A stretch of 64,000 nt of DNA. Origin: Cuniculiplasma divulgatum (lineage in GTDB: Archaea; Thermoplasmatota; Thermoplasmata; Thermoplasmatales; Thermoplasmataceae). Location: NCBI GenBank assembly GCA_031200235.1, contig CP133595.1:806001-870000 (forward strand), in the 5' to 3' direction. Every line of letters begins with the position of its first letter. Within the stretch, counting starts at the first letter, position 1. A model generated the notes under the pieces. The model saw only the letters and a list, made by a program, of their open reading frames with translations, had not been told where the DNA came from and ran no database searches. Position numbers and translations under genes: made by a program. This document shows positions 1 through 64,000 of this stretch, piece by piece.

Positions 1-1
1 G

Positions 2-1423
2 TCCCTATTTGTCAGGAATATTGAACAAATAAGGGGGGACATGATCAGACTGTCGGAGAAGGATGATAAGGATTACCTGCCCGGTCTTGGTCTCCAGGAG
101 ATATACCACAGGATCCTTCAGGCGGCCGGTGCGGACAGGTTTGATTTCGGCGAGGTGTACAGCTACAACCTGGCGGCACTCAGCCAGGCCGTTTCAGACT
201 ACGAATCTGTATGGGTCAGGCTCCGGGCATCGGAAGTGAAATATTTTTTCAATTTCGTGAGTGCCTACGGCGATGACGCATACCAGGACCCGAGACACAG
301 CGATCAGGGTCTTGTGGACGCGGTGAGGATAATGACAATACACAAAGCTAAAGGACTGGAGTTTCCGGTAGTTTTCATTCCGGATTTCGTTGATAAACGT
401 CGTCCCAATGAAACGCAGACATTTGTCGACAGAAATCTTTACAATAGTGACAGGTACAGGGGAGGGGAAGAGGATGAGCGGAGAGTGTACTACACAGCAC
501 TGACAAGGTCAGAGAAATACATCTTTATGACGGGATCCCGTACTGTGCCAGACAGGAAAAAACCCAGGGATATGCACCGGTTTCTGGGAGAAATGCCTGC
601 AAAATATGTGTCCGGGGCGTCGATGCTTTCCAGAAGCAGGAGCGGTTACCCGCCGAGACTCAGAGCCACAGGCGAATATGAGACATCCTACAGCGAGATG
701 ATAAGCTATCTGCGCTGCCCTGAAGACTTCCTACTGAGGAACATATACGGGTTCAATGCGGGAGTTCCGGCAGCATTTGGATACGGGACAAACATCCACA
801 ATGTTCTGAACATGATTCACCGCCAGTACATCAGAGAGGGGAGAGTCCCGGATGAAAAGGAGATAGAAAGCATCACGCAGAGGATGTTCAGACTCCGATA
901 TGCAACGCGGGAAATGGAGAGGAACATGATGGAGTCTGCAATAAAGGTCATACAGCGCTACGTGAAGATTCACAGCAGGGACTTCTCACGGATTCTTGAA
1001 ACAGAGAAGAGATTCGAGTTTGTACTTGACAGTGCTCTCATAAACGGCCAGATTGACCTTTTAAAGAAGCTGGACAGTGACGGGGCAATAAAGCAGGTGG
1101 AAATAATTGACTTCAAGACGGAAAAACTTGACGGAGCTTACTCCGCCGATTATGAGAGACAGCTCCGGTACTATGCAATAGCGTGCCTTGAATCGCTGAA
1201 CATGAAACCTGAAAAGGCCTTTGTGCATCATCTTGATCAGGATGATCCCTCCAAAGCCTTCACGGAGGTTGACATTTCAGAACCAAGGCTTCAGGCCGCC
1301 AAGAATGAGATTAAAACAGTGGTTTCAAAAATAACCGGCAGGGAGTTCCCCCCATCACCTTCGTCCTCAAAGTGCGCTGAATGCGACTATAATAGAATAT
1401 GCAGCTATGGGGCCAGATCATGA
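2..1423 (+). CDS. UvrD/AddA-like helicase with C-terminal PD-(D/E)XK nuclease (5' truncated by window)
   Basis: The reading frame is open from base 2, so the gene begins outside the window; the ATG at 41 is internal. The first ~190 residues carry the end of a superfamily 1 helicase: a QxxTxHxxKGLE-type motif V region (IMTIHKAKGLEFPVVF) and motif VI (YYTALTRSEKYIF). The rest is a RecB-type nuclease domain: INGQIDLL supplies an Asp, and IIDFKTEK the D-x-K-type end. One Cys before the nuclease core (LRCPEDF) and three after it (KCAECDYNRIC) fit the Fe-S staple of AddB/Cas4/Dna2 nucleases. The family unwinds and resects DNA ends in repair. The exact subfamily is uncertain because the Walker A half is missing. 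Confidence 0.85.
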   Translation, partial: SLFVRNIEQIRGDMIRLSEKDDKDYLPGLGLQEIYHRILQAAGADRFDFGEVYSYNLAALSQAVSDYESVWVRLRASEVKYFFNFVSAYGDDAYQDPRHSDQGLVDAVRIMTIHKAKGLEFPVVFIPDFVDKRRPNETQTFVDRNLYNSDRYRGGEEDERRVYYTALTRSEKYIFMTGSRTVPDRKKPRDMHRFLGEMPAKYVSGASMLSRSRSGYPPRLRATGEYETSYSEMISYLRCPEDFLLRNIYGFNAGVPAAFGYGTNIHNVLNMIHRQYIREGRVPDEKEIESITQRMFRLRYATREMERNMMESAIKVIQRYVKIHSRDFSRILETEKRFEFVLDSALINGQIDLLKKLDSDGAIKQVEIIDFKTEKLDGAYSADYERQLRYYAIACLESLNMKPEKAFVHHLDQDDPSKAFTEVDISEPRLQAAKNEIKTVVSKITGREFPPSPSSSKCAECDYNRICSYGARS

Positions 1424-1883
1424 CTGACGCGAAGTTTTGCCGCCCCAATAGGCAGTCCGGAAAATTACTGGGGTACTAGCTGATGGATTTCCGGGTCTTG
1501 CGTGGATTATGGTATGCGGGAAGGAGAGAACCAATTTTGAGTCAAATAAGCAAATGCGGATTAATCTCCCAATTCTTGGCGCGTAACTTATTTTTCTTTA
1601 TGTTTTCTGAATGGGGGTATCTCTAGATGGAAGCATCTTAAATCCAAAGAGTTTGAGGCGTAAAACAGTGAAATGTTCTTTAAATTTACCTTGGAGTCAC
1701 AATTTCAGTAGAAAATTCAACGAGCTATGGCCGCTCACTGAATAGGGACTTCTTTAGTGCCCGTTCATTGCACAAATGTTAAACTTTAGAATATGCGAAA
1801 ACTAAATGATAAATATTGTCATGCTATCATAAAAAAACTTATATCTTTCCTATGAGTAAGACATGGCATAAACGTGGTAATTA
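1424..1883. other. Intergenic region at left edge of accessory island
   Basis: About 460 bases without a convincing gene. Stops are frequent in all frames. Base composition becomes AT-rich towards the right, matching the following operon. A TATA-like element (aacttatatc, about 1837-1846) lies some 40 bases before the TTG start at 1884. No tRNA 3' fragment that could be the far attachment site of the island was found by eye. Confidence 0.5.
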
Positions 1884-3008
1884 TTGATAAATCCTAATGA
1901 CACAGATATAGAGAATGTAAGAAATCTGGAAAAATCCCTCAAATCTCAAATAAGTAAACTAGAAAACCTGAGGGAAGAAGTCAGAAAACTAAAATTTGTT
2001 CCAATAGATCCAATCGGTTCATACATATCTGTAACTTACAAAGCCATAGACGGCGGAAAGATGAAAATTTCCTTTGAACCACTCGAAATAGATTTGATTG
2101 AAGTAGCCGATTCCTATGGCAATCTCAAGATGAAGTTTGTTTTACCCAAAGAATCTGATGAAAGTGATGAAAAGGAAAGCGATGTAATAGGAGAGGGCAA
2201 TTTCCTTGATGAGGATCCAATTGTTAGAAAATTTCTGGATATGCTTGGGAAGAAAAGTGTTCAGGAAATCTCTGAAATATTGAATCAGTCTGATACTTAT
2301 ATGGAGTTGTCCGAATGGGCCTGTATCTTTGAAAGAATTGCAAATTCGAGCGATGATCCAATAATACTGATGAGGGATGGCCTCCTTAGGACAAAGAAGA
2401 TCAAAGCCGAACTCATACCTAATCTCTGGGACATTCTGAAAGAGAAAAAGAGACTTGTTAGATTGGTTGGTGTTTCTAAATCCTCCAAGGTGATGACCTT
2501 GCTGTCAACGGCCATATCCATGGAGCATGTCTTCCCAATCAATTCAATAGGTTACGTTAAAATTCCAAGAAATCTGGAAGTAAGAGCGTATAGGTGGTCT
2601 GGCAAGGGTAAAATTTCTGAAACGAAAAATAAGATATACTATGCATTTGGCGATTTGTATATTGCAAAATTATCTAGAAACAGTAACCTCCTTGTTACAG
2701 TTGAAATTCCACGAGATTTAAAAAATGACAAAGAAATATATTCCGAGCGGGAAATTACCGAGCTGATGGCACACTTAGCAAAGGATTCTGCTTATTCTTA
2801 TCCTGTACTTGGGTATCCGCAGACAATAATGAAGGCACACGAGGCAGCTGCTAGAGTTGGGTTCCCTGCTTCTGTTGTTAGAGACAAGATCATGGACAAA
2901 CTTAAGGAAATGCTGGATGCGGAAGGAAGGGATTTCATGAGAGATGCTAGTGTGCTTACAGAATTCGTTAACAAGGGAGTATTAGGGGGTGGTTACATTG
3001 ATGAATAA
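1884..3008 (+). CDS. nurA: NurA-family 5'-3' nuclease
   Basis: 374 residues from a TTG start. The N-terminus (about 8-38) is a short coiled coil. NurA motifs follow: AIDGG with Asp56, E150 in a helix, RDGLLR with Asp165, the LVGVSKSSK block near 194-202, a YVKIPR block near 224-229, and the C-terminal YPVLGYPQTIMKAHEAA segment with His319. NurA is a dimeric RNase H-like nuclease that works with the HerA translocase in DNA end resection, and the next gene is herA with an 8-base overlap. Codon use is AT-rich compared with the core genes of the window, and neither mre11 nor rad50 is adjacent, so this looks like an accessory copy. The assignment rests on motif order; overall identity to well-studied NurA proteins looks low. 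Confidence 0.78.
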   Translation: MINPNDTDIENVRNLEKSLKSQISKLENLREEVRKLKFVPIDPIGSYISVTYKAIDGGKMKISFEPLEIDLIEVADSYGNLKMKFVLPKESDESDEKESDVIGEGNFLDEDPIVRKFLDMLGKKSVQEISEILNQSDTYMELSEWACIFERIANSSDDPIILMRDGLLRTKKIKAELIPNLWDILKEKKRLVRLVGVSKSSKVMTLLSTAISMEHVFPINSIGYVKIPRNLEVRAYRWSGKGKISETKNKIYYAFGDLYIAKLSRNSNLLVTVEIPRDLKNDKEIYSEREITELMAHLAKDSAYSYPVLGYPQTIMKAHEAAARVGFPASVVRDKIMDKLKEMLDAEGRDFMRDASVLTEFVNKGVLGGGYIDE

Positions 3009-4806
3009 CGGTAACGTAATGGGTGTTTTCATTGGATTAGAGAGTGCAACTTATGAATATATAGCAAATATTATTGCTCCTTATCAGGCCAACTTTGTAT
3101 TAGAAATTGGGGATTTTCTTCTCATAGAAAACATGGGGACATATATTGTTTCCCGGGTTACTGAATATAGACCAACTGGCGAATTGACCGCTTTTATGGG
3201 TCAAAAATGGCTTGGAGATGTGGCAAACAACTTAGATGCCATTGGGATGGATATAAAAGAAAAGAAAATCAGATATGCAGTCCGGATTAAAATACTCGGA
3301 ACGCTGGATCGGCAAAGTTTTAGACCAGGCGTTACAAGGATACCCAATATAACGAGTAAGGTGTATAAACCTTCTAAAGACCAGCTCTCAGAAATAATCG
3401 AAACGGTAAATCGTTTGCAGTCCAATGGTAGGGAGATAGGCTCACTTTATTCTGATAAAGATATTAAAATTAAATTCAACATCTCGGAACTTAATTCCAA
3501 GCGTACATTTGTATTTGCCAGGGCCGGATATGGAAAAAGTAACCTTATGAAACTTATATCTAGCGGCTGGCCAAAGGGCGAAGGTGGTCTTGTTATATTT
3601 GACCCTGAGGGCGAATATGCAGTGACTGACAATAAACAAAGGCCTGGAATTATGGACCATAGGGAAGCGATCCTCATTACCAACAGGAGAGTTGACACCA
3701 CGCTTCGAAATGTTTATCCCTACATGAAGCTCAATTTACGCGAGTTTGACCCAAAATTCATCCTTCCAATCATAGTCAATCCCTCAAAACATGAAACCGT
3801 GTTCTTTTCAAAATTAATGGGAATGGAAAATGAGGAGTGGGGAAATCTTGTTGATTTACTCTTTAGGGATGGCTGGAGGGCAGATTTAGCCGAGGTCGCT
3901 AGAATTGTCACAGGTAGCGATGAAGATCCTGGAAATTTCCAGCCAGTCCTAAACAATCTGGTTTCACCTATCCGTAGTTTACATAATCCTGACTCTCATC
4001 TGATGGCTATCATTACAGAAGCGATGCGCAGAGAAGAAGTTGTAATTGTGGACATCTCGTTACTGGATAGCAGGACTGCCTTGCAGCTAAGCTCAATGGT
4101 TGTGAAATCAATATTTGATCATAATCAGCGTCACTTTACAGACCAAGCCAAAAGCTTAATCAAAGCAACTTTTGTGGTTGAAGAAGCTCAGTCTGTGATA
4201 GGGCAGGATTCCAATTACACTTCATTCATAGAATTGGCCAAGGAAGGGAGAAAATATGGATTGGGCGGTATTTTCATAACACAACAGCCAGGTAGCATTC
4301 CATTTGAAATACTTAGCCAGGCGGATAATTTCTTCGTATTCCACCTCATAAGCAGAAGTGATTTAGAGAGTTTAAGACGTGCCAATGCGCACTATTCTGA
4401 CGATATATTAACACAGATTTTGAGTGAGCCTATTCCTGGTAAATGTTATATGTGGACCTCATTTCAACCATTTGTCTTGCCTCTATCTGTAAACAACTTT
4501 GAGGAGGTGGTGGAACCAAACAGAAGCACTGAAGTCCAAAAAGATTCTGATCTGCTGTCTAATATTCAGTCAGTGACGCAAAATCGCAACGGAAATCCAG
4601 TGTTTGCATCTATTATTTCAAAATACAATGCAGTGGAAAAAGATATGGCCGGATTAGAAATAAATAGAAGAACTATCGAACTTTTTAACAGACTTGATGA
4701 ACGCGAGAAGGCATATTTAAGAGAAGAGGGGCAAATTCAATCCAGGACTAAAGACAATGTTGAGTTTGCTGTTAAAACTAGATATTATAATTCCTTGGGG
4801 AAATAA
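3001..4806 (+). CDS. herA: HerA-like hexameric DNA translocase ATPase
   Basis: 601 residues from ATG 3001. An in-frame GTG at 2989 is possible, but the GGGGGTGG run at 2985-2992 sits at good Shine-Dalgarno distance from 3001. The N-terminal ~100 residues look like the HAS beta-barrel of HerA. Then come Walker A (ARAGYGKSN, ~173-181), a DPEGEYA segment, a Walker B strand (VVIVDISLL), a second acidic strand (FVVEEAQS) and the sensor-like GGIFITQQPGS. HerA forms a hexameric pump that feeds DNA to NurA. It overlaps nurA by 8 bases and is followed after 3 bases by a DUF4338 gene, so all three should be co-transcribed. AT-rich codon use suggests horizontal transfer. Confidence 0.9.
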   Translation: MNNGNVMGVFIGLESATYEYIANIIAPYQANFVLEIGDFLLIENMGTYIVSRVTEYRPTGELTAFMGQKWLGDVANNLDAIGMDIKEKKIRYAVRIKILGTLDRQSFRPGVTRIPNITSKVYKPSKDQLSEIIETVNRLQSNGREIGSLYSDKDIKIKFNISELNSKRTFVFARAGYGKSNLMKLISSGWPKGEGGLVIFDPEGEYAVTDNKQRPGIMDHREAILITNRRVDTTLRNVYPYMKLNLREFDPKFILPIIVNPSKHETVFFSKLMGMENEEWGNLVDLLFRDGWRADLAEVARIVTGSDEDPGNFQPVLNNLVSPIRSLHNPDSHLMAIITEAMRREEVVIVDISLLDSRTALQLSSMVVKSIFDHNQRHFTDQAKSLIKATFVVEEAQSVIGQDSNYTSFIELAKEGRKYGLGGIFITQQPGSIPFEILSQADNFFVFHLISRSDLESLRRANAHYSDDILTQILSEPIPGKCYMWTSFQPFVLPLSVNNFEEVVEPNRSTEVQKDSDLLSNIQSVTQNRNGNPVFASIISKYNAVEKDMAGLEINRRTIELFNRLDEREKAYLREEGQIQSRTKDNVEFAVKTRYYNSLGK

Positions 4807-4809
4807 GTA

Positions 4810-6039
4810 TTGAATAGTTCTGAGAGCATAGAAAAGTTTAGGCCTGAGGATCCCTTAGGCGTAATTATGCAAACTGAGTTGTGTCAATGCAAGAATCAGA
4901 GTTATGGGCAGCCAATTTCGAATCTTAAAGAGCTGATTCTGTCGCACCTCACAAAAATTGGCTTTATGATAACTGATAAGGGTCAATTATCTCTGCCAAA
5001 AGACAAATCATACGTGAGAGAGGCTCATCAAGCTGCTGTAAGCATATCTATTAACAAAAACAGACATATGATTCTGAAACATGAGTTAGAATTTATTGAC
5101 AAATACTTAATTGACGGTAAATCCCTCGATGTGGCCAAGATAGAACCAAAATTTATGCTGGTTGACAAGGAAAATACAAATTTATTCAATTGGATAAAAC
5201 TGCATTGGTCTATTCCGATATCGGCAGGATATGGCCGAAGACTTCGTTATATTGTGAAGGACAATACAAATGGTGCGGTGATGGGGATAATTGGCCTTGC
5301 TGATCCAGTGTTTGGCATCAAGGACAGAGATAATCTCATAGGGTGGACAAGAGAAGCAAGAGGTGAAATGCTCAGAAATGTAATGGATGCATTCGTACTT
5401 GGGGCAGTTCCGCCCTATTCATTAGTTCTTGGAGGTAAACTGATTGCATCGCTTTTGGCTGCTCCGAGGATCAGATCCGATTTTAAGAACAAGTATAGAG
5501 GCAAACGATCGCGGATTAGTGGCAGGATATTTGACGGAAAACTTGCCCTGATAACTACCGCATCGGCATTTGGGAAAAGTTCAGTATACGACAGAATTAA
5601 AATACACAATGGTCCTGAGATGCTTCATGCTGGATGGTCAAGTGGTTCTGGTGAATTCCATCTTTTTTCCGATTTCTATGATCAATTAGCGACCTTAGTG
5701 AAGGAAGAAGTTAAACAGAGGAAAAATCCGTTGTGGGGGACTGGTATAAGAAACAAGAGAGTTGTAATTTCGGCAGCCCTAGATAAGCTTAATTTACCTC
5801 GAGATCTGCTTTATCATAATGTTAAAAGAGAATTGTTTGCAATGCCACTGGGCAAACATTCATTCGAATTTTTGAGAGGCGAGACTAAAAATGTCGGTTA
5901 TTATAATATCAAGCAACACGAAATTGTTGATTTCATCAAGAATCGGTGGATGGTCCCAAGGTCTATGAGAAATTCAACCTACATGAGCTTTAAAAAAGAG
6001 CAATATTCTTTGGTGGATATCTTAAATAAATACCCATAA
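4810..6039 (+). CDS. DUF4338 (DruA-like) protein, third gene of the nurA-herA operon
   Basis: 409 residues from a TTG start 3 bases after herA. The middle (about 138-265) reads like the DUF4338 family, which includes DruA of the Druantia phage-defence system: a GYGRRLRYIV segment, MGIIGLADPVFGIKDRDN followed by IGWT, a helix ending in LGAVPPYSLVLGGKL, and ALITTASAFGKSSVYDRIK. The first ~135 residues are less conserved, with CQCKN near the N-terminus. DruA's biochemical role is not established. Placement directly behind a HerA-NurA pair suggests a joint role against foreign DNA, which is an inference. No transmembrane segment is seen. Confidence 0.72.
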   Translation: MNSSESIEKFRPEDPLGVIMQTELCQCKNQSYGQPISNLKELILSHLTKIGFMITDKGQLSLPKDKSYVREAHQAAVSISINKNRHMILKHELEFIDKYLIDGKSLDVAKIEPKFMLVDKENTNLFNWIKLHWSIPISAGYGRRLRYIVKDNTNGAVMGIIGLADPVFGIKDRDNLIGWTREARGEMLRNVMDAFVLGAVPPYSLVLGGKLIASLLAAPRIRSDFKNKYRGKRSRISGRIFDGKLALITTASAFGKSSVYDRIKIHNGPEMLHAGWSSGSGEFHLFSDFYDQLATLVKEEVKQRKNPLWGTGIRNKRVVISAALDKLNLPRDLLYHNVKRELFAMPLGKHSFEFLRGETKNVGYYNIKQHEIVDFIKNRWMVPRSMRNSTYMSFKKEQYSLVDILNKYP

Positions 6040-6088
6040 ACTTTAAAAAGGCAAAACCATTTAAATTTAATAATGGTGAAAATAAATT

Positions 6089-6098
6089 TCTATATATC
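6089..6098 (+). promoter_or_regulatory. TATA box for the HEPN gene
   Basis: The element tctatatatc is centred about 24 bases before the ATG at 6117, the spacing of a leaderless archaeal promoter. It gives the HEPN gene its own promoter apart from the nurA-herA-DUF4338 operon. Confidence 0.5.
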
Positions 6099-6116
6099 AT
6101 TGAATTCATAGCATCT

Positions 6117-6979
6117 ATGGAATATGATTTTGTAAGCACTTGGTATATAGAATCAAACGTTAAAAATTTCGTTTCATTGGAAAAGGTAAAGCTTCCTCAC
6201 GGTACTGTATTTATGGGTGCCGGACAATCGCTCAGAGCTCGTATCACTGTTAAAGTAAATGAGAATGAGGACCCAATTGCAAAAGCAAAAAAATGCTCGA
6301 TCAAGATCTGGCATGGTTTAATCTAAATGTTGGTCCAGAAGAGGAATACCAAATGATCCTCTTCGCAAATGAAAATGTACTAACCTTCAAAGATCCAAAG
6401 ACTGGGCAAGAAATGGTAAACTGGACCATACCTCTTTTTCCGTTCTTGCCACGAAAGAAAAGTGAGAGTCAGACTCTTGAAGAGGCAATTGACCTAGCCA
6501 ATTCAATCCAAATTTTGTCGAGAATAGAGAAAAAAGCCTTAGAAAAAGCGGATGTTCCCCTTTACTATTTTCTCAGAAGCCAGGAGGAGAGTAGAGCTGA
6601 CCGAAAGACCTACAGATTTCTGAATTTGATGATATGCCTTGAAGCAATTGTTGCCGGAAACTATGCTTCCTCTGAAATAATAAGACGCAGGGTGGCAGTA
6701 CTTGTTTCATCCGTTTATTCCGATAAACAGAAGACGTATGAGGATTTGAAATCAATATATATTGTAAGAAACAAATTATTTCACGGGGATCAGGTTCCAT
6801 CCATAAATAATGACATTATACCAAGACTTTTCGGGTATGTAAGAATTGCTCTTCAGAATTACATTCTCTTACTCAATAAACTATCCAGCCCCGATGACAT
6901 AAGGAAGAAACTAGACCTATTTTTGGATCCGGCTTCAATTACTGATTTGGAAAGAATAATCAAAGGAGATAACGCATGA
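6117..6979 (+). CDS. HEPN/Apea-like protein split by a -1 frame change at an A7 run
   Basis: Two overlapping frames together make one protein. Frame one (6117-6326) gives ~59 residues up to AKAKK; frame two runs from about 6293 to 6979 (228 residues). They meet at A AAA AAA (6287-6293), read GCA AAA AAA in frame one. Slipping back one base gives AKK followed by MLDQDLAW. The second part contains YIVRNKLFHGD with the R-x4-H motif (Arg159-His164 of that part) of HEPN ribonucleases, in the style of Apea-like HEPN proteins near defence genes. Frame two starts with an ATG inside the run, so it could also be translated alone. Programmed slippage, a pseudogene or an assembly error are all possible. 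Confidence 0.6.
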
Positions 6980-7297
6980 ACTATTTCCTTCATATGGACA
7001 TCAAACAGAACGTTCTTTCTTAAACTTAGGTGGGGATTTGTTTCCAAGTTATGCTGGGAACAAAGGGTTATATTGCATATAATTCTCATTTAGCAGAAAC
7101 GAAAGTTGTTGCATCATGCATCAGGAAGCTCCCTTGTATGTCTCATGTCCGGATGTTAAGCGCCATTGCGTCTTATGTGCATGAATTCACTGCAGTCACT
7201 AACAGCAGGAGAGGTGTTCCTTTTCATCCTTGTATAATCAATCAAATCGTACCGTTTGTCCGGATGGATTTTTTCCTTTAGGTAAAAAACGGCGGTT
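6980..7297. other. Intergenic region between HEPN and GIY-YIG genes
   Basis: 318 bases between convergent genes. An 83-codon frame at 7030-7281 has no recognisable domain and no promoter at the expected distance, so it is not called. Nothing else is recognised here. Confidence 0.4.
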
Positions 7298-7939
7298 TCA
7301 CTTCCATTCTGAGGTCATCTTGATCATATCCAGTTCTTCCGGAGACAGGATGGCGCCATTCTGCCCACTGACAAGCCACAAACCGCTCTGAGCTATCTTC
7401 TTAACAGGGGAATCCTTCCCCAGCCATGTATCAGAGGGCTCACACTCCTCACACTGCGCCACTGTGGCAATAAGCCGTGATTCCAAGGTCAGCCTCATTT
7501 CCTTACCGGTGATCGGGATGACCGCGAAGGATATATTGTCCCGAATATATTCTGACACTTCCCTCTCTATCTTCTGCATCCCTGCCTTGTCGATGATCTT
7601 CAGATAAGTCTCCTTTGACCTGGATGCTGTCAGGTCAATGTTCCACTGTTTGAGCAGAGAATATTCCTTCCTGCGGTTAAGTATCGCCCTCCCTATGTTT
7701 TTCCTGAATATGCTCCTGTCCTTGTTTTCGTTGTAGAAATGCTCCCCCAGCCTGCTGGCCAGGTTCCCGTCTCCGGTATGGGTGCCGATTCTCGTTATCC
7801 TCTCTCCCCCGTGGGCTTCCTCACCCCTTTCAAACATAATGTAGAGCCCGCTTTTGGGGAGTTCCTTCTTGTTATACGGGAAAGTGTACCTCCTCAAACT
7901 GCGCGCAAATTCATGCAGCCTGCTGCACGTCTCACTCAT
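7298..7939 (-). CDS. GIY-YIG-like nuclease domain protein
   Basis: 213 residues from ATG 7939; a TTG codon one position upstream is also in frame. Residues ~25-75 resemble a GIY-YIG module: SGLYIMFE as the GLY-Y strand, then RITRIGTH as the second strand, followed by NLASRLGEHF. The GIY-YIG fold cleaves DNA with a single metal ion. The C-terminal ~60 residues (CEECEPSDTWLGKDSP, then SGLWLVSGQNG) resemble the tail seen in GIY-YIG proteins that sit next to DUF6884 genes. Its start overlaps the end of the DUF6884 gene by 8 bases, so translation is probably coupled. The substrate is unknown. Confidence 0.65.
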   Translation of the reverse strand: MSETCSRLHEFARSLRRYTFPYNKKELPKSGLYIMFERGEEAHGGERITRIGTHTGDGNLASRLGEHFYNENKDRSIFRKNIGRAILNRRKEYSLLKQWNIDLTASRSKETYLKIIDKAGMQKIEREVSEYIRDNISFAVIPITGKEMRLTLESRLIATVAQCEECEPSDTWLGKDSPVKKIAQSGLWLVSGQNGAILSPEELDMIKMTSEWK

Positions 7940-8348
7940 CAAGCATGCCCTTGAGATACTTTAACTGCTCTCCTATCCTCATGTGCTCCAGCGGCACCTG
8001 ATGGTGGAATATTCGGGCAGTCAGGAATTCCCTGTATCTTCTCCCGACCAGCATGATAAAGGTATCTCTCTCCAGGTCATTCTCTTTTGCAAGCTCTCTC
8101 AGGACCTTCTCCGACCACGACCTCCTGCCTGAGGCTGTCATATCATTCAGGCTCTCGTTGTACGGGTCGATCTCTCTGTCAAGGCCAATAAGCCAGTATT
8201 TCGCAGACAATATGTATATGCGGTCTGGATTTAGGGACCTGGCATAAAGAAGGGAATACCTGAACAGGTCTCCTGTGTACATGTATTCGGCTTTTGTCCT
8301 TTCCCTGCGCTTACGGCTACTGCAAGATAACAACACCACTGTTGACAC
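7932..8348 (-). CDS. DUF6884 family protein
   Basis: 138 residues from a GTG start at 8348. The pattern VVLLSCSSRKR, then YTGDLFRYSLLYAR, then IYILSAKYWLIGLD is the signature of DUF6884, a small family common in phages and defence islands and thought to resemble nucleotide- or base-modifying folds; no activity is established to my knowledge. The GTG start is supported by a TATA box (ctatatatt on the plus strand, 8369-8377) 25 bases upstream, which makes the transcript leaderless. It forms a two-gene operon with the GIY-YIG gene. Confidence 0.75.
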   Translation of the reverse strand: MSTVVLLSCSSRKRRERTKAEYMYTGDLFRYSLLYARSLNPDRIYILSAKYWLIGLDREIDPYNESLNDMTASGRRSWSEKVLRELAKENDLERDTFIMLVGRRYREFLTARIFHHQVPLEHMRIGEQLKYLKGMLDE

Positions 8349-8368
8349 GGTAAGTATAGCCAGTGAAC

Positions 8369-8377
8369 TATATATTT
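8369..8377 (-). promoter_or_regulatory. TATA box of the DUF6884/GIY-YIG operon
   Basis: Read on the minus strand this is aatatatag, centred 25 bases upstream of the GTG at 8348. It supports that start codon and a leaderless message. Confidence 0.5.
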
Positions 8378-9039
8378 TGTTTCATTGAAGGTGGTTCGTT
8401 TCATGCTGTCCTTACTGACGGGGCGGATTTTTCCGTAATGACAATAAATAAGGCGAATACCTGGGAAAATTTTAAACAATGAAGCCCGCAGGGACTCCTG
8501 GCAAAATCCGGAACCTGCATACCTGATTAAATCCGACTGCCCACCCTCAATTGAAGTTTGGCATTGAATGTGGACTCTCCATGATATCATTCAAAATCAT
8601 GCATAGCCGTGGATAGTCAGAAGATATGGCCTTGATCCGCTTTAAATTTTAGACTGGGGCCCTTTGAAGTACAGTGACTTTTTGTCACCAAAGTTCCTAG
8701 CTCCGCTCAAACTGCTGATAAATTTGACTTTTGGCGCTGGCCGCTCCGGCAGGTACACTGACTTCACATATACCTGCCAACTTGCATTTTCTTTACTCTG
8801 ACGGATATGTGTTCATTGACTGTTGCCCATTGATGCGACACCAGCGAGGATACAATCCATAAAATGCATCAGTGATCTAAGGCCGTCTTCATTGTACTAA
8901 TTGAGCTTCGCTTTTAGCTCCTCATCCCACGCCGATAGATATTGACTGTACAATGCCGGCATCACGCAGCCTACCAGATCGTCATGCTTAGGGATCGATT
9001 AAAAGCTGTTTTAATTCTTAGGGGGTTGCCATTTTTCTT
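8378..9039. other. Long intergenic region, no gene recognised
   Basis: About 660 bases with no frame resembling a known family in either direction. Composition is mixed, as in decayed sequence. No tRNA, array or clear inverted repeat was found. Confidence 0.45.
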
Positions 9040-10563
9040 TTAGAAGTATTTCTTTGAATTACACTTAAAAATCATTTCGTTGTAAATCTTAGACAAACTC
9101 AAATATGAGTCGAGCGTATCATCTCGCTTAAAATAATCCGCTTCGCCGTAAAGGAGTTCTTCCAGATATTTCATCGCAAGGCAATATTCACTTATCCTAT
9201 AAGCTGCAAAAGAAAGATTTTCTAATACTGAAATCTTGACTGACACCGATCCTTCATTAGGGGACGGCTCTTTCTCGGTCAACACATATCTAAAAGTTTG
9301 GAAGACTATGCTGCCATATGGAACATAGTTTCCTGTAAACTGATTCCTAGCGCTAAATATTTTTTCCAGTTCATTTACAGCCAAGCTATGTTTTCCATTC
9401 AGACCTAGAGCTTCAGCATGCCTGATTCTAAGCAAAGCCGATAAAAATTGATCTTTAACTTGACCAACATTCTTCATTATGGAAGTAGATAGCTCAAGCA
9501 TTTCTCCATAATATTTCTGGTTTCTGAGCATGGATATAAGTTCCAGACATGTTTCGCCCCATATTTCTGTCCCCATGCTCAGCACCACCAGTTCCTTAGA
9601 TAGTTTCAGCGCTTGACCGAGAAATCCAGATGAGATTAGGGCATCTGGAGTACTCATCAGGCGACTCACAATGTGTTGTGAGTCCCACCCTATTGATTGC
9701 ATAGCAGAAAGTGTTTTGTCAATGTCGTTATCGTAAACTTTCAGCACCTGAGGTGATTGCAGCAGATTAGCTCGACTTTCCTCTTTTTTCTTCATGAACC
9801 AGAAGATCTCACAGGTGGAGTTTAAATGGTTGCACAAGTTGATAAAATAAGGAGAGAACTCAGAGACTTCTAGATGTAAGGCCTTAAAATACGGGCTTAT
9901 TCTTACTTCATCGTCAAGAGTTCCCAAAGTTGTAAGCATACTCTCCCGCAACTCAATTAGATCAAGCCATCTTTCATGAAATATCTCTTTAACCATGATC
10001 GCCTTGAATTCGTTTAAAACTTGCTGGTTGCTTTTCAATGCTTGTTGCACTTCTTCTTCCCACATTTTCCCCGCTTCGTCAAGCAATGGTTCTTGTTTCA
10101 CTTGGTCCAAACTAAATGCAGTGCTGTAACTTACTGCTCTCTTATCTTGGCCTATTCTTCCTATTTTAAGCACCAGATCTTTCATTTCATCGTTCAGCCT
10201 TCGTCTAACATGCCTCGGTTCATAGTTGCCGGTCTTGTTTTTTTTATGGAAAGATTCCAGTTCTGTTTCACCAGATAATTGCTGGGTATTAAAACGCCCT
10301 AAGCAGAGATCTCGCAGTATGATCTTCATTACAAATGATCTGTTGCTTTGAAAATTTGAGCTTCCATGTGACATTTGGAAAATTTTACGGAAAAAGCCCG
10401 GATCCCGAGTCCGACGGATTTGGAACCATAGGTGATCCCACTGGTACTGGAAATCATACTTTTCTGGGTCAGTCAAACGTTGCTGGTTGTAAAGAATTGC
10501 TGTTCTGTTTATGCCAAAAGTAATTTTCTGCCTCAGTTCTTCTCTAATTCTGTCTTCCACCAT
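9040..10563 (-). CDS. Helical-repeat hypothetical protein in accessory island
   Basis: 507 residues, not recognised as a named family. The composition is strongly helical. The C-terminal half (about 290-500) has spaced Ala/Leu/Tyr patterns such as GFLGQALKLSKELV, YYGEMLELSTSI, HSLAVNELEKIF and YCLAMKYLEELLYGEADY, which look like TPR-type repeats. The N-terminal ~160 residues are basic and Gln/Arg-rich. There are no membrane segments and no nuclease or ATPase motif. It lies 46 bases downstream of a 45-residue gene on the same strand with a very strong ribosome binding site, so the two are probably an operon. A sensor or scaffold role in defence would fit but is only a guess. Confidence 0.6.
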   Translation of the reverse strand: MVEDRIREELRQKITFGINRTAILYNQQRLTDPEKYDFQYQWDHLWFQIRRTRDPGFFRKIFQMSHGSSNFQSNRSFVMKIILRDLCLGRFNTQQLSGETELESFHKKNKTGNYEPRHVRRRLNDEMKDLVLKIGRIGQDKRAVSYSTAFSLDQVKQEPLLDEAGKMWEEEVQQALKSNQQVLNEFKAIMVKEIFHERWLDLIELRESMLTTLGTLDDEVRISPYFKALHLEVSEFSPYFINLCNHLNSTCEIFWFMKKKEESRANLLQSPQVLKVYDNDIDKTLSAMQSIGWDSQHIVSRLMSTPDALISSGFLGQALKLSKELVVLSMGTEIWGETCLELISMLRNQKYYGEMLELSTSIMKNVGQVKDQFLSALLRIRHAEALGLNGKHSLAVNELEKIFSARNQFTGNYVPYGSIVFQTFRYVLTEKEPSPNEGSVSVKISVLENLSFAAYRISEYCLAMKYLEELLYGEADYFKRDDTLDSYLSLSKIYNEMIFKCNSKKYF

Positions 10564-10609
10564 ACTAAAAAATGAGGAAGGGTTATGAACCTTCCTTAAG
10601 TCGATAAAT

Positions 10610-10747
10610 CTACTTTCCCCTAGATTTGTAATATGCCTGGTCTTTCTGGTTCATCTGGTTTGACCTGTTGTCGTTCATTGCCTTGTAATCAGAGCTAGTG
10701 GGGTTGTGAACATTTGACTTTTGGTCATTGGGGGTCCTGGAACTCAT
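10610..10747 (-). CDS. Small NRSNQMN-motif protein A (45 aa)
   Basis: A 45-codon gene preceded by a full Shine-Dalgarno (GGAGGTGAT on the minus strand), rare in this largely leaderless genome, which makes translation very likely. The product is polar, rich in Asn, Ser, Lys and Gln, with no hydrophobic core; the second half has NDNRSNQMNQ and ends in YYKSRGK. A second copy of the motif family lies 1.1 kb away (11854-12006): both share an NPTS-x-D block, NRSNQMN, an AY pair and a basic SR end. It lies directly upstream of the 507-residue helical-repeat gene. Function unknown; the composition suggests a disordered or nucleic-acid-binding peptide. Confidence 0.75.
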   Translation of the reverse strand: MSSRTPNDQKSNVHNPTSSDYKAMNDNRSNQMNQKDQAYYKSRGK

Positions 10748-10752
10748 TCTTT

Positions 10753-10761
10753 ATCACCTCC
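10753..10761 (-). promoter_or_regulatory. Perfect Shine-Dalgarno for small protein A
   Basis: On the minus strand GGAGGTGAT lies five bases before the ATG at 10747. It matches the 3' end of archaeal 16S rRNA over nine bases and decides the start of the 45-codon gene. Confidence 0.8.
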
Positions 10762-11049
10762 TAATTTTCTCAAGGCATTTGCTCCTTATTTCGATAGCGG
10801 ACATTTTTTGAAAAGATTCCACTAAATGGATTCATTTGTGCATGGAGTATTCATCCAAGGTCAACATTGGCAGGATACTATTCTATGTATCATTTCAATA
10901 TACCTATCTGATGACTGAAATAATTTTACCTTCAGCCGCTACTAACTTGTTAAAATAATAATATAACTAGTAAATTTGACTTGATTCTTTACCTTTCAAA
11001 CAGATTTTTGATATTTGAAATTGCCAGTTCCGTCCCTCCACCCACTTCC
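10762..11049. other. AT-rich intergenic region
   Basis: About 290 bases between the integrase gene end and the small protein A leader. It contains a very AT-rich patch near 10950-10985 (aataataatataactagtaa). No coding frame is supported. Confidence 0.4.
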
Positions 11050-11682
11050 TCATCTCACCCTCTCCATGAACTGCGACGTGTCCATTCCGGTTATCTGTGT
11101 GTAGATGCTTGTTGTGAATATTGAAGAATGCCCCAGCCACTGCTGCAGGACATTCAACGGGACATTGTCCATTATGGCCTTTACAGCAAATGTATGCCTG
11201 AACTTGTGTGCATGAATCCTGAAACCAAGTTTCTCCTGAATTTTTTTGAAATACAGATCAACAACCTGCCTTGACATGGGAAACAGTATATCCTCAGATT
11301 TAGTTGAAATGTTCATATCCAGGAGATATTCCATATAGGCATCCCTCAGATCAGCATGTAGTGGTATAATCCTGTACTTTTCTTTCTGAATCCCATTCCT
11401 GTCCTTTCCCTGCTTGAGTGTCTGCATCCTGACCGAATTTGTGGCCAGATTGATGTCTAATGGCCTGAGGATGAGGATCTCATCTATCCTACCACCAGTC
11501 CTGTATAGAAAGTTGACGAGGAGGTAATACCGTTTATGCCTGTCAGCCCTCCTTATGTCAGCATTGATCTTTTCGGCAATCTCGTTGAAGATCTGCTGTA
11601 CCTCCTCATCTGAAAAGAAATCGATCGAGGGTCGCCTTCCTGAGGACTGGATCATCATGCTCTTGGGTATTGGAAGAGACAT
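11050..11682 (-). CDS. Short tyrosine recombinase/integrase (catalytic domain only)
   Basis: 210 residues. The complete catalytic set is visible: Arg65 (TGGRIDE), Lys90 region, HKFRH with His159 and Arg162, His185 (GHSS) and Tyr194 (SIYTQ). The usual N-terminal SAM-like core-binding domain of ~80-100 residues is missing; only ~20 residues precede the catalytic domain. The start is supported by a TATA-like element (minus-strand ctatttaaag, around 11702-11710) 24 bases upstream. XerA of Thermoplasma relatives is longer, so this is more likely a mobile-element integrase or inversion enzyme. The 13-base direct repeat upstream could be a binding site. Confidence 0.88.
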   Translation of the reverse strand: MSLPIPKSMMIQSSGRRPSIDFFSDEEVQQIFNEIAEKINADIRRADRHKRYYLLVNFLYRTGGRIDEILILRPLDINLATNSVRMQTLKQGKDRNGIQKEKYRIIPLHADLRDAYMEYLLDMNISTKSEDILFPMSRQVVDLYFKKIQEKLGFRIHAHKFRHTFAVKAIMDNVPLNVLQQWLGHSSIFTTSIYTQITGMDTSQFMERVR

Positions 11683-11692
11683 AACATGACAA
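11680..11692. repeat. 13-bp direct repeat, copy 1 (cataacatgacaa)
   Basis: Identical to 11788-11800 and overlapping the integrase start codon. The two copies are 108 bases apart, about ten helical turns, which fits a regulatory or recombinase-binding role, but chance is not excluded. Confidence 0.5.
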
Positions 11693-11787
11693 TATTTCAG
11701 TCTTTAAATAGGTTTGTTCATATGGTAACCTGGGAGAGAACCCGACTCAGAGGTTAGAGTATATAAATATAGAAAAGTCCACTGAAT

Positions 11788-11800
11788 CATAACATGACAA
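11788..11800. repeat. 13-bp direct repeat, copy 2, with adjoining inverted repeat
   Basis: Second copy of cataacatgacaa. It runs into a small inverted repeat, CAAAAT-gtaa-ATTTTG (11798-11813). The pair sits in the leader between the 50-residue small gene and the integrase. Confidence 0.5.
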
Positions 11801-11853
11801 AATGTAAATTTTGACATATTAAGAAAAGCCCTTTAAAAATGGCAGGGTGAAAA

Positions 11854-12006
11854 TTACTTTCTCCCCTTCCTTGAAGATCTGTAGGCCGGATTGTTAGGGT
11901 TCATCTGGTTGCTCCTGTTGTTGGCATTGGCTGTTGAATCCCTTGACGTTGGATTGAGGGCAGCCGACCTCTGGACGTTTGATGAACGCTTCTTTTCTTC
12001 AGCCAT
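11854..12006 (-). CDS. Small NRSNQMN-motif protein B (50 aa)
   Basis: A 50-codon gene, homologous to the 45-residue protein at 10610-10747. The shared pattern is NV, then NPTS-x-D, then NNRSNQMN, an AY pair and a basic Ser/Arg end (AYRSSRKGRK). There is no Shine-Dalgarno; a TATA element (minus-strand ctttatat, 12037-12044) about 34 bases upstream predicts a very short leader. It sits between the PD-(D/E)XK nuclease gene and the integrase gene on the same strand. The conservation of one motif in two independently controlled genes argues for function. Role unknown; likely disordered and basic. Confidence 0.7.
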   Translation of the reverse strand: MAEEKKRSSNVQRSAALNPTSRDSTANANNRSNQMNPNNPAYRSSRKGRK

Positions 12007-12202
12007 TTCTGTTCAAGTAATCATGACATGACTGGCATATAAAGATTCTGAACACCGGCTGGGGATAAGCTCTCTATGAGAACAAAGAAAGGAGCAGTCA
12101 TTAGAACTTTAGTCGTTGCCTCTAGAATATTTACTGGTTCTGTAAAAATTCCAAGCATTACTATTTGTCTATTCAAGAGGTGGTTCTTCTGATATGATGG
12201 CA

Positions 12203-12703
12203 TTAAAAGAACTTAAGAAAAACCTCTCCTGCTTCTCCAACCTGATGCTCCCACTTTTCAAAACTTTGAGTATCTATATCTTCAAGTCCAAGGTATGCAA
12301 CCAACATAATTTTCCTCCGACTTCCCCCAAGTTTCTTTAGTCTCGAAATATCTTCATTTATTCCATTCAGACCGTCTCTTATCTTTCGAAGCATACCCTT
12401 CTTAGTCAGAGAGAGCACAGTCTTAATCTCGATGCAATATTCCTCTTTATTCTGATCATCGTAATAGCGGATATCCATCCTCTTTCGCCCATCCGGATAG
12501 GATGATTCTACCTCCAGATTTTCTACTTTTAAGTTTTTTTCCAAAAGATGATGAAAAACTAAAGCAGTGAAGGTTGACTCAAATGGATATATATTCTCAT
12601 CATTCTTGTTATCTTCATGTCTCTTTTTAACTATTTTCCTCAGCTCACATGTGGCATTTTCTGCCGCTTCCTTAAGTTTGCCCTCAAAGTCAGAGTCCTT
12701 CAT
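12203..12703 (-). CDS. PD-(D/E)XK-like nuclease (small, defence-island type)
   Basis: 166 residues. After a helical N-terminus a Glu lies in PFESTF. Then RKRMDIRYYD provides the Asp and YCIEIKTV the E-x-K of a restriction-like nuclease core. A helical lysine-rich tail follows (ISRLKKLGGSRRK and an IMLVAYLGLED strand). This order E-D-ExK is typical of single-domain proteins of the PD-(D/E)XK superfamily. No partner methylase is present. It is upstream of the 50-residue small protein on the same strand. The specific family is not recognised. Confidence 0.65.
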   Translation of the reverse strand: MKDSDFEGKLKEAAENATCELRKIVKKRHEDNKNDENIYPFESTFTALVFHHLLEKNLKVENLEVESSYPDGRKRMDIRYYDDQNKEEYCIEIKTVLSLTKKGMLRKIRDGLNGINEDISRLKKLGGSRRKIMLVAYLGLEDIDTQSFEKWEHQVGEAGEVFLKFF

Positions 12704-13014
12704 AAACGTTCAATGGACAAAACTTTCCAGACTAATAAATTTAAGGAAGGAAAAATATTATGGAATAATGAAGAGGGTGAGGGTTAAGACCCACCTCACT
12801 TAAATATGCTACAACCCTGTAGCGGAAAGATTTCTTGACGGGACATCGTAGGCGATGATAATTCACGAGAAAATAAAAGTGAAAAGGCTATGAAATACAT
12901 CATTTTTCACCATTATCTGGGTAAAATCGGACATTATCAAAATATTGCAAAATTAATTTATGATCGAGCGTTAACTTCTTTTGATGTCAGAGAGTTTTGC
13001 TTATCATACGGACC

Positions 13015-14286
13015 CATAGCGTCCCGAAAGTTGTGTACTTATAAAGGATACCTCTTCTGGAACATTTCCCCGATCTCGTCCTTGCATTTATAGAATCCTC
13101 TCAGAGATCTCTGTGACCATGCCTCATTTATCTCAGCCGATCTGAGATAGATGATCTTCATGGCGCTCTCCTCTGATGGCAGAGAATCTATTATCTTTAT
13201 TCTGCGCCGTATTTCCTTGTTCATGCGTTCTATCAGATTTGTTGAATGTATGGATCTCCTTATGGATTCGGGATAATCATGGTACCTCAACAATATGCCT
13301 AGATTCTTCTCCATATTGTATATTGGTCTAGGATACCTTGAGGACCATTTATTCTTGAACTCCGTGAATTGGTTTAATGCTTCCTCCCTTGATCGGGAGA
13401 GGAATATTCCCTTGAGATCCGAATCAATCTCATTCCTGTCCTGCACACGTACATGGGATTCAAAATTCCTTGATGCATGTATGGTACACAACTGGAAATC
13501 AGCTCTTGGATATAATTGCCTGATCTCCTCCTCTATTCCCGGAAGGCCATCTGCTATGAATAGCAATGGTTCTTCCACTCCTCTTTCATGCAGGTCCATG
13601 AGAACATTCCTGTATGCAACATGATTTTCTACAGGATTCATGTAGAATCCCAGTATTTCATAATTCCCGGATTCCCTGATGCCCATCGCGAAAATGACAC
13701 ATTCCTTCTGGACTGTCTCTCTCCTGAGGGAGAAGAACATTGCATCCATGAATATTGCAATGTATCTCTTCTCCAATGCTCTGGAGGTCCATTTACTTAT
13801 TTCAGGAACAGTGATGTCTGTGATCCTTGATATTGTGGATTTACTATACCTGTTGTGAAACAGTTCTTCCAGGATTTCAGCCATCTTCCTTGTTGAAATG
13901 CCCTTTGAGTACATGGAAACAACAAGATCGTCAATTCCAACATTCCTCTGATACCTGTCAAATAGGGCGGTCTGGAATTCATTGTCCCTGTCTCTTGGAA
14001 CTCTGAGTTCATTTATTTTCCCATATCTTGTCCCTATGTCCCTCTCGTAATATCCATTTCTCTGGCCTTCCTTTTCCTCAAGGAAGGCCTGAATCTCTCC
14101 CTTCAGGAGAGATTCCATGAACTCCTTCACTGTCGATCTTACAATCTCAGATATCTTTTTATCAAGTTCTTCCATTGTTTATTGCCTCCTGGGTCGCTCC
14201 TGGAGGCATCCTTTCATTTTTCATGAAATTTCTCTCATGATCTAGGATAGTGCTAGACTCTCTTACACAAAATTCGGGATACTATC
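13015..14286 (-). mobile_element. IS256-family insertion sequence, intact
   Basis: About 1272 bases. Terminal inverted repeats are visible: left 13016-13037 (atagcgtcccgaaagttgtg plus two bases) and right 14264-14285 on the minus strand (atagtatcccgaattttgtg plus two bases), 18 of 22 positions alike. The 7-base sequence acggacc flanks both ends (13008-13014 and 14287-14293) as a target duplication; the family usually makes 8-9. One transposase gene fills the element. The clean duplication and intact frame point to a recent insertion. Confidence 0.85.
13039..14175 (-). CDS. IS256/mutator-type transposase
   Basis: 378 residues, near the family's usual length of ~390-400. The DDE residues are in place: Asp144 (FMDAMFF), Asp209 (FIADGLPG) and Glu316 (STNLIERMNKE). 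The characteristic CTIHASRNF segment sits between the last two. It moves the surrounding element by cut-and-paste or copy-out. No frameshift or internal stop is present, so it is probably active. Confidence 0.95.
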   Translation of the reverse strand: MEELDKKISEIVRSTVKEFMESLLKGEIQAFLEEKEGQRNGYYERDIGTRYGKINELRVPRDRDNEFQTALFDRYQRNVGIDDLVVSMYSKGISTRKMAEILEELFHNRYSKSTISRITDITVPEISKWTSRALEKRYIAIFMDAMFFSLRRETVQKECVIFAMGIRESGNYEILGFYMNPVENHVAYRNVLMDLHERGVEEPLLFIADGLPGIEEEIRQLYPRADFQLCTIHASRNFESHVRVQDRNEIDSDLKGIFLSRSREEALNQFTEFKNKWSSRYPRPIYNMEKNLGILLRYHDYPESIRRSIHSTNLIERMNKEIRRRIKIIDSLPSEESAMKIIYLRSAEINEAWSQRSLRGFYKCKDEIGEMFQKRYPL

Positions 14287-14699
14287 ACGGACCTCGCCTG
14301 GTTTGGAAACATTAAGAATTCCGGTATCACGGATGAGATTAACTTCTGGATTACAGACAGAAAAATCAACCTGTTTCCAGGGGAGATATTCTTCATGAAG
14401 AATAACAGACGTTTTATCGGTATGGCTAGAGTGAACCGCGTTGAAAGTGGAGTCACAATAAAGGATGCCTGGGACAGGTATGGCATAGGCAACGGGGCTC
14501 TAGGGCTATTTGCCATGATTCAGCGCATATCGGAGGTTCTTGATGACAAATCAGCAAATCAGGACTATGCCATAACTTGCATTATCCTTTCCGGTTTCAC
14601 TCCCATAAACCCGGTTTCGTTTGACGATGCCGGTTTACCATATTTCCAGACTAACAAACGCCTAACAGGAGATGAGACTGAGAAACTGCTCAAAATCAT

Positions 14700-16001
14700 T
14701 TAAAATATAGTTCTGGCGATCTCGTTGAATACTTTTTCTCTGAATTCTTCTGCAAGATCCTTCTCCCAGGTGTCTTTGCTGAAATCTAAGCGCAGCATGC
14801 AGACCCAAAGCATAGCTCCATCTTTTTTGAAATTGTAAGGCCCTCCAATTTGGTTTTTATTGCCGGGGAATACCAGGATAGTTCCGTCCGCTTCATAAAG
14901 GTTGGAGTAGGTGAACATCTGATACAGGTCTGATTGAGTTATCCTGAAGATATCGTCATCAGAGTCTTCAGACGTCTCTTCAATTTCTATATCACGCATT
15001 ATCTTATACTTCATGTCAAGTATGAATCTTTTGATGACATTTTCTTTCTTCACTTCTATCCACAAATCAGGTATTGTATACCTTAAGGCCCTTGACTGGT
15101 TGAAAATAAAATTCCTATGCTTGTACTGAGAGCATATCATTACTTCCCAATCTTGAAAAATAACGGACTTGTTTTTCTTAATGAATTTAATAAAGAATTC
15201 CTGAAATACCGTGTTCATATCGAATAGCATCATCATTGCCCGTTTACCATTGCCAGGCTCTGGTCTCAAATGTTTTATTATCAGGTCTGCGTAATTATAC
15301 GGTATCTGGAATCTGTCGTTAAGACGATTGAAGCTGACATTCATTGGCAAAGTGTGATTCGCAATAAGCTCAGATTGAAACAACAGTTCGATGGATGTAA
15401 GCAAATCAAGATTCCTCAAGTCCTGCGTAAAGGTTGAAAACAGGTTGGTAGCATAGGCAAAGTATCTGTTCATCTCGTTATCGGCTGAAAATCTGAAGTC
15501 GGTAATATCAAAGACGGATTTATCCGGGCGGTTTAACTGTTTCTCCAAAATCAGTTTTCCTCTGAGATACCTACTCTCCTCATCTCTTCGTACGTATCGC
15601 CGAAACATCCCCTGGTTCAGTTCCTTTTCCAACGTTTTAGAATAGAACAATATGAGCAACTCAAACAAATCGTTCTTCTCATACTGGGGAGAAATCATAG
15701 TTTCCGGCTTAAAAAGAGATGAAGTAAGGTATGTGTAAAGAAGTATCCTCAGAAGATTTTTTATAGTATCGTTTTGAATCAAATCGGACTTTGCCCATAC
15801 TTTCGGGAAAATGGAAACGGTAAAGTGTTCCGTTTGAACCGTACCAACATAATGCTTGAAATAGGCAGCCGAATTTTGCACTTTGAGGAATTTGGACATT
15901 TTCTCATCCTTCATGTACAAACTGGTTAGCTCCCTTAACAGTTGCCCGTCTGTGATACGGCCATATTCGGCAACCAGTTTAGTATACTTAGGACCGGTCA
16001 A
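14700..16001 (-). CDS. mcrC: McrC-like nuclease subunit of a McrBC restriction system
   Basis: 433 residues from a TTG start overlapping mcrB by 14 bases. The McrC hallmarks are a helical N-terminal half with YVGTVQTEHFTVSIFPK and a C-terminal PD-(D/E)XK core: IPDLWIEV with Asp312, then FILDMKYK with Asp329 and Lys331, then the QMFTYS helix. McrC binds the McrB ring, stimulates its GTPase and cuts DNA carrying modified cytosine or other marks. Its stop codon overlaps the tail of the broken reader gene on the opposite strand. Confidence 0.88.
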   Translation of the reverse strand: MTGPKYTKLVAEYGRITDGQLLRELTSLYMKDEKMSKFLKVQNSAAYFKHYVGTVQTEHFTVSIFPKVWAKSDLIQNDTIKNLLRILLYTYLTSSLFKPETMISPQYEKNDLFELLILFYSKTLEKELNQGMFRRYVRRDEESRYLRGKLILEKQLNRPDKSVFDITDFRFSADNEMNRYFAYATNLFSTFTQDLRNLDLLTSIELLFQSELIANHTLPMNVSFNRLNDRFQIPYNYADLIIKHLRPEPGNGKRAMMMLFDMNTVFQEFFIKFIKKNKSVIFQDWEVMICSQYKHRNFIFNQSRALRYTIPDLWIEVKKENVIKRFILDMKYKIMRDIEIEETSEDSDDDIFRITQSDLYQMFTYSNLYEADGTILVFPGNKNQIGGPYNFKKDGAMLWVCMLRLDFSKDTWEKDLAEEFREKVFNEIARTIF

Positions 16002-18171
16002 TAGTGTTACCTACCAAATCTTTGATCTCTGATTTGAAGCCTTCAGCGCTGTATAGTGAAGTGTCCATGGGATCGTAAAATGTGTTTCCTCCGTTTCCCT
16101 TCTTTGAGAAGAATTTTTTATTCAAAACTGTTTCGTAAAGGATCTCATCTCTGCCATAATACATCTCCTTGAGAAGTGGAATTATCTTATACATGAATGT
16201 TTGGCGAAGGGCCTCGTATGGATCTGCAGTAGAATCCTTAATATCTTTGAAGAAAGCGTGGCCGATCAAAAAATCTTCGCCCTTGGTTTCTAATATCTTT
16301 TGGTTAAGCATCTTGAATAGACCTATGACTGTATCTTGAAAATTCTGGTCGCTCGTAAATTGGTTGTTATTTAACCACCTTTTAATAATTTCATCACTCG
16401 GAGGAACCAAGAAAAATAAAAATCTTCTCCTTAATGCTACATCCAGTAAAGCAATGCTTCTATCTGAATCATTCATAGTTCCAATAATGTATACATTCTC
16501 TGGAACGGAAAACTCCTCATCAAAGTTAGGGAGATTTATTGCCATACCTTTTGATTCTTCATTGGATCTTTTATCATCCTCAATCAGGGTAATTAACTCT
16601 CCAAATATTCTTGAGATGTCTCCCCTGTTTATTTCGTCTATAATCATAACATATGATTTGTTAAGGTCTTTTCTTGCTTCGTCACATAGTGTCTTGAATA
16701 TGCCTGGCACAACTTTGTACTCAATACCTTTGCCTTCTCCTGTTGTAGCTTTAATACCACCAATAAAGTCTTCATAGCCGTATGACTGGTGGAATGTAAC
16801 AGTTCTAATTTCCTTCCCCATATCTAATACGGAAAGAGATTGGACTTTCTCCTGATCTCCTCTTAACAATTTTTCAATGTCTCCAATGCCCCTAATTTTA
16901 TTGTGTGCTAATCCTCGGGCCAAGAGTTTTGCATAAAATGTCTTTCCCGTGCCGACTGGGCCGTGGAGTATTATATTCTTAGGTATGTCTCCACAAGTAT
17001 CTTTATCTGGAGGTGATTGTGTATTGACTACGGACGTTGTTTGGGCAGTCGATTCGAAATAAGGCAAATTCTCATTGGTTTTTGAATTATACACCCTGTT
17101 AATTATAGAGACCAGTTCTTTAGGTGCAGCAGTGATATAAGCCCCCTGGTGTAAATCTAAGTCTTTATCATAAAAAAGACCTGAAGCAGCTTCCAGCAAA
17201 TTCAGTAAGCTTTTTTCTTCGTTTTTACGAATCTCCGACCATTCAAGGGGTGAAGATAGTTGCCTGAACCCTTCCAGTTCCACCATGAAGCCCTCACTGG
17301 TCTTTGATGTCCCGGGGGGTATAGCAAAAGACTTTGCACTTTCTTTGGCCACCGATACACCCATTATAGAGTTTCCATTATCCATTACAAGGTGGATGAT
17401 ATAGTCCCCTGAGGAGATTAATTCCATGTTACGATATATTTCCCTACCAGAACTATCTGTCTTTGGGCTAAATAGCAATTTACCAATATCTGAGTTTGGA
17501 CCTGTTGGTAATCTGTGGTTGCTTTCATTGGTTTTTTCTACGTACCATTTATGGTACTCCGGTTCCGGTTCTGGATCTTTTCCCATATTTTTTTCGTACT
17601 CATAAAACATCCAGTCAAGCGTCCAGAGATCAAGTTTCGTAAAATCTTTTAATTTAAGGATAACCTCATTCGCTACACTGTAATTCTTTATATATCCATA
17701 GGTAGAATCTGAAAATGTTACCAATTTCAAGTCCTTGAGAGCTGAGTATGAAATACCATTAAGGACTCCACAACTTTCGGGGAATTCGATCAACAAAATC
17801 GCTGTCATTAATGCAGGTCCCAAGCCTTTTGATAACTGATAGGCTTTCGAAAGACGCTCTCCAATCGGCCCTACTTTCGGATCTACTAGTATCTTTAAAG
17901 CTTCTCTGTTTTTATCAAAATTTTCCTTAACTTGATTAGAGTGCCTAAATATACCTTTCCAGTGACAATTATATTCAAACTGAGCAAATTCCTCAAGTTT
18001 TTCGTACTGAAGGGAATCTATTCTGTCTATACTGAATATTGGGGCATAATCACCTATCACAGATGCTTTATTTTTGTTCATCTCTAGCCTTCTGGTTTCA
18101 TCAATATTTCCGTAAATGTCACTAAGAATCTTGGCTGCTTCTTTGACCTGGTCCTCAGATGGTTTTATCAT
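15988..18171 (-). CDS. mcrB: McrB-like AAA+ GTPase with internal reader-like domain
   Basis: 727 residues. The AAA+ part starts near 395: Walker A GPVGTGKTF (404-412), the TVTFHQSYGYEDFIGG block typical of McrB (~458-472), Walker B VMIIDE (508-513) followed by INRGDISRIFGEL, and the IIGTMNDSDRSIALLD sensor with an RRRF arginine stretch near 580. Residues ~205-310 resemble an EVE/PUA-like reader (HKWYVEK, SSGDYIIHLVM, IMGVSVAKES), expected to choose the modified DNA base. The N-terminal 200 residues are helical and unassigned. It is first of a two-gene operon with mcrC; the pair restricts foreign modified DNA. Confidence 0.92.
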   Translation of the reverse strand: MIKPSEDQVKEAAKILSDIYGNIDETRRLEMNKNKASVIGDYAPIFSIDRIDSLQYEKLEEFAQFEYNCHWKGIFRHSNQVKENFDKNREALKILVDPKVGPIGERLSKAYQLSKGLGPALMTAILLIEFPESCGVLNGISYSALKDLKLVTFSDSTYGYIKNYSVANEVILKLKDFTKLDLWTLDWMFYEYEKNMGKDPEPEPEYHKWYVEKTNESNHRLPTGPNSDIGKLLFSPKTDSSGREIYRNMELISSGDYIIHLVMDNGNSIMGVSVAKESAKSFAIPPGTSKTSEGFMVELEGFRQLSSPLEWSEIRKNEEKSLLNLLEAASGLFYDKDLDLHQGAYITAAPKELVSIINRVYNSKTNENLPYFESTAQTTSVVNTQSPPDKDTCGDIPKNIILHGPVGTGKTFYAKLLARGLAHNKIRGIGDIEKLLRGDQEKVQSLSVLDMGKEIRTVTFHQSYGYEDFIGGIKATTGEGKGIEYKVVPGIFKTLCDEARKDLNKSYVMIIDEINRGDISRIFGELITLIEDDKRSNEESKGMAINLPNFDEEFSVPENVYIIGTMNDSDRSIALLDVALRRRFLFFLVPPSDEIIKRWLNNNQFTSDQNFQDTVIGLFKMLNQKILETKGEDFLIGHAFFKDIKDSTADPYEALRQTFMYKIIPLLKEMYYGRDEILYETVLNKKFFSKKGNGGNTFYDPMDTSLYSAEGFKSEIKDLVGNTIDRS

Positions 18172-18507
18172 TTTAATCGGATGTATAAACGTATAGATTC
18201 ATAAAAAGATAGATACCAAATTTACCTGTATCATTCTTTCTTGTAGCTACAACATCATTAACCTCGAGGAAATTGATCTTTGCTGTTTTTCCATTAAAAT
18301 TTCTGATATACCCTATTGATTTCACTTTTATGGTAACTCTTAGAGTGAGATCGATAAAGACCTGAGAACGCTGGACAAAGGCTTAAACCAAGATTGTTAG
18401 GTAGATTGAATAATTTATTTCGAAAATGTACTCTGCAGTTAAAATTGATAAATTTTTAAAGAGGCGATCGCAATCACTTTTGTATAATAACCTGAACTCC
18501 CCCTAAT
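18172..18507. other. Intergenic region between mcrB and the IS1634-like transposase
   Basis: 336 AT-rich bases holding the mcrB promoter (minus-strand TATA-like sequence around 18189-18206) and presumably the left end of the IS. Terminal repeats of the IS could not be fixed by eye. Confidence 0.4.
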
Positions 18508-19935
18508 TTAACCCATAGGTATCATGTCCTTGAACAGATCAACAATCTTCTCAACCTTTTTTGGAACCGCTGCAAAGTATTCTGCACCGCTCTTTTCAAC
18601 AATCCTCTCCATCTTTGACAGTTCAAAGATTATCTCGTTTACAGACATCTTTCCCAGTAAGTTGTGATCCTTCAGCACCTTCAGTATTTTGAATCTTATT
18701 CTCAGTGCAAGAAAGACAATGAAGAAGAATCCTTTCACTTTCTCATTATCCCCGAGGTATGTCTTGTCCGATTCAAGATCACCTTTCATTGTGTCGAAGA
18801 CCTGTTCCACCTCCTCCCTTGACTTGTACTGTTCATATATTTCTGATGGATTTCGATCAAGATCGGATATTATTGCAAAAACACCCAGACGGTTCTTCTT
18901 ATCCTCAAAGTATTCCATGTCTTTCCTGGAGGATGCAACATCCTTCAGTATTGATGATTCCTCCTCCGCCCTCATCATTGGATCCTGGAACATGTACACA
19001 TATCCCAGTCTTGAGGATCTTCTTGAGGATTGTATTGGCCTTCCGTTGTATATGAACGCTGAATCAAATTTCACCTTATCGGGAACGAGGGTGGAATTCC
19101 TTCTCAATGGGACAATGTAGTGCATCTTCATCCTTCTCAGATCCTTAACCATGGATTCTGAGAATAAGCCCCGATCCATGATGAACCCTATTTCATGGTC
19201 ATGAAAACGGTCGATGAAATATCCAAGCGACTTGACATCCTTTACTGAACCGTAGAACACATCCACTGCCACCGGTATCCAAGACTTCACGGAGAATGCC
19301 ATTATTACTGTGACCTGATTCTCATATTCATGACCAGGATTGTATCCCTTCTCCGCAAGCTTGAGGTTCTTTGAGTATGATATGATGGATGTCATATCAT
19401 AAAAAAGCAAACCGCCGGGTTCCATGAGTTTCCTGAACATTTCGTACAGATCCGGGAAATGATTCCCAACATATCCAAGAATTCTTGACAGTTCGTCAGG
19501 ATCCAGATTGGGCTTCAGCGATCTGGATATATACAGCTTCTGGAATCTTGATGCAACAAGCCTCAGGGGCATGGGATCAATGGCCTTGATCATTGCCATT
19601 GCAATGATCTGATCCCGGTAAGGATGCTTCTCCATGATCGTATACATGTCCTGTGCAAGATTCCACACAAGCTGTGAGTTTCCGTATTCATACACCATGG
19701 AGGATGAGAATATCCTCTTTGGCCTCTTCTCCCTGTAAGTTCCATTCTCATCAATGGAACCGAGGAGTATGGTCTTCTTCACAGGCTTCTTTTTCTTTTT
19801 GTCCCATATGCCCTTTGCAACATACAGGTAATAGTTTCCTCCTATTACCTTAAGTTCAAGTTTCTTTCCCTGTTCGCTTTTCATCTTAAGGTATGTATCC
19901 TTAACTGCATCCGGGGCACTATGGATCATGGACAT
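18508..19935 (-). CDS. IS1634/IS4-like DDE transposase
   Basis: 475 residues, full length for this group. An N-terminal DNA-binding part with YYLYVAKGIWDKKKKK is followed by a DDE core: Asp180 (FYDMTS), Asp254 (GFIMDRG) and the YKSREEVEQVFDTMK helix with the catalytic Glu (~374-377). A long insertion separates the second Asp and the Glu, as in IS4-type enzymes. The frame is intact. The element ends were not resolved; an 8-base direct repeat (atgtgtta) lies just upstream of the start at about 19937-19956. Confidence 0.9.
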   Translation of the reverse strand: MSMIHSAPDAVKDTYLKMKSEQGKKLELKVIGGNYYLYVAKGIWDKKKKKPVKKTILLGSIDENGTYREKRPKRIFSSSMVYEYGNSQLVWNLAQDMYTIMEKHPYRDQIIAMAMIKAIDPMPLRLVASRFQKLYISRSLKPNLDPDELSRILGYVGNHFPDLYEMFRKLMEPGGLLFYDMTSIISYSKNLKLAEKGYNPGHEYENQVTVIMAFSVKSWIPVAVDVFYGSVKDVKSLGYFIDRFHDHEIGFIMDRGLFSESMVKDLRRMKMHYIVPLRRNSTLVPDKVKFDSAFIYNGRPIQSSRRSSRLGYVYMFQDPMMRAEEESSILKDVASSRKDMEYFEDKKNRLGVFAIISDLDRNPSEIYEQYKSREEVEQVFDTMKGDLESDKTYLGDNEKVKGFFFIVFLALRIRFKILKVLKDHNLLGKMSVNEIIFELSKMERIVEKSGAEYFAAVPKKVEKIVDLFKDMIPMG

Positions 19936-20203
19936 ATGTGTTAATCACATGTGTTATTACTATTTACATGTTTCCACTGAAAATGGCCGTAATAAAGGGT
20001 TGGAAGAATAAGGATGGATTGAAATAAAAAATGACAACATCCTATCCGATCCCATAAATCACGGGTTCAGCTGATTAAAAAATATGGGTTAATGTGAAAG
20101 AGTTCAGGTAATAAGAGATAATACCTGTATAGGCGTTTGGGAAAATCTATGCCGAACAAATGTAGGGTAATTAAATTTAAGTGTTCCTATTTATTTCCAA
20201 GTT

Positions 20204-21070
20204 GTGTTTATCGAACTTCTAAATAATGAAATATTTAAAGCAAAAAACTTGGCTACAAACAAGAACTCACTGTGTGCAGTTACCTTTGATAGTTCCATAA
20301 GGGAAGTAAATGACGCATTGTACGAGGCTTCTCCGGGGAATGGTGATTACGACAACATCATCGTAAATGACGGTGATAGGTTAATGGGTTTTATTCCAAG
20401 GGAGCAATTGGAAGCTAACAGGGATAATATATCTCGGCGTAAGCATATGACTAAAAAATTCGAGAACTATACTTTATCGGCAGAAGAAAGTGTGAGAAGC
20501 ATAGTAGAAAGAATTTATGTCGATTTTGAAAAAACTGGATCGTCTAATGCCTACTTGGTAAAAAATGATGATGAAGAGCTGGGGATAATGACTTACGCCG
20601 ATTTTAACAGAAGGAGTGTTTATATCTATAATTATGTAATTATTCTATTCCTAGAACAATGGTTAAAAGAAAATATTAGCAAAACGTTTGTGACAAAATA
20701 TAGAAAAATTAGCATTAATTGGATGAAGTCTCTTGATCAAAAGAGAACCACGGTGTTAACAAAGCGGTCGAAAGAAAAGGATGAAAGTACACTGGCTGTG
20801 GCAAGTATAGATGACCTCATTACAGTTTTTAAGAAGGAATCTGCCTTACAGTATATCAGAAACAAACACAGAGAAACTCTCCCGGATAAAACTCTGGCGG
20901 ATATTGTTTCTATGAGGCCAAAGGTTATGCATCCAACGAAACTCTTGATTCCAAAGTGCGATATTAAAAGTGGGTTACTACGTCTAGTAAGGATATCAAG
21001 ACTCGTTGATGATTTCATTCGATATGAAGATTCTAATAAGAAAAATCAAGGTTGGCCAAATGTGTTATAA
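20204..21070 (+). CDS. CBS-pair protein with C-terminal HEPN-like domain
   Basis: 288 residues from a GTG start supported by a TATA-like element (ttaaatttaa, 20171-20180) ~26 bases upstream. Residues ~20-70 and ~88-137 look like two CBS repeats (CAVTFDSSIREV and IIVNDGDRLMGFIPREQL; LSAEESVRSIVERI and AYLVKNDDEELGIMTYADF). CBS pairs bind adenosine ligands. The C-terminal 150 residues are helical and contain SMRPKVMHPTK with R-x4-H (Arg238-His243), the HEPN ribonuclease signature. A ligand-controlled RNase is the simplest reading, given the neighbouring defence genes. Strongly AT-rich. Stand-alone; no partner in operon. Confidence 0.6.
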   Translation: MFIELLNNEIFKAKNLATNKNSLCAVTFDSSIREVNDALYEASPGNGDYDNIIVNDGDRLMGFIPREQLEANRDNISRRKHMTKKFENYTLSAEESVRSIVERIYVDFEKTGSSNAYLVKNDDEELGIMTYADFNRRSVYIYNYVIILFLEQWLKENISKTFVTKYRKISINWMKSLDQKRTTVLTKRSKEKDESTLAVASIDDLITVFKKESALQYIRNKHRETLPDKTLADIVSMRPKVMHPTKLLIPKCDIKSGLLRLVRISRLVDDFIRYEDSNKKNQGWPNVL

Positions 21071-21253
21071 TGTGTCCAAACCACTGAGTAGTCGACAACT
21101 GCTTGATATTATTAAGATCATGCTTCAAGGTCTTTCATTTCATAAAACTGGGGTACAATAAAAAATTGCTCGAGTCGAATGGTCTCAGATTACAACAAGG
21201 AGAAATATTTACTAACAACTCAAATCTACTTTAGCATAGCTGCAAGAAAAGCG

Positions 21254-22132
21254 TTAAGTGAGTTTCACTTCGTATATGGAACTTAAATGGGCATTGATTC
21301 GCGGAATATAGGATTTCAATTCCTCGAACAGGGGAAAGAACAAATTCCTAGCCAAATTTTTTTGCTGGCAAAGCTCATTTAAGCCTATTTTTTCAAAGAG
21401 ATATTCGGCAGATTGAGAAAAATATATTTCTCTCTTCATGGAAGTTTGAAAATCAGCCCATACATTTAACCAACATTTCAAGTAGGCAGAGTGGGTAGAA
21501 TCGTTGTAAGCTATTGAAGCCGTTATATTTATATGCCCACTGTATGTTACATTTATAGACATATTTTTTCCAGCTCTCTTTACTTGTCCATTCTCTCTTC
21601 CGGGATAATTTTCGCCATGAGGATAAAGTTCTGCAATCTCTACTAATAAACCAATTAAATCGAGAGCAATATTCTCATCATCGTCAGAGTGGTAAAAATC
21701 CATATTTCCCGGAATAGAAAAACTATTGATTTTTCCGAAACCTAGTTTGATGTTTTGATCGAAGCACAAAAAAGCCTCTCTTGCTCCACCGTAAGAGCCG
21801 AATGAAGGCCATACTCTGTCAAAGTTGTCTTGATTTGTTATAAATGATGGAGTTATGTCTTGCTGTTTATTATTTAGAACACGCAGCTGTTCATTTTTTA
21901 TTAGCGGCATCAATAATTTCTGATCCAGTTCACTTACGTAATTTGGAACGTAAGTCAGAGATAATTTGTATCTTACATAAAAATTGCTATTAAGTTTATC
22001 AGGTGTAACATAAGCCCCTTTTCTTCCATTATGTTTTCTAGGATTTGAGAAGTCTATATCGAAGAGGATGTCATCTTTAGAGCTGTTTAAATAAAGAATG
22101 AACTTAAAGGAATACTTATACAGTTGTATCAT
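21254..22132 (-). CDS. Hypothetical protein of accessory island
   Basis: 292 residues, not recognised. It appears globular and mixed alpha/beta, without membrane segments or obvious catalytic motifs. Notable pieces are an FGSYGGAREAFLCFD stretch, a DDDENIALDLIGLLVEI helix, and a beta-rich region around NMSINVTYSGHINIT. The start is supported by a TATA element (minus-strand agtttaaaaag, 22157-22165) about 27 bases upstream. Codon use is AT-rich like the CBS-HEPN gene that runs convergent to it, so both may have come in together. Confidence 0.55.
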   Translation of the reverse strand: MIQLYKYSFKFILYLNSSKDDILFDIDFSNPRKHNGRKGAYVTPDKLNSNFYVRYKLSLTYVPNYVSELDQKLLMPLIKNEQLRVLNNKQQDITPSFITNQDNFDRVWPSFGSYGGAREAFLCFDQNIKLGFGKINSFSIPGNMDFYHSDDDENIALDLIGLLVEIAELYPHGENYPGRENGQVKRAGKNMSINVTYSGHINITASIAYNDSTHSAYLKCWLNVWADFQTSMKREIYFSQSAEYLFEKIGLNELCQQKNLARNLFFPLFEELKSYIPRINAHLSSIYEVKLT

Positions 22133-22242
22133 TTACTTCTACTCTAGAAACGCATTCTTTTTAAACTAATTTAAATATTTGCCGTGATTTCTTAAAAATA
22201 CAACAAAATCAACTTTTTAATCTATACCTAGTATACCCATAA

Positions 22243-22401
22243 ATGCCACAATTGCTAGATGTATCACATGTGTCAAAGAGAGGATCTTCTTTGAGGATAA
22301 CGTTGCCTAAGACAATCCGTGAAAAGCTTGGGCTCAAAGAGGAAGACATCGTGGGATTTTATGAAGATAATGGCAGTATATTCGTCAGAAAGATAGAATA
22401 G
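22243..22401 (+). CDS. AbrB/SpoVT-type DNA-binding protein (52 aa)
   Basis: A 52-codon gene. The sequence has the swapped-hairpin AbrB layout: VSHVSKRGSSLRITLPKTIR, then EKLGLKEEDIVGFYED, and IFVRKIE as last strand. Such proteins are dimeric regulators or antitoxins. A TATA-like sequence (tttaatctataccta, ~22216-22230) lies ~22 bases upstream, giving a leaderless message. No toxin gene follows directly, so an autonomous regulator is more likely than an antitoxin. Confidence 0.85.
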   Translation: MPQLLDVSHVSKRGSSLRITLPKTIREKLGLKEEDIVGFYEDNGSIFVRKIE

Positions 22402-22455
22402 AATCTTGCAGTTTCTAGTAGAGCTAGGACATGAGACCTCTGATCTATTTGTTCA

Positions 22456-22722
22456 CTATATGGTTTCAACATCCCTGATTAATTCAGCCTCAATCAGCAA
22501 ATACTGACCTCTATCGGTCCGTATCATTAGAACTGTGCCAGAATAAGAGAGAAATACGGCCTTAAAAGGCTCTCTCAGTTCCATGGGGAGATCAGGGCCC
22601 TGGCCAGGGCATGGATATCCGACAGCAGTGAACGGATCTCCGAAGTCCCTGCTGAAAGGATATATTGCAATATTCTGCCCTTCCCTGAGCTTCTTGATTT
22701 TCAGGATAACCTCCCTTTCCAC
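22456..22722 (-). CDS. Small hypothetical protein, paralogue 1
   Basis: 88 residues from GTG 22722. An upstream GTG at 22737 is open, but 22722 lies 26 bases from a TATA-like element (plus-strand gaattattaag, 22741-22751) and makes the N-terminus align without gaps to the gene at 23000. Shared pattern: about 14 residues, then EGQNIAIYPFSRDFGDPFTA, a Cys, LREPFKAVFLSYSG, and IRTDRGQYLLIEAELI. The beta-rich pattern suggests a small barrel. Function unknown. Confidence 0.65.
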   Translation of the reverse strand: MEREVILKIKKLREGQNIAIYPFSRDFGDPFTAVGYPCPGQGPDLPMELREPFKAVFLSYSGTVLMIRTDRGQYLLIEAELIRDVETI

Positions 22723-22999
22723 GTGGGAAGTTGTCACCGGGAATTATTAAGCATTTTCCACAGTGCAAATTGCACGCAGGTTACCTTTATACTGGGAATG
22801 CCATCGCGGAATTTTTCTGTTCACGTGAAACGTTGGCTTCCCGCAGGTGTTTCCGCCATTAAATGATGTACAATATCGCATTTCAGAAACAAGCGGAATG
22901 CCATAATGACAGAATAACTGAATATATTGCCGCGGACTGATGGATGAAATTATAACCGTCCGATAATCTTTAAGTGTTGGAGTTCATAGCCGTGACAGA

Positions 23000-23275
23000 A
23001 TGGATGACAGGCTGGAGAGAATCGTAAGGGGTCTCATCCCGGGCCAGAAAATTGCAGTTTACCCGCTGAGCACCAGATATGGTGATATTCTTACAGCATA
23101 TGGCGAAAGGTGCAATACCTTTGAACCCTCTCAGGTATCCCTGGATGAACCGTTCCAGGCTGAATTCCTGAATTTTGATGGCGCAACGATCACAGTAAGA
23201 ACGGACAAATACTCCTGCCTCAGGATAAACATCAGCGACCTAGAGAACATTGTCCCATTCAACTCAGCTGAATAA
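23000..23275 (+). CDS. Small hypothetical protein, paralogue 2
   Basis: 91 residues. It aligns from its first residue with the divergent gene at 22456-22722: PGQKIAVYPLSTRYGDILTA, then a conserved Cys, LDEPFQAEFLNFDGATITVRTD and INISDLENI. A TATA-like sequence (atctttaagt, ~22966-22975) lies ~29 bases upstream. Two homologous genes pointing away from each other over a 277-base gap suggest an inverted duplication. Function unknown. Confidence 0.65.
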   Translation: MDDRLERIVRGLIPGQKIAVYPLSTRYGDILTAYGERCNTFEPSQVSLDEPFQAEFLNFDGATITVRTDKYSCLRINISDLENIVPFNSAE

Positions 23276-23320
23276 ACTGTAAAAATGACTCTGGATTTCA
23301 AAAAATATAACTGATGGCTG

Positions 23321-23782
23321 CTAAAGATCCTTCAACATTGTAATGGCAGCTTCCTTGTAACCTGATGTCTGATAAAGATTCCTGGCCACCGTGTTGTAAG
23401 GAAATACGTTAAGTGAGATCTGCTTCACACCTTCCTTTTTTACGAATGATTCAAGCTCATTCATTGACTGCCTTCCATATCCCTTCCCCCGGTGCTCCTT
23501 AAAAATTATGATGTCCCAAAGATAGGCTTCCCTAACGCTTTTGCTTCTAATCTCGAACCAGATGTTGCCTACAACACCATCATTGTTCAGGATATGCATT
23601 ATATGATGCCCTGTTGTCTTCAACCCATCGGGGAGATACTTTCTGAGCTGTTTCTCCGCCTCTTCATAGGTCATGTCCCTGCCAAAGAAACCCGCCTTCT
23701 GCATGTCATGCATTCCAGATTCTATGGAATATCTCCAGTATTCAGGGAATTCTTCCTCCTTTAAATATTCAAAATGCACCAT
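23321..23782 (-). CDS. GNAT-family N-acetyltransferase
   Basis: 153 residues from ATG 23782. A longer start at 23800 is open, but a TATA element (minus-strand attataaaa, 23802-23810) sits ~24 bases upstream of 23782. The acetyl-CoA motif is clear: LWDIIIFKEHRGKGYGRQSMNELE (motif A with R-G-K-G-Y-G), preceded by a GNIWFEI strand and followed by ISLNVFPYNTVARNLYQTSGY (motif B). The substrate cannot be predicted. Stand-alone gene. Confidence 0.88.
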   Translation of the reverse strand: MVHFEYLKEEEFPEYWRYSIESGMHDMQKAGFFGRDMTYEEAEKQLRKYLPDGLKTTGHHIMHILNNDGVVGNIWFEIRSKSVREAYLWDIIIFKEHRGKGYGRQSMNELESFVKKEGVKQISLNVFPYNTVARNLYQTSGYKEAAITMLKDL

Positions 23783-23863
23783 ATAATATTGGAAAATCAC
23801 TTTTTATAATAACATTTGCTTCAGAAAAGTTAGTCTTTGCCAGATGGTGTATTCCCGTTAAGT

Positions 23864-24115
23864 TCAGTTATATACCCAGAACAGTATGCCTGTCAGCAGG
23901 CAAACCACACCAAGGATGCTGAATCCTCCGGTTGTGACGAGGAATATTCCCATGGCCATATCTCCTGCAAGTTCCAGTTTTATGGATCGTTTTGCCTTTC
24001 TCTCGCCCGTAACCGGGAACACAGGTTTCAATATGCCCTTGATTGCATAGTAGACGGAAGTCGGAAACAGGGAAACGTAAGCGAGAGCATTTACGGCCAC
24101 GGCCCTGTTGAAGGG
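23864..24115 (-). pseudogene. Possible C-terminal remnant of a membrane glycosyltransferase
   Basis: About 84 codons between stops, reading PFNRAVNALAYVSLFPTSVYY and ending in two hydrophobic segments (~50-76). The pattern resembles the membrane tail of family 2 glycosyltransferases (AIKGILKPVFPVTGERKAKRS). The catalytic part is absent and the fragment abuts an integrase remnant on the opposite strand, so it looks like debris. It could instead be a small membrane protein using the GTG at 24100. Confidence 0.3.
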
Positions 24116-24365
24116 CTACCTGAGAGCAAAACCCATGGATATCCGCATGGTCCAAATCCATCTGGGGCACAGATCACTCCGGACGACACAGAGGTACACC
24201 CATGTGTCTCAGCATGAAGTTGCGGAGGTGGTCAGATCCCGCATTGGGGAGATATTTCAGGGAAGTGAAAAAATGATCGAATCCGTGCAAATGGACGAAT
24301 CCGGACCTGGATCACATGGGGCTGCCCGGATTTGGACCGGAGTCTCAGGCTCCCAAAGCCCGTAG
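24108..24365 (+). pseudogene. Tyrosine-recombinase C-terminal remnant next to tRNA-Pro
   Basis: The frame carries the end of an integrase catalytic domain: DIRMVQIHLGHRSLRTTQRYTHVS, with the late His (LGHRS) and the Tyr nucleophile (QRYTHVS). Arg and the H-x-x-R box are absent, so it is inactive. It runs towards, and reads into, the 3' end of the tRNA-Pro gene, the position expected when an integrase-bearing element inserted in a tRNA gene. Confidence 0.7.
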
Positions 24366-24389
24366 GATACCAAGCTACCCCACAGCCCC
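24317..24389 (-). tRNA. tRNA-Pro (anticodon TGG)
   Basis: The minus strand folds as a full cloverleaf of 73 nt: acceptor GGGGCTG/CAGCCCC with discriminator A, D-stem GGGT/ATCC, anticodon stem CGGGC/GCCTG around TTTGGGA (anticodon TGG), a 4-nt variable loop and a 5-bp T-stem around TCCAAAT. CCA is not encoded. A TATA-like sequence (plus-strand ggataaaaattt, about 24414-24426) lies ~30 bases upstream. The 3' end faces the integrase remnant. Confidence 0.9.
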
Positions 24390-24772
24390 CTGGTGGAATC
24401 AGTACATCACTGTACGGATAAAAATTTAACGCAATTGCCGTGTTAGATGCGGCCTGATTTTTTGCCTGATGAATACCTTCTGACACCCGCATTATGATCA
24501 TCGCCATCCGCAGGGCAATGCACCATTGTGCGAATGACCAGATGGAAATTAAGAAATAGTCTTCCATGATCATAGTCTGCCACTGTGATGAATTCAGCCT
24601 TGTCTGATATGTGATGAACGACGGGCAGACTGAGTGGTACCTTTTTATGCGCCTGAAGATGGATTTAAATAAATCATCAAAATATCCTGAGGTCCGTGGA
24701 ATGGCGTTTCCACTAATTCAAACCGCCGGCTGAAGCTGGCTGATGACGCCTGCTTGAAACTGGTGGTTAAAC
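24390..24772. other. Intergenic region with tRNA and membrane-complex promoters
   Basis: 383 bases. The left end holds the tRNA-Pro promoter. A TATA-like element (gatttaaataaat, ~24661-24673) about 100 bases before 24773 may start the membrane-complex operon with a leader. Frames on the minus strand here have no family resemblance. Confidence 0.45.
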
Positions 24773-25717
24773 ATGGACATGATCACACTGGCAGAGACCT
24801 TAACTCAGTACTTCTTTGTTGTTCTCAGTGCCCCATTATACGCAGGAATACTTGCCAAGCTCAAGGGCATGGTTGAATCAAGAAGAGGTTCCAGTATATT
24901 CCAGCCTTACTATGATCTCTGGAAACTTTTCCGGAAAGTTACCATAATTCCTGTGGGTTCAGGTGTATTCTTCAGATATATTCCCTATGTCCTCTTCGGC
25001 ATTTATTCTCTCATTGCGCTCATAATACCCGTACTTATTCCCGTACCCATATATTTCACTGCCTCCGGTGATTTTCTCAGCGGTGCCATACTTTTCTCGC
25101 TTGCAGCTTTCCTCAAGACTGCGGCGGCCATGAACTCCGGGAGCAATTATGTGGCCCTTGGCGTCTCCAGATCCATGTCATTCAATTTCCTCTCGGAAGG
25201 CACCCTCATAACGGTTTTCATTGCCGTGTCACTCCTGACTGCAACAAATAACCCGTATACAACAAATGCGTTCCTTGTATCCCATTCCCTTGAGAATCTA
25301 TCCCTTGCACATATATTCTCAACACTGGCATTCTTCATGCTCTTCTTCTACGAAACCGGGAAGATACCACTGGAAAGCTCAGGTGTGCAGGAGCTTGGAA
25401 TGATAGATGAGGGGCTGAATTATGAATACAGTGGAAAGCTCCTGGCCATAAACAGGTGGTCGTCATACATCAAGCAATACCTGCTGGGTTCCGTCCTCCT
25501 GAATGTTTTCCTTGTGCCATGGGGACTGTTCTCCTCATCACCGTATTTCCTGCTTGACATTCCGGTCATGATTGCAAAATGGATGCTCCTCATACTGATT
25601 GTCCTTGTGGTGGAAACGACGCTGGCAAAGCTGAGGCTCTTCAGGGTCATGGACTACCTTGCCACCGCCTTCACATTTTCCATACTTTTCCTCATCTTTG
25701 CTGAGGTGATACCATGA
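24773..25717 (+). CDS. Membrane subunit of hydrogenase-4-like complex (HyfC/NuoH-like)
   Basis: 314 residues, about eight membrane segments. The cytoplasmic loop RRGSSIFQPYYDLWKLFRK is the mark of HyfC/HycD-type subunits, homologues of NuoH, which connect the soluble arm to the ion pumps. A second loop holds ETGKIPLESSGVQELGMIDEG, matching the conserved acidic loop of the family. First gene of a six-gene operon; its stop overlaps the next start (ATGA). Confidence 0.9.
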   Translation: MDMITLAETLTQYFFVVLSAPLYAGILAKLKGMVESRRGSSIFQPYYDLWKLFRKVTIIPVGSGVFFRYIPYVLFGIYSLIALIIPVLIPVPIYFTASGDFLSGAILFSLAAFLKTAAAMNSGSNYVALGVSRSMSFNFLSEGTLITVFIAVSLLTATNNPYTTNAFLVSHSLENLSLAHIFSTLAFFMLFFYETGKIPLESSGVQELGMIDEGLNYEYSGKLLAINRWSSYIKQYLLGSVLLNVFLVPWGLFSSSPYFLLDIPVMIAKWMLLILIVLVVETTLAKLRLFRVMDYLATAFTFSILFLIFAEVIP

Positions 25718-26367
25718 ACAGCATCGACACTGTGGTTTACCTTATCTCCAGCCTGATTGCGATTTCAGCATTTTACATCCAGGGCCAGGAATTCATCGTT
25801 TCAATGATAAGGGGACAGTCCGTCCAGTCCGTGCTCATAGCAGTTGTTGCATTCATAATAGGCTGGCAGGAGAGGTCCTATGATTTCTTCATCCTGGGTG
25901 CGCTCATAATAGTCCTCAGGGCGTTTCTTGTCAATTACTTCCTCCAGAAAAGAATACCGAAGCAGAAGGTTTACCTGTATGAGAGGAAGGTGAGCCTCTC
26001 CTACCTGTTCCTGCTTGACCTCATATTCATCGTAATATCTGTGTTCATAATATACTCCATAGCATTCTCCGGAATAGTCCTGCATTCGTTCCTTGGGAAT
26101 TCCGGAAATTCAGCTGTGCTTGTTTTCCCACTCACTCTCTTCTTCCAGGGGCTCTTTCTCATAGCCTCGCGCAGGACCACATTCACCCAGATAATAGGCT
26201 ACGTTGAGGAGGAGAATTCCCTGGTTCTATTCGCAATGTTCCTTCTTCCCATACCAATCATAATTGAGGCCAGCGTGTTCCTTGATGTGCTTGCCCTTGT
26301 GGTCATATCATCGATAGTTGTACTGGAGAAATTCACCCACGAGCCTGTGGAGGAGCTGAGAGGATGA
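25714..26367 (+). CDS. Membrane subunit, HyfE-like
   Basis: 217 residues with about six to seven membrane segments. The segment LISSLIAISAFYIQGQEF and the following LIVLRAFLVNYFLQKRI fit HyfE, the NuoK-related subunit of hydrogenase-4-type complexes. It overlaps both neighbours by 4 bases (ATGA), so translation is coupled. Its glutamates within membrane helices would serve ion transfer, by analogy with NuoK. Confidence 0.82.
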   Translation: MNSIDTVVYLISSLIAISAFYIQGQEFIVSMIRGQSVQSVLIAVVAFIIGWQERSYDFFILGALIIVLRAFLVNYFLQKRIPKQKVYLYERKVSLSYLFLLDLIFIVISVFIIYSIAFSGIVLHSFLGNSGNSAVLVFPLTLFFQGLFLIASRRTTFTQIIGYVEEENSLVLFAMFLLPIPIIIEASVFLDVLALVVISSIVVLEKFTHEPVEELRG

Positions 26368-27707
26368 TTCTGGGCCAGTTGCTTGCAGTGCTTATCATAC
26401 TGATACCGGGAGCTGCCGGCATCCTGTACCGCACCGGCATAAAGCAGGCTTCCATCATTGGGGGTGCAGTTGATCTGGCCATTGCGGGCATAATGTATTT
26501 CATCCGCCCCCAGGTGGGTTTTTTCTTCATCCAGAATTCCACCATGGTCTTCATAGTAATGGTTCTGGCAGTATATCTGCTGTCAACAGTATATTCCACG
26601 AGATACCTGAAGGGCGTGGAGGTGATGGGCATCAGCGAACCGACCTACTACCTTCTCCTGAACCTCTTCACTGTTTCAATGCTTTTCTCACTGGAGGTAA
26701 ACAACTATGGACTGATGTGGGTCGGCATAGAGGCCACCACAATCTCATCTGCTCTCCTTCTCATCACGGAGAAAACAGAAACTTCCCTTGAGGCAACGTG
26801 GAGATATATAGTGATAGTTTCAGCAGGAGTAACATTTGCTTTCATCTCAATAATTCTCATATATTATACTCTGGGCACCCTTTCCGTTTCAGCTGCCATA
26901 TCCTCACACGTGCATTCCAGGATAATGGTCCTTGCTGTTTCGCTGGCACTCATAGGCTTCGGCACGAAAGTTGGCGTCTTCCCTGTCCATACGTGGCTTC
27001 CAGATGCTCACAGCGAGGCACCTTCCCCTGTGAGTGCCATGTTCTCGGGGGTACTGCTGCCAACAGCACTCTACGTGCTTTACAGAGTATACGAAATCGA
27101 GCCGGTGAGGGACCTGTATGTCTGGTTTGCCGTCATATCCATAGTGGCTGCATCAATATTCCTGGGTTACCAGGTCAGGTACAAGAGGATGTTCGCATAT
27201 TCAACCATGGAGAACATGAATCTTGCACTTCTAGGGATCGCTGCCGGGGGACCGCTTGGAATTACCGGAGCCCTGCTGCTACTGCTTTCTCACAGCTTCG
27301 GAAAGGCAGGGGCTTTCTATTCATCGGGAAATGTGCTCAGGTTCACGGGAAAGAAGAAAATTGCAGAGATCAGTGGAATGGGCACTTCAATGCCCTACAC
27401 GTCCGCTTCCCTGCTGATGTCGTCACTGGCTGTGACAGGTGCGCCACCCTTCGGGACGTTCTTTGGAGAGTTCCTGATCCTTGCAGATATACTCTCACTG
27501 CACATGTATGCGCAGTTCATCATAGTGATCATATTCCTGGCCGCTGCCTTCATATCAATGAACTATAACGTGACCGGGATGATATTCAGCGGAAACCAGC
27601 CCAACGTGGAGAAGGACCGGCTCATGCCGGCACTTTCCATGCTTTCTGCTGTCCTGCCGCTTTTCATTGGAATTTTCTATCTGGTGGTGTACATTGAGAT
27701 ATTATAG
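26364..27707 (+). CDS. Proton/sodium-pumping antiporter-like subunit (HyfF/NuoN-like)
   Basis: 447 residues and about 14 membrane helices. Typical Mrp/NuoL-N landmarks are present: MWVGIEATTISSALLL with Glu in helix 5, GFGTKVGVFPVHTWLPDAHSEAPSPVSAM with Lys in helix 7 and the following His/Asp/Glu residues, and LLSHSFGKAGAFYSSGN with Lys in helix 10. Such subunits pump ions when electrons flow through the soluble arm. It overlaps the previous gene (ATGA) and the following gene by 14 bases. Confidence 0.93.
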   Translation: MILGQLLAVLIILIPGAAGILYRTGIKQASIIGGAVDLAIAGIMYFIRPQVGFFFIQNSTMVFIVMVLAVYLLSTVYSTRYLKGVEVMGISEPTYYLLLNLFTVSMLFSLEVNNYGLMWVGIEATTISSALLLITEKTETSLEATWRYIVIVSAGVTFAFISIILIYYTLGTLSVSAAISSHVHSRIMVLAVSLALIGFGTKVGVFPVHTWLPDAHSEAPSPVSAMFSGVLLPTALYVLYRVYEIEPVRDLYVWFAVISIVAASIFLGYQVRYKRMFAYSTMENMNLALLGIAAGGPLGITGALLLLLSHSFGKAGAFYSSGNVLRFTGKKKIAEISGMGTSMPYTSASLLMSSLAVTGAPPFGTFFGEFLILADILSLHMYAQFIIVIIFLAAAFISMNYNVTGMIFSGNQPNVEKDRLMPALSMLSAVLPLFIGIFYLVVYIEIL

Positions 27708-28863
27708 ATTCGATAGTCCCCAGGGCAGATTCGTGGGAAATACGGAAAAGTATTCCGTGTATGAACAGGTCATATCAGAACAGAGGCATGAAATACCTGC
27801 AGAAACATACCAGAACCTCCCGGGAGAGTTAACGTTTGCATACGGCCCGGCAACGGGAGGCCTTATGGAATCTGTGGCCTTTGACATGCATACCCCCGGC
27901 GAAGTCATCAAGCATATTGAGGTTGACCCCTACGTGAAGACCAGGAAACTGAAAGTGAAGGGGCTCACACCGCGTGACGCTCTCCTGATGGTGGAGCGTA
28001 TCAACGGATTTCATGCGGCCTCAAATGCTGTGGCATTCGAGATGGCAGTGGAGGATGCACTGGATATAGACGTGCCTGAGGGGGTTCAGTATTCAAGGCT
28101 CATAATGCTTGAACTTGAGAGGATAAGAAGCAACCTGGAGGTTGTGAAACGTGTATGTGAACCTGCCGGTTTTGGCGTTCCACAGAACCAGATTGCATAC
28201 CTCAGGGAGAATGTGGCAAGGATCATATCGCGGCTTTCAGGGCACAGATATTTCTTTTCAGCTTCATCCGTAGGAGGCTGCCAGATCAGCAAATCAGGGA
28301 TCGAAACCCGAATCGGTGGCGTAAGGAAAGAATTCCAGGAGATTTTCCATGCGCTGCTGCAGTCCAAGATATTCCTTAACCGACTGCAGAACAACGGAAA
28401 CATCAGTGAAGGCAGCCTGCTTGGGCCAGCGGCAAGGGCTGCCGGCATGAACGTGGATGCCAGGCTGGACGAAACACTGATCCCATACAGGAAACTTGGC
28501 TTCAGACCCTTCATATTCGATGAGCCAGATGCATTCGGGCGTTTCTATGTGAGAAGCCAGGAGATACTTGCCTCCGCTGACATGATCCTGGAGGCCCTGG
28601 AGAACAGCGAAAATTCCACGGAGGCCGATACTGCTGGAATGAATGGTGAAGGCGCAGCCAGGATTGAGAGCCCGCAGGGGGATCTGTTCTACTACGTCAA
28701 GATCAGTGACGGCAGGATTGATGATATTCAGATGTCCTCTCCATCGCTGCTGAATATTGATGCCTTCAGGAAATCCATGGCAGGCAATATCTTCACTGAT
28801 TACCACTTCAACTGGGAGAGCTTTGGCATCTGGATATCTGAACTTGCGGTGGTGATGCAGTGA
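27694..28863 (+). CDS. Large subunit of hydrogenase-like complex lacking the NiFe site (NuoD/HyfG-like)
   Basis: 390 residues from TTG 27694, chosen because a GGTGGTG sequence sits just upstream; a TTG at 27667 is also open. The N-terminal Cys motif of NiFe hydrogenases (R-x-C-G-x-C) is replaced by VERINGFHAASNA (Asn104, His107), and the C-terminal DPC-x2-C motif is absent (the protein ends FGIWISELAVVMQ). The remaining fold markers are conserved: YSRLIMLELERIRSNLEVV and LGFRPFIFDEPDAFGRFYVRS. It therefore cannot bind NiFe, as in complex I NuoD and the Ehr group. It sits between antiporter and small-subunit genes. Confidence 0.88.
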   Translation: MRYYRFDSPQGRFVGNTEKYSVYEQVISEQRHEIPAETYQNLPGELTFAYGPATGGLMESVAFDMHTPGEVIKHIEVDPYVKTRKLKVKGLTPRDALLMVERINGFHAASNAVAFEMAVEDALDIDVPEGVQYSRLIMLELERIRSNLEVVKRVCEPAGFGVPQNQIAYLRENVARIISRLSGHRYFFSASSVGGCQISKSGIETRIGGVRKEFQEIFHALLQSKIFLNRLQNNGNISEGSLLGPAARAAGMNVDARLDETLIPYRKLGFRPFIFDEPDAFGRFYVRSQEILASADMILEALENSENSTEADTAGMNGEGAARIESPQGDLFYYVKISDGRIDDIQMSSPSLLNIDAFRKSMAGNIFTDYHFNWESFGIWISELAVVMQ

Positions 28864-29528
28864 GCAGCATATGGTTCCTCAATGGCGTGAAAAAGGGAAT
28901 AAAGACCGAAAGGTATCCTTCCGCTGATCCTGCTGCCGCGCCGCTGTGGCCGTCACGCCTCTCCGGAATTGATGCAGGCAACTGCCCCGTTGATGCAATA
29001 ACACCGGAGGGCTGGATCATGGAGAAATGCATATTCTGCCGCCGGTGCCTGCCAGATTACCAGCCCACGGGAGAACAGGGCATATTCACGGTGAAGAAGG
29101 CTGAGGCAATGTTCAGGAAGTCCTTTCATGTCTTCCCCCTGGATTCCGGTGCCTGCGGTTCATGCAACATGGAGTTTCTCAGCATATTTTCCCCACAGTA
29201 TGATGCAAATCGACTTGGCATATTCATGGTGAACACGCCGCGGCATGCAGATGCAATTGTCGTAATGGGGGTCATGACGCCTGGAATGAAAGAGGCGCTG
29301 GACAGGGCCTATGAGGCTATGCCAGAACCCAGGCTTGTGATAGCCCTGGGAGCCTGTGCAGTAACGGGTGGCATTGTTGGGGATGCCCCGCTGGACAGGG
29401 AGAAATATCATGTGGAAATTGCCGGCTGCCCTCCTTCCCCCTACACAGTGCTGGCTGCTCTCAACGCTGCAAGAGGCGGCATCAACGGCCACACGGATTC
29501 AGGACGGGAAAGTACGGAGGTGCACTGA
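28860..29528 (+). CDS. Ferredoxin-small subunit fusion (HyfI/NuoB-like)
   Basis: 222 residues from GTG 28860, overlapping the previous stop (GTGA). The N-terminal third holds a single [4Fe-4S] site: Cys42 (NCPVDAIT) and CIFCRRC with Cys57, 60, 63. The rest is a NuoB-like small subunit with Cys99 and 102 (GACGSCNMEF), Cys166 (LGACAVTGG) and Cys190 (IAGCPPSP), ligands of the proximal cluster. Hydrogenase-4 systems usually encode the ferredoxin and the small subunit separately, so the fusion is unusual. It carries electrons to the membrane arm. Confidence 0.87.
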   Translation: MSSIWFLNGVKKGIKTERYPSADPAAAPLWPSRLSGIDAGNCPVDAITPEGWIMEKCIFCRRCLPDYQPTGEQGIFTVKKAEAMFRKSFHVFPLDSGACGSCNMEFLSIFSPQYDANRLGIFMVNTPRHADAIVVMGVMTPGMKEALDRAYEAMPEPRLVIALGACAVTGGIVGDAPLDREKYHVEIAGCPPSPYTVLAALNAARGGINGHTDSGRESTEVH

Positions 29529-29530
29529 AA

Positions 29531-31300
29531 ATGCTTCCTTACCTTGGAGTAGTGCTATTCGGTATTGCAGCCCTCCTGGGGATATTCAACAGGAAAGCCT
29601 CGTACCTCATGCTGACTGCTTCATCCATTGTATTCGCTGCCACCCAGTTTGTATACGGGAATTATCTTTCCTATTACTCCATCATAGCTGGAATTGTCTG
29701 GGTATTTGCCGGAATCTATTCATTATCTTACGGGGAGAAGTACGGCAGATGGCTGGCTTCCCTGATGTCACTCACAGTTCTGGGAATGTCCATCATACTG
29801 GTGTCAAACAATTATCCTGCACTTATAGCTGGCTGGGAGATAATGTCTGTGCCCTCATATGCCATAGTTGCCCTGAACAGGTCGCAGAAGGGGCCGGCGT
29901 TCACATTCATGACATTCAGTGAATTCAGCACTGTCCTGATCATTGCCGGCGCAGTGTCATCATTCGTGGCATCAGGGAATTCCTCCTTTGGCTTCATCCA
30001 TTTGGCCACATTTGTCCCGCTCCTTCTCATTTCATTCGGCGCGCTCATAAAGATGGGCATGTCACCATTCATGATCAGCGAGTGGCTCCCCATAGCCCAT
30101 GGGAATGCTCCCGCAAATGCATCGGCCGTATTCAGTGCAACAATGACGCTCATGGGTGTCTTCCTCATAACCAGGATGATATTCCTGAGTGCAGCAGGTC
30201 CTGCACTGGTTTACATAGGAATCCTCTTCCTGATCATAGGAAGCATCTCAATCCTGTTTGCATCCATCTATGCCTACATATCCGAGAACATGAAGATGCT
30301 TGGGGGCTTCAGCACCATAGAGAACCAGGCAGCCATTCTTGCAGCCTTCGGCCTCTACCTTGTATCCGGGAACAGCATCCTTCGTGAGTTTGAACTGGTT
30401 ACCATAATCATCTTCGCGCTGTCCCACGCAGTGTCAAAGACTGGCCTTTTCCTTTCCATTGGGAGCACCAGAGGCGAGTATTTCGGGGAGGCCAGGGCAC
30501 CGGAGGACAGGTGGATGCGTGTGGGAACCCTGCTTTCAACTATGTCCCTGTCCGGATTGTTCCCTGCCATTGGGGGGCTTGCAGTATGGATGCTTCTTGA
30601 ATCCTTCTTCATGCAGGCGTATCTTGGCGGATATATTGGCATCATAGCCATAATAGTGGGGTCTGTTATTGCAATTTCGGAAGGCATGGCCACTGGCGCC
30701 ATGATGAAGATACTGTCATTTTCAGCACTGTTCCGGGCCAGGAAAGGACATGCCAGCAGGGTTGAGACAGTGACTGTATTCAGTGTGGGTGCCACAATAC
30801 TGGTACTTTTTGTCATTTCTGTGCTGCTGGTTCCAGCAGTATTCAGGGGAGGCATACCGTCTGTGCTTGTATTCAACGGGTTCACCATAGAATCCAGGTT
30901 TTCCGCTGCGGATTTCGGGCTGCTGTCACCGGACTATGTCATAGCACTCATAACAGTATTCTCGCTTGCAGCCTATGCCGTTTTCAGGAAACCAAAGACC
31001 AGGACAGCGGAGGTATGGAACAGCGGCAGATCAGTCTCCAGCGAATATACTTCGTTTGCCTATGCCAACAACATAAGGCTCATGCTGCGCAGGGTGCTCA
31101 GAACCAGAATGGGAAATGACAACCAGCCTGTTTCCGTAATAGATGTCTTCTGGTTCGCAATGAACTCCCTTGGAAGAGGTTACAGGAGAATGTGCATGAT
31201 AGCAACAAGGAAATTCATGAACAGCTCCATAGCATGGTACATGGTGTACATGATAGTGGCGTTCATGGCGGTCATAATACTGGCTGTGGCGCTTTACTGA
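29531..31300 (+). CDS. Second antiporter-like subunit (HyfB/NuoL-like)
   Basis: 589 residues with about 15-16 membrane helices, the longer C-terminal part fitting HyfB. Landmarks: LIAGWEIMSVPSYAIVALNR with Glu, FGALIKMGMSPFMISEWLPIAHGNAPANASA with Lys and His, ALSHAVSKTGLFLSIGS with Lys. It follows the small subunit by 2 bases and ends the operon. With HyfF-like it gives the complex two ion channels. Confidence 0.92.
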   Translation: MLPYLGVVLFGIAALLGIFNRKASYLMLTASSIVFAATQFVYGNYLSYYSIIAGIVWVFAGIYSLSYGEKYGRWLASLMSLTVLGMSIILVSNNYPALIAGWEIMSVPSYAIVALNRSQKGPAFTFMTFSEFSTVLIIAGAVSSFVASGNSSFGFIHLATFVPLLLISFGALIKMGMSPFMISEWLPIAHGNAPANASAVFSATMTLMGVFLITRMIFLSAAGPALVYIGILFLIIGSISILFASIYAYISENMKMLGGFSTIENQAAILAAFGLYLVSGNSILREFELVTIIIFALSHAVSKTGLFLSIGSTRGEYFGEARAPEDRWMRVGTLLSTMSLSGLFPAIGGLAVWMLLESFFMQAYLGGYIGIIAIIVGSVIAISEGMATGAMMKILSFSALFRARKGHASRVETVTVFSVGATILVLFVISVLLVPAVFRGGIPSVLVFNGFTIESRFSAADFGLLSPDYVIALITVFSLAAYAVFRKPKTRTAEVWNSGRSVSSEYTSFAYANNIRLMLRRVLRTRMGNDNQPVSVIDVFWFAMNSLGRGYRRMCMIATRKFMNSSIAWYMVYMIVAFMAVIILAVALY

Positions 31301-31314
31301 AAAATAAATTGTGA

Positions 31315-32220
31315 TTATCTTACCCTTTTCAGGTCAAATGAGCCCAGATCCACAGATCCTTCGTTCCTGATTATTTCGACCCATTCCCTTGTCCTTGCCG
31401 ACGGGAGACCCCGAACCCTGAGATATTCAGTGGTAGCCTCGGTGCGGAACTCCAGTGAAATATCCATGAAATAATTGACGTTCTCGTATATTTTCCTCTC
31501 GAAGATGCCGTCCTCCAGGAGATACAGGGAAACCGATCCTTCTGCTTTTCTTCTCTGGGAAATGTGCTGAAGGGATCTTATGAATGTTTTCTCATCAGTT
31601 TGCGTCATGAGGCCGGTCAGGGAGTAAACAACCATCCTGTACTTCCCTGCCTGTGCCATGATCCGGCTGCACACCGAGTCTATGCTCTTCATGAAATTGC
31701 TGATGTTTGAGCTCCCGTCTATGACTATTGCCGAAGCATCCATGGGCTCAACCTGCACAAACCGGGAATATGCATCAATAACTGTGAGGATTCCTGACTT
31801 CTGCCACTGATCAATCATTGCTGAATCCCCAAGGGCGGACATTATGGATGATGGTTCCCTGTCCAGTGTGAGAACTATGATTGGATAATTTTCCGCAATG
31901 GATTCGGTTATGAATTGTGACGCAAATATCTCCTTGGAACTGAAGGGTGGACCGTTCAGGACAATATTTGACGGAACTGGATATCCGCCCCGCAGGAGAT
32001 CGTCAAGCTTGGAGATGCCGGTTGCCGCCCTGCCACTTACTGCTGGGGCTGCAGGATAATCTGGACGCTGTTTCCTCGCAGGAACTGAAGTTGCCTGTAG
32101 AGACCTGTCCACCTCAGCCAGCAGCCTGGTAGACTGCTCTATCTGTTCCAGAAGCTTTGCTCGCAGATGCAGCAGGTCTTCCCTGTCCTGCACCTGTTCC
32201 TCCTTTTCCTCTCCCTGCAT
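31315..32220 (-). CDS. KaiC/RecA-like ATPase with degenerate Walker A
   Basis: 301 residues. The N-terminal 70 residues form a charged coiled coil (HLRAKLLEQIEQSTRLLAEV). From ~85 the KaiC pattern begins: TGISKLDDLLRGGYPVPSNIVL, then NGPPFSSKEIF where GxxGxGKT is expected; the Lys is kept but the Gly and Thr/Ser are changed. An IIVLTLDREPSSI strand and AIVIDGSS provide acidic residues. Archaeal KaiC-like proteins act in signalling and motility. Reduced nucleotide binding is plausible here. It is convergent with the membrane-complex operon, 14 bases apart. Confidence 0.72.
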   Translation of the reverse strand: MQGEEKEEQVQDREDLLHLRAKLLEQIEQSTRLLAEVDRSLQATSVPARKQRPDYPAAPAVSGRAATGISKLDDLLRGGYPVPSNIVLNGPPFSSKEIFASQFITESIAENYPIIVLTLDREPSSIMSALGDSAMIDQWQKSGILTVIDAYSRFVQVEPMDASAIVIDGSSNISNFMKSIDSVCSRIMAQAGKYRMVVYSLTGLMTQTDEKTFIRSLQHISQRRKAEGSVSLYLLEDGIFERKIYENVNYFMDISLEFRTEATTEYLRVRGLPSARTREWVEIIRNEGSVDLGSFDLKRVR

Positions 32221-32335
32221 ATATCCTTTCTCTTGCGGTTCCCTGCATCCAGAGTGCCAGTGGGCAGCTGCCTTTCTTCACACAGGTCATGCTGAAAGAC
32301 CTGCTTCCAGGGCCGGTCGCCATGCAAATATGGGG

Positions 32336-33532
32336 TTAGGCTTTGGGTTTCTTGTAAGTCCCAGATACCACCCACGGAGGCTCAACCGGATCAAAGGGCT
32401 CCATGCCATCAACTTTACTGGACTCAAGTATTTTTTCATTGACCTCGATACCGAGCCCTGGTTTCCCGGAAAGCGTAAATCTGCCATTCTCCAGTTTATA
32501 TCCTGTCTTCACAAGATTTCGCTTCCAGTCCGGCCAGAATGCCTCAAAACTTTCCTGTATGAGGAAGTTGGGGAGTGTCTTGTCAACATTCAGGGTTGCG
32601 GCTGTCTGGATGGGGCCGAAAGCATTGTGGAATGCAACAGGAACTCCGAATGCTTCTGCTATGGCAGCGGTTTTCTTGTTTTCCAGGATTCCAAGTGAGT
32701 TTGTGAGGTCAGGCTGTATGATGTCTACCAATCCCTCAGATATGTACCTGGCAAAGTCCGTCTTGTTAAGGAGGCGCTCTCCCAGGGCTATTGGCGTTCG
32801 TATGTATCTCTTCAGCTCTGCAAGGCCCACTTCCAGTTCGGGATGGACAGGTTCCTCCATGAACAGGGGAGAGAACTCATCCAGTGCTGTTCCAGCATCT
32901 ATGGCTGCCCTTGTTGAAAATCTTCCATGGCATTCAATGAGCAGATCAACTGAATCCCCGAATTCATCCCTGAGGGCTGACACTATATTTACGGCATTCT
33001 TGAGGCCCTCTTTGGATAACCTGTCATAGTTGTCTCCAAATGGGTCGAACTTGAAGGCGTCAAATCCCTTGGCATGTGCCTCCTTTGCCTTCTTGACGAA
33101 ATCCTCAGGCGTCACGCAATTTGAATACCATCCGTTGGCATACGCCCTGAGGTCCTGATTGAATTCACCACCCAGAAGCTTATAGACCGGTGAGCCAACT
33201 GCCTTCCCTATGAGGTCCCAGCTGGCAATCTCGAATGCGCTCAAGGCTGAGGTGGCTTCCATGGACTTTGACAGATAGAATGAATTCCTGTAAAAGTCCT
33301 TCAGGTTCTTCTCCACGTTGAAGAAGTCAGCATCCTGGAATACTCTTTTGACCTCCTCCATGCTCTCCTTCACGGGCAGCGTCATCAGCGTTGTGGGTGC
33401 TTCTCCATAACCCACGAGCCCGTCGTCCGATGTCAGCTTCACCAGCAGTATTGTTGAACTCCAGGGCGAAGAAATTTCCTTTCCCTTTTCCCCAAGCTCA
33501 AGAACCTCTATGTTCTTTATTTTTGATGCCAT
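32336..33532 (-). CDS. Sugar-acid dehydratase of the enolase superfamily (gluconate/galactonate dehydratase-like)
   Basis: 398 residues, full length for mandelate racemase-type enzymes. Metal ligands are seen in LLIECHGRF, FMEEPVHP and LGERLL; the catalytic His lies in VAFHNAFGPIQ and the Lys/Asp-type residues in FDAFKFDPFGD. Thermoplasma relatives use such an enzyme to turn gluconate or galactonate into the 2-keto-3-deoxy acid in the non-phosphorylating Entner-Doudoroff route. Substrate choice cannot be read from sequence. Single gene, divergent from aconitase. Confidence 0.85.
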   Translation of the reverse strand: MASKIKNIEVLELGEKGKEISSPWSSTILLVKLTSDDGLVGYGEAPTTLMTLPVKESMEEVKRVFQDADFFNVEKNLKDFYRNSFYLSKSMEATSALSAFEIASWDLIGKAVGSPVYKLLGGEFNQDLRAYANGWYSNCVTPEDFVKKAKEAHAKGFDAFKFDPFGDNYDRLSKEGLKNAVNIVSALRDEFGDSVDLLIECHGRFSTRAAIDAGTALDEFSPLFMEEPVHPELEVGLAELKRYIRTPIALGERLLNKTDFARYISEGLVDIIQPDLTNSLGILENKKTAAIAEAFGVPVAFHNAFGPIQTAATLNVDKTLPNFLIQESFEAFWPDWKRNLVKTGYKLENGRFTLSGKPGLGIEVNEKILESSKVDGMEPFDPVEPPWVVSGTYKKPKA

Positions 33533-33728
33533 AATAGTGAATCACCGGGATGGTACTTAAACATATCAGGAAAAAGCCTATTTCATTCATTGAACCCATT
33601 GCCAGCTCTGTCATGGACAGATGTGCACATTGATCATGCATTATAATGTTTTCATGAAAATATTTCCAGATTATCCTGAAACCGCTGGAAAATCATAATT
33701 AGAGTGAATGGATTATCAATGGATATTC

Positions 33729-36431
33729 ATGAGTTCTAAATTCCAGAAAATATCGGTTTTAAAGGCGGGTGGAAAAGAATACAAATTTTATTCTCTGAAG
33801 GAACTTGAAAAGGATGGGCACAGAATTTCCAGGCTTCCTTACCCCGTGAGGATCATTCTTGAATCACTCATCAGGAACATCGACGGCAAGACTGTCACGG
33901 AGAGCGACGTGGAAAACCTGCTGAAGTGGAATGCTGCAAAGCCCTCAGACAGTGAAATTCCCTTCAAGGTTGCCCGGGTTGTGATGCAGGATTTCACAGG
34001 GGTACCTGCAGTTGTGGATCTTGCGGCAATGCGTGATGCCGCCAGGGCTGCCGGGAAAGACCCTGAGGTAATCAACCCGCAGGTCCCTGTTGATCTTGTC
34101 ATTGACCATTCGGTCCAGGTTGATTTCTACGGTGAACCCAATGCACTCCAGGAGAATGTGGATAAGGAATTCGAGAGGAACGGGGAAAGATACCGTTTCC
34201 TGAAGTGGGCACAGAATGCATTCCACAACATGCGCATAGTGCCACCATCAGTAGGCATCATTCACCAGGTGAACCTTGAATACCTGGCTAAGGTGGTCAT
34301 GACAAGGAAATCAGGCAATGATCTCTGGGCATATCCTGACACCCTTGTTGGGACGGATTCACATACAACAATGATAGACGGCCTCGGAGTTGTAGGATGG
34401 GGAGTCGGAGGAATAGAGGCTGAAGCGGCCATGCTTGATCAGCCCGTCACCTTCAAGACTCCAGAGGTCATCGGCGTAAAGCTCACAGGCAAACTCAGGC
34501 CGGGCGTGACCTCAACCGATATGGTTCTCACCATAACTGAACTCCTCAGGAAGAACAAGGTCGTTGACAAATTCCTTGAATTTTTCGGTGATGGAATAAA
34601 GTCACTGACCATACCAGACAGGGCCACAGTGTCAAACATGTGCCCTGAATACGGAGCCACTGTTGCCATGTTTCCGGTGGACGAACAGACCATTGAGTAC
34701 CTGAAACTAACCGGAAGAGATGAGGAACAGGTTGATCTCATAGAGAAGTACTTCAAGGCCCAGGGTCTTTTTGGCTCACAGAACGATGTTGAATATTCAA
34801 GGGTCATAGAGCTTGATCTGGGTACAGTTAAACCCAGTGTTTCCGGGCCAAGCCTTCCTCAGCAGAGAACTGATCTCGGAAGGATTGGGGACAATTTCCT
34901 GGCATTCATGGAGCAGAGCGGTTCTGTCATGGAGACAGGAAGCAGATCCCAGAAGCAGGTCGTCCTGAAATCAGCCCCTGTTAAGATCAATGGCAAAGAC
35001 GAGACCCTGACGGAAGGGGATGTGGTCATTGCAGCCATCACGAGCTGCACAAATACCAGCAATCCTTACGTGATGCTTGGCGCGGGACTTCTTGCAAAGA
35101 AGGCCGTCCAGAAAGGGCTCAGGGTTAACCCAAAGGTGAAAACGAGCCTTGCTCCCGGATCAAGAGTTGTATCGGAATACCTCAAAAAGGCCGGACTCCA
35201 GGAATATCTGGACAAGCTTGGCTTTGAGCTTGTGGGTTTCGGCTGCACAACCTGCATTGGAAACAGCGGCCCCCTGAATGAAAGCATTGAACGTGCCATC
35301 GTCAGCGATAACATGAGCACTGCTGCCGTTCTTTCAGGCAACAGGAACTTTGAGGCAAGGATTCACAGGAACGTGAAGGCGAACTACCTTATGTCTCCTC
35401 CTCTGGTGGTTGCTTTTGCCCTGGCAGGGAGGGTCACCATCGACATGGACAGTGAGCCTCTTGGGCTGGGAAGCGATGGAAAGCCGGTTTTCCTGAAGGA
35501 TATATGGCCAACATCAGATGAGATACTATCTGCCATGAAGGGTTCCATCAGCAGGGAAATGTTCGTGGAAAAGTACAGGAATCTGGATGAGTACAACCCG
35601 AAATGGAAAGCCATGGAGGCACCGTCCGGAAAGACATATGCATGGGATGAGAAAAGCACTTACATAAGGAAGCCGCCATTCTTCGACAACTTCAACCCGG
35701 ACACGGAGATTGAGTACAGCGAAATACTGGACGCCAGGCCCCTACTGGTCCTGGGTGATTCTGTCACCACTGATCACATTTCTCCTGCTGGATCATTCAG
35801 CAAGGACACACCTGCAGGGAAATACCTGATGGAAAGGGGTGTAATGCCTGCAGACTTCAATTCCTATGGATCCCGGAGAGGTAACCATGAGGTGATGATG
35901 AGGGGCACCTTTGCAAACAACAGGATAAAGAATCTGATGGTGAAGAAAGAAGGGGGCTTCTCTGTTCATTTCCCTGACGGAAAGGAAGGTAGCGTATTCG
36001 ATGTTGCCATGCAGTACATGAAGGAAAATGTCCCGGAAATTGTTCTTGCCGGTGACCAGTACGGAACCGGAAGCTCCAGGGACTGGGCAGCAAAAGGGCC
36101 GTTCCTTCTTGGCGTGAAGGCAGTGATTGCCACCGGATATGAGAGGATCCACAGGAGCAACCTGGTTGGGATGGGTATTGTTCCCCTGCAGTTCAGGCAG
36201 GGAGAGACCTATGTCAGCCTTAAGGTGGACTTCAGCAAGCCCATGGATATCATCTTTGACCAGGGAATCAAGCCGCTTGGAAAGGCCACATTCAGGTATT
36301 ACCCGACAGGATCCAACGACAGGAAAACCACAGAAGTTACGCTGCGTGTTGATACCCCTGTTGAGGCGGAATACCTTGCCAGTGGCGGAATACTTCAGTT
36401 TGTGCTGGGAAAAATCCTCAGAGCCAACTGA
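33729..36431 (+). CDS. acnA: Aconitate hydratase A
   Basis: 900 residues from ATG 33729. ATG 33708 is in frame, but 33729 gives the usual family N-terminus (KISVLKAGGKEYKFYSL) and lies ~33 bases from a TATA-like ATAATT. It interconverts citrate and isocitrate in the TCA cycle. The [4Fe-4S] cysteines are in TSCTNTSNP and FGCTTCIGNSGP. Active-site segments TDSHTTMIDGLGVVGWGVGG, LGDSVTTDHISPAG, SYGSRRGNHEVM and GDQYGTGSSRDWAAKG are intact. It is monocistronic. Confidence 0.97.
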   Translation: MSSKFQKISVLKAGGKEYKFYSLKELEKDGHRISRLPYPVRIILESLIRNIDGKTVTESDVENLLKWNAAKPSDSEIPFKVARVVMQDFTGVPAVVDLAAMRDAARAAGKDPEVINPQVPVDLVIDHSVQVDFYGEPNALQENVDKEFERNGERYRFLKWAQNAFHNMRIVPPSVGIIHQVNLEYLAKVVMTRKSGNDLWAYPDTLVGTDSHTTMIDGLGVVGWGVGGIEAEAAMLDQPVTFKTPEVIGVKLTGKLRPGVTSTDMVLTITELLRKNKVVDKFLEFFGDGIKSLTIPDRATVSNMCPEYGATVAMFPVDEQTIEYLKLTGRDEEQVDLIEKYFKAQGLFGSQNDVEYSRVIELDLGTVKPSVSGPSLPQQRTDLGRIGDNFLAFMEQSGSVMETGSRSQKQVVLKSAPVKINGKDETLTEGDVVIAAITSCTNTSNPYVMLGAGLLAKKAVQKGLRVNPKVKTSLAPGSRVVSEYLKKAGLQEYLDKLGFELVGFGCTTCIGNSGPLNESIERAIVSDNMSTAAVLSGNRNFEARIHRNVKANYLMSPPLVVAFALAGRVTIDMDSEPLGLGSDGKPVFLKDIWPTSDEILSAMKGSISREMFVEKYRNLDEYNPKWKAMEAPSGKTYAWDEKSTYIRKPPFFDNFNPDTEIEYSEILDARPLLVLGDSVTTDHISPAGSFSKDTPAGKYLMERGVMPADFNSYGSRRGNHEVMMRGTFANNRIKNLMVKKEGGFSVHFPDGKEGSVFDVAMQYMKENVPEIVLAGDQYGTGSSRDWAAKGPFLLGVKAVIATGYERIHRSNLVGMGIVPLQFRQGETYVSLKVDFSKPMDIIFDQGIKPLGKATFRYYPTGSNDRKTTEVTLRVDTPVEAEYLASGGILQFVLGKILRAN

Positions 36432-36500
36432 AAAATTTCGCATCTTAAATTTTCTATTATAGCAATCTTTTTATTCATATAACTTTTAATGCACGTTGCT

Positions 36501-37811
36501 ATGTATATATCTGCGCCCGCTGGAATCAAACTTCTGGCCAGGCACCTGATCCCGGAAAAGGAGTTCAAGAAGCTTGAAGATCTGGATTTCAATGTATACG
36601 GTGACCAGAAATCCATGCCTATCCTGCAGTTCATGAGGGATCTGGACTGGATATACATTTCATACGACGAGGGAGATCGCATAAGCCTGAAGCCCACAAA
36701 GCTCGGAATTGATATTTTTGAGAACGGGCTGACAAAGGACTACATGAAAAACAATGAAAAGATCATTGAACTCATAAGAGGCTATCTTGAGAATTACCTT
36801 GCCGGCAAGGAGGGATTATCTGAGGAAACTTACATACTTGCAGATTATTTCCTGAAGGCTGGCAATTTCAACCGTGCAGTTGATCTGGGTTCCAGCCTTA
36901 TTGATATGGGAACCAAGAACAAAGACGCTAAATTGCTTGGACGAGCACACCAGATATATGGATCGATAAACCTCTATCGCATGGACATTGAATTCGCCAG
37001 GAACCACTTCGAAAGATCAATACGTTATGCAGAGGAAGCAGACGACATTTTAACTTCTGCAAAGGCACATCTTGGGCTCGGATCATACTTTGGATATAAG
37101 GGGGATCCGGAATCATCAATGCAGTACTTCGAGAAGGCTCTTCTGCTCTTCGAAGAAGTGGGTGATGAAACGGGTATGAACCAGGTGAAAATGAACGAGG
37201 CCTTCACACTGGCTAAGAAGGGAAACATGAAAGAATTCTTCACACTGAATCACGAAGCCATGAAGTTTTTCATATCACGGTCGGATGACCATCATCTTCA
37301 GTACTGTTACCAGAACGAGTCTTCCGTACTTTTAGCCATGGGAGAGTACGATGCGGCAATAGAATCTGTGATCGAGGCGAATCACCTGGCCATGAAGACA
37401 GGCAATGAAAGGGTCCAGCACCTATCCGGCCTCAACATTGCAATGATATACATTTACACAAAGAGGCCGGGAGACGCTTACGAATATATTGAAAAGGCCT
37501 TTGAATATTTCAGGAGGAATTTTGACACGAACGGACTGGGGCAGGTGTACCAAGTCTATATGTCATATGATCTTGCCACAAAGGATCTTGGTGCGGCTGA
37601 AAAGGATATAGACAAGATGATCCAGAATTTCAAGGTTAAGAAACAGAATTCCCTCATAGCGGAAGCATTCAGCGTTTACATAAAGCTGCTGACACTTTAC
37701 AACTATCCTGAAAAGGTGCTAAACAACAAGATGGCTTATATTCAGTCCTTAACGAAAAAACTGGAAATTGAAGAAGAGGTGGATAAATTTATAAAAATCA
37801 GGAATTATTAA
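36501..37811 (+). CDS. TPR-repeat protein with N-terminal winged-helix-like region
   Basis: 436 residues from ATG 36501; an ATG at 36489 is in frame, but the TATA-like ttttattcatat (36470-36481) fits 36501 better. Residues ~5-80 look like a winged helix (FMRDLDWIYISYDEGDRISLKPTKLGIDIF). From ~110 to ~400 there are six or more TPR units (for instance AHLGLGSYFGYKGDPESSMQ, YFEKALLLFEEVGDETGMNQ). Similar proteins are common in Thermoplasmatales and may regulate transcription or assemble complexes; partner unknown. Confidence 0.75.
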   Translation: MYISAPAGIKLLARHLIPEKEFKKLEDLDFNVYGDQKSMPILQFMRDLDWIYISYDEGDRISLKPTKLGIDIFENGLTKDYMKNNEKIIELIRGYLENYLAGKEGLSEETYILADYFLKAGNFNRAVDLGSSLIDMGTKNKDAKLLGRAHQIYGSINLYRMDIEFARNHFERSIRYAEEADDILTSAKAHLGLGSYFGYKGDPESSMQYFEKALLLFEEVGDETGMNQVKMNEAFTLAKKGNMKEFFTLNHEAMKFFISRSDDHHLQYCYQNESSVLLAMGEYDAAIESVIEANHLAMKTGNERVQHLSGLNIAMIYIYTKRPGDAYEYIEKAFEYFRRNFDTNGLGQVYQVYMSYDLATKDLGAAEKDIDKMIQNFKVKKQNSLIAEAFSVYIKLLTLYNYPEKVLNNKMAYIQSLTKKLEIEEEVDKFIKIRNY

Positions 37812-37903
37812 TCTACACAGTACGATCCGGCACCAAGCTCGGTCTTGACCTTTATCTTCTGTATGTCAATCTCGTCTACTTTCATCTTAAGCTTTCCAAA
37901 CAT
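37808..37903 (-). CDS. Candidate 31-residue small protein
   Basis: A 31-codon frame from ATG 37903 with a GAGGT sequence about 9 bases upstream on the minus strand. The product begins MFGKLKMKVDEIDIQK and ends GAGSYCVD, with one Cys near the C-terminus. Its stop overlaps the stop of the TPR gene by 4 bases on the opposite strand. It could be a genuine small protein or a lucky frame. A conserved-start survey in relatives would decide. Confidence 0.45.
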   Translation of the reverse strand: MFGKLKMKVDEIDIQKIKVKTELGAGSYCVD

Positions 37904-38223
37904 CTTAATTACCTCAAATATAGATTTGCGACTGGGGTGAAAAGGTTTTCCTGACACTCTTTGCCTTCCGGGTTGATTTCCGCGGGTTCACCTGATAACT
38001 TATGTAGGTGCGAAAAAAATGATCATGACTGAATCTGCGGCCTGTCCGAATTCAACCCTCACAATGTGGAAATACTGTAACCCATATTTCCTGTTCGCGG
38101 AAAACCAACGCCGTTCACATAATACCGGCGGTATACGTTATGTCGAAGCAATGAAGAAATTTCTCACAAATTTAACCGGCTTGAAACTAAAGTTATTTAA
38201 GTTCACCTAAAATTAGCTTGAGC
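37904..38223. other. glnA upstream region
   Basis: 320 bases. The right end carries the glnA promoter. The middle has a 63-codon frame (38019-38210) without family resemblance, which is not called. No nitrogen operator could be recognised by eye. Confidence 0.4.
38191..38200 (+). promoter_or_regulatory. TATA box of glnA
   Basis: agttatttaa is centred ~28 bases before ATG 38224. It favours that ATG over the TTG at 38218 and implies a leaderless message. Confidence 0.5.
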
Positions 38224-39558
38224 ATGGAAGAGGATGTTAAATTCGCCCTTGACCGGCTAAAGCAGGATAATATTGAGTTTTTGCAACTTCAGTTCATGGA
38301 TATAGTTGGGGCCGTAAAAACCCTGACTGTTCCTAAAAACCGTTTCGAGAGCGCACTGACAGAAGGTGTTGTTTTTGACGGAAGTTCGGTGGCAGGGTAC
38401 GCACAGATTGAAGAATCTGATATGAGGGCCCATCCGGACCTGAATACATATGCTATCCTTCCTGAAAGTACAAAGGATGTCAGGACTGCAAGATTCATCT
38501 GCAATGTATTCACTCCTGAAGGCACAAGATTTCCCGGAGATCCAAGATATGCCCTTGAGAGAGTGCTTGAGAAGCTCCACAAGAAGGACATGGATTTCTT
38601 TGTGGGGCCAGAGTTCGAATTCTTTGTTTTCAAAAGGGACAGCCAGGGGAATCCAACTGCAATTCCAAGTGACTATGGCGGATATTTCGACAATACCCCC
38701 ATCGATGCAGCGAATGAGATCAGGCAGGATATCCTGAGATCAATGTACAACCTAGGCTATCAGCCTGAGGCTGCTCATCATGAAGTGGCCTACGGCCAGC
38801 ACGAGATCGATCTCAGATACGGCCAGGCGCTTGTAATGGCAGACAGGGTTGCAATGCTCAAAAGCATCATAAAGAATGTTGCGCAGAACCATGGAATGTA
38901 TGCCACGTTCATGCCCAAACCAATCAACGGGGTCAATGGATCAGGCATGCATGTTCACCAGAGCATAATGTCCACAGGCGAAAAGGAGAACCTTTTCTAT
39001 GATGCGGGAACGAAATATGGCCTCAGCGATCTTGGAATGCACTACCTTGGAGGCATACTCAAGAACGTGAATCAGGCATCTGCGGTGCTTGCTTCCTGGG
39101 TAAACTCATACAAGAGGCTCATCCCTGGTTATGAGGCACCGGTTTATATTTCATGGGCAAACAAGAACAGATCGGCACTTGTCAGGGTGCCTGCAGGAAA
39201 CGGAATGAGGAAGAGAATGGAACTCAGATGCCCGGATTCTGCTGGGAACCCCTATCTGCAGTTTGCCGTGATCCTTGGATGCGGCCTTGACGGCATTGAG
39301 CACAACATAAAGCCGCCTGACCCCGTGGAAAAAGACATATTCCACATGACCGCAGAGGAGCGCGTCAAGCATGGCATACAGTCCATGCCTGAGAGCCTTG
39401 GGGAAGCTCTGCACCACTTCCGTAACAGCAAATTAATGAAGGAGATCCTCGGGGAGCATATCTTTGAGAACTTCATAACCGTGAAGCAGCGGGAGTGGGA
39501 TGCTTTCAGATCCTATGTCACAAAATGGGAACTGGACAGGTACCTGCCCATTCTCTGA
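38224..39558 (+). CDS. glnA: Glutamine synthetase, type I
   Basis: 444 residues from ATG 38224, typical of GSI-alpha enzymes. It makes glutamine from glutamate, ammonia and ATP and assembles as a dodecamer. Conserved pieces: FDGSSVAGYAQIEESDM, GPEFEFFVF, AHHEVAYGQHEIDLRY, NGVNGSGMHVHQS, and NRSALVRVPAG. The Tyr adenylylation loop of the beta type is not evident. Monocistronic, with the promoter described upstream. Confidence 0.97.
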   Translation: MEEDVKFALDRLKQDNIEFLQLQFMDIVGAVKTLTVPKNRFESALTEGVVFDGSSVAGYAQIEESDMRAHPDLNTYAILPESTKDVRTARFICNVFTPEGTRFPGDPRYALERVLEKLHKKDMDFFVGPEFEFFVFKRDSQGNPTAIPSDYGGYFDNTPIDAANEIRQDILRSMYNLGYQPEAAHHEVAYGQHEIDLRYGQALVMADRVAMLKSIIKNVAQNHGMYATFMPKPINGVNGSGMHVHQSIMSTGEKENLFYDAGTKYGLSDLGMHYLGGILKNVNQASAVLASWVNSYKRLIPGYEAPVYISWANKNRSALVRVPAGNGMRKRMELRCPDSAGNPYLQFAVILGCGLDGIEHNIKPPDPVEKDIFHMTAEERVKHGIQSMPESLGEALHHFRNSKLMKEILGEHIFENFITVKQREWDAFRSYVTKWELDRYLPIL

Positions 39559-39562
39559 CCTT

Positions 39563-40096
39563 TCACTCAGAGAATCCCCTGTTCTTTTCCCTTCTTCTTT
39601 CAGCTAATCTTGCGTATGAATTCAGCCCTATCATTACTATTCCCACTATGAGGAGAATGAAACCAAATATTGCCCCTATGAGATAGAGGTAGCCAATATT
39701 CGTAATTGTCACATCCACTACAGCTGACGTGTGGGCATTGTTGGTTATGACAAGTGTCCAGTTGCCCGATGAATCTGCCACAAAAACCTTTGATCCCTGG
39801 TTTATGTTGGTTATTGAGAGAGATCCGCTGTGAACACCGCCTGGAGAAAGCATGTAAGCCGTGATATTTATGTCAGTGCCGTTATGTGATGCTATGATGT
39901 ATTCCAGATCATTGCCGGCCTGCACATTATCCTCTCTGATGGAAACGGATGACGCTGATCCCGGCAGAACTGATACATTACGGTGAGTGGAAACGTTGCT
40001 CTCAATGGAATAGACAGAATACGAGAAGAGAATGACAGAAACTATGAGTATTATGGCGGCTATTCTCACTATCCTTTTCCTTACGGGCCTGAACAT
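39563..40096 (-). CDS. Membrane-anchored extracytoplasmic protein
   Basis: 177 residues. There is a basic N-terminus, a membrane helix at ~10-30, about 100 residues rich in Ser/Thr/Asn outside the membrane with several N-x-S/T sites (NVSTHRNVSV, HNGTDINIT, GNWTL), a second helix at ~133-158 and a basic tail. The layout resembles beta-sandwich surface proteins anchored at both ends. It starts 3 bases after valS ends and is probably cotranscribed. Function unknown. Confidence 0.7.
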   Translation of the reverse strand: MFRPVRKRIVRIAAIILIVSVILFSYSVYSIESNVSTHRNVSVLPGSASSVSIREDNVQAGNDLEYIIASHNGTDINITAYMLSPGGVHSGSLSITNINQGSKVFVADSSGNWTLVITNNAHTSAVVDVTITNIGYLYLIGAIFGFILLIVGIVMIGLNSYARLAERRREKNRGFSE

Positions 40097-40099
40097 TTC

Positions 40100-42478
40100 T
40101 TACCCTTCCCTGACCTGAATTTCCTGGGATTGCTGGAAGCTGAGGCTGCCGATATTCATCACGGCCATTACCTCTTCCCTGTATCTTTCAAGTATGGCCT
40201 TATCCCCCATTATGGTCAGTGAATCAATGTGACTGCCCATTGATAGCTTTTTCGATGTCTTGAATGATCGGACGGCAGACAGGACCTGCAGAATATATCC
40301 AAACTCGGCCGCACCACTCTTCTCCGAAATGTTTCCGGAAGGAAGTGGCCATTTTTCCAGATGAATGCTTTTTTCGGAACCGAGGTTAAGCGAATGATAG
40401 ACCTCTTCGGTAATGAATGGCATTACAGGAGCGTACATCTTCATTATCTGGAGGAGAACGTACCTGAGTATCCGCCCGAACTCCTCCCTTGTATCGCTGC
40501 CAATCTCCTGAGACCTGTTCACAATTCCCTTAGCAATCTCAAGATAGTTGTCACAGTATATGTTCCAGAAGAAATTGTCTATTTCAGATCTTGCCCTGGA
40601 AAACTGGTAGCTGTCCATAAGGTCCGTTACCTTTACTATGAGGTCATTGAGCCCGGAAATTATCCCTGCGTTTATTGGATGCTTTGCTTCGGGCACTGCA
40701 GGTGTTGTGCTACCCCCCGAAAGCATTGCAACCAGTTTTGAGGCGTTGAATATCTTTATGACGGTCCTCTTGCCCCGGACAAAATCCTGCTCCCGCACCT
40801 TTATGTCCTCGCCAGGCAGGGCCGTGGATGCCCAGTATCTCACTGCATCTGCACCGTATTCATTCACAAGGTCCGCCGGCTCGATTATGTTTCCCCGGCT
40901 CTTGCTCATCTTCTGGCCCTGCGGATCATATACATTTCCGCTGATGAGGATGCTCTTCCATGGAGAAATGCCGTCGTGTATGAATGACCTGACAATGGTT
41001 GTAAAAGCCCATGTGGAAATTATATCATGGCCCTGGAATCTTGCATCCATGGGGTAAAGACTGGGAAAGAGCCCTTCAGGTATAAGGGCAAGCCTGGGAC
41101 TCAGGGACGACGTGGCCCATGTATCCATCACGTCAGTCTCCGGATCAAGATCGGAAGAGCCGCATTTTGGGCAGGCAATCTTTCCGGCATATGTTCTGGG
41201 ATCAACAGGCAGATCATCCTTGCCGGCATATACCGTTTCGCCACATTTCCTGCAGTACCATACAGGGAAAGGCACTCCAAGGAACCTCTGCCTTGAGATG
41301 CCCCAGTCCCACTTCAGGCCGTTTATCCAGTTGTCGATCCTGACCCTCATGTGAATCGGTATCCACTGTGCCGAGTGGGCCGAGGCTTTCAGGTCTTCCC
41401 TTATGTCAAGGACTTTCACATACCACTGCTTGCTGATGCCGAACTCCACTGGCGTATCGCAGCGTTCGTGCGCATTGACTGAGTGCTTGACACGTTCTAT
41501 CTTTTCAACGACCTTCAGGTGCTCCAGTTCCTCTATGATCCTCTTTCTGCCCTCCCTGACCGTGAGACCTTTGATTATGCCGGCCTCTTCCTTGAATTTC
41601 CCGAAATCGTCCAGGATGATGCGGGTTGACAGCCCATGCTTTCTCCACAGGTAAATATCGTTCTGGTCTCCGAAAGTACAGACCATTTCAGCCCCTGTAC
41701 CCTTATCCATTGCGACCAGGTCGTCAGCTATGATATCAACTGTGTATCCGTATACTGGGACAGTTGCTTTCTTTCCTATGAAACCTGAATATCTCTCATC
41801 AGATGGGTTGACTGCCACTGCAACACATGCCCCCATCAGCTCAGGCCTTGTTGTGGCAATGAGAACGCCTCCGTCCCTTCCCGTGAATCTCACATAAACA
41901 AACTCGGAGGACTGGTTTATGTCCTTCAGGTCAATCTGAGAAATTGCCGTCCTGCAAGTTGGGCATCTTATTGTGGGACCTTCTTCCCGGTATACCCTCC
42001 CCTTTTCCACCAGGTCCAGAAACATGGATTGCGATATTTTCATTGAAGTTTCAGAAAACGTCCTGTAGGCGTGTGAGAAATCGGCGCTGATTCCCAGATC
42101 CATCCAGTTCTTCTTCAGTTCCTCCTCTGCCTTTGCACTTTCCTGCATGCAGAGACGGATGAACTCCCCCAGGTCTGTTCTTTCACCCTTTATGCCCAGG
42201 GATTTTTCCGTATACCTTTCCGTGGGAAGTCCGTTGTCGTCAAACCCCCATGGATAGAATACACTGTATCCCTTGAGCCTCTTGTATCTTGCAATAAAAT
42301 CCTGGTGAGGGTATGAGAAGGCATGCCCCATGTGCATCTTACCGGATATTGTGGGTGGTGGAGTATCTATGGAGAAACACTTCTCCCGTTCACTGTGGCC
42401 GATTTCAGTGGCATAAATTGATTCTTCAGACCAGAGTTTTTTCCATCTGGCTTCCATGGCAGGAATGTCTAGATCCAT
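40100..42478 (-). CDS. valS: Valyl-tRNA synthetase
   Basis: 792 residues from ATG 42478 (MDLDIPAMEARWKKLW); an upstream in-frame ATG at 42526 adds residues unlike the family start. Class I signatures are KMHMGHAF (HIGH) and KMSKSRGN. The editing domain and the NWINGLKWDWGISRQR tRNA-binding region are present. A zinc-type Cys group is seen at CRKCGE and CPKCGSSD, as in archaeal enzymes. It charges tRNA-Val in the cytoplasm. Followed by the membrane protein gene on the same strand. Confidence 0.96.
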   Translation of the reverse strand: MDLDIPAMEARWKKLWSEESIYATEIGHSEREKCFSIDTPPPTISGKMHMGHAFSYPHQDFIARYKRLKGYSVFYPWGFDDNGLPTERYTEKSLGIKGERTDLGEFIRLCMQESAKAEEELKKNWMDLGISADFSHAYRTFSETSMKISQSMFLDLVEKGRVYREEGPTIRCPTCRTAISQIDLKDINQSSEFVYVRFTGRDGGVLIATTRPELMGACVAVAVNPSDERYSGFIGKKATVPVYGYTVDIIADDLVAMDKGTGAEMVCTFGDQNDIYLWRKHGLSTRIILDDFGKFKEEAGIIKGLTVREGRKRIIEELEHLKVVEKIERVKHSVNAHERCDTPVEFGISKQWYVKVLDIREDLKASAHSAQWIPIHMRVRIDNWINGLKWDWGISRQRFLGVPFPVWYCRKCGETVYAGKDDLPVDPRTYAGKIACPKCGSSDLDPETDVMDTWATSSLSPRLALIPEGLFPSLYPMDARFQGHDIISTWAFTTIVRSFIHDGISPWKSILISGNVYDPQGQKMSKSRGNIIEPADLVNEYGADAVRYWASTALPGEDIKVREQDFVRGKRTVIKIFNASKLVAMLSGGSTTPAVPEAKHPINAGIISGLNDLIVKVTDLMDSYQFSRARSEIDNFFWNIYCDNYLEIAKGIVNRSQEIGSDTREEFGRILRYVLLQIMKMYAPVMPFITEEVYHSLNLGSEKSIHLEKWPLPSGNISEKSGAAEFGYILQVLSAVRSFKTSKKLSMGSHIDSLTIMGDKAILERYREEVMAVMNIGSLSFQQSQEIQVREG

Positions 42479-42643
42479 TCTGTTGGTTAGGATGTTGACA
42501 ATTAAAACCATTTTCATACCCACCATGGAAGCCTCAGCAATTCACGGGAAAAAGTGAGCCGGTTACCTGCAAGATCTGGCCCTGAAAAACAGAGTGTTTC
42601 TGCAAAACATATATAGCAAATTATCATAACTACAAGAAAAGAA

Positions 42644-43033
42644 ATGGTAAATCTGCATAAAGAAAAAAGCACATTTAGTTTTGACGAAACCTGCAACAGA
42701 GTATATGAGTTCCTTAAATCCAGGAACGTGGCGGTTTTCACAACAGTTGATCACCATGAAAATGCTGTGAAAGTTGGGCTCAACCTCAGGCCGGAAAAGG
42801 TCATAATGTTCGGGTCTCCCCTTGTTGGAACGCACCTAATAGAGGAAAATCCAGACATAGGTCTTGAACTTCCTTCAAAGGTTCTGGTTTACCAGGAAGG
42901 CAGCACAGTTTATGTGGTACATGCTGATTATGATGATCTCAAGGAAGCTTACCATCTCACAAGATCTTCGGAGTTTGTCAACAAACTGGCTTCATTGGTG
43001 GCAGATCTGGACCGTTATGCCACTCACACTTGA
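42644..43033 (+). CDS. DUF302 domain protein
   Basis: 129 residues. The pattern fits DUF302: KSRNVAVFTTVDHHENAVKVG, LRPEKVIMFGSPLVGTHLIEENPDIGLELPSKVLVYQEGSTVYV, then a helical end. These small alpha/beta proteins are often found near redox or metal-stress genes, and activity is not established. A TATA-like acatatatag lies ~31 bases upstream. A T7 tract follows the gene. Confidence 0.82.
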   Translation: MVNLHKEKSTFSFDETCNRVYEFLKSRNVAVFTTVDHHENAVKVGLNLRPEKVIMFGSPLVGTHLIEENPDIGLELPSKVLVYQEGSTVYVVHADYDDLKEAYHLTRSSEFVNKLASLVADLDRYATHT

Positions 43034-43040
43034 TGTTTCA

Positions 43041-43047
43041 TTTTTTT
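43041..43047 (+). terminator. T-tract after DUF302 gene
   Basis: Seven T residues eight bases past the stop codon, the form of an archaeal intrinsic termination signal; no stem is needed. Confidence 0.4.
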
Positions 43048-43050
43048 ATT

Positions 43051-43076
43051 AACTTCAGACGTTTTCTTTTAACTGG
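43051..43076. repeat. Imperfect direct repeat bounding accessory block, left copy
   Basis: This 26-base stretch (aacttcaga, then cttttaactgg) nearly repeats at 46710-46734, differing by one or two substitutions and a one-base gap. The copies flank a 3.6 kb AT-rich accessory block. Confidence 0.45.
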
Positions 43077-43203
43077 CAGTTTTCCAGGGTTCCATTGATG
43101 TGATGAGGAATTCCAGCAAATTCAGTCAATTTCTGGCAGAAAACTCACAGCTATTCCCTCTGTCTGCAACTCTTTTCCTGGCTTTTTCCTTATTTTAGAG
43201 CGC

Positions 43204-43880
43204 TCACGCTATCATACCCCTTCTTTTCATGTGAACAACCGTTGAAAGATTGTATGCCATGTTAACGAATGTCATTTTCAACATGACTTTCCTCACCATG
43301 GTCACAAGGGTATGGCCACCATTCTGCACCCTCTTGATCACTGAGTACGGTCGTTCTCCGGGTGTCCGCTTCCTTGAGATCCTGAGATTCCTGTGTACCT
43401 GTTTCATGGTCAGGGGAGTGTTCCTGTATGCACGATCCATGGTTGCATTGATGCCGCGGCAGGAGGCACCCTGGTATCCTTTATCCCTGTAACAGGGCAT
43501 CCTGTAAACGCCGGTCAAGATTTGTGCAAAATCGCCGAGATGGAGAGATCAACCTGTGAATCATGCACTGAGGCACTGGTGATGACAGATTCCCGTACTA
43601 GGGGCATATCAACACCATGGGATGAATGCTGCTTGTATCCGAAGAAGTTCTTCCCATCCTTCTGCGCGAACGATCCGTCCCTGGATCTTCTCGTCATGGA
43701 TTCCCTGCGCTCATCCTTCCTGAGGCGTTTCTTCTCCTCCCTGGCTCTCCTGGCCTGTCTCTTAGCATCCTCCCTGTCCGCCGGCACCGGTTTCTCAGAC
43801 AAATCAGGCATATCCGGTGCGGGAGGCTTCTTCCTCCCATGCTTTCCATGATCAGATGTGACGAAGGATGCATCCTGTGT
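43204..43880 (-). pseudogene. Decayed IS5-family transposase
   Basis: Two frames, 43515-43880 and 43204-43518, together carry the back half of an IS5-type transposase. The first has DASFVTSDHGKHG (second catalytic block), SRDGSFAQKDGKNFFGYK and VHDSQVD; the second has DKGYQGA, RKRTPGERPYSVIKR with the catalytic Glu, and VKMTFVNMAYNLS-like end. The N-terminal half with the first Asp is missing, and a frame change separates the parts near 43516. It is inactive. Confidence 0.8.
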
Positions 43881-43941
43881 ACTGAGCCTCATCAGATTTA
43901 CTTTCGAATGCCCTTTGAAGATTTTAGTTATTACTGTTACA

Positions 43942-43958
43942 ATATATATATATATATT
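43942..43958 (+). promoter_or_regulatory. (AT)n TATA region of the secreted-protein gene
   Basis: An uninterrupted alternating AT stretch about 21-37 bases upstream of ATG 43979. It supports that start rather than the GTG at 43964, and a leaderless message. Confidence 0.5.
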
Positions 43959-43978
43959 CATAAGTGTATCTTTCTCAC

Positions 43979-45286
43979 ATGAATGAAAAAATAAAAATTT
44001 TAGGTGCAATAATAGTGACATCAGTCATGTTATTGCTCGCATTTACTGGAATTATCACACACATCCAATCAAGAAAAGATGTTAATGAACCACAAGCGGA
44101 AGCAAATTTTGTTGATATTGCGAAATATCAGCATCAAAATAACGGAATTATGCTAAACAGATCCGAAATAAATGATCTCTACCATTTTGTTCTCTATAAC
44201 TATCTTCATTATGGAATCTCTTCGAATGAACTAAGCGAATTGCAATTCGAGGCAGATTCAAATTTTATAAACTGGTATTTAGGCAACTACAGCCAAATCC
44301 CCTCCAATTATAGGGGAATAACAACACAAAATGCCAGCGTAATTCTTCCTATGTGGGAAAATGAAAGCTCTAATGCAATGGAGGACGTTCAGGCAGTTGC
44401 AAATTATGAAGTAAGCCAGTTCACAATACAAAACCAGATAAATACCTCTTATGTCGTAAACAACCACCTTGGCCATCTGGTTTCCAACAAGACAACCGTA
44501 TATGACAACCAAAGTGCCAATCTTCTAACATACAGATACACAAACGGCAAGAAATCATTGGTATATGGATTAATAGATCAGAACGGGACAATTAAACCAG
44601 TAGATCCATATATCAGGCTAAACGCGTTCACAATTCATTGGGGATGGGGCGGTTTGATATCTGGAAAAAGCTACAATATTTACTTCACATTCACAAACCT
44701 TAAAAATGCATACAACTTCAAACAGTTCCTGGTATCCTCACTCACAGTTAAAAGCTGGGTTCAGGCTTTGTTCGTTATAGTTGGAGAGGCTGCAGCAGCT
44801 ACTGCTTTAGGCACCGTCATTGGTGTTGAAATTGGTAAATTAAAGGGAGCTATCGTTGGGGCAATAGTCGGAGGAATTGCTTCTATTGCCTTTTCAATCT
44901 ATGACATTCTTTCTGGTGCAGGTGATCCAGGAACAATGGCTGCAAATATCAATGCTATTTTCCTAAGTCAGGAACTTCATTTTGGAACAGGCTCTGACTT
45001 TCAGTTTGAGCTCGTGGATACATTGAATGCATGGAATTGGGGGCTTACTCCGGAATTCTCGTGGTGGGGATATGAATATCCGACAGGGTCCTCTCCTGTA
45101 CTTACCCAGGTGTTTAGGAGCATTGGGGTAAAATCCAGTGCAGAAGGGAATTTCGAGTCGATGTACAATTCCCTGGTCAATCATTATAATTACGGAGTTA
45201 ACCAGGAACACGCCTTTGATGGACCAGGTAGTTGGGCATCATTTGAGAAGAAGTTACTCTCAGCAGGTGTGATACCTGCCCTCTAA
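43979..45286 (+). CDS. Secreted or membrane-anchored protein with glycine-rich hydrophobic segment
   Basis: 435 residues from ATG 43979. Residues ~5-27 form a signal or anchor helix (ILGAIIVTSVMLLLAF). The next 240 residues are polar with many N-x-S/T sites. A long hydrophobic, Gly/Ala-rich region follows (VIVGEAAAATALGTVIGVEI, then GAIVGAIVGGIASIAF), resembling glycine-zipper segments of pore-forming peptides. The C-terminal 100 residues are rich in Trp, Phe and Tyr. No homologous family is recognised. It is 15 bases upstream of a small multi-helix membrane protein, an arrangement seen with secreted toxins and immunity proteins; that reading is inference. AT-rich. Confidence 0.55.
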   Translation: MNEKIKILGAIIVTSVMLLLAFTGIITHIQSRKDVNEPQAEANFVDIAKYQHQNNGIMLNRSEINDLYHFVLYNYLHYGISSNELSELQFEADSNFINWYLGNYSQIPSNYRGITTQNASVILPMWENESSNAMEDVQAVANYEVSQFTIQNQINTSYVVNNHLGHLVSNKTTVYDNQSANLLTYRYTNGKKSLVYGLIDQNGTIKPVDPYIRLNAFTIHWGWGGLISGKSYNIYFTFTNLKNAYNFKQFLVSSLTVKSWVQALFVIVGEAAAATALGTVIGVEIGKLKGAIVGAIVGGIASIAFSIYDILSGAGDPGTMAANINAIFLSQELHFGTGSDFQFELVDTLNAWNWGLTPEFSWWGYEYPTGSSPVLTQVFRSIGVKSSAEGNFESMYNSLVNHYNYGVNQEHAFDGPGSWASFEKKLLSAGVIPAL

Positions 45287-45301
45287 GGTTGTGAAAGAAC
45301 A

Positions 45302-45718
45302 ATGTTTCCTATAGTTTTTCTATACAGTTTGCAAGGTACATTCTTCGCCTTTGTGCTTATGATCATTTTCATATTCTTCTTGCATTACTGCAAGCGTACG
45401 CTAGAGTTAAACAGAAGGCAGTTCCTCGCATCTATGATAGTCCCTGCGCTCATAACTCTTGCCATAGATGGTGCATTAACTGGTTATATGTTGCTTATAT
45501 GGAAGATTGGAGCTTATCCATCATCCATTATAGATATTCTTGAATTTGTATCATATGCAGCATTTATTATGCTTTATATGGTCAAACTACTTAGAACTGG
45601 CCACAAAAATATAATTCGCTTGTATGGGATAAATCCATACCAATTTAGTGAAAAACGTCTAAATGAAATGAAGGCAGAGATCAAGAGAAGAAGAGCCCTT
45701 GAACTAGAGAAAAAGTAA
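45302..45718 (+). CDS. Small multi-pass membrane protein (possible immunity partner)
   Basis: 138 residues with three or four membrane helices in the first 100 residues (FFAFVLMIIFIFFL, MIVPALITLAIDGALTGYMLLIW, AAFIMLYMVKLL), then a basic helical tail (EKRLNEMKAEIKRRRALE). It follows the secreted glycine-rich protein by 15 bases and is likely cotranscribed. Its layout recalls that of the 143-residue protein at 46267. Function unknown. Confidence 0.6.
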   Translation: MFPIVFLYSLQGTFFAFVLMIIFIFFLHYCKRTLELNRRQFLASMIVPALITLAIDGALTGYMLLIWKIGAYPSSIIDILEFVSYAAFIMLYMVKLLRTGHKNIIRLYGINPYQFSEKRLNEMKAEIKRRRALELEKK

Positions 45719-46061
45719 GCCGATCCTGATCGAGGTTATGCAGCGAAAAGGCCCTCAACAAATCTGTAAAATGTGGTGCGCACTATGAGCTCTCAATTTT
45801 TTTGAAATTGTCTTAACTTTTCAAATCTCTTGAACTCTTATAGGACAATATGGTCTCCAATTAGGGGACCTAACCAATATACCCTACGTATTTTCCATTT
45901 TCTCACTTCCTCTTAGAGACTCTGAGTCTTCAATATATAGTAGCGTCAAAAAACCCTGAAGCACTTGACAAGCTTACGAAGATTCTGAATAACCAGGGCG
46001 GCTGAGTTTACTTTTATTCATTGACTTTAATATTTATGATTGATCACAAGCACCAAAAGGC
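45719..46061. other. Intergenic region in accessory block
   Basis: 343 bases, AT-rich. A short frame around 45960-46005 reads KNPEALDKLTKILNNQGG before a stop, which could be debris of a coding gene. A TATA-like patch near 46025-46037 (actttaatatttatg) precedes the next gene. Confidence 0.4.
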
Positions 46062-46262
46062 GTGATAAATACAACACACCCAAAGTTTTTAGGTGTTACT
46101 TTTATGGCTTTACTGATGATATTGCCTGCCTTTTCAGGGGCTGCACAGAACTTCATAACTCTCTTCAATAATGTCAAGGACGTATATGGGATAAATAGTG
46201 AAAAGTACTTGGCTAACCCCCCACAGTGGGCAAATCTAGCACTCGATTTCGGGGCAATGTGA
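46062..46262 (+). CDS. Short secreted peptide candidate
   Basis: 66 residues from GTG 46062, or 52 from ATG 46104. TATA spacing favours 46062. A hydrophobic signal-like helix (MALLMILPAFSGAA) is followed by a polar 30-residue tail ending WANLALDFGAM. The gene ends 4 bases before a membrane-protein gene, echoing the secreted-protein/membrane-protein order just upstream. No family recognised. Confidence 0.45.
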   Translation: MINTTHPKFLGVTFMALLMILPAFSGAAQNFITLFNNVKDVYGINSEKYLANPPQWANLALDFGAM

Positions 46263-46266
46263 TTGA

Positions 46267-46698
46267 ATGAACATATTAACGTATGTGTTTGTAGCAATGA
46301 CCATAGCCTGTTATATCGTTTTCTTAATTTATGCTTTGGCGGATGACAGAAGTGGAAAATATATAATAAAGGCTGTTACAATTCCAACTTTGGTTTCGTT
46401 AGTTTCTTTGGGAGTATCATTAACTGCGTTATACTTAACCAGACCATCTCTGTCTAACATCATAGGATGGTCTCCCCCAGTAATATCCATTTTAGTGTTT
46501 TTCCTTGGTGGATATCTTTGGTTGTCTCTTTCTATTTTGTCGATTCAAAAGCTGACATTTCCAATTTTCCAGAGCAAATATGGTCTTACGAAATCTGATT
46601 TGAGGGATTTTGCTTCAATGAATATTTTCAATAAAGAGAAAAAACTGGAAAAATGGCGAGATAACAATTCACCGAGTTCATTTGACATCAAAAAGTGA
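46267..46698 (+). CDS. Small multi-pass membrane protein
   Basis: 143 residues, four membrane helices (YVFVAMTIACYIVFLIYAL, TIPTLVSLVSLGVSLTALYL, VISILVFFLGGYLWLSLSIL) and a charged C-terminal tail (FNKEKKLEKWRDNN). It is coupled to the short secreted peptide gene 4 bases upstream. Similar in shape to the 138-residue protein at 45302, with a YG-x-(6-9) segment before the basic tail in both. Function unknown. Confidence 0.58.
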   Translation: MNILTYVFVAMTIACYIVFLIYALADDRSGKYIIKAVTIPTLVSLVSLGVSLTALYLTRPSLSNIIGWSPPVISILVFFLGGYLWLSLSILSIQKLTFPIFQSKYGLTKSDLRDFASMNIFNKEKKLEKWRDNNSPSSFDIKK

Positions 46699-46709
46699 TC
46701 CTATCAATA

Positions 46710-46734
46710 AACTTCAGAGGTTGCTTTTAACTGG
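46710..46734. repeat. Imperfect direct repeat bounding accessory block, right copy
   Basis: Near copy of 43051-43076: aacttcagaggttgctttta then actgg. It lies between the last membrane-protein gene and the decayed transposase. Confidence 0.45.
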
Positions 46735-46871
46735 ACCCTTTGATATCCCATTTGTGTTGTCAGTGATTCTCCTGAACTCCGTCAGTTTTCTTATAATGTT
46801 CTATAGTTTTGCGTTTTGGTAAGATTTATTCATGTGTCTGGCAGTGTCATATCTTGATTGGGATCCCCATG

Positions 46872-47841
46872 TTGATTACTCCCGACATCCTCAGCGAACT
46901 TCTTGCTGAATTCAGGGTCTTTTTGACAAGAGGCAGTTCAGGCAGTTCTCAAGATACCTCACATCCTCATAGGTATCACCAACCCGTTCAGTGGCACACC
47001 TGAACGGCATATTCATGGAACATACCAATCAGTCCAACCTGAACAGGTTCCTGAGGAATATCCCTGTACTGGAGATATTCAGGAAGTCTGTCAGCATGAT
47101 CAACCGTTATTCATCAGATTCCGTACTGGTCATTGACGACACAATTCTTGAAAGAAATGGCAGGCATATTGAGAGGGCATCATGGGTATTTGATCACACA
47201 AAGAGAAAATCAGTATGGGGAATGCAGTATGTCACTGCTGCCATATCTGGAAGGGAGGGGATATTTCCCCTGAACCTGGACCTCAAGGCAAAGAATGGGC
47301 TGTCCAAGATAGCCATGCAGATGGCTGTCATAAAGAGATCAATCACAGCAGGGATGAAAGAATGTGGGAAAAGTTCTTTGTCACCAACAGGATTGACTGG
47401 AAGCCGAAAAAGGTGATAGATCTGTATCTCAAAAGATGAGACATGGAGGTTATTCACAGGGAACTGAAGCAGGACTGCCTAAGTCATCTCTACCAGAGGA
47501 CGCATGAAAGCTTGCTTGGTACGGCAAAGCTGAGTACCCTGGGTAAGCTGCTTCTGGAAATCTCTGCCATACGTTCCATGGATGCCCATCTTAAAATCGG
47601 GAAAGGTACACCCGGCATGAGATTCAGGTCAATGGTACTTTGGATTCTGGTTGATCTGTTCAGGGCCATGGAAAAAGGGTGGAAAAGAGTTTCTGGAAGC
47701 ATTGCTCGCATCCATGGGGAATCCATACAGGTCAACAATGGGTTTACTGAGAGGTCAAATTGCAAAACTATAGAAAGGTACTGGAATTTTGCATTACATA
47801 ATGTTAATACGTTATTATTGAATAGTCATAATCAGAAATGA
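46872..47841 (+). pseudogene. Decayed DDE transposase (IS701/IS4-like)
   Basis: Fragments in several frames line up into one transposase. The N-terminal part (from ~46872) breaks at stops; 46991-47300 reads FMEHTNQSNLNRFL and VLVIDDTILERNG with the first Asp; 47300-47439 in another frame reads FFVTNRIDWKPKKVIDLYLKR, followed by TGA where TGG (Trp) is expected, and then DMEVIHRELKQDCLS with the Glu in the same frame to 47841. At least one frame change and two stops show it is dead. The family label is tentative. Confidence 0.75.
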
Positions 47842-48293
47842 CATCAGATCAGAAATATTCACTTGAGAAACTGGCAGAATCCGAAGAGGAACTTGCCAGG
47901 ATCTATTCAGACCTTGAGAGCAGGGCCTCACTGGATAACATAAAGATGTTTCTCAGCACCTTTGCAAAGGGTCATGAAAATATAGCAACTTACCTTGAAG
48001 AAAGCAGGGTTAAGAAAAGCGATATCAGGCAGAAGACCCGCAGATACAGGAACATACACGCCACAGACCACCTTTCCAGGAATGAAGAGCTGGATCTTGG
48101 CAACCTTCAGAGCGTACTCCTGTTCATATCAAAAACTGAATCGGATTCCCTTCGGAAATACGAAAGAGTAGCTGGAAAAATAAAAGAAACCGGAAGAGCA
48201 AACCTGCTGGAAACTGTCAGATCGGAGAAATCGGCCATGGTAGCCAAGGCTGACAGGCTGTACTTTGATTTTATAGAATCTCGCGTTTCCTGA
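47838..48293 (+). CDS. Ferritin-like helical protein
   Basis: 151 residues, all helical. The first half (ESEEELARIYSDLESRA, then FLSTFAKGHENIATYLEE) and second half (LLFISKTESDSLRKYERVAG, then LETVRSEKSAMVAKADRLY) repeat a rubrerythrin-like pattern, but the E-x-x-H metal motifs are incomplete. Iron binding is therefore doubtful. It begins 4 bases inside the end of the decayed transposase, with its TATA-like gttattatt (47811-47819) inside the remnant. It precedes dtdA by 12 bases. Confidence 0.6.
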   Translation: MTSDQKYSLEKLAESEEELARIYSDLESRASLDNIKMFLSTFAKGHENIATYLEESRVKKSDIRQKTRRYRNIHATDHLSRNEELDLGNLQSVLLFISKTESDSLRKYERVAGKIKETGRANLLETVRSEKSAMVAKADRLYFDFIESRVS

Positions 48294-48305
48294 TCACTGA
48301 TTGAA

Positions 48306-49100
48306 ATGCATCTCATAATAGGATCGAAGGATGACCAGGCCAGCGTAGCAATGTCCCAGAGGCTCCTGGACACTGTTGATTTCCGGCCATTTGATGGACA
48401 GGACGGTGTGCTGAAGCACGGAGATTTCCTGTTCAGCTACATACAGAAGAGGCATCTGTACATGGATAATCTTGATGCCGGCCTGAATGGGCTCTCACAG
48501 GCAATTGATGTGGTAATATTCCTTTCACGGCATTCCTCGGCTGCCGATATTAAGAGCCTTACGGTGCATCCCACGGGAAATTTCAGCGAGGCTAAACTTG
48601 GTGGAATTGTGGGCAGGCTTTCGCCAACGGCACCGGCAGATATGACTTCTGCCCTGCTGGAGATGCACAGCACATACAGGGGTGATGAGTTTAAGGTGAC
48701 CTATGAGGCCACCCATCACGGGCCAGCCCTTGACATGCCCCACTTTTACATGGAAATAGGAACAACAGAAGCCCAGTGGAACAACCCAGAGGCTCAGGAC
48801 ACCATAATCAGAGGTATTTTCGCCCCCAGGAGGAACTTTAACGGGTCCTTTGTTGGCATCGGTGGCGGCCACTATATGCCCAAAATAACGGAATATTCCG
48901 TTGAGAATACGGTTGCCATGGGCCACATGATCTCAAAGCATGCCCTGGAGAACATAAGCCAGGACCTCATAAGACAGAGCGTTGAGAAAACGCCTGGCTG
49001 CCGCGGATTCATCATGGATCGCAAGGGCACAAAGTCCCAGGCGAGGGAAACTGTGCTATCCGTTGCGGATTCTCTTGGCCTGGAGGTAATAAGAATTTAA
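48306..49100 (+). CDS. dtdA: D-aminoacyl-tRNA deacylase (archaeal DTD2/GEK1 type)
   Basis: 264 residues. The family's pattern is clear: MHLIIGSKDDQASVAMSQRL, VVIFLSRHSSAADIKSLTVHPTGN, YEATHHGPALDMPHFYMEIG, and FVGIGGGHYMPKITE. It frees tRNA mischarged with D-amino acids, protecting translation. It follows the ferritin-like gene by 12 bases and precedes, with its own gap of 185 bases, an operon that may handle D-amino acids. Confidence 0.95.
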   Translation: MHLIIGSKDDQASVAMSQRLLDTVDFRPFDGQDGVLKHGDFLFSYIQKRHLYMDNLDAGLNGLSQAIDVVIFLSRHSSAADIKSLTVHPTGNFSEAKLGGIVGRLSPTAPADMTSALLEMHSTYRGDEFKVTYEATHHGPALDMPHFYMEIGTTEAQWNNPEAQDTIIRGIFAPRRNFNGSFVGIGGGHYMPKITEYSVENTVAMGHMISKHALENISQDLIRQSVEKTPGCRGFIMDRKGTKSQARETVLSVADSLGLEVIRI

Positions 49101-49248
49101 CTGTGCATTTTTTGACTATGCCGCACTTGCTATAAAAGTTATTGTATATAAATTATATGATTTAAGTGGACACCGGGAAATTCAGATTCCGCCACGAACA
49201 TTTTGATTAAAATGTCATGCAATATGTTTATATAGTTCAATTTTCTAA

Positions 49249-49274
49249 CAGGACTCAATCAGGCATATGTCCTG
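49249..49274. repeat. Inverted repeat at promoter of PLP-enzyme operon
   Basis: CAGGAC and GTCCTG separated by 14 bases, just downstream of a TATA-like tttatatag (49227-49235). The position at the expected transcription start fits an operator; an RNA hairpin in the short leader is the alternative. Confidence 0.4.
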
Positions 49275-49285
49275 AGTGAATAGAG

Positions 49286-50251
49286 ATGGAAGGAATAGAA
49301 GAGGACGAACCTCCTGGAAAAACACCTTTTTTTAGAGCTAGAAACCTTGAACACGCCCTCAAACTTAAGAACCTTTACATAAAGTTTGAAGGGGCGGGAA
49401 TAACAGGAACCCAGAAAGACCGTATCTCAAAGCTGCATGTCCTTAAGGCCAGGGAGAAGGGTTATGATACCATTTCACTGGCTACATGCGGAAATTACGG
49501 CGCATCAATCTCTTATTTTGCCAATCTCTACGGAATGAAGTCCGTGGTGGCTGTACCGGAATATTACTCCGGAGACAGGAATGACGAGATAAGGGGAAAT
49601 GGTGCCGAAATACTTGAGGTCCCGGCCAAGTACGAGGATCTTGTGGAATTCATGAGAGACAAATCCAGCAGCGAGGCATGGTATGATTCCAGCCCTGGAT
49701 CCGTGAATTCTGAGATAGATATGGAAGGATATGAGACCATAGCCTATGAGATAGTCTCACAGCTGGGCCGATCACCCGGTTACGTTTCAGTCCCGCTGGG
49801 GAATGGCACAACCCTGGCAGGCATATTTTCCGGCTTCGAGAAAATGCAGAGGAGAGGCGTCATCAGGAAGATTCCCAGATTCATTGGCTCCAGCACCCCG
49901 AACGGCAACCCAATTGTTGCTTCGTGGAAAAGGAAGGACCACACGCTCATGGAGCTTGATCCATCCATAATCAGGGAGACCAAGGCCTCAGAACCACTCG
50001 TGGCATACAGATCATACGATGGGCAGAAAGCACTCAATGCACTGTACAGGAGCAACGGAATGGCAACCTACGTTTCGGATGACGAGATGTACCGTTACAG
50101 CACGCTCATAGAGCATTTTGAGATGCTGTCTGTGCTACCGGCGTCTGCATCCTCCCTTGCGGCAGTGGATCATGTAATAAGCAGGAAATCCGAACCCAAA
50201 GACATAGTTGTGGTACTTACGGGGAGAAACAAGACATGGACAACGCAGTAG
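49286..50251 (+). CDS. Threonine synthase-like PLP enzyme (fold type II)
   Basis: 321 residues, shorter than true threonine synthases. Lys44 in ITGTQKDRIS is the PLP-binding lysine; ATCGNYGASISYFANLYG binds the substrate; VPLGNGTTLAGI is the phosphate cup. The substrate could be an O-phospho- or O-acetyl-amino acid, or a racemase-like reaction as in serine/aspartate racemases of this fold. First gene of a three-gene operon overlapping the DUF1611 gene by 16 bases. Confidence 0.82.
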   Translation: MEGIEEDEPPGKTPFFRARNLEHALKLKNLYIKFEGAGITGTQKDRISKLHVLKAREKGYDTISLATCGNYGASISYFANLYGMKSVVAVPEYYSGDRNDEIRGNGAEILEVPAKYEDLVEFMRDKSSSEAWYDSSPGSVNSEIDMEGYETIAYEIVSQLGRSPGYVSVPLGNGTTLAGIFSGFEKMQRRGVIRKIPRFIGSSTPNGNPIVASWKRKDHTLMELDPSIIRETKASEPLVAYRSYDGQKALNALYRSNGMATYVSDDEMYRYSTLIEHFEMLSVLPASASSLAAVDHVISRKSEPKDIVVVLTGRNKTWTTQ

Positions 50252-51267
50252 TACTTGCAGAAGGCGTTTTTGGCACAACCTATGGAAAGACCGCAAACGG
50301 CCTGGTAAGATATACAAGACGATTCAGGGTTACATCCGTCATAGATTCAACGAAGTACGGACAGGACGCAGGCGCAGTCCTGACCGGTGTGCCCAACAAC
50401 ATACCCATCATAAGCAGTGTCAGTGAGGGTATCAGGCTTGGTGCGGATACTCTTGTTGTGGGTATCGCCACTGATGGCGGATACATTCCTCCTGAATACC
50501 GGCATTTCATAACTGACGCGCTTTCCTCGGGCCTGAATGTTGTTAGCGGACTGCATGAATTCATAAGCGATGATCCTGAGTTTGCTGCAGCTGCCGCAAA
50601 GAAGGGATGCAGGATAACAGATGTGAGGAAGATGTTCAGGGACATGAAGCCGCCATATACGGGTCGTGTGAGGGAAATTGGCGCCCGCAGAATCGCTGTC
50701 CTTGGGACTGACAGTGCCATAGGAAAGAGAACAACCGCAGTTATACTGACAAACACCCTGAAGCAGAAAGGGATAGCCGCATCCATGGTGGGAACAGGCC
50801 AGACAGCCTGGATGCAGGGATTCGACCACACAGTTGTCATAGATTCCATGATAAACGACTTCATTCCTGGCGGGCTGGAGAAAGTTGCAGTTGAGGCATG
50901 GGAACAGGAACATCCGGATGTGATGTTCATCGAGGGACAGGGATCAGTCCTGCATCCGGCCTATCCAGGCAGCTTTGAGATCATTGGTGCATTGAAGCCC
51001 GACGGGATAATCCTGCAGCATGCACCCAGGAGACTTGTATTTGACGGGTTCCCAGAATATCCCATTCCGGACCTTGAGAAATACATAAGGATACTGGAGA
51101 TGCTGTCTGACAGGAAAGTTATTGCCATATCAATAAACAGGGAAAATATGAACCATAACGAGGTGGCTGAAGAGATAATGAAACTTGAGGCAAGATTCGG
51201 CATACCTGTCTTTGATCCGCTCAATTCACAACCACAGAAGCTTATTGAGGCAGTTGATTACCCGTAG
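50236..51267 (+). CDS. DUF1611 family P-loop protein (DgcN-like)
   Basis: 343 residues. The N-terminal domain (1-145) contains YGKTANGLVRYTRRF and LVVGIATDGGYIPPEYR; the C-terminal P-loop domain has VLGTDSAIGKRTTAV (155-169) and VMFIEGQGSVLHPAYPGS. The family includes DgcN, which acylates D-glutamate in a bacterial D-glutamate pathway together with an epimerase (DgcA). It overlaps the PLP gene by 16 bases and touches the PP-loop gene, so the three form one operon. The substrate here is not known. Confidence 0.85.
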   Translation: MDNAVVLAEGVFGTTYGKTANGLVRYTRRFRVTSVIDSTKYGQDAGAVLTGVPNNIPIISSVSEGIRLGADTLVVGIATDGGYIPPEYRHFITDALSSGLNVVSGLHEFISDDPEFAAAAAKKGCRITDVRKMFRDMKPPYTGRVREIGARRIAVLGTDSAIGKRTTAVILTNTLKQKGIAASMVGTGQTAWMQGFDHTVVIDSMINDFIPGGLEKVAVEAWEQEHPDVMFIEGQGSVLHPAYPGSFEIIGALKPDGIILQHAPRRLVFDGFPEYPIPDLEKYIRILEMLSDRKVIAISINRENMNHNEVAEEIMKLEARFGIPVFDPLNSQPQKLIEAVDYP

Positions 51268-52695
51268 ATGTCCTATCTCCAGAAAATATCCGAATTCCAG
51301 AACATTACCGTCACCCCGACCTCCTATGACGACCACAGAATAGAAGGCGACATCAGTCTTGAGCGGGAAACAGATACCCTGAAATTTCATCTCATATTCT
51401 CCTACTCGGATCGAATAGAGGCGGACCAGAATCTGGCAGGGCTCATTCTTGCAATGCCGGCCATCAACTTCACTCTTTTCTCAAAGAAACTCACCCTTAA
51501 TTTTCCGGCGTCAGAATCCGATGTTGCTGCCATTTCAGAGTTTGTCCGGATCAATAACCGCGAGGTCTTCATCAACAAGCTTGCAAGGAGAAGATACGAG
51601 TTCTTCAGGCAGGAGTATGTCCCACGGGATGAGGACATAACTGAGGAAAACTCCAATGGAAATACACTGGTCTCCGCTACATCCCAGTATGTGGATACCC
51701 CCAGAAAGATTCAGGGAGGCAGTAATGCCGTTCTTTCCTCAGGCGGCAAGGAAAGCCTGCTCTCCTACGGCATGCTGAAGGAAATTGATCCGGACACTCA
51801 TGCTTTCTATTTCAATGAATCAGGCGGACACTGGCTAACAGCAAAGACTGCCTATGATTATTACAGCGCAGAGTTTTCAAATGTTCACAAGGTCTGGTCA
51901 AATGTGGACAGGTTCTACCGCTACGTGCTCAGGAACATGAGGATACTGGATCAGCGCGTCATGAATATGAAGACTGACACCTACCCTGTTCAGCTGTTCA
52001 TTTTCCCCGTATACGTGATGTCAATGATCCCTGTGGCCATTGAACACGGCATAAGGGGTGCAGTACTTGGAGATGAATTCGATGATCCTTCCGATATGCA
52101 GCCTTTCCACGGAATCAGGCACTACTACGGCATATATGACCAGACACTGGATTTCAACAGGTACATGAGCGGATATCTTCATTCCAAGGGTATTGACTTC
52201 ACTGTATGGAGCGCTGTCTACCCCATAACAGGAGGAGTGGTTGAGAATATACTCATAAAGAGATATCCAGACCTGTTCAGGCTTCAGAGATCATGCCATT
52301 CCTGCAGGAGCGTGAATGGCAAGATTGTTCCCTGCGGAAAGTGCTCAAAGTGCCTGGGCATACTCATGTTCATTCTTTCCGCTGGTGGGGATCCCCACCA
52401 GATCCTGTATTCAACAGAATCAATTGAGAATTTAAAGGAAAACGTTTCCAGGGAAAGGATGAGGCTGGACACTGACGAGCTCAATTACATGAAGGCGAAA
52501 CTGGGCTTCATTGAGGCAGACGACATGGAGAGGCTACAGCACGTCTCGGGAATGCATCTCCTGCCTGATGAGCATCAGCTCTTCCAGCACGTGCCGGACT
52601 CCTACAGGGACGGGATCATGAGGATAATAAGCCAGTATGCGCCACTTTCATACTCTTATACAGGCGGGGCATGGCACCAATCAGAAAAACAGTGA
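51268..52695 (+). CDS. PP-loop ATP pyrophosphatase-like protein with Cys cluster (MurL-like?)
   Basis: 475 residues starting directly after the DUF1611 stop. The N-terminal 145 residues are beta-rich. AVLSSGGKESLLSYG (154-168) is a PP-loop, binding ATP and releasing pyrophosphate. CHSCRSVNGKIVPCGKCSKC near 345-365 looks like a metal or Fe-S site. MurL, which adenylates and epimerises the terminal glutamate of a cell-wall precursor, has a similar PP-loop in a protein of similar size; the comparison is from memory and tentative. Thermoplasmatales lack peptidoglycan, so the target would differ. It overlaps tsr3 tail to tail by 15 bases. Confidence 0.65.
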   Translation: MSYLQKISEFQNITVTPTSYDDHRIEGDISLERETDTLKFHLIFSYSDRIEADQNLAGLILAMPAINFTLFSKKLTLNFPASESDVAAISEFVRINNREVFINKLARRRYEFFRQEYVPRDEDITEENSNGNTLVSATSQYVDTPRKIQGGSNAVLSSGGKESLLSYGMLKEIDPDTHAFYFNESGGHWLTAKTAYDYYSAEFSNVHKVWSNVDRFYRYVLRNMRILDQRVMNMKTDTYPVQLFIFPVYVMSMIPVAIEHGIRGAVLGDEFDDPSDMQPFHGIRHYYGIYDQTLDFNRYMSGYLHSKGIDFTVWSAVYPITGGVVENILIKRYPDLFRLQRSCHSCRSVNGKIVPCGKCSKCLGILMFILSAGGDPHQILYSTESIENLKENVSRERMRLDTDELNYMKAKLGFIEADDMERLQHVSGMHLLPDEHQLFQHVPDSYRDGIMRIISQYAPLSYSYTGGAWHQSEKQ

Positions 52696-53226
52696 TTCTG
52701 CCTTCGTCACGTCTTCCTGGCTGCTGCATGAGGAATATTCCTCAAGGGGCTCCCTGTTCACCTTGAGGAACTGCATTCCCCAGTTGAATTTGGACAGCAC
52801 CAGTGTGGAGGAACTTCTGAAACCGCAGATGTAAAGTGCAGCTGCAATGGCCTCCACGGACGATAGTTTTCCGGGTTTCCCGAAATTCACAGGATTGGCC
52901 GGAACCAGCAGTGGAAGTTTCCTTGGGAACCTCAGACGCAGATTCCTTATGCCCTCTATTTTAGCCCATGATCCGTCTATCACTGAAATCCCCCTCTCCA
53001 GGATTATGGCGCTATCAGCAGGAGTCACGAAGACATCAGCAAAAGGTGTCAGGGAAAGCGTCTGTGATATCTTTTTCATGCCTGTTTTTTCTGCAAGTCC
53101 AAACCGCTTCAGTTTCAGCATTGTTGACTTTGTGGGATCATCCTCGCCCAGGTATGCGAAAAGGATTCTTGGTTTCTGAATGGCATCGTCCGCATCCAGC
53201 ATCCATCCCGTATGGATGGCCCGCAC
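52681..53226 (-). CDS. tsr3: Tsr3-like 18S/16S rRNA aminocarboxypropyltransferase (DUF367)
   Basis: 181 residues from GTG 53226, ~30 bases from a TATA element. Family pattern: DPTKSTMLKLKRFGLAEK, VIDGSWAKIE, FPRKLPLLVPANPVNFGKPGKLSSVEA and IAAALYICGF, then LSKFNWGMQFL. It transfers the aminocarboxypropyl group of S-adenosylmethionine to a modified uridine of small-subunit rRNA. Divergent from the 298-residue membrane protein, sharing one promoter region. Confidence 0.93.
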   Translation of the reverse strand: MRAIHTGWMLDADDAIQKPRILFAYLGEDDPTKSTMLKLKRFGLAEKTGMKKISQTLSLTPFADVFVTPADSAIILERGISVIDGSWAKIEGIRNLRLRFPRKLPLLVPANPVNFGKPGKLSSVEAIAAALYICGFRSSSTLVLSKFNWGMQFLKVNREPLEEYSSCSSQEDVTKAESLFF

Positions 53227-53252
53227 ATTGAGTTTTCCATGCTTCCGGGAAG

Positions 53253-53260
53253 ATTATAAT
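53253..53260. promoter_or_regulatory. Palindromic TATA element shared by divergent genes
   Basis: ATTATAAT is a perfect palindrome. It is centred ~26 bases before ATG 53282 on the plus strand and ~30 before GTG 53226 on the minus strand, so a single element could serve both genes. Confidence 0.45.
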
Positions 53261-53281
53261 ATCATACCTTGATGGGGGGGC

Positions 53282-54178
53282 ATGCTGAATCTCCCCTGGG
53301 TCATCATCACCGAGGTAGTTATGACCGCATTCATCATCTGGATCATAGCCTACCTGAGGAAACATTCCCGGGGTCTCACACTCCGAAGTTTCTCTGTATC
53401 CGTTATCCTTCTATCCATGATGGGCAGCATGTTCGATTCCCTGATTTATTACATGGCAATGCCCAAAACTTTCTTCAACGTGGTTCTTGCCGCAAACATT
53501 TCCATGATCGCCATGGCCATTGCCATTGTCTATATCCTCTGGACTGCAGTGAAGGAAAAAGATTATTCCATGAAGAGAAGCATGGCACTTGCTTTTGCGC
53601 TTATTCTGGGATGGAATGAGGTATCCATGGCACTGTTTCTCCGAATCCTTGGCTACTATTTTCATGACGTTGCATCGCTGGCTGCATACCTTTCCTATTT
53701 CGGGCTTTCAATTACCAATTTCCTCTTTCTTGCACCCATGATTGCGGAAATGGTCTTCTTCATAGCATTCAGGCTTTCCCCTGGCCTGGGAAGGAGAATT
53801 TCCACAGCCCTTCTGCTCATGCAGGTGGCTGATCCTGCCGTCCTTGGCGATTCCGCAGCAGTGATTCCGCTTCTCATTGCATATTCCATAATCATGATAT
53901 TTGCTGTTTATTACGCATTCAGCTACGTCTATGGCAACCGCAGATCCATTGACAGGATGTCCCGGAGGCTTGTTGGCTGGTTCATATTCATATTCGCACT
54001 ATCAACAGCTGGCCTCCTGGAGCCCATTGTGGTTCACGGGCCTTTCGGGCTGTCATGGTTCGTATTTGCAGTTTCCATGATGTCCTCCATGGTTCTCTAT
54101 TTCGAGATAATACTGGGAATGTTTACCCCTGTACCGGACAGGGTTCCATTAGCTGCCGAAAATCCAGTCGCCTCCTGA
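53282..54178 (+). CDS. Multi-pass membrane protein related to the membrane part of the next gene
   Basis: 298 residues and about eight membrane helices, no cofactor motif. It aligns by eye with the first ~290 residues of the convergent 659-residue protein: an R-x-(A/L)-(A/V)-F helix followed by (N/D)EV-x-M at ~107-113, a helix ending P-x5-E-M near 155-162, and the R-R-S helix and S-M-(M/I)-x2-MVLY ending near the C-terminus. Leaderless start: the shared TATA lies 26 bases upstream. Function unknown; probably a membrane partner in electron transfer. Confidence 0.7.
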   Translation: MLNLPWVIITEVVMTAFIIWIIAYLRKHSRGLTLRSFSVSVILLSMMGSMFDSLIYYMAMPKTFFNVVLAANISMIAMAIAIVYILWTAVKEKDYSMKRSMALAFALILGWNEVSMALFLRILGYYFHDVASLAAYLSYFGLSITNFLFLAPMIAEMVFFIAFRLSPGLGRRISTALLLMQVADPAVLGDSAAVIPLLIAYSIIMIFAVYYAFSYVYGNRRSIDRMSRRLVGWFIFIFALSTAGLLEPIVVHGPFGLSWFVFAVSMMSSMVLYFEIILGMFTPVPDRVPLAAENPVAS

Positions 54179-54185
54179 TGACACA

Positions 54186-56165
54186 TCACTTTTTGGAAAT
54201 TTTCTCCTTTACCCAGTGCCTGACATCATAATAGAAGATGTTCTCATATGGGCAGGCATTAACACAATCTCCTATGCCCACACACCTGCTGTCCTTGTAT
54301 TCCCCTGTGGTGATGAAACTGCCGGGCTGCCCGTAATTCCCCACAGGGCATGCACTTGCACAGTCCTTGGTGGGGCATGTCGCGCACTGGTTCGGATCCC
54401 TGACCTTCAGGCGGAAGAAGCCGAATCTTGAGATGAACCTGTTGAAGTTGCCCCACTGGCAGTATCCGGTGTTGATGCATCCGTATGATCCCACGTAAGG
54501 CATGAGTATGAATACGGCGTACCAGAGGAAGCCGAAATAGAAAATGTAGAGCATATATTCTGGATCTGTGCCGTAAAATGTCAGATTCAGCCTGCCTGTT
54601 GAATCGAGCCACGATATGACTGCCGCAGCTATCACTGAGACATATACCATGTTGGAGACGATCCTGTAAACCATATTTCCTGTGCGATCCGCCCTTGTGA
54701 GTGATCTGCTCATGCCGGACGAGGTGTTGAATTTCTTCATGGAATCGTAGAATGTCCCCTGATACATCACCGGTGCAGTGCAGAAAACTGAACACAGCTG
54801 CCTGGAACCGAACAGGAGCGAAAGGATGCCGCTTATGACATATGTCAGCACCATGGGAAGGATCAGCAGGGGAGAAACAGGGCCGGCAGTTCCTATGCCC
54901 ATGGACCATCCGATGAATGGTACACTTGCGGGATTCTGTATTATGAAGGATGGGAGGAGTATTGAATAAATGCCGTACGCCACAAGCATGAGTGAAAGCC
55001 TGATGCGAGTCTCCATGTCCCTTGTTTTCCTGATCTTGAAAACAACAAGAGATCCCATTTCAATGCCCATCATTACAAGGAACCATGAGGATAGGCTCAC
55101 GCTGCCGAAGAATATGAAGAAATCAAAAACAGCCTTCCCTGCAACTGCCAGAATGCTCCCTGTAAGCGGCACAATTCCTGTGGAGGCAATGAACGGAACA
55201 GCCCCGTAATACTGGACGTCAAAGGCTGCACCCATGAAGAATTCAGCCGCGAAAACAAGAAGGAGAAAACCGAAGGACCATGGTCTGTTTGCGAGCCAGT
55301 AGGTGCGGGGACCTGTTGAAAGCATGCCCCTGTGGATGGTGCCCCACAGGTACAGGACCATGTCTGCTATCATGGCCAGGGAGAAGATGTAGATGCTTCC
55401 ATAAACCTGCCACAGGAAAACTCCCGCCATCATGGCAGTGTAAACCGCAAGGAGGATGAGGATGTATGATCCCATTGATCTCCTGACCGATTGTGCCCTG
55501 TAGAGGTGTTCAAAGAGGAATACAAAGAACCCGGTCATGACAGCCCCTGACAGATAGACCGTCAACTGGCCCCAGCCATATCCAGCAACCGCGGGGGGCG
55601 CCAGAAACATTATTGCTGCCTGCGTCAGCAACAGAACAAGAGCCCATGAGTTCTGGTCCCTTCTCATGAGAATTATGCTCAGGAACATCTCAATGCTCAT
55701 GGGAAAAACAAACCAGTAGCTGGAGACCGACTGGAATATTGCACCTACGGGGCTGGTAGTCATCAGTGACAGGTATTGCTGATGCGACAGAACAAGGTTG
55801 AATACCAGGCTCATGAGGACCTCGTCCAGGATCACAAAGGACGCAGTGAAAACCATGAGGAATCTTCTTGAAGCATTCTGATCCTCCAGGAATATATCGC
55901 GCATGAACAGCGCCAGGAACGGGATGATTTCCACTGCCATGGCAACAAGGGCAACCTCTATGGCACCGATTTCGGAGAGAATGCCGGGAAATGCAAGATA
56001 GATAAAGGGGCCAACAAGCATTCCGTTCATCATTGCAAGGATGAGGTAAACCACCAGCTTCCGCAGCGGATTGTCTGCCCTGCTGGCTGCATATATTGCA
56101 AAGGCCATTGCAGCAGCCATAGCAGCCATGGCCGCCCACAGCAGGTAAATCAGGAACACTTGCAT
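54186..56165 (-). CDS. Polytopic membrane protein with C-terminal [4Fe-4S] ferredoxin domain
   Basis: 659 residues. About sixteen membrane helices occupy residues 1-560 in two blocks; the first resembles the neighbouring 298-residue protein. A CSVFCTAP segment lies on a loop and YGCINTGYCQWGN after the last helix. The C-terminal ~70 residues are a two-cluster ferredoxin: CATCPTKDCASACP and CVGIGDCVNACP. The layout is that of membrane quinone-linked iron-sulfur proteins (NapH/NosR/CcoG-like). The redox partner is unknown; the gene is alone on its strand. Confidence 0.8.
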   Translation of the reverse strand: MQVFLIYLLWAAMAAMAAAMAFAIYAASRADNPLRKLVVYLILAMMNGMLVGPFIYLAFPGILSEIGAIEVALVAMAVEIIPFLALFMRDIFLEDQNASRRFLMVFTASFVILDEVLMSLVFNLVLSHQQYLSLMTTSPVGAIFQSVSSYWFVFPMSIEMFLSIILMRRDQNSWALVLLLTQAAIMFLAPPAVAGYGWGQLTVYLSGAVMTGFFVFLFEHLYRAQSVRRSMGSYILILLAVYTAMMAGVFLWQVYGSIYIFSLAMIADMVLYLWGTIHRGMLSTGPRTYWLANRPWSFGFLLLVFAAEFFMGAAFDVQYYGAVPFIASTGIVPLTGSILAVAGKAVFDFFIFFGSVSLSSWFLVMMGIEMGSLVVFKIRKTRDMETRIRLSLMLVAYGIYSILLPSFIIQNPASVPFIGWSMGIGTAGPVSPLLILPMVLTYVISGILSLLFGSRQLCSVFCTAPVMYQGTFYDSMKKFNTSSGMSRSLTRADRTGNMVYRIVSNMVYVSVIAAAVISWLDSTGRLNLTFYGTDPEYMLYIFYFGFLWYAVFILMPYVGSYGCINTGYCQWGNFNRFISRFGFFRLKVRDPNQCATCPTKDCASACPVGNYGQPGSFITTGEYKDSRCVGIGDCVNACPYENIFYYDVRHWVKEKISKK

Positions 56166-56382
56166 ATCATTCCCAGCCGGGAATGTGATGCAATCGTTGA
56201 ATTAAGCCTTAGTGTCACTCCTGCGGGATTTTCTGGGGCATTGAATGAGTTGCCTTTACCTGGTTGCTAATATAATAACATCAGCGGCTGGAATCCGGCA
56301 GTACTGTCCCTCCCGGCTGGCGTTTTCAGGCAAAGATTGCCATGCCAGCAAAGATTAATTAATTTTAATTCTCTACCTTCTG

Positions 56383-57993
56383 ATGCATTACGTAGTTATT
56401 ACTGGAGGCGTGATTTCAGGCCTTGGAAAGGGGACAATAACGTCCAGCCTTGGCCACCTGCTGAAGTCCCACGGTCTCAGCGTCACGGCGCTGAAGATTG
56501 ATCCGTACCTCAATTATGATGCCGGAACAATGAATCCGTACCAGCATGGGGAGGTTTTTGTCCTTGATGACGGCAGTGAAGTTGATCTCGATCTGGGAAA
56601 TTATGAGAGATTCATCGGTTCTGATCTTGCCGGAGACAACAACATAACAACAGGTAAGGTCTACAAGGAAGTCATTGAGAAGGAGAGAAGAGGTGAGTAT
56701 CTGGGAAGCACAGTCCAGATAATCCCGCATATTACCAACGAGATAAAGAGGCGCATAAGGATGGTTGCCTCAAAGGGTGCCTTCGACGTTGTGCTGATTG
56801 AGGTGGGAGGAACTGTTGGCGACATAGAATCCATGCCGTTCCTTGAGGCATTGAGGCAGCTGAACCGTGAGGAGCCGCCAGGTTCTGTCATATTCGGCCA
56901 TGTGACTCTTGTGCCCGAAATCGGGGCCATGAATGAGCAGAAGACCAAACCAACACAGCACAGTGTAAAAGCCCTCAGAGAAATAGGCATCCAGCCGGAT
57001 ATACTGTTCTGCCGCTCCAAGGATCCCCTGAGCCTTGAAACACGCAAGAGAATTGCACTTTTCACCGATGTGCCCCTTGACGGCATAGCCAGCATCAGTG
57101 ACGCCCCAAATGCCTATCTTGTTCCAGACCTCATGGAGAAGCAGGGTATTGTGGACTTCATCATTGGCCGCTTCAAGCTGGGATGCAAGGAATACCATGA
57201 CGACTGGGGAAACTACAAGGAGAACCTTAAGAATCCCAGGGAGAGGGTTAAAATTGCCCTGGTGGGCAAATATACGGAGCTTCAGGACGCATACATGAGC
57301 CACAAGGAGGCTTTTCTCCATGTCACCGGGAATACCGGCATAGCTGTGGATATAAAGTGGATCAACTCAGATGATCTGAAGGCAAGTACGGACAGGCTTG
57401 ACGATGTGCATGGCATACTTGTTCCCGGTGGTTTCGGTTACAGGGGCATAGAGGGAAAGATAGCAGCCGCCAGATATGCCAGGGAACACAACATACCATT
57501 CCTTGGCATATGCCTGGGCTTTCAGGTTGCAGTCATAGAGTTCGCAAGGAATGTGCTTGGCTTCCAGGACGCAAACAGCACGGAATTTGACAGTAAAACT
57601 CAGCATCCAGTGATCGATCTTCTTCCGGAACAGAATGGTGTGAAGGACATGGGCGGCACCATGAGGCTGGGATCCAAGAAGGTGCTTGTGAAGCCAGATA
57701 CCCTGGCATTCAGCATATACCAGAAGGGAGAAATTTATGAGAGACACAGGCACCGGTACGAGGTGAACCCATCATACATTGATCAGTTCGCCAAAGCCGG
57801 TTTAATATTCTCCGGAACTGATGATGAGGGAATAAGGATGGAGATTGCGGAATTCAGGGACAGCGAGAACATGATTGCATCCCAGTACCACAGCGAGTTC
57901 AAATCCCGCCCCCTGAACCCCTCAAAGATCCACCAGCATCTTGTTCTCAGGGCACTGCAGCACATGCAGGAAGCCATGGAGGCAGCGGCTTGA
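56383..57993 (+). CDS. pyrG: CTP synthase
   Basis: 536 residues, full length. The synthetase domain starts with [20 protein letters not shown], followed by [22 protein letters not shown]. The glutaminase domain has the nucleophile in GICLGFQ and the His/Glu pair in [11 protein letters not shown]. It makes CTP from UTP with glutamine nitrogen. A TATA-like sequence (aattaattttaatt, 56357-56370) lies just upstream. First gene of an overlapping four-gene operon with SCP2, polC and GPN genes. Confidence 0.97.
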
Positions 57994-58313
57994 TATCCAT
58001 CCAGTCAATGCTTCTTGAAAAGGTGAATGAAAGACTGCAGAATTCCGAAAAAACACGCAAAAGAATGGCGGCAACCAGGAAAGTTCTCAGGTGGGATGCA
58101 GGTGAAACAGGCACAACGTTCCTCATTGAGAATGGCAGGGTTGCCATAGCCAGTAATGACCTGAAACCTGACATTGTGATCACTGCCTCCACCGATGATG
58201 TTCTTGGCATAATGCAGAAAAAGCTTGATCCCATGGAGGCTTACTCTTCGGGAAAGCTGAAGATAAAGGCTTCGCTGCTGGACAAGCTTCTCATGGCGGA
58301 GCTTCTGAAATGA
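57990..58313 (+). CDS. SCP2 sterol-carrier-like domain protein
   Basis: 107 residues from a TTG that overlaps the pyrG stop (TTGA); an ATG at 58008 is an alternative. Family pattern: [21 protein letters not shown], then [35 protein letters not shown]. The SCP2 fold binds lipids in a hydrophobic tunnel. Its position, overlapping both pyrG and the replicative polymerase gene by 4 bases, gives no clue to a lipid role. Confidence 0.85.
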
Positions 58314-61300
58314 TTAAAGCAGGAGACATTGAATCATACCGCCAGTTTCTATGGACTGCTGTACGGCAGGAATACGATCTGGCCCTTGGGGCACGAAAGC
58401 TGGGAAAGGATGTGACAGACCGCGTGGAGATACCCCTGGCTTCCGATATGGCTGACAGGATAGAGGAACTCATTGACATAAGGGGAATAGCTGGCGAGAT
58501 AAGGGAACTGTCAAAGACAAGGACCAGGGAGGAAATATCCATCGATATTGCAAGGCGGGTGGCAAAGATGTACGAGCCCCAGGGAAAGGTTATGGCTGTT
58601 GACAAAGCTGTAAGAGTTGGCCTTGCAATACTCACTGAGGGCATACTTGTGGCCCCCCTTGAAGGCATAGCCGATGTGACCATAGACAGGAACCACGACG
58701 GCACGGACTATGTTTCCGTTGTGTATTCAGGTCCCATCAGGGGAGCCGGCGGAACTGCCCAGGCCCTCAGCGTACTGATTGCGGATGTTGTGAGAAGGGA
58801 CCTTGGAATCGGGGCGTTCCATGCAACGGATGATGAAATAGAACGTTACATTGAGGAGATACAGGCATACAACAGAATCAAGCATCTCCAGTATCTTCCG
58901 ACGCCTGACGAAATAAAGCAGGTGATACTGAATTCTCCTGTGTGCATTGACGGAGAGGGAAGCGAGGAGGAAGAGGTTTCCGGGCACAGGGACATGGAAA
59001 GGATCCGCACAAACAGGATAAGGGGAGGAATGTGCCTGGTGCTCTGCGAGGGCCTCATACAGAAATCCAAGAAGGTCCTGAAACATACCGAGAAACTTGG
59101 CCTGACAGAGTGGAACTTCCTTGGAAAGAAGCAGCAGCCGGCACAGGGCGAGAGTGCACCTGCACCAAAAAATTCTGAGAAATTCCTCAAGGACCTTGTG
59201 GCCGGCAGGCCCGTGTTTTCCCATCCCGGAAGACCTGGGGGATTCAGGCTGCGCTACGGCAGGTCAAGGGTCAACGGACTTGCTGCCGCTTCCATAAACC
59301 CTGCAAGCATGTTCATAGTGGACAGGTTCATAGCTATCGGCTCCCAGATCAAGGTGGAACTGCCAGGGAAGGCAGCGGCCGTGACTCCTAGCGATGGCAT
59401 TGACGGCCCCATGGTGCTCCTGAAGAACGGCAGCCATGTGAGGGTGGGAAGCCAGGATGAGGCTGCAAAGCTCCTTCCAGATATAGATCAGATAACTGAT
59501 CTTGGGGAGATACTCATTGCCTATGGGGACTTTCTTGAGAACAACTACAGGCTGGTGCCGGGTTCCTTCAACCATGACTGGTGGAAGCTGTATCTTCCTG
59601 ATTCTGAACTAAGAGAGAAATATGCTTCTTCCGTGCCGGACCAGTTTGAGGCAGTGGCACTTGCACGTGAGAAAAATATTCCGCTACATCCGGTTTACGA
59701 CTACTTCTGGCATGATCTGGGAACGCCGGAAATCCTTGATCTCAGGAGGAGCGTGTCCAGCAGCAGGCTCTCCGGAACACACCTGATCCTGGACAACAGG
59801 ATGCGTGATTCGCTGATCAGGCTTGGAATCCCATTCTCCGCCACGGCGGATGGGCTTGCCCTTGATGAGTACTACCCCCTGATCACCAGCCTGGGCCTTG
59901 AGGTTCAGAATGGTGCCATAGTACAGATGCAGAGGGATGACACCCCGGAAGATCCACTGAAGCTGATCAATTCCCTTGCCGGCTACAGCCTATTCCCGAG
60001 ATCTCCCACAAGGGTGGGATCAAGGCTTGGAAGGCCGGAGAAAGCAGGGGACAGGAAGATGAAGCCAAAGGTCCACGTGCTTTTCCCGGTGGAGAATTAC
60101 GGTGATGCCCGCAGGTCCCTGAAAAACGCCAGGAAGAACGCACATGACGGATACCGGGTGGAAGTAAGGGTCAGGAAGTGCACCGGATGCGGGGAGGAAT
60201 CTGCACAGCCCATATGCTACCTGTGCGGCGCCGTCACCGTTGATACGGGCAGGACCCGGAAGATTACAGTTGATCTTGACCAGCTCATGGAGAGGTCCAT
60301 GGAGCGGCTTGGAATAGACCTTCCAGAAAAGCTGGAGATAAAGGGCGTGAAGAAGCTCATGTCAAAGGACAAGGTCAGCGAACCCATTGAGAAGGGATTC
60401 CTGAGGGCCATGCATGATGTGTCCACCAACAAGGACGGCACCTGCAGGTACGATATGTCCGATATACCAATAACACACTTCAGGGCAGAAGAAATAGGCC
60501 TTCCAAGGGAAAGGCTGCGGGAACTTGGATACGATCCGGAGAAGGAGTATAATGAGATATTCCCGCAGGACGTCATAATACCGTCAAAGTCAGCGGAATA
60601 CCTTATCAATGTGGCAAATTTCATCGACGATCTCCTGGTCCGGTATTACGGGATGGCCCCACATTATCTCTGCTCCAGGCCGGAGGATCTCATAGGGAAA
60701 CTGGTCATAGGCCTTGCTCCACACACCTCAGGAGGAATACTGGGCAGGATCATCGGCTTCTCGGAGGCAAGCGGCTGTTATGCCCATCCGTTCTTCCATG
60801 CGGCAAAGAGGAGGAACTGCGACGGTGATGAGGACAGCATCCTCCTTCTAATGGACGGGCTCCTGAATTTTTCAAGGGAATATCTCCCGTCCACAAGGGG
60901 CGGCCTGATGGATGCACCGCTGGTGCTCACTGTCCAGCTGAACCCGGATGAAGTTGACAAGGAGGCCATGAACGTGGATACCCTCTGGGAATATCCGCTG
61001 GAATTTTACAGGGCAATGGAGGAGAGGCGTGCTCCATCGGAGATAGAGGAACTGATGATGACCATGAGCGTTCGCATCAAGAAGACAGGCAGTTTCATGG
61101 GATCAGGATTCACAACAGGCACCTCAGACATAAACGGAGGAGTGCTGGTGTGCTCATACAAGACCATTGACACAATGGAGGAGAAGATAGAGAGGCAGCT
61201 TTCGCTGGCCAGAAGGCTCAGGGGAGTGGACGAGGACGATGTTGCTGCCAGGGTACTGAACTCCCATTTCCTGCCTGACATGTACGGCAACTTCAGGAAA

Positions 61301-61657
61301 TTCTTCTCCCAGGAGTTCAGGTGCACCAAGTGCAATACCAAGTACCGCAGGGTCCCCCTGTCCGGGAAATGCCTGAAGTGCGGAAACCATAACCTGATCC
61401 TGACAATACACAAGGGGAGTGTCATAAAATACATGAATGAGACAGTGAAGATATCCAGGGAATTCAACCTGCCATGGTACCTGAACGTGCGCATAGACAA
61501 TCTGGTCCGCACAATCAAGGGAACATTCAATTTTGATGAGGAGGCCCAGCCGGAACCTCAGCATGACCTGAGCAGCTTTGATGACGACAGGCCGCAGGTT
61601 GCCACAGTTCAGGCCGATCGCGACCTGGACAGTTACCAGGAGGATGATGAGGAATGA
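58310..61657 (+). CDS. polC: DNA polymerase II large subunit (DP2)
   Basis: 1115 residues, no intein. DP2 is the catalytic subunit of the euryarchaeal D-family replicative polymerase. Visible: GPIRGAGGTAQALSVLIADVVR, the active-site NCDGDEDSILLLMDGLLNFS with catalytic Asp residues, RRGGLMDAPLV-like region (TRGGLMDAPLV), and two zinc sites (CTGCGEES with CYLCG, and CTKCNTKYRR with CLKCG). The C-terminal tail has QHDLSSFD, similar to a PCNA-binding box, then an acidic end. It overlaps its neighbours by 4 bases on both sides. The small subunit is not in the window. Confidence 0.98.
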   Translation: MIKAGDIESYRQFLWTAVRQEYDLALGARKLGKDVTDRVEIPLASDMADRIEELIDIRGIAGEIRELSKTRTREEISIDIARRVAKMYEPQGKVMAVDKAVRVGLAILTEGILVAPLEGIADVTIDRNHDGTDYVSVVYSGPIRGAGGTAQALSVLIADVVRRDLGIGAFHATDDEIERYIEEIQAYNRIKHLQYLPTPDEIKQVILNSPVCIDGEGSEEEEVSGHRDMERIRTNRIRGGMCLVLCEGLIQKSKKVLKHTEKLGLTEWNFLGKKQQPAQGESAPAPKNSEKFLKDLVAGRPVFSHPGRPGGFRLRYGRSRVNGLAAASINPASMFIVDRFIAIGSQIKVELPGKAAAVTPSDGIDGPMVLLKNGSHVRVGSQDEAAKLLPDIDQITDLGEILIAYGDFLENNYRLVPGSFNHDWWKLYLPDSELREKYASSVPDQFEAVALAREKNIPLHPVYDYFWHDLGTPEILDLRRSVSSSRLSGTHLILDNRMRDSLIRLGIPFSATADGLALDEYYPLITSLGLEVQNGAIVQMQRDDTPEDPLKLINSLAGYSLFPRSPTRVGSRLGRPEKAGDRKMKPKVHVLFPVENYGDARRSLKNARKNAHDGYRVEVRVRKCTGCGEESAQPICYLCGAVTVDTGRTRKITVDLDQLMERSMERLGIDLPEKLEIKGVKKLMSKDKVSEPIEKGFLRAMHDVSTNKDGTCRYDMSDIPITHFRAEEIGLPRERLRELGYDPEKEYNEIFPQDVIIPSKSAEYLINVANFIDDLLVRYYGMAPHYLCSRPEDLIGKLVIGLAPHTSGGILGRIIGFSEASGCYAHPFFHAAKRRNCDGDEDSILLLMDGLLNFSREYLPSTRGGLMDAPLVLTVQLNPDEVDKEAMNVDTLWEYPLEFYRAMEERRAPSEIEELMMTMSVRIKKTGSFMGSGFTTGTSDINGGVLVCSYKTIDTMEEKIERQLSLARRLRGVDEDDVAARVLNSHFLPDMYGNFRKFFSQEFRCTKCNTKYRRVPLSGKCLKCGNHNLILTIHKGSVIKYMNETVKISREFNLPWYLNVRIDNLVRTIKGTFNFDEEAQPEPQHDLSSFDDDRPQVATVQADRDLDSYQEDDEE

Positions 61658-62433
61658 TAGGATCACTCTTTGTGACCGGACCTGCAGGAACCGGAAAATC
61701 CACATTCTGCGCAGCATACAAGGACTGGCTCATCTCAAACGGCTACGACGCAGCTATCGTGAACCTTGATCCCGGTTCGGAATACATCCCCTATGAGGCG
61801 GAGATTGACATCAGGGAGACCATTTCCCTGAGCCAGATCATGTCGGAATACAATCTTGGGCCAAACGGCGCACAGATTGTTGCCGCGGATCTGCTTCTGG
61901 AAAATACGGAGCCTGTTACAAAGGTGCTGAGGGAACTTGAGGATTATTACGTGATTTTCGACACGCCTGGCCAGATCGAGCTGTTCAGCTTCAGGCCGGG
62001 GAGCCCAATGCTGGTGGATCGCCTGAGCAACGGGAAGGCAATGATTGCATTCATAGCTGATGCTGTGCTGTCTGCCTCCCCATCAGGATTCATATCCCAG
62101 AAGATGCTCTTCGGATCGGTCCTTTCCAGATTCTACAAGCCCATGCTGTTCGTGCTGAACAAGCTCGATCTCATCACCGATGATGATCTGGAGGCGGTCA
62201 TGAGATGGGAGGATTCTCCTGATCTTCTCCGGGATGCCCTCATGGACGAGAAGCAGGAGATGGTGAAGGACTACTTCTCCGCTGTGCTCAACGCATTCAA
62301 GGAGAGCCAGATGGTCAGCAAGATCTTCCCCGTTTCTGCAAAGGACATGTACGGCTTCGAGGACATCTACAGCGAGATGTCGCTTTTCTTCACCGGGGGA
62401 TCAGACACCGATACCATGTACAGGGACGACTGA
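61654..62433 (+). CDS. GPN-loop GTPase
   Basis: 259 residues, starting in the polC stop (ATGA). P-loop GPAGTGKST (9-17), the GPN motif at 69-71 (NLGPNGAQ), DTPGQIELF as switch II and LNKLDL as the guanine-binding NKxD. GPN GTPases are homodimers in archaea; eukaryotic relatives help assemble RNA polymerase II. The link with polC may reflect a shared need in growth. Archaeal function is open. Confidence 0.93.
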   Translation: MIGSLFVTGPAGTGKSTFCAAYKDWLISNGYDAAIVNLDPGSEYIPYEAEIDIRETISLSQIMSEYNLGPNGAQIVAADLLLENTEPVTKVLRELEDYYVIFDTPGQIELFSFRPGSPMLVDRLSNGKAMIAFIADAVLSASPSGFISQKMLFGSVLSRFYKPMLFVLNKLDLITDDDLEAVMRWEDSPDLLRDALMDEKQEMVKDYFSAVLNAFKESQMVSKIFPVSAKDMYGFEDIYSEMSLFFTGGSDTDTMYRDD

Positions 62434-62578
62434 AAGCTGTTCTTCTATTATTTTATGCATTTTAAAAAAAACCGAATCACGATCCTTATTAAAGGGGGCT
62501 GCCGGAATTATGCCAATCCTTTAAGCCATCCTCCTGCCCCTGCAAAAATGTTTTAATCCCATGGCAATAGTAGCCACA

Positions 62579-62788
62579 ATGGGAGCAAAACATCACTGCC
62601 TTATATGCGGAGACCTCATCTACGGCGGCATGTACTGTTCCACCTGCTCCCGTGAAATAGGGAGATCCAGAACCATGGACGATGAATCCATGGAGGAGTG
62701 GATTGACCGTGTCAGGTACACAAAACCAATGTATCTTTATTCGGAACACCATAACCTGCTCCAGCTGGATGTGTTCTTCTGGCACTGA
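62579..62788 (+). CDS. Small zinc-ribbon protein
   Basis: 69 residues from ATG 62579, chosen over ATG 62561 since the TATA-like ttttaatc lies ~25 bases upstream. Two Cys pairs, CLICGD and CSTCS, form a zinc knuckle near the N-terminus; the rest is acidic with DDESMEEWIDRVRY and an aromatic tail. No known family. Probably monocistronic. Confidence 0.68.
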   Translation: MGAKHHCLICGDLIYGGMYCSTCSREIGRSRTMDDESMEEWIDRVRYTKPMYLYSEHHNLLQLDVFFWH

Positions 62789-62873
62789 CCGGCCTGTTTT
62801 CCTCTTAAAAACATTACTGTACAGCCGTCATTAAGGTTTTATATTAAGACTCAATGAAGAAACAGGTGAAAAA

Positions 62874-63488
62874 ATGGCTGAAAACTGGCAAATAAAAGAC
62901 AAACTGAAGCCAAGCGGGCTGGATGGAATTTCTGACAAGCAGATAGATTACCATTTTGAAACCCACTACAAGGGCTATGTGAACAAGCTGAACGAGATCT
63001 GGGAGAAGCTCCCAAACGCAGACAGGAGCAAGGCGAACCAGAATTACAGTGAATTCAGGGAACTCAAGCTGGAGGAGACCTTCAACTTTGATGGATCACT
63101 CCTGCACGAAACCTACTTTGCAAACCTCGCAAAGGAACACGCTCCCGTGTCTGAATCCTTCAAGAAGCAGGTTGAGAAGGACTTCGGAAGTTATGAGAAG
63201 TGGGTTGAGGATTTCAAGGCAACTGGAGTTGCTTTCAGGGGCTGGAGCCTTTGCGTCTTCGACCTTAACACGGGAAAGCTGAGGAATGTCGGCGCCGATG
63301 TCCACAACACCAATGGCATATGGAATGCCATACTTGTGCTTGCCCTGGACGTCTATGAGCATGCATACTACACGGACTACGGACCAAAGAGAGCTCCATA
63401 CCTGGACGCCTTCCTGAAGAACGTGAAGTGGTCAGATGTGGAACAGAGGCTTGAAAAGGCCAAGAAAATGTATGAAATTTTCAAATAA
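62874..63488 (+). CDS. sod: Fe/Mn superoxide dismutase
   Basis: 204 residues. Metal ligands: His in HFETHYKGYV, His in LLHETYF, and Asp and His in ALDVYEHAYYTDYG. The helical hairpin N-terminus and the C-terminal alpha/beta domain are complete. It turns superoxide into peroxide and oxygen in the cytoplasm. An AGGTGA sequence (62864-62869) precedes the ATG, and the TATA element ttttatatta lies ~33 bases upstream. Metal choice between Fe and Mn is not settled. Confidence 0.95.
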   Translation: MAENWQIKDKLKPSGLDGISDKQIDYHFETHYKGYVNKLNEIWEKLPNADRSKANQNYSEFRELKLEETFNFDGSLLHETYFANLAKEHAPVSESFKKQVEKDFGSYEKWVEDFKATGVAFRGWSLCVFDLNTGKLRNVGADVHNTNGIWNAILVLALDVYEHAYYTDYGPKRAPYLDAFLKNVKWSDVEQRLEKAKKMYEIFK

Positions 63489-63493
63489 TCCCC

Positions 63494-63501
63494 TTTTTTT
63501 T
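63494..63501 (+). terminator. T8 tract after sod
   Basis: CCCC followed by eight T residues six bases past the sod stop, an archaeal-type intrinsic terminator. Confidence 0.5.
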
Positions 63502-63519
63502 GTTCAGTCGCAGACAATA

Positions 63520-63529
63520 ATATTTTAAC
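63520..63529 (+). promoter_or_regulatory. TATA box of ogg
   Basis: atattttaac is centred ~27 bases before the ATG at 63552, the leaderless spacing seen through the window. Confidence 0.5.
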
Positions 63530-63551
63530 CGGTTCATGATACAAAGGCAGA

Positions 63552-64000
63552 ATGGAGAAAACCCCTGTCCTGCCTTTCCGTGAATCAGATTTCGGGCCCT
63601 CTGTTGAGGGCATAGCCGATCTGATGAATTCCCCGTTCTCGCTGGAAGTCCAGGCTAAGGCCGCTGAATTCAGGAGCATGGGGCAGAAGTCAGCGGAAGA
63701 TCTCTTTGGGGAACTCTGTTTCTGCATCCTTGCTGCAAACACCTCTGCCGAGATGGGCCTCCGGACCCAGCTGTATATAGGGAACCACGGGTTCATAAAC
63801 TACCCGGAGGAAAAACTCAGGGATGAACTGAAGAAGGTGAAGTACAGGTTCTACAACCTCAGGAGCTCTTTCATAGTTAAAGCCAGACCAGTAATGTACA
63901 TGCTTCCGGACATTGCAAGGAGCATGGACCCATGGGAGGCCAGGGAATTCCTGGTGGAGAACGTCAAGGGCATAGGGTACAAGGAGGCATCACATTTCCT
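63552..64000 (+). CDS. ogg: 8-oxoguanine DNA glycosylase/AP lyase, Ogg2 type (3' truncated by window)
   Basis: 149 codons to the window edge from ATG 63552. The Ogg2 pattern is present: LFGELCFCILAANTSAEMGLR, YRFYNLRSSFIVKARPVM, and FLVENVKGIGYKEASHFL, the helix-hairpin-helix with the catalytic Lys (GYKEASHF). The Asp of the active site lies beyond the window. The enzyme removes oxidised guanine and nicks the abasic site, and sits beside sod, another oxidative-damage gene. Confidence 0.92.
   Translation, partial: MEKTPVLPFRESDFGPSVEGIADLMNSPFSLEVQAKAAEFRSMGQKSAEDLFGELCFCILAANTSAEMGLRTQLYIGNHGFINYPEEKLRDELKKVKYRFYNLRSSFIVKARPVMYMLPDIARSMDPWEAREFLVENVKGIGYKEASHF

Follow-up and report, generated by a model that had tools for sequence, protein, structure and literature searches.

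The question raised by this locus is what a fold-type-II PLP enzyme, a DUF1611 protein and an ATP-using PP-loop protein do together in acidophilic, wall-less archaea without peptidoglycan. We addressed it starting from the 64,000-nucleotide stretch of Cuniculiplasma divulgatum DNA (hereafter the window), drawing on gene layout, on conservation of the locus across genomes and on remote homology of the three proteins.

Gene layout and conservation of the trio

The trio lies on the forward strand and comprises the genes of the PLP enzyme (49286..50251, 321 aa), the DUF1611 protein, a DgcN homologue (50236..51267, 343 aa), and the PP-loop protein, a MurL homologue (51268..52695, 475 aa). As the initial annotation had described, the first two genes overlap by exactly 16 bases (50236-50251) and the last two are joined with exactly zero gap (51267/51268); these three frames and that of dtdA are all open over their coordinates. 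The 185 bases between dtdA and the trio contain a TATA-box-like sequence, TTTATATA (49227..49234, forward strand), which as a match to the consensus only could be the promoter of the trio. At the other end, the module is bordered by a convergent neighbour outside it, the gene of a TSR3-type 16S rRNA aminocarboxypropyltransferase of the DUF367 family (52681..53226, reverse strand).

The gene dtdA encodes a D-aminoacyl-tRNA deacylase (48306..49100, forward strand; PF04414 with E 2.9e-65 and 220 bits, above the Pfam gathering cut-off of 33.6), and it had originally been given a functional link to the trio. We do not uphold this link, as the trio has its own intergenic region and the adjacency is conserved only within the window's own family: dtdA is absent beside the trio or the DUF1611/PP-loop pair in lineages f3, f4 and f15 and in Bathyarchaeota, and is thus a neighbour and not a member of the operon. 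No deacylase was seen within the trio itself, and family searches with Pfam and NCBIfam found no Mur ligase in the stretches examined and no enolase-type protein among the window's neighbouring genes.

The gene content of the locus and its linkage over many genomes are directly demonstrated. In all 32 regions fetched the DUF1611 and PP-loop genes lie next to each other, as they do in 78 of the 80 named loci; the two exceptions are a locus where the contig ends (L117) and one in Myxococcales (L159). The pairing spans Thermoplasmata and three Bathyarchaeota contigs wherever there is sufficient sequence. Of 61 Thermoplasmata genomes that carry the PP-loop gene, 60 also have DUF1611; in the remaining one the PP-loop gene lies at a contig end. 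The PLP gene is usually found upstream of the pair, so that the linkage expected for the trio is borne out elsewhere, and the conserved neighbours at these loci are the PLP enzyme, DUF1611, TSR3 and dtdA. Partial arrangements also occur: f3 and most of f4 have DUF1611 and PP-loop genes without the PLP gene, f10 has PLP-DUF1611 pairs without the PP-loop gene, and the orphan PP-loop family member L159, from a Myxococcales MAG, has no DUF1611 match in 21 kb and gives no hint of the function.

Relationship of the PP-loop protein to MurL

Two motifs can be read directly in the PP-loop protein, SGGKES at residues 158-163 and a Cys cluster, RSCHSC...PCGKCSKC, at 343-362, and its structure is predicted with a pLDDT of 93. 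As a single sequence it has no match in Pfam, NCBIfam or PDB, and the best match of consensus sequences of its family is MurL (4.4e-4). Of 28 family members, 7 match the MurL family model NF041275, with a best E of 3.8e-4 and in the region of the Cys cluster; the window's own protein does not match this model, and the best family member reaches 19.1 bits against a cut-off of 700. For comparison we used two Myxococcota homologues, L166 and L167, which score 121 and 109 bits to NF041275, are themselves below the 700-bit cut-off and are assigned to MurL by homology only.

Profile comparison with hhalign placed the PP-loop family at 96.7-97% against L166/L167 over 314-419 columns, while the controls gave 3.0% for TtuA-like proteins, 0.7% for NadE and 51.9% for QueC. 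Grouping with tRNA-thiolation (PF01171, TtuA-like) or NAD synthetase (PF02540) families, set out beforehand as a refutation of the D-amino-acid proposal, was therefore not seen by hhalign. When an L166/L167 HMM was run against 4,553 frames, the next matches among the best 30 listed were all members of the PP-loop family, and the window's protein was found at 1.8e-5. In the reverse search with the PP-loop-family HMM, the MurL homologues (3e-4 and 3e-3) came out slightly behind a TtuA-like protein (6e-5). Residues common to the family and the MurL homologues are GGK.SL, the E of GDE/HE, and HSC..PC..C.KC.

Several other comparisons added little. A structure model of one MurL homologue, built from two sequences, was of unusable quality (pLDDT 44); plasmid tblastn with a PP-loop family member gave matches only at E of 4 or more; and DUF6395 (PF19932) was rejected as a candidate, as it was below cut-off with matches mostly elsewhere in the genomes. 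Judged by sequence, the PP-loop protein is a distant MurL homologue which lies outside the MurL equivalog.

The DUF1611 protein, its racemase company and the PLP enzyme

The DUF1611 protein has an intact P-loop, GTDSAIGKRTT, and exceeds the gathering scores of both PF07755 (E 1.2e-63, 214.6 bits) and PF17396 (E 8e-29, 100.3 bits); its solved relatives are 2g0t, 7xrj and 2obn. The initial annotation called it DgcN-like, which holds in the sense of homology, the protein scoring 185.6 bits against NF041892 DgcN with a cut-off of 480. DUF1611 copies linked to PP-loop genes form a single clade (support 100/99) apart from annotated DgcN. Given that their scores are far below the curated MurL and DgcN cut-offs, we treat the PP-loop and DUF1611 proteins as homologues and not as equivalog members.

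An important aspect of DUF1611 is the company it keeps. A racemase or epimerase is encoded next door in 10 of 15 annotated plasmid neighbourhoods, namely DgcA (three), a dipeptide epimerase (four) or a member of the alanine/ornithine racemase family (three). Among 20 DUF1611 regions from Thermoplasmata without the MurL-like gene, eight contain an epimerase of the enolase superfamily, and one has a gene of the alanine/ornithine racemase type. Some of the enolase neighbours lie on the opposite strand, and roughly every second DUF1611 region lacking a MurL-like gene has no recognised racemase nearby. Another candidate neighbour in two genomes (L230/L231) turned out to be phosphopantothenate synthetase. 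At the trio DUF1611 is not adjacent to DgcA, and the slot downstream of it is taken by the MurL-like gene.

The PLP enzyme belongs to PF00291 (E 3.4e-53) and matches the NCBIfam PRK06381 'threonine synthase' family, NF004996, over its full length with 417.9 bits (cut-off 266). Its PLP lysine is K44, in GTQKDR. Cys68, in [TS]CGNYG, is invariant in all 84 aligned PLP enzymes, in a position which we take to be that of the second catalytic base of fold-type-II serine racemases; the genome's other fold-II enzymes that were checked have Thr or Ser there. Such a replacement of an active-site Thr/Ser by Cys, as read from the alignment, raises doubt about a threonine-forming activity, and two further threonine synthases over cut-off are encoded in the same genome.

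A candidate pathway, its alternatives and known systems

Since the PP-loop protein is homologous to MurL and DUF1611 elsewhere mostly sits next to unrelated types of racemase or epimerase, the trio probably inverts a blocked amino acid. It has about an even chance of being the archaeal counterpart of bacterial DgcN-DgcA, with the racemase slot held by a MurL-like, ATP-consuming epimerase. What follows is inferred throughout, from the individual chemical steps with their substrate and direction to what the PLP enzyme does. DUF1611 would, like DgcN, cap an amino acid on its amino group; in the leading case it would acetylate glutamate or another acidic amino acid of that kind. The PP-loop protein would use ATP to adenylate the free alpha-carboxylate of the N-blocked amino acid, as proposed for MurL, whereupon the activated alpha-carbon would drop a proton and regain one on the other face, and hydrolysis would free the inverted N-acyl amino acid and AMP; as ATP is spent, inversion by this mechanism would be one-way. 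The PLP enzyme could supply, racemise or otherwise remodel the incoming amino acid. The substrate of MurL ends in N-acylated Glu with a free carboxylate, and we know of no MurL-type epimerase outside wall synthesis. MurL requires ATP and Mg2+, produces AMP and works one way (PMC5808125, PMC8788868), and has been described as the first epimerase to spend ATP as a co-substrate (PMC8788868). The more specific proposals made at the outset, D-glutamate as the substrate and the building of a D-Glu conjugate, are not supported as stated. A stronger version, with a somewhat unlikely but real prospect, is a Thermoplasmata D-amino-acid route of a new type, in which a Cys-bearing PLP enzyme, a DUF1611 N-acylase and an ATP-driven MurL-type epimerase would together invert an acidic amino acid, in one direction only, in cells that lack peptidoglycan.

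Another, tentative possibility is that the PP-loop protein activates a carboxylate by adenylation and couples it to ammonia or an amine, as QueC, Cap9 and QatC do; the product of the trio would then be an amide, nitrile or peptide-like conjugate, with DUF1611 preparing the carboxylate partner. Foldseek matches the PP-loop model best to QatC (9y02_B, E 2.2e-5 over 472 columns) and next to QueC, neither of them an epimerase, and the intermediate hhalign value for QueC is joined by a Cys cluster resembling the QueC zinc site, C(x)8CxxCxxC (PMC13329287). On the other hand, QatC is matched with low TM-scores (0.39-0.42), the window's protein does not match QueC PF06508 at E up to 10 (gathering cut-off 22 bits), the fit to the MurL profile is better and extends along more of the sequence, and the genes accompanying DUF1611 encode racemases, not amidases.

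The remaining alternatives turn on the PLP enzyme. That it is the actual racemase, DUF1611 and the PP-loop protein acting on its D-amino acid, appears improbable to us, even though the enzyme might then be behind the PLP-dependent aspartate racemase activity which was reported, along with D-amino acids, from Thermoplasma acidophilum (Long et al. 2001, as cited in PMC6047364). The invariant cysteine, the genome's two other threonine synthases and the f10 pairs lacking a PP-loop gene all fit this reading; against it, the family whose cut-off the enzyme exceeds is called threonine synthase (a name only), no racemase family scores better, and f3 and most of f4 keep the DUF1611/PP-loop pair without it. 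The same lineages weigh against a threonine-related pathway, in which the trio would make threonine or an analogue, DUF1611 and the PP-loop protein only modifying a precursor, and no D-amino acids would arise. While the NF004996 match agrees with such a pathway, the presence of two other threonine synthases and the change to Cys make it the most doubtful of the readings considered here.

If the stronger version, a Thermoplasmata D-amino-acid route of a new type, is true, that route could be where the D-amino acids reported in Thermoplasma come from. The trio provides a set of genes with which to test why D-amino acids occur in archaea that lack peptidoglycan. With a MurL branch in archaea that is tied to DUF1611, ATP-driven epimerisation could be a wider metabolic tool, and a predictive rule follows, namely that DUF1611 tends to accompany whichever racemase or epimerase a lineage uses. 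Additionally, structural studies could draw on PP-loop family proteins of thermophilic hosts.

Among known systems, the DgcN-DgcA module shares with the trio the DUF1611 P-loop, GTDxx[VI]GK, and an adjoining (here putative) epimerase. It differs in that a MurL-type epimerase here replaces one of the enolase superfamily, a PLP enzyme is added, and the window's DUF1611 belongs to another clade, below the DgcN cut-off. That DgcN acetylates the amino group of D-Glu is taken from NCBI's name for the family, and this is reportedly also the step described by Yu et al. in 2023. The module as a whole converts D-Glu to L-Glu (PMC10845958). In Ruegeria and Vibrio plasmids, a DUF1611 protein 42-43% identical to the window's is paired with a member of the alanine/ornithine racemase family whose gene overlaps it directly downstream; this racemase is unrelated to the PP-loop protein, and the trio's third gene is missing. 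The PLP enzyme, though a full-length match to PRK06381, has the invariant [TS]CGNYG instead of STGN/SSGN and adjoins DUF1611 in the loci examined. QueC, QatC and Cap9 share the PP-loop fold and a Cys-rich site and include the closest solved structures, whereas the profile score of the window's protein to QueC is weaker than to MurL. MurL itself has a MurD2 partner, whereas here the partner is DUF1611 and the hosts are archaea without a peptidoglycan wall; at about 20% identity, the PP-loop protein is nevertheless homologous along its length and of similar size (475 aa against 447 model positions), and it has the GGK(D/E)SL PP-loop and the C-terminal Cys cluster in collinear order, and presumably the ATP-dependent adenylation of a carboxylate as well.

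Gene layout and the position of dtdA

On the window sequence, the gene coordinates of the initial annotation proved exact. The forward strand carries dtdA (48306-49100), a fold-II PLP enzyme (49286-50251) and a DUF1611 protein (50236-51267), each defined by its reading frame and family searches, followed by a PP-loop protein (51268-52695) defined by its reading frame; a TSR3-type gene identified by family searches lies convergent to this trio on the reverse strand (52681-53226). The 16-base overlap of the PLP and DUF1611 genes and the zero gap between the DUF1611 and PP-loop genes were likewise confirmed. On the other hand, the proposal that dtdA is a partner of the module was not borne out: a 185-base intergenic stretch with a TATA-like box (TTTATATA, at 49227) divides it from the trio, which it adjoins in no family but the window's own; in Thermoplasma (L100, L101) it is found on the far side of TSR3. 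Given this family-limited proximity and the separate intergenic stretch, we regard dtdA as context and not as part of the module.

Other features of this part of the 2.0 Mb genome include two adjoining open frames at 46991-47841, the first weakly matching a DDE_5 transposase, which look like a split insertion-sequence remnant. The protein at 54186-56165 (659 residues) has long hydrophobic stretches and, at its C-terminus, a region resembling a 4Fe-4S dicluster (weak matches); it adjoins a 298-residue hydrophobic protein (53282-54178).

Homology of the PP-loop protein

The guess that the PP-loop protein resembles MurL, the bacterial ATP-using glutamate epimerase, is upheld at the level of homology. 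By itself, the window protein had no match in Pfam, NCBIfam or PDB. An alignment of 28 family members revealed the invariant or near-invariant motifs SGGK(E/D), ESG.HW, G.E.DDP, DQ, QRSCH and PCG.C.KC, and when members were scanned one by one the commonest NCBIfam match was the MurL model NF041275 (7 of 28, best E 3.8e-4), mostly at model positions of about 260-360, the region of the Cys cluster. For comparison we used two putative MurL homologues from Myxococcota (L166:1447-2814 and L167:1258-2910; 121 and 109 bits to NF041275), beside which a Mur ligase neighbour was not obvious by eye. HMM-HMM alignment of the PP-loop family with these homologues gave 96.7% (local, 314 columns) and 97.0% (global, 419 columns), and control sequences from the window genome and its relatives, treated by the same procedure, gave 3.0% (TtuA-like), 0.7% (NadE) and 51.9% (QueC); a grouping with tRNA-thiolation-like or NAD synthetase families, the competing assignment, was thus not seen.

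Searching 4,553 frames (2.8 Mb) with the HMM of the two homologues returned, besides their own sequences, PP-loop family members only among the top 30, with the window protein at E 1.8e-5. The reverse search with the PP-loop family HMM ranked the MurL homologues (3e-4 and 3e-3) just below one TtuA-like protein (6e-5), an order that we ascribe to the shared PP-loop motif because the alignment with the TtuA-like profile covers just 42 columns. In a joint alignment, the two MurL homologues share 23 positions with at least 90% of the PP-loop family, including GGK.SL, the Glu of GDE/HE and HSC..PC..C.KC. Structure prediction gave a confident model (pLDDT 93, pTM 0.91), whose nearest solved structures are QatC (E 2e-5, 472 columns, TM 0.39-0.42) and then QueC. 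From the profile, HMM, shared-residue and structural results, the protein therefore looks like a MurL-type member of a broader group of QueC-like PP-loop proteins; it is homologous to MurL but falls outside the MurL equivalog.

Conservation of the linkage and partners of DUF1611

The expected linkage of the trio elsewhere holds for the DUF1611 and PP-loop genes and exceeds chance. Within a 300-genome sample of the class Thermoplasmata, the PP-loop gene is present in 61 genomes and DUF1611 in 60 of these, the sole exception (G294) having its PP-loop gene at a contig end. The two genes adjoin in 32/32 fetched regions and at 78 of the 80 named-contig loci; one exception (L117) is where the contig ends, and the other (L159) is a Myxococcales MAG lacking DUF1611. 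The latter's solitary PP-loop gene (L159:10001-11425; DUF1611 absent within about 10 kb) could reflect lateral transfer or a mis-binned contig. In E-plasma-like genomes the genes lie 600 bases (L042) or about 4 kb (L120) apart with their order kept. The window genome's relatives are Thermoplasmata, and named contigs with the PP-loop gene include Thermoplasma, Ferroplasma acidarmanus, Acidiplasma aeolicum, Thermogymnomonas and 'E-plasma'; among the 80 loci, three carry the label Bathyarchaeota and one Methanomassiliicoccales. Most loci have the PLP gene upstream of DUF1611; it is missing in family f3 and most family f4 loci with adequate flank (e.g., L139, L142, L145, L151, L153). In Thermogymnomonas acidicola (L148:8004-11415) each trio gene is split into two or three overlapping pieces, which appear to be gene decay or draft sequencing errors.

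Beyond the trio, DUF1611 often keeps company with racemases or epimerases. Such a gene adjoins it in 10 of 15 annotated plasmid neighbourhoods, hand-picked across the match list and hence non-random: DgcA, the racemase partner of the DUF1611 homologue DgcN (L213, L241, L244), a dipeptide epimerase (L212, L236, L237, L239) or an alanine/ornithine racemase family enzyme (L210, L211, L243). Among 20 Thermoplasmata DUF1611 regions without the MurL-like gene, an enolase-superfamily epimerase is present in eight and an alanine/ornithine-racemase-type gene in one; the others lack such genes, L226 having the PLP gene alone. This PLP-DUF1611 pair, in one f10 genome, is directly followed by a GNAT acetyltransferase gene (L226:6190-6594), a position that may mark an acyl-transfer partner or be fortuitous. 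In a tree of 53 DUF1611 proteins, all 18 MurL-linked ones form one clade (support 100/99), whose sister is a Thermoplasmata clade with an enolase-type or no partner, the alanine/ornithine-racemase clade lying next to these. The simplest history is a single DUF1611/MurL-like partnership followed by joint inheritance, and the recurring pairing of DUF1611 with an epimerase of any fold is the strongest clue to the PP-loop protein's function.

The PLP enzyme and a possible inversion module

The trio's PLP enzyme clears the cut-off for a family that bears the name threonine synthase. Five further PALP proteins are encoded in the window genome, and two of these exceed the cut-offs of other threonine synthase families (TIGR00260, 245 vs 167 bits; PRK06450, 456 vs 301). 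The STGN/SSGN motif reads [TS]CGNYG in each of the 84 trio and f10 members aligned; its Cys (window residue 68) is invariant, and the other fold-II enzymes checked in the window genome have Thr or Ser in its place. We take this position to be the second catalytic base site of fold-type-II serine racemases. Family f10 genomes (L245-L261) often have two DUF1611 copies, one directly downstream of a trio-type PLP gene and the second close to an enolase-superfamily epimerase encoded on the opposite strand. Since f10 pairs the PLP gene with one DUF1611 copy, the association of these two does not depend on the MurL-like gene.

The evidence best supports an N-acyl amino-acid inversion module, a reading that we hold with about even confidence: DUF1611 would N-block an amino acid, the MurL-like protein would invert its alpha-carbon at ATP cost, and the PLP enzyme would feed or remodel the amino acid. 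Glutamate as substrate is a tentative and rather doubtful choice. Both D-amino acids and a PLP-dependent aspartate racemase have been reported from Thermoplasma acidophilum (Long et al. 2001, cited in PMC6047364), which makes aspartate as good a guess. A literature search, with many journals outside its coverage, tied DUF1611 to no PP-loop or MurL-like protein. The interest of the trio lies in making the MurL mechanism and the archaeal D-amino-acid question testable, and not in a demonstrated product.

We call the trio a DgcN-type module with a MurL-type epimerase. For MurL, alpha-carboxylate adenylation followed by epimerisation and hydrolysis is its authors' hypothesis, and its substrate terminates in an N-acylated glutamate whose carboxylate is free (PMC5808125; PMC8788868); an N-acetyl-amino acid would be the smallest molecule of that shape. 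MurL works in the direction L to D (PMC8788868), and DgcN-DgcA from D to L (PMC10845958).
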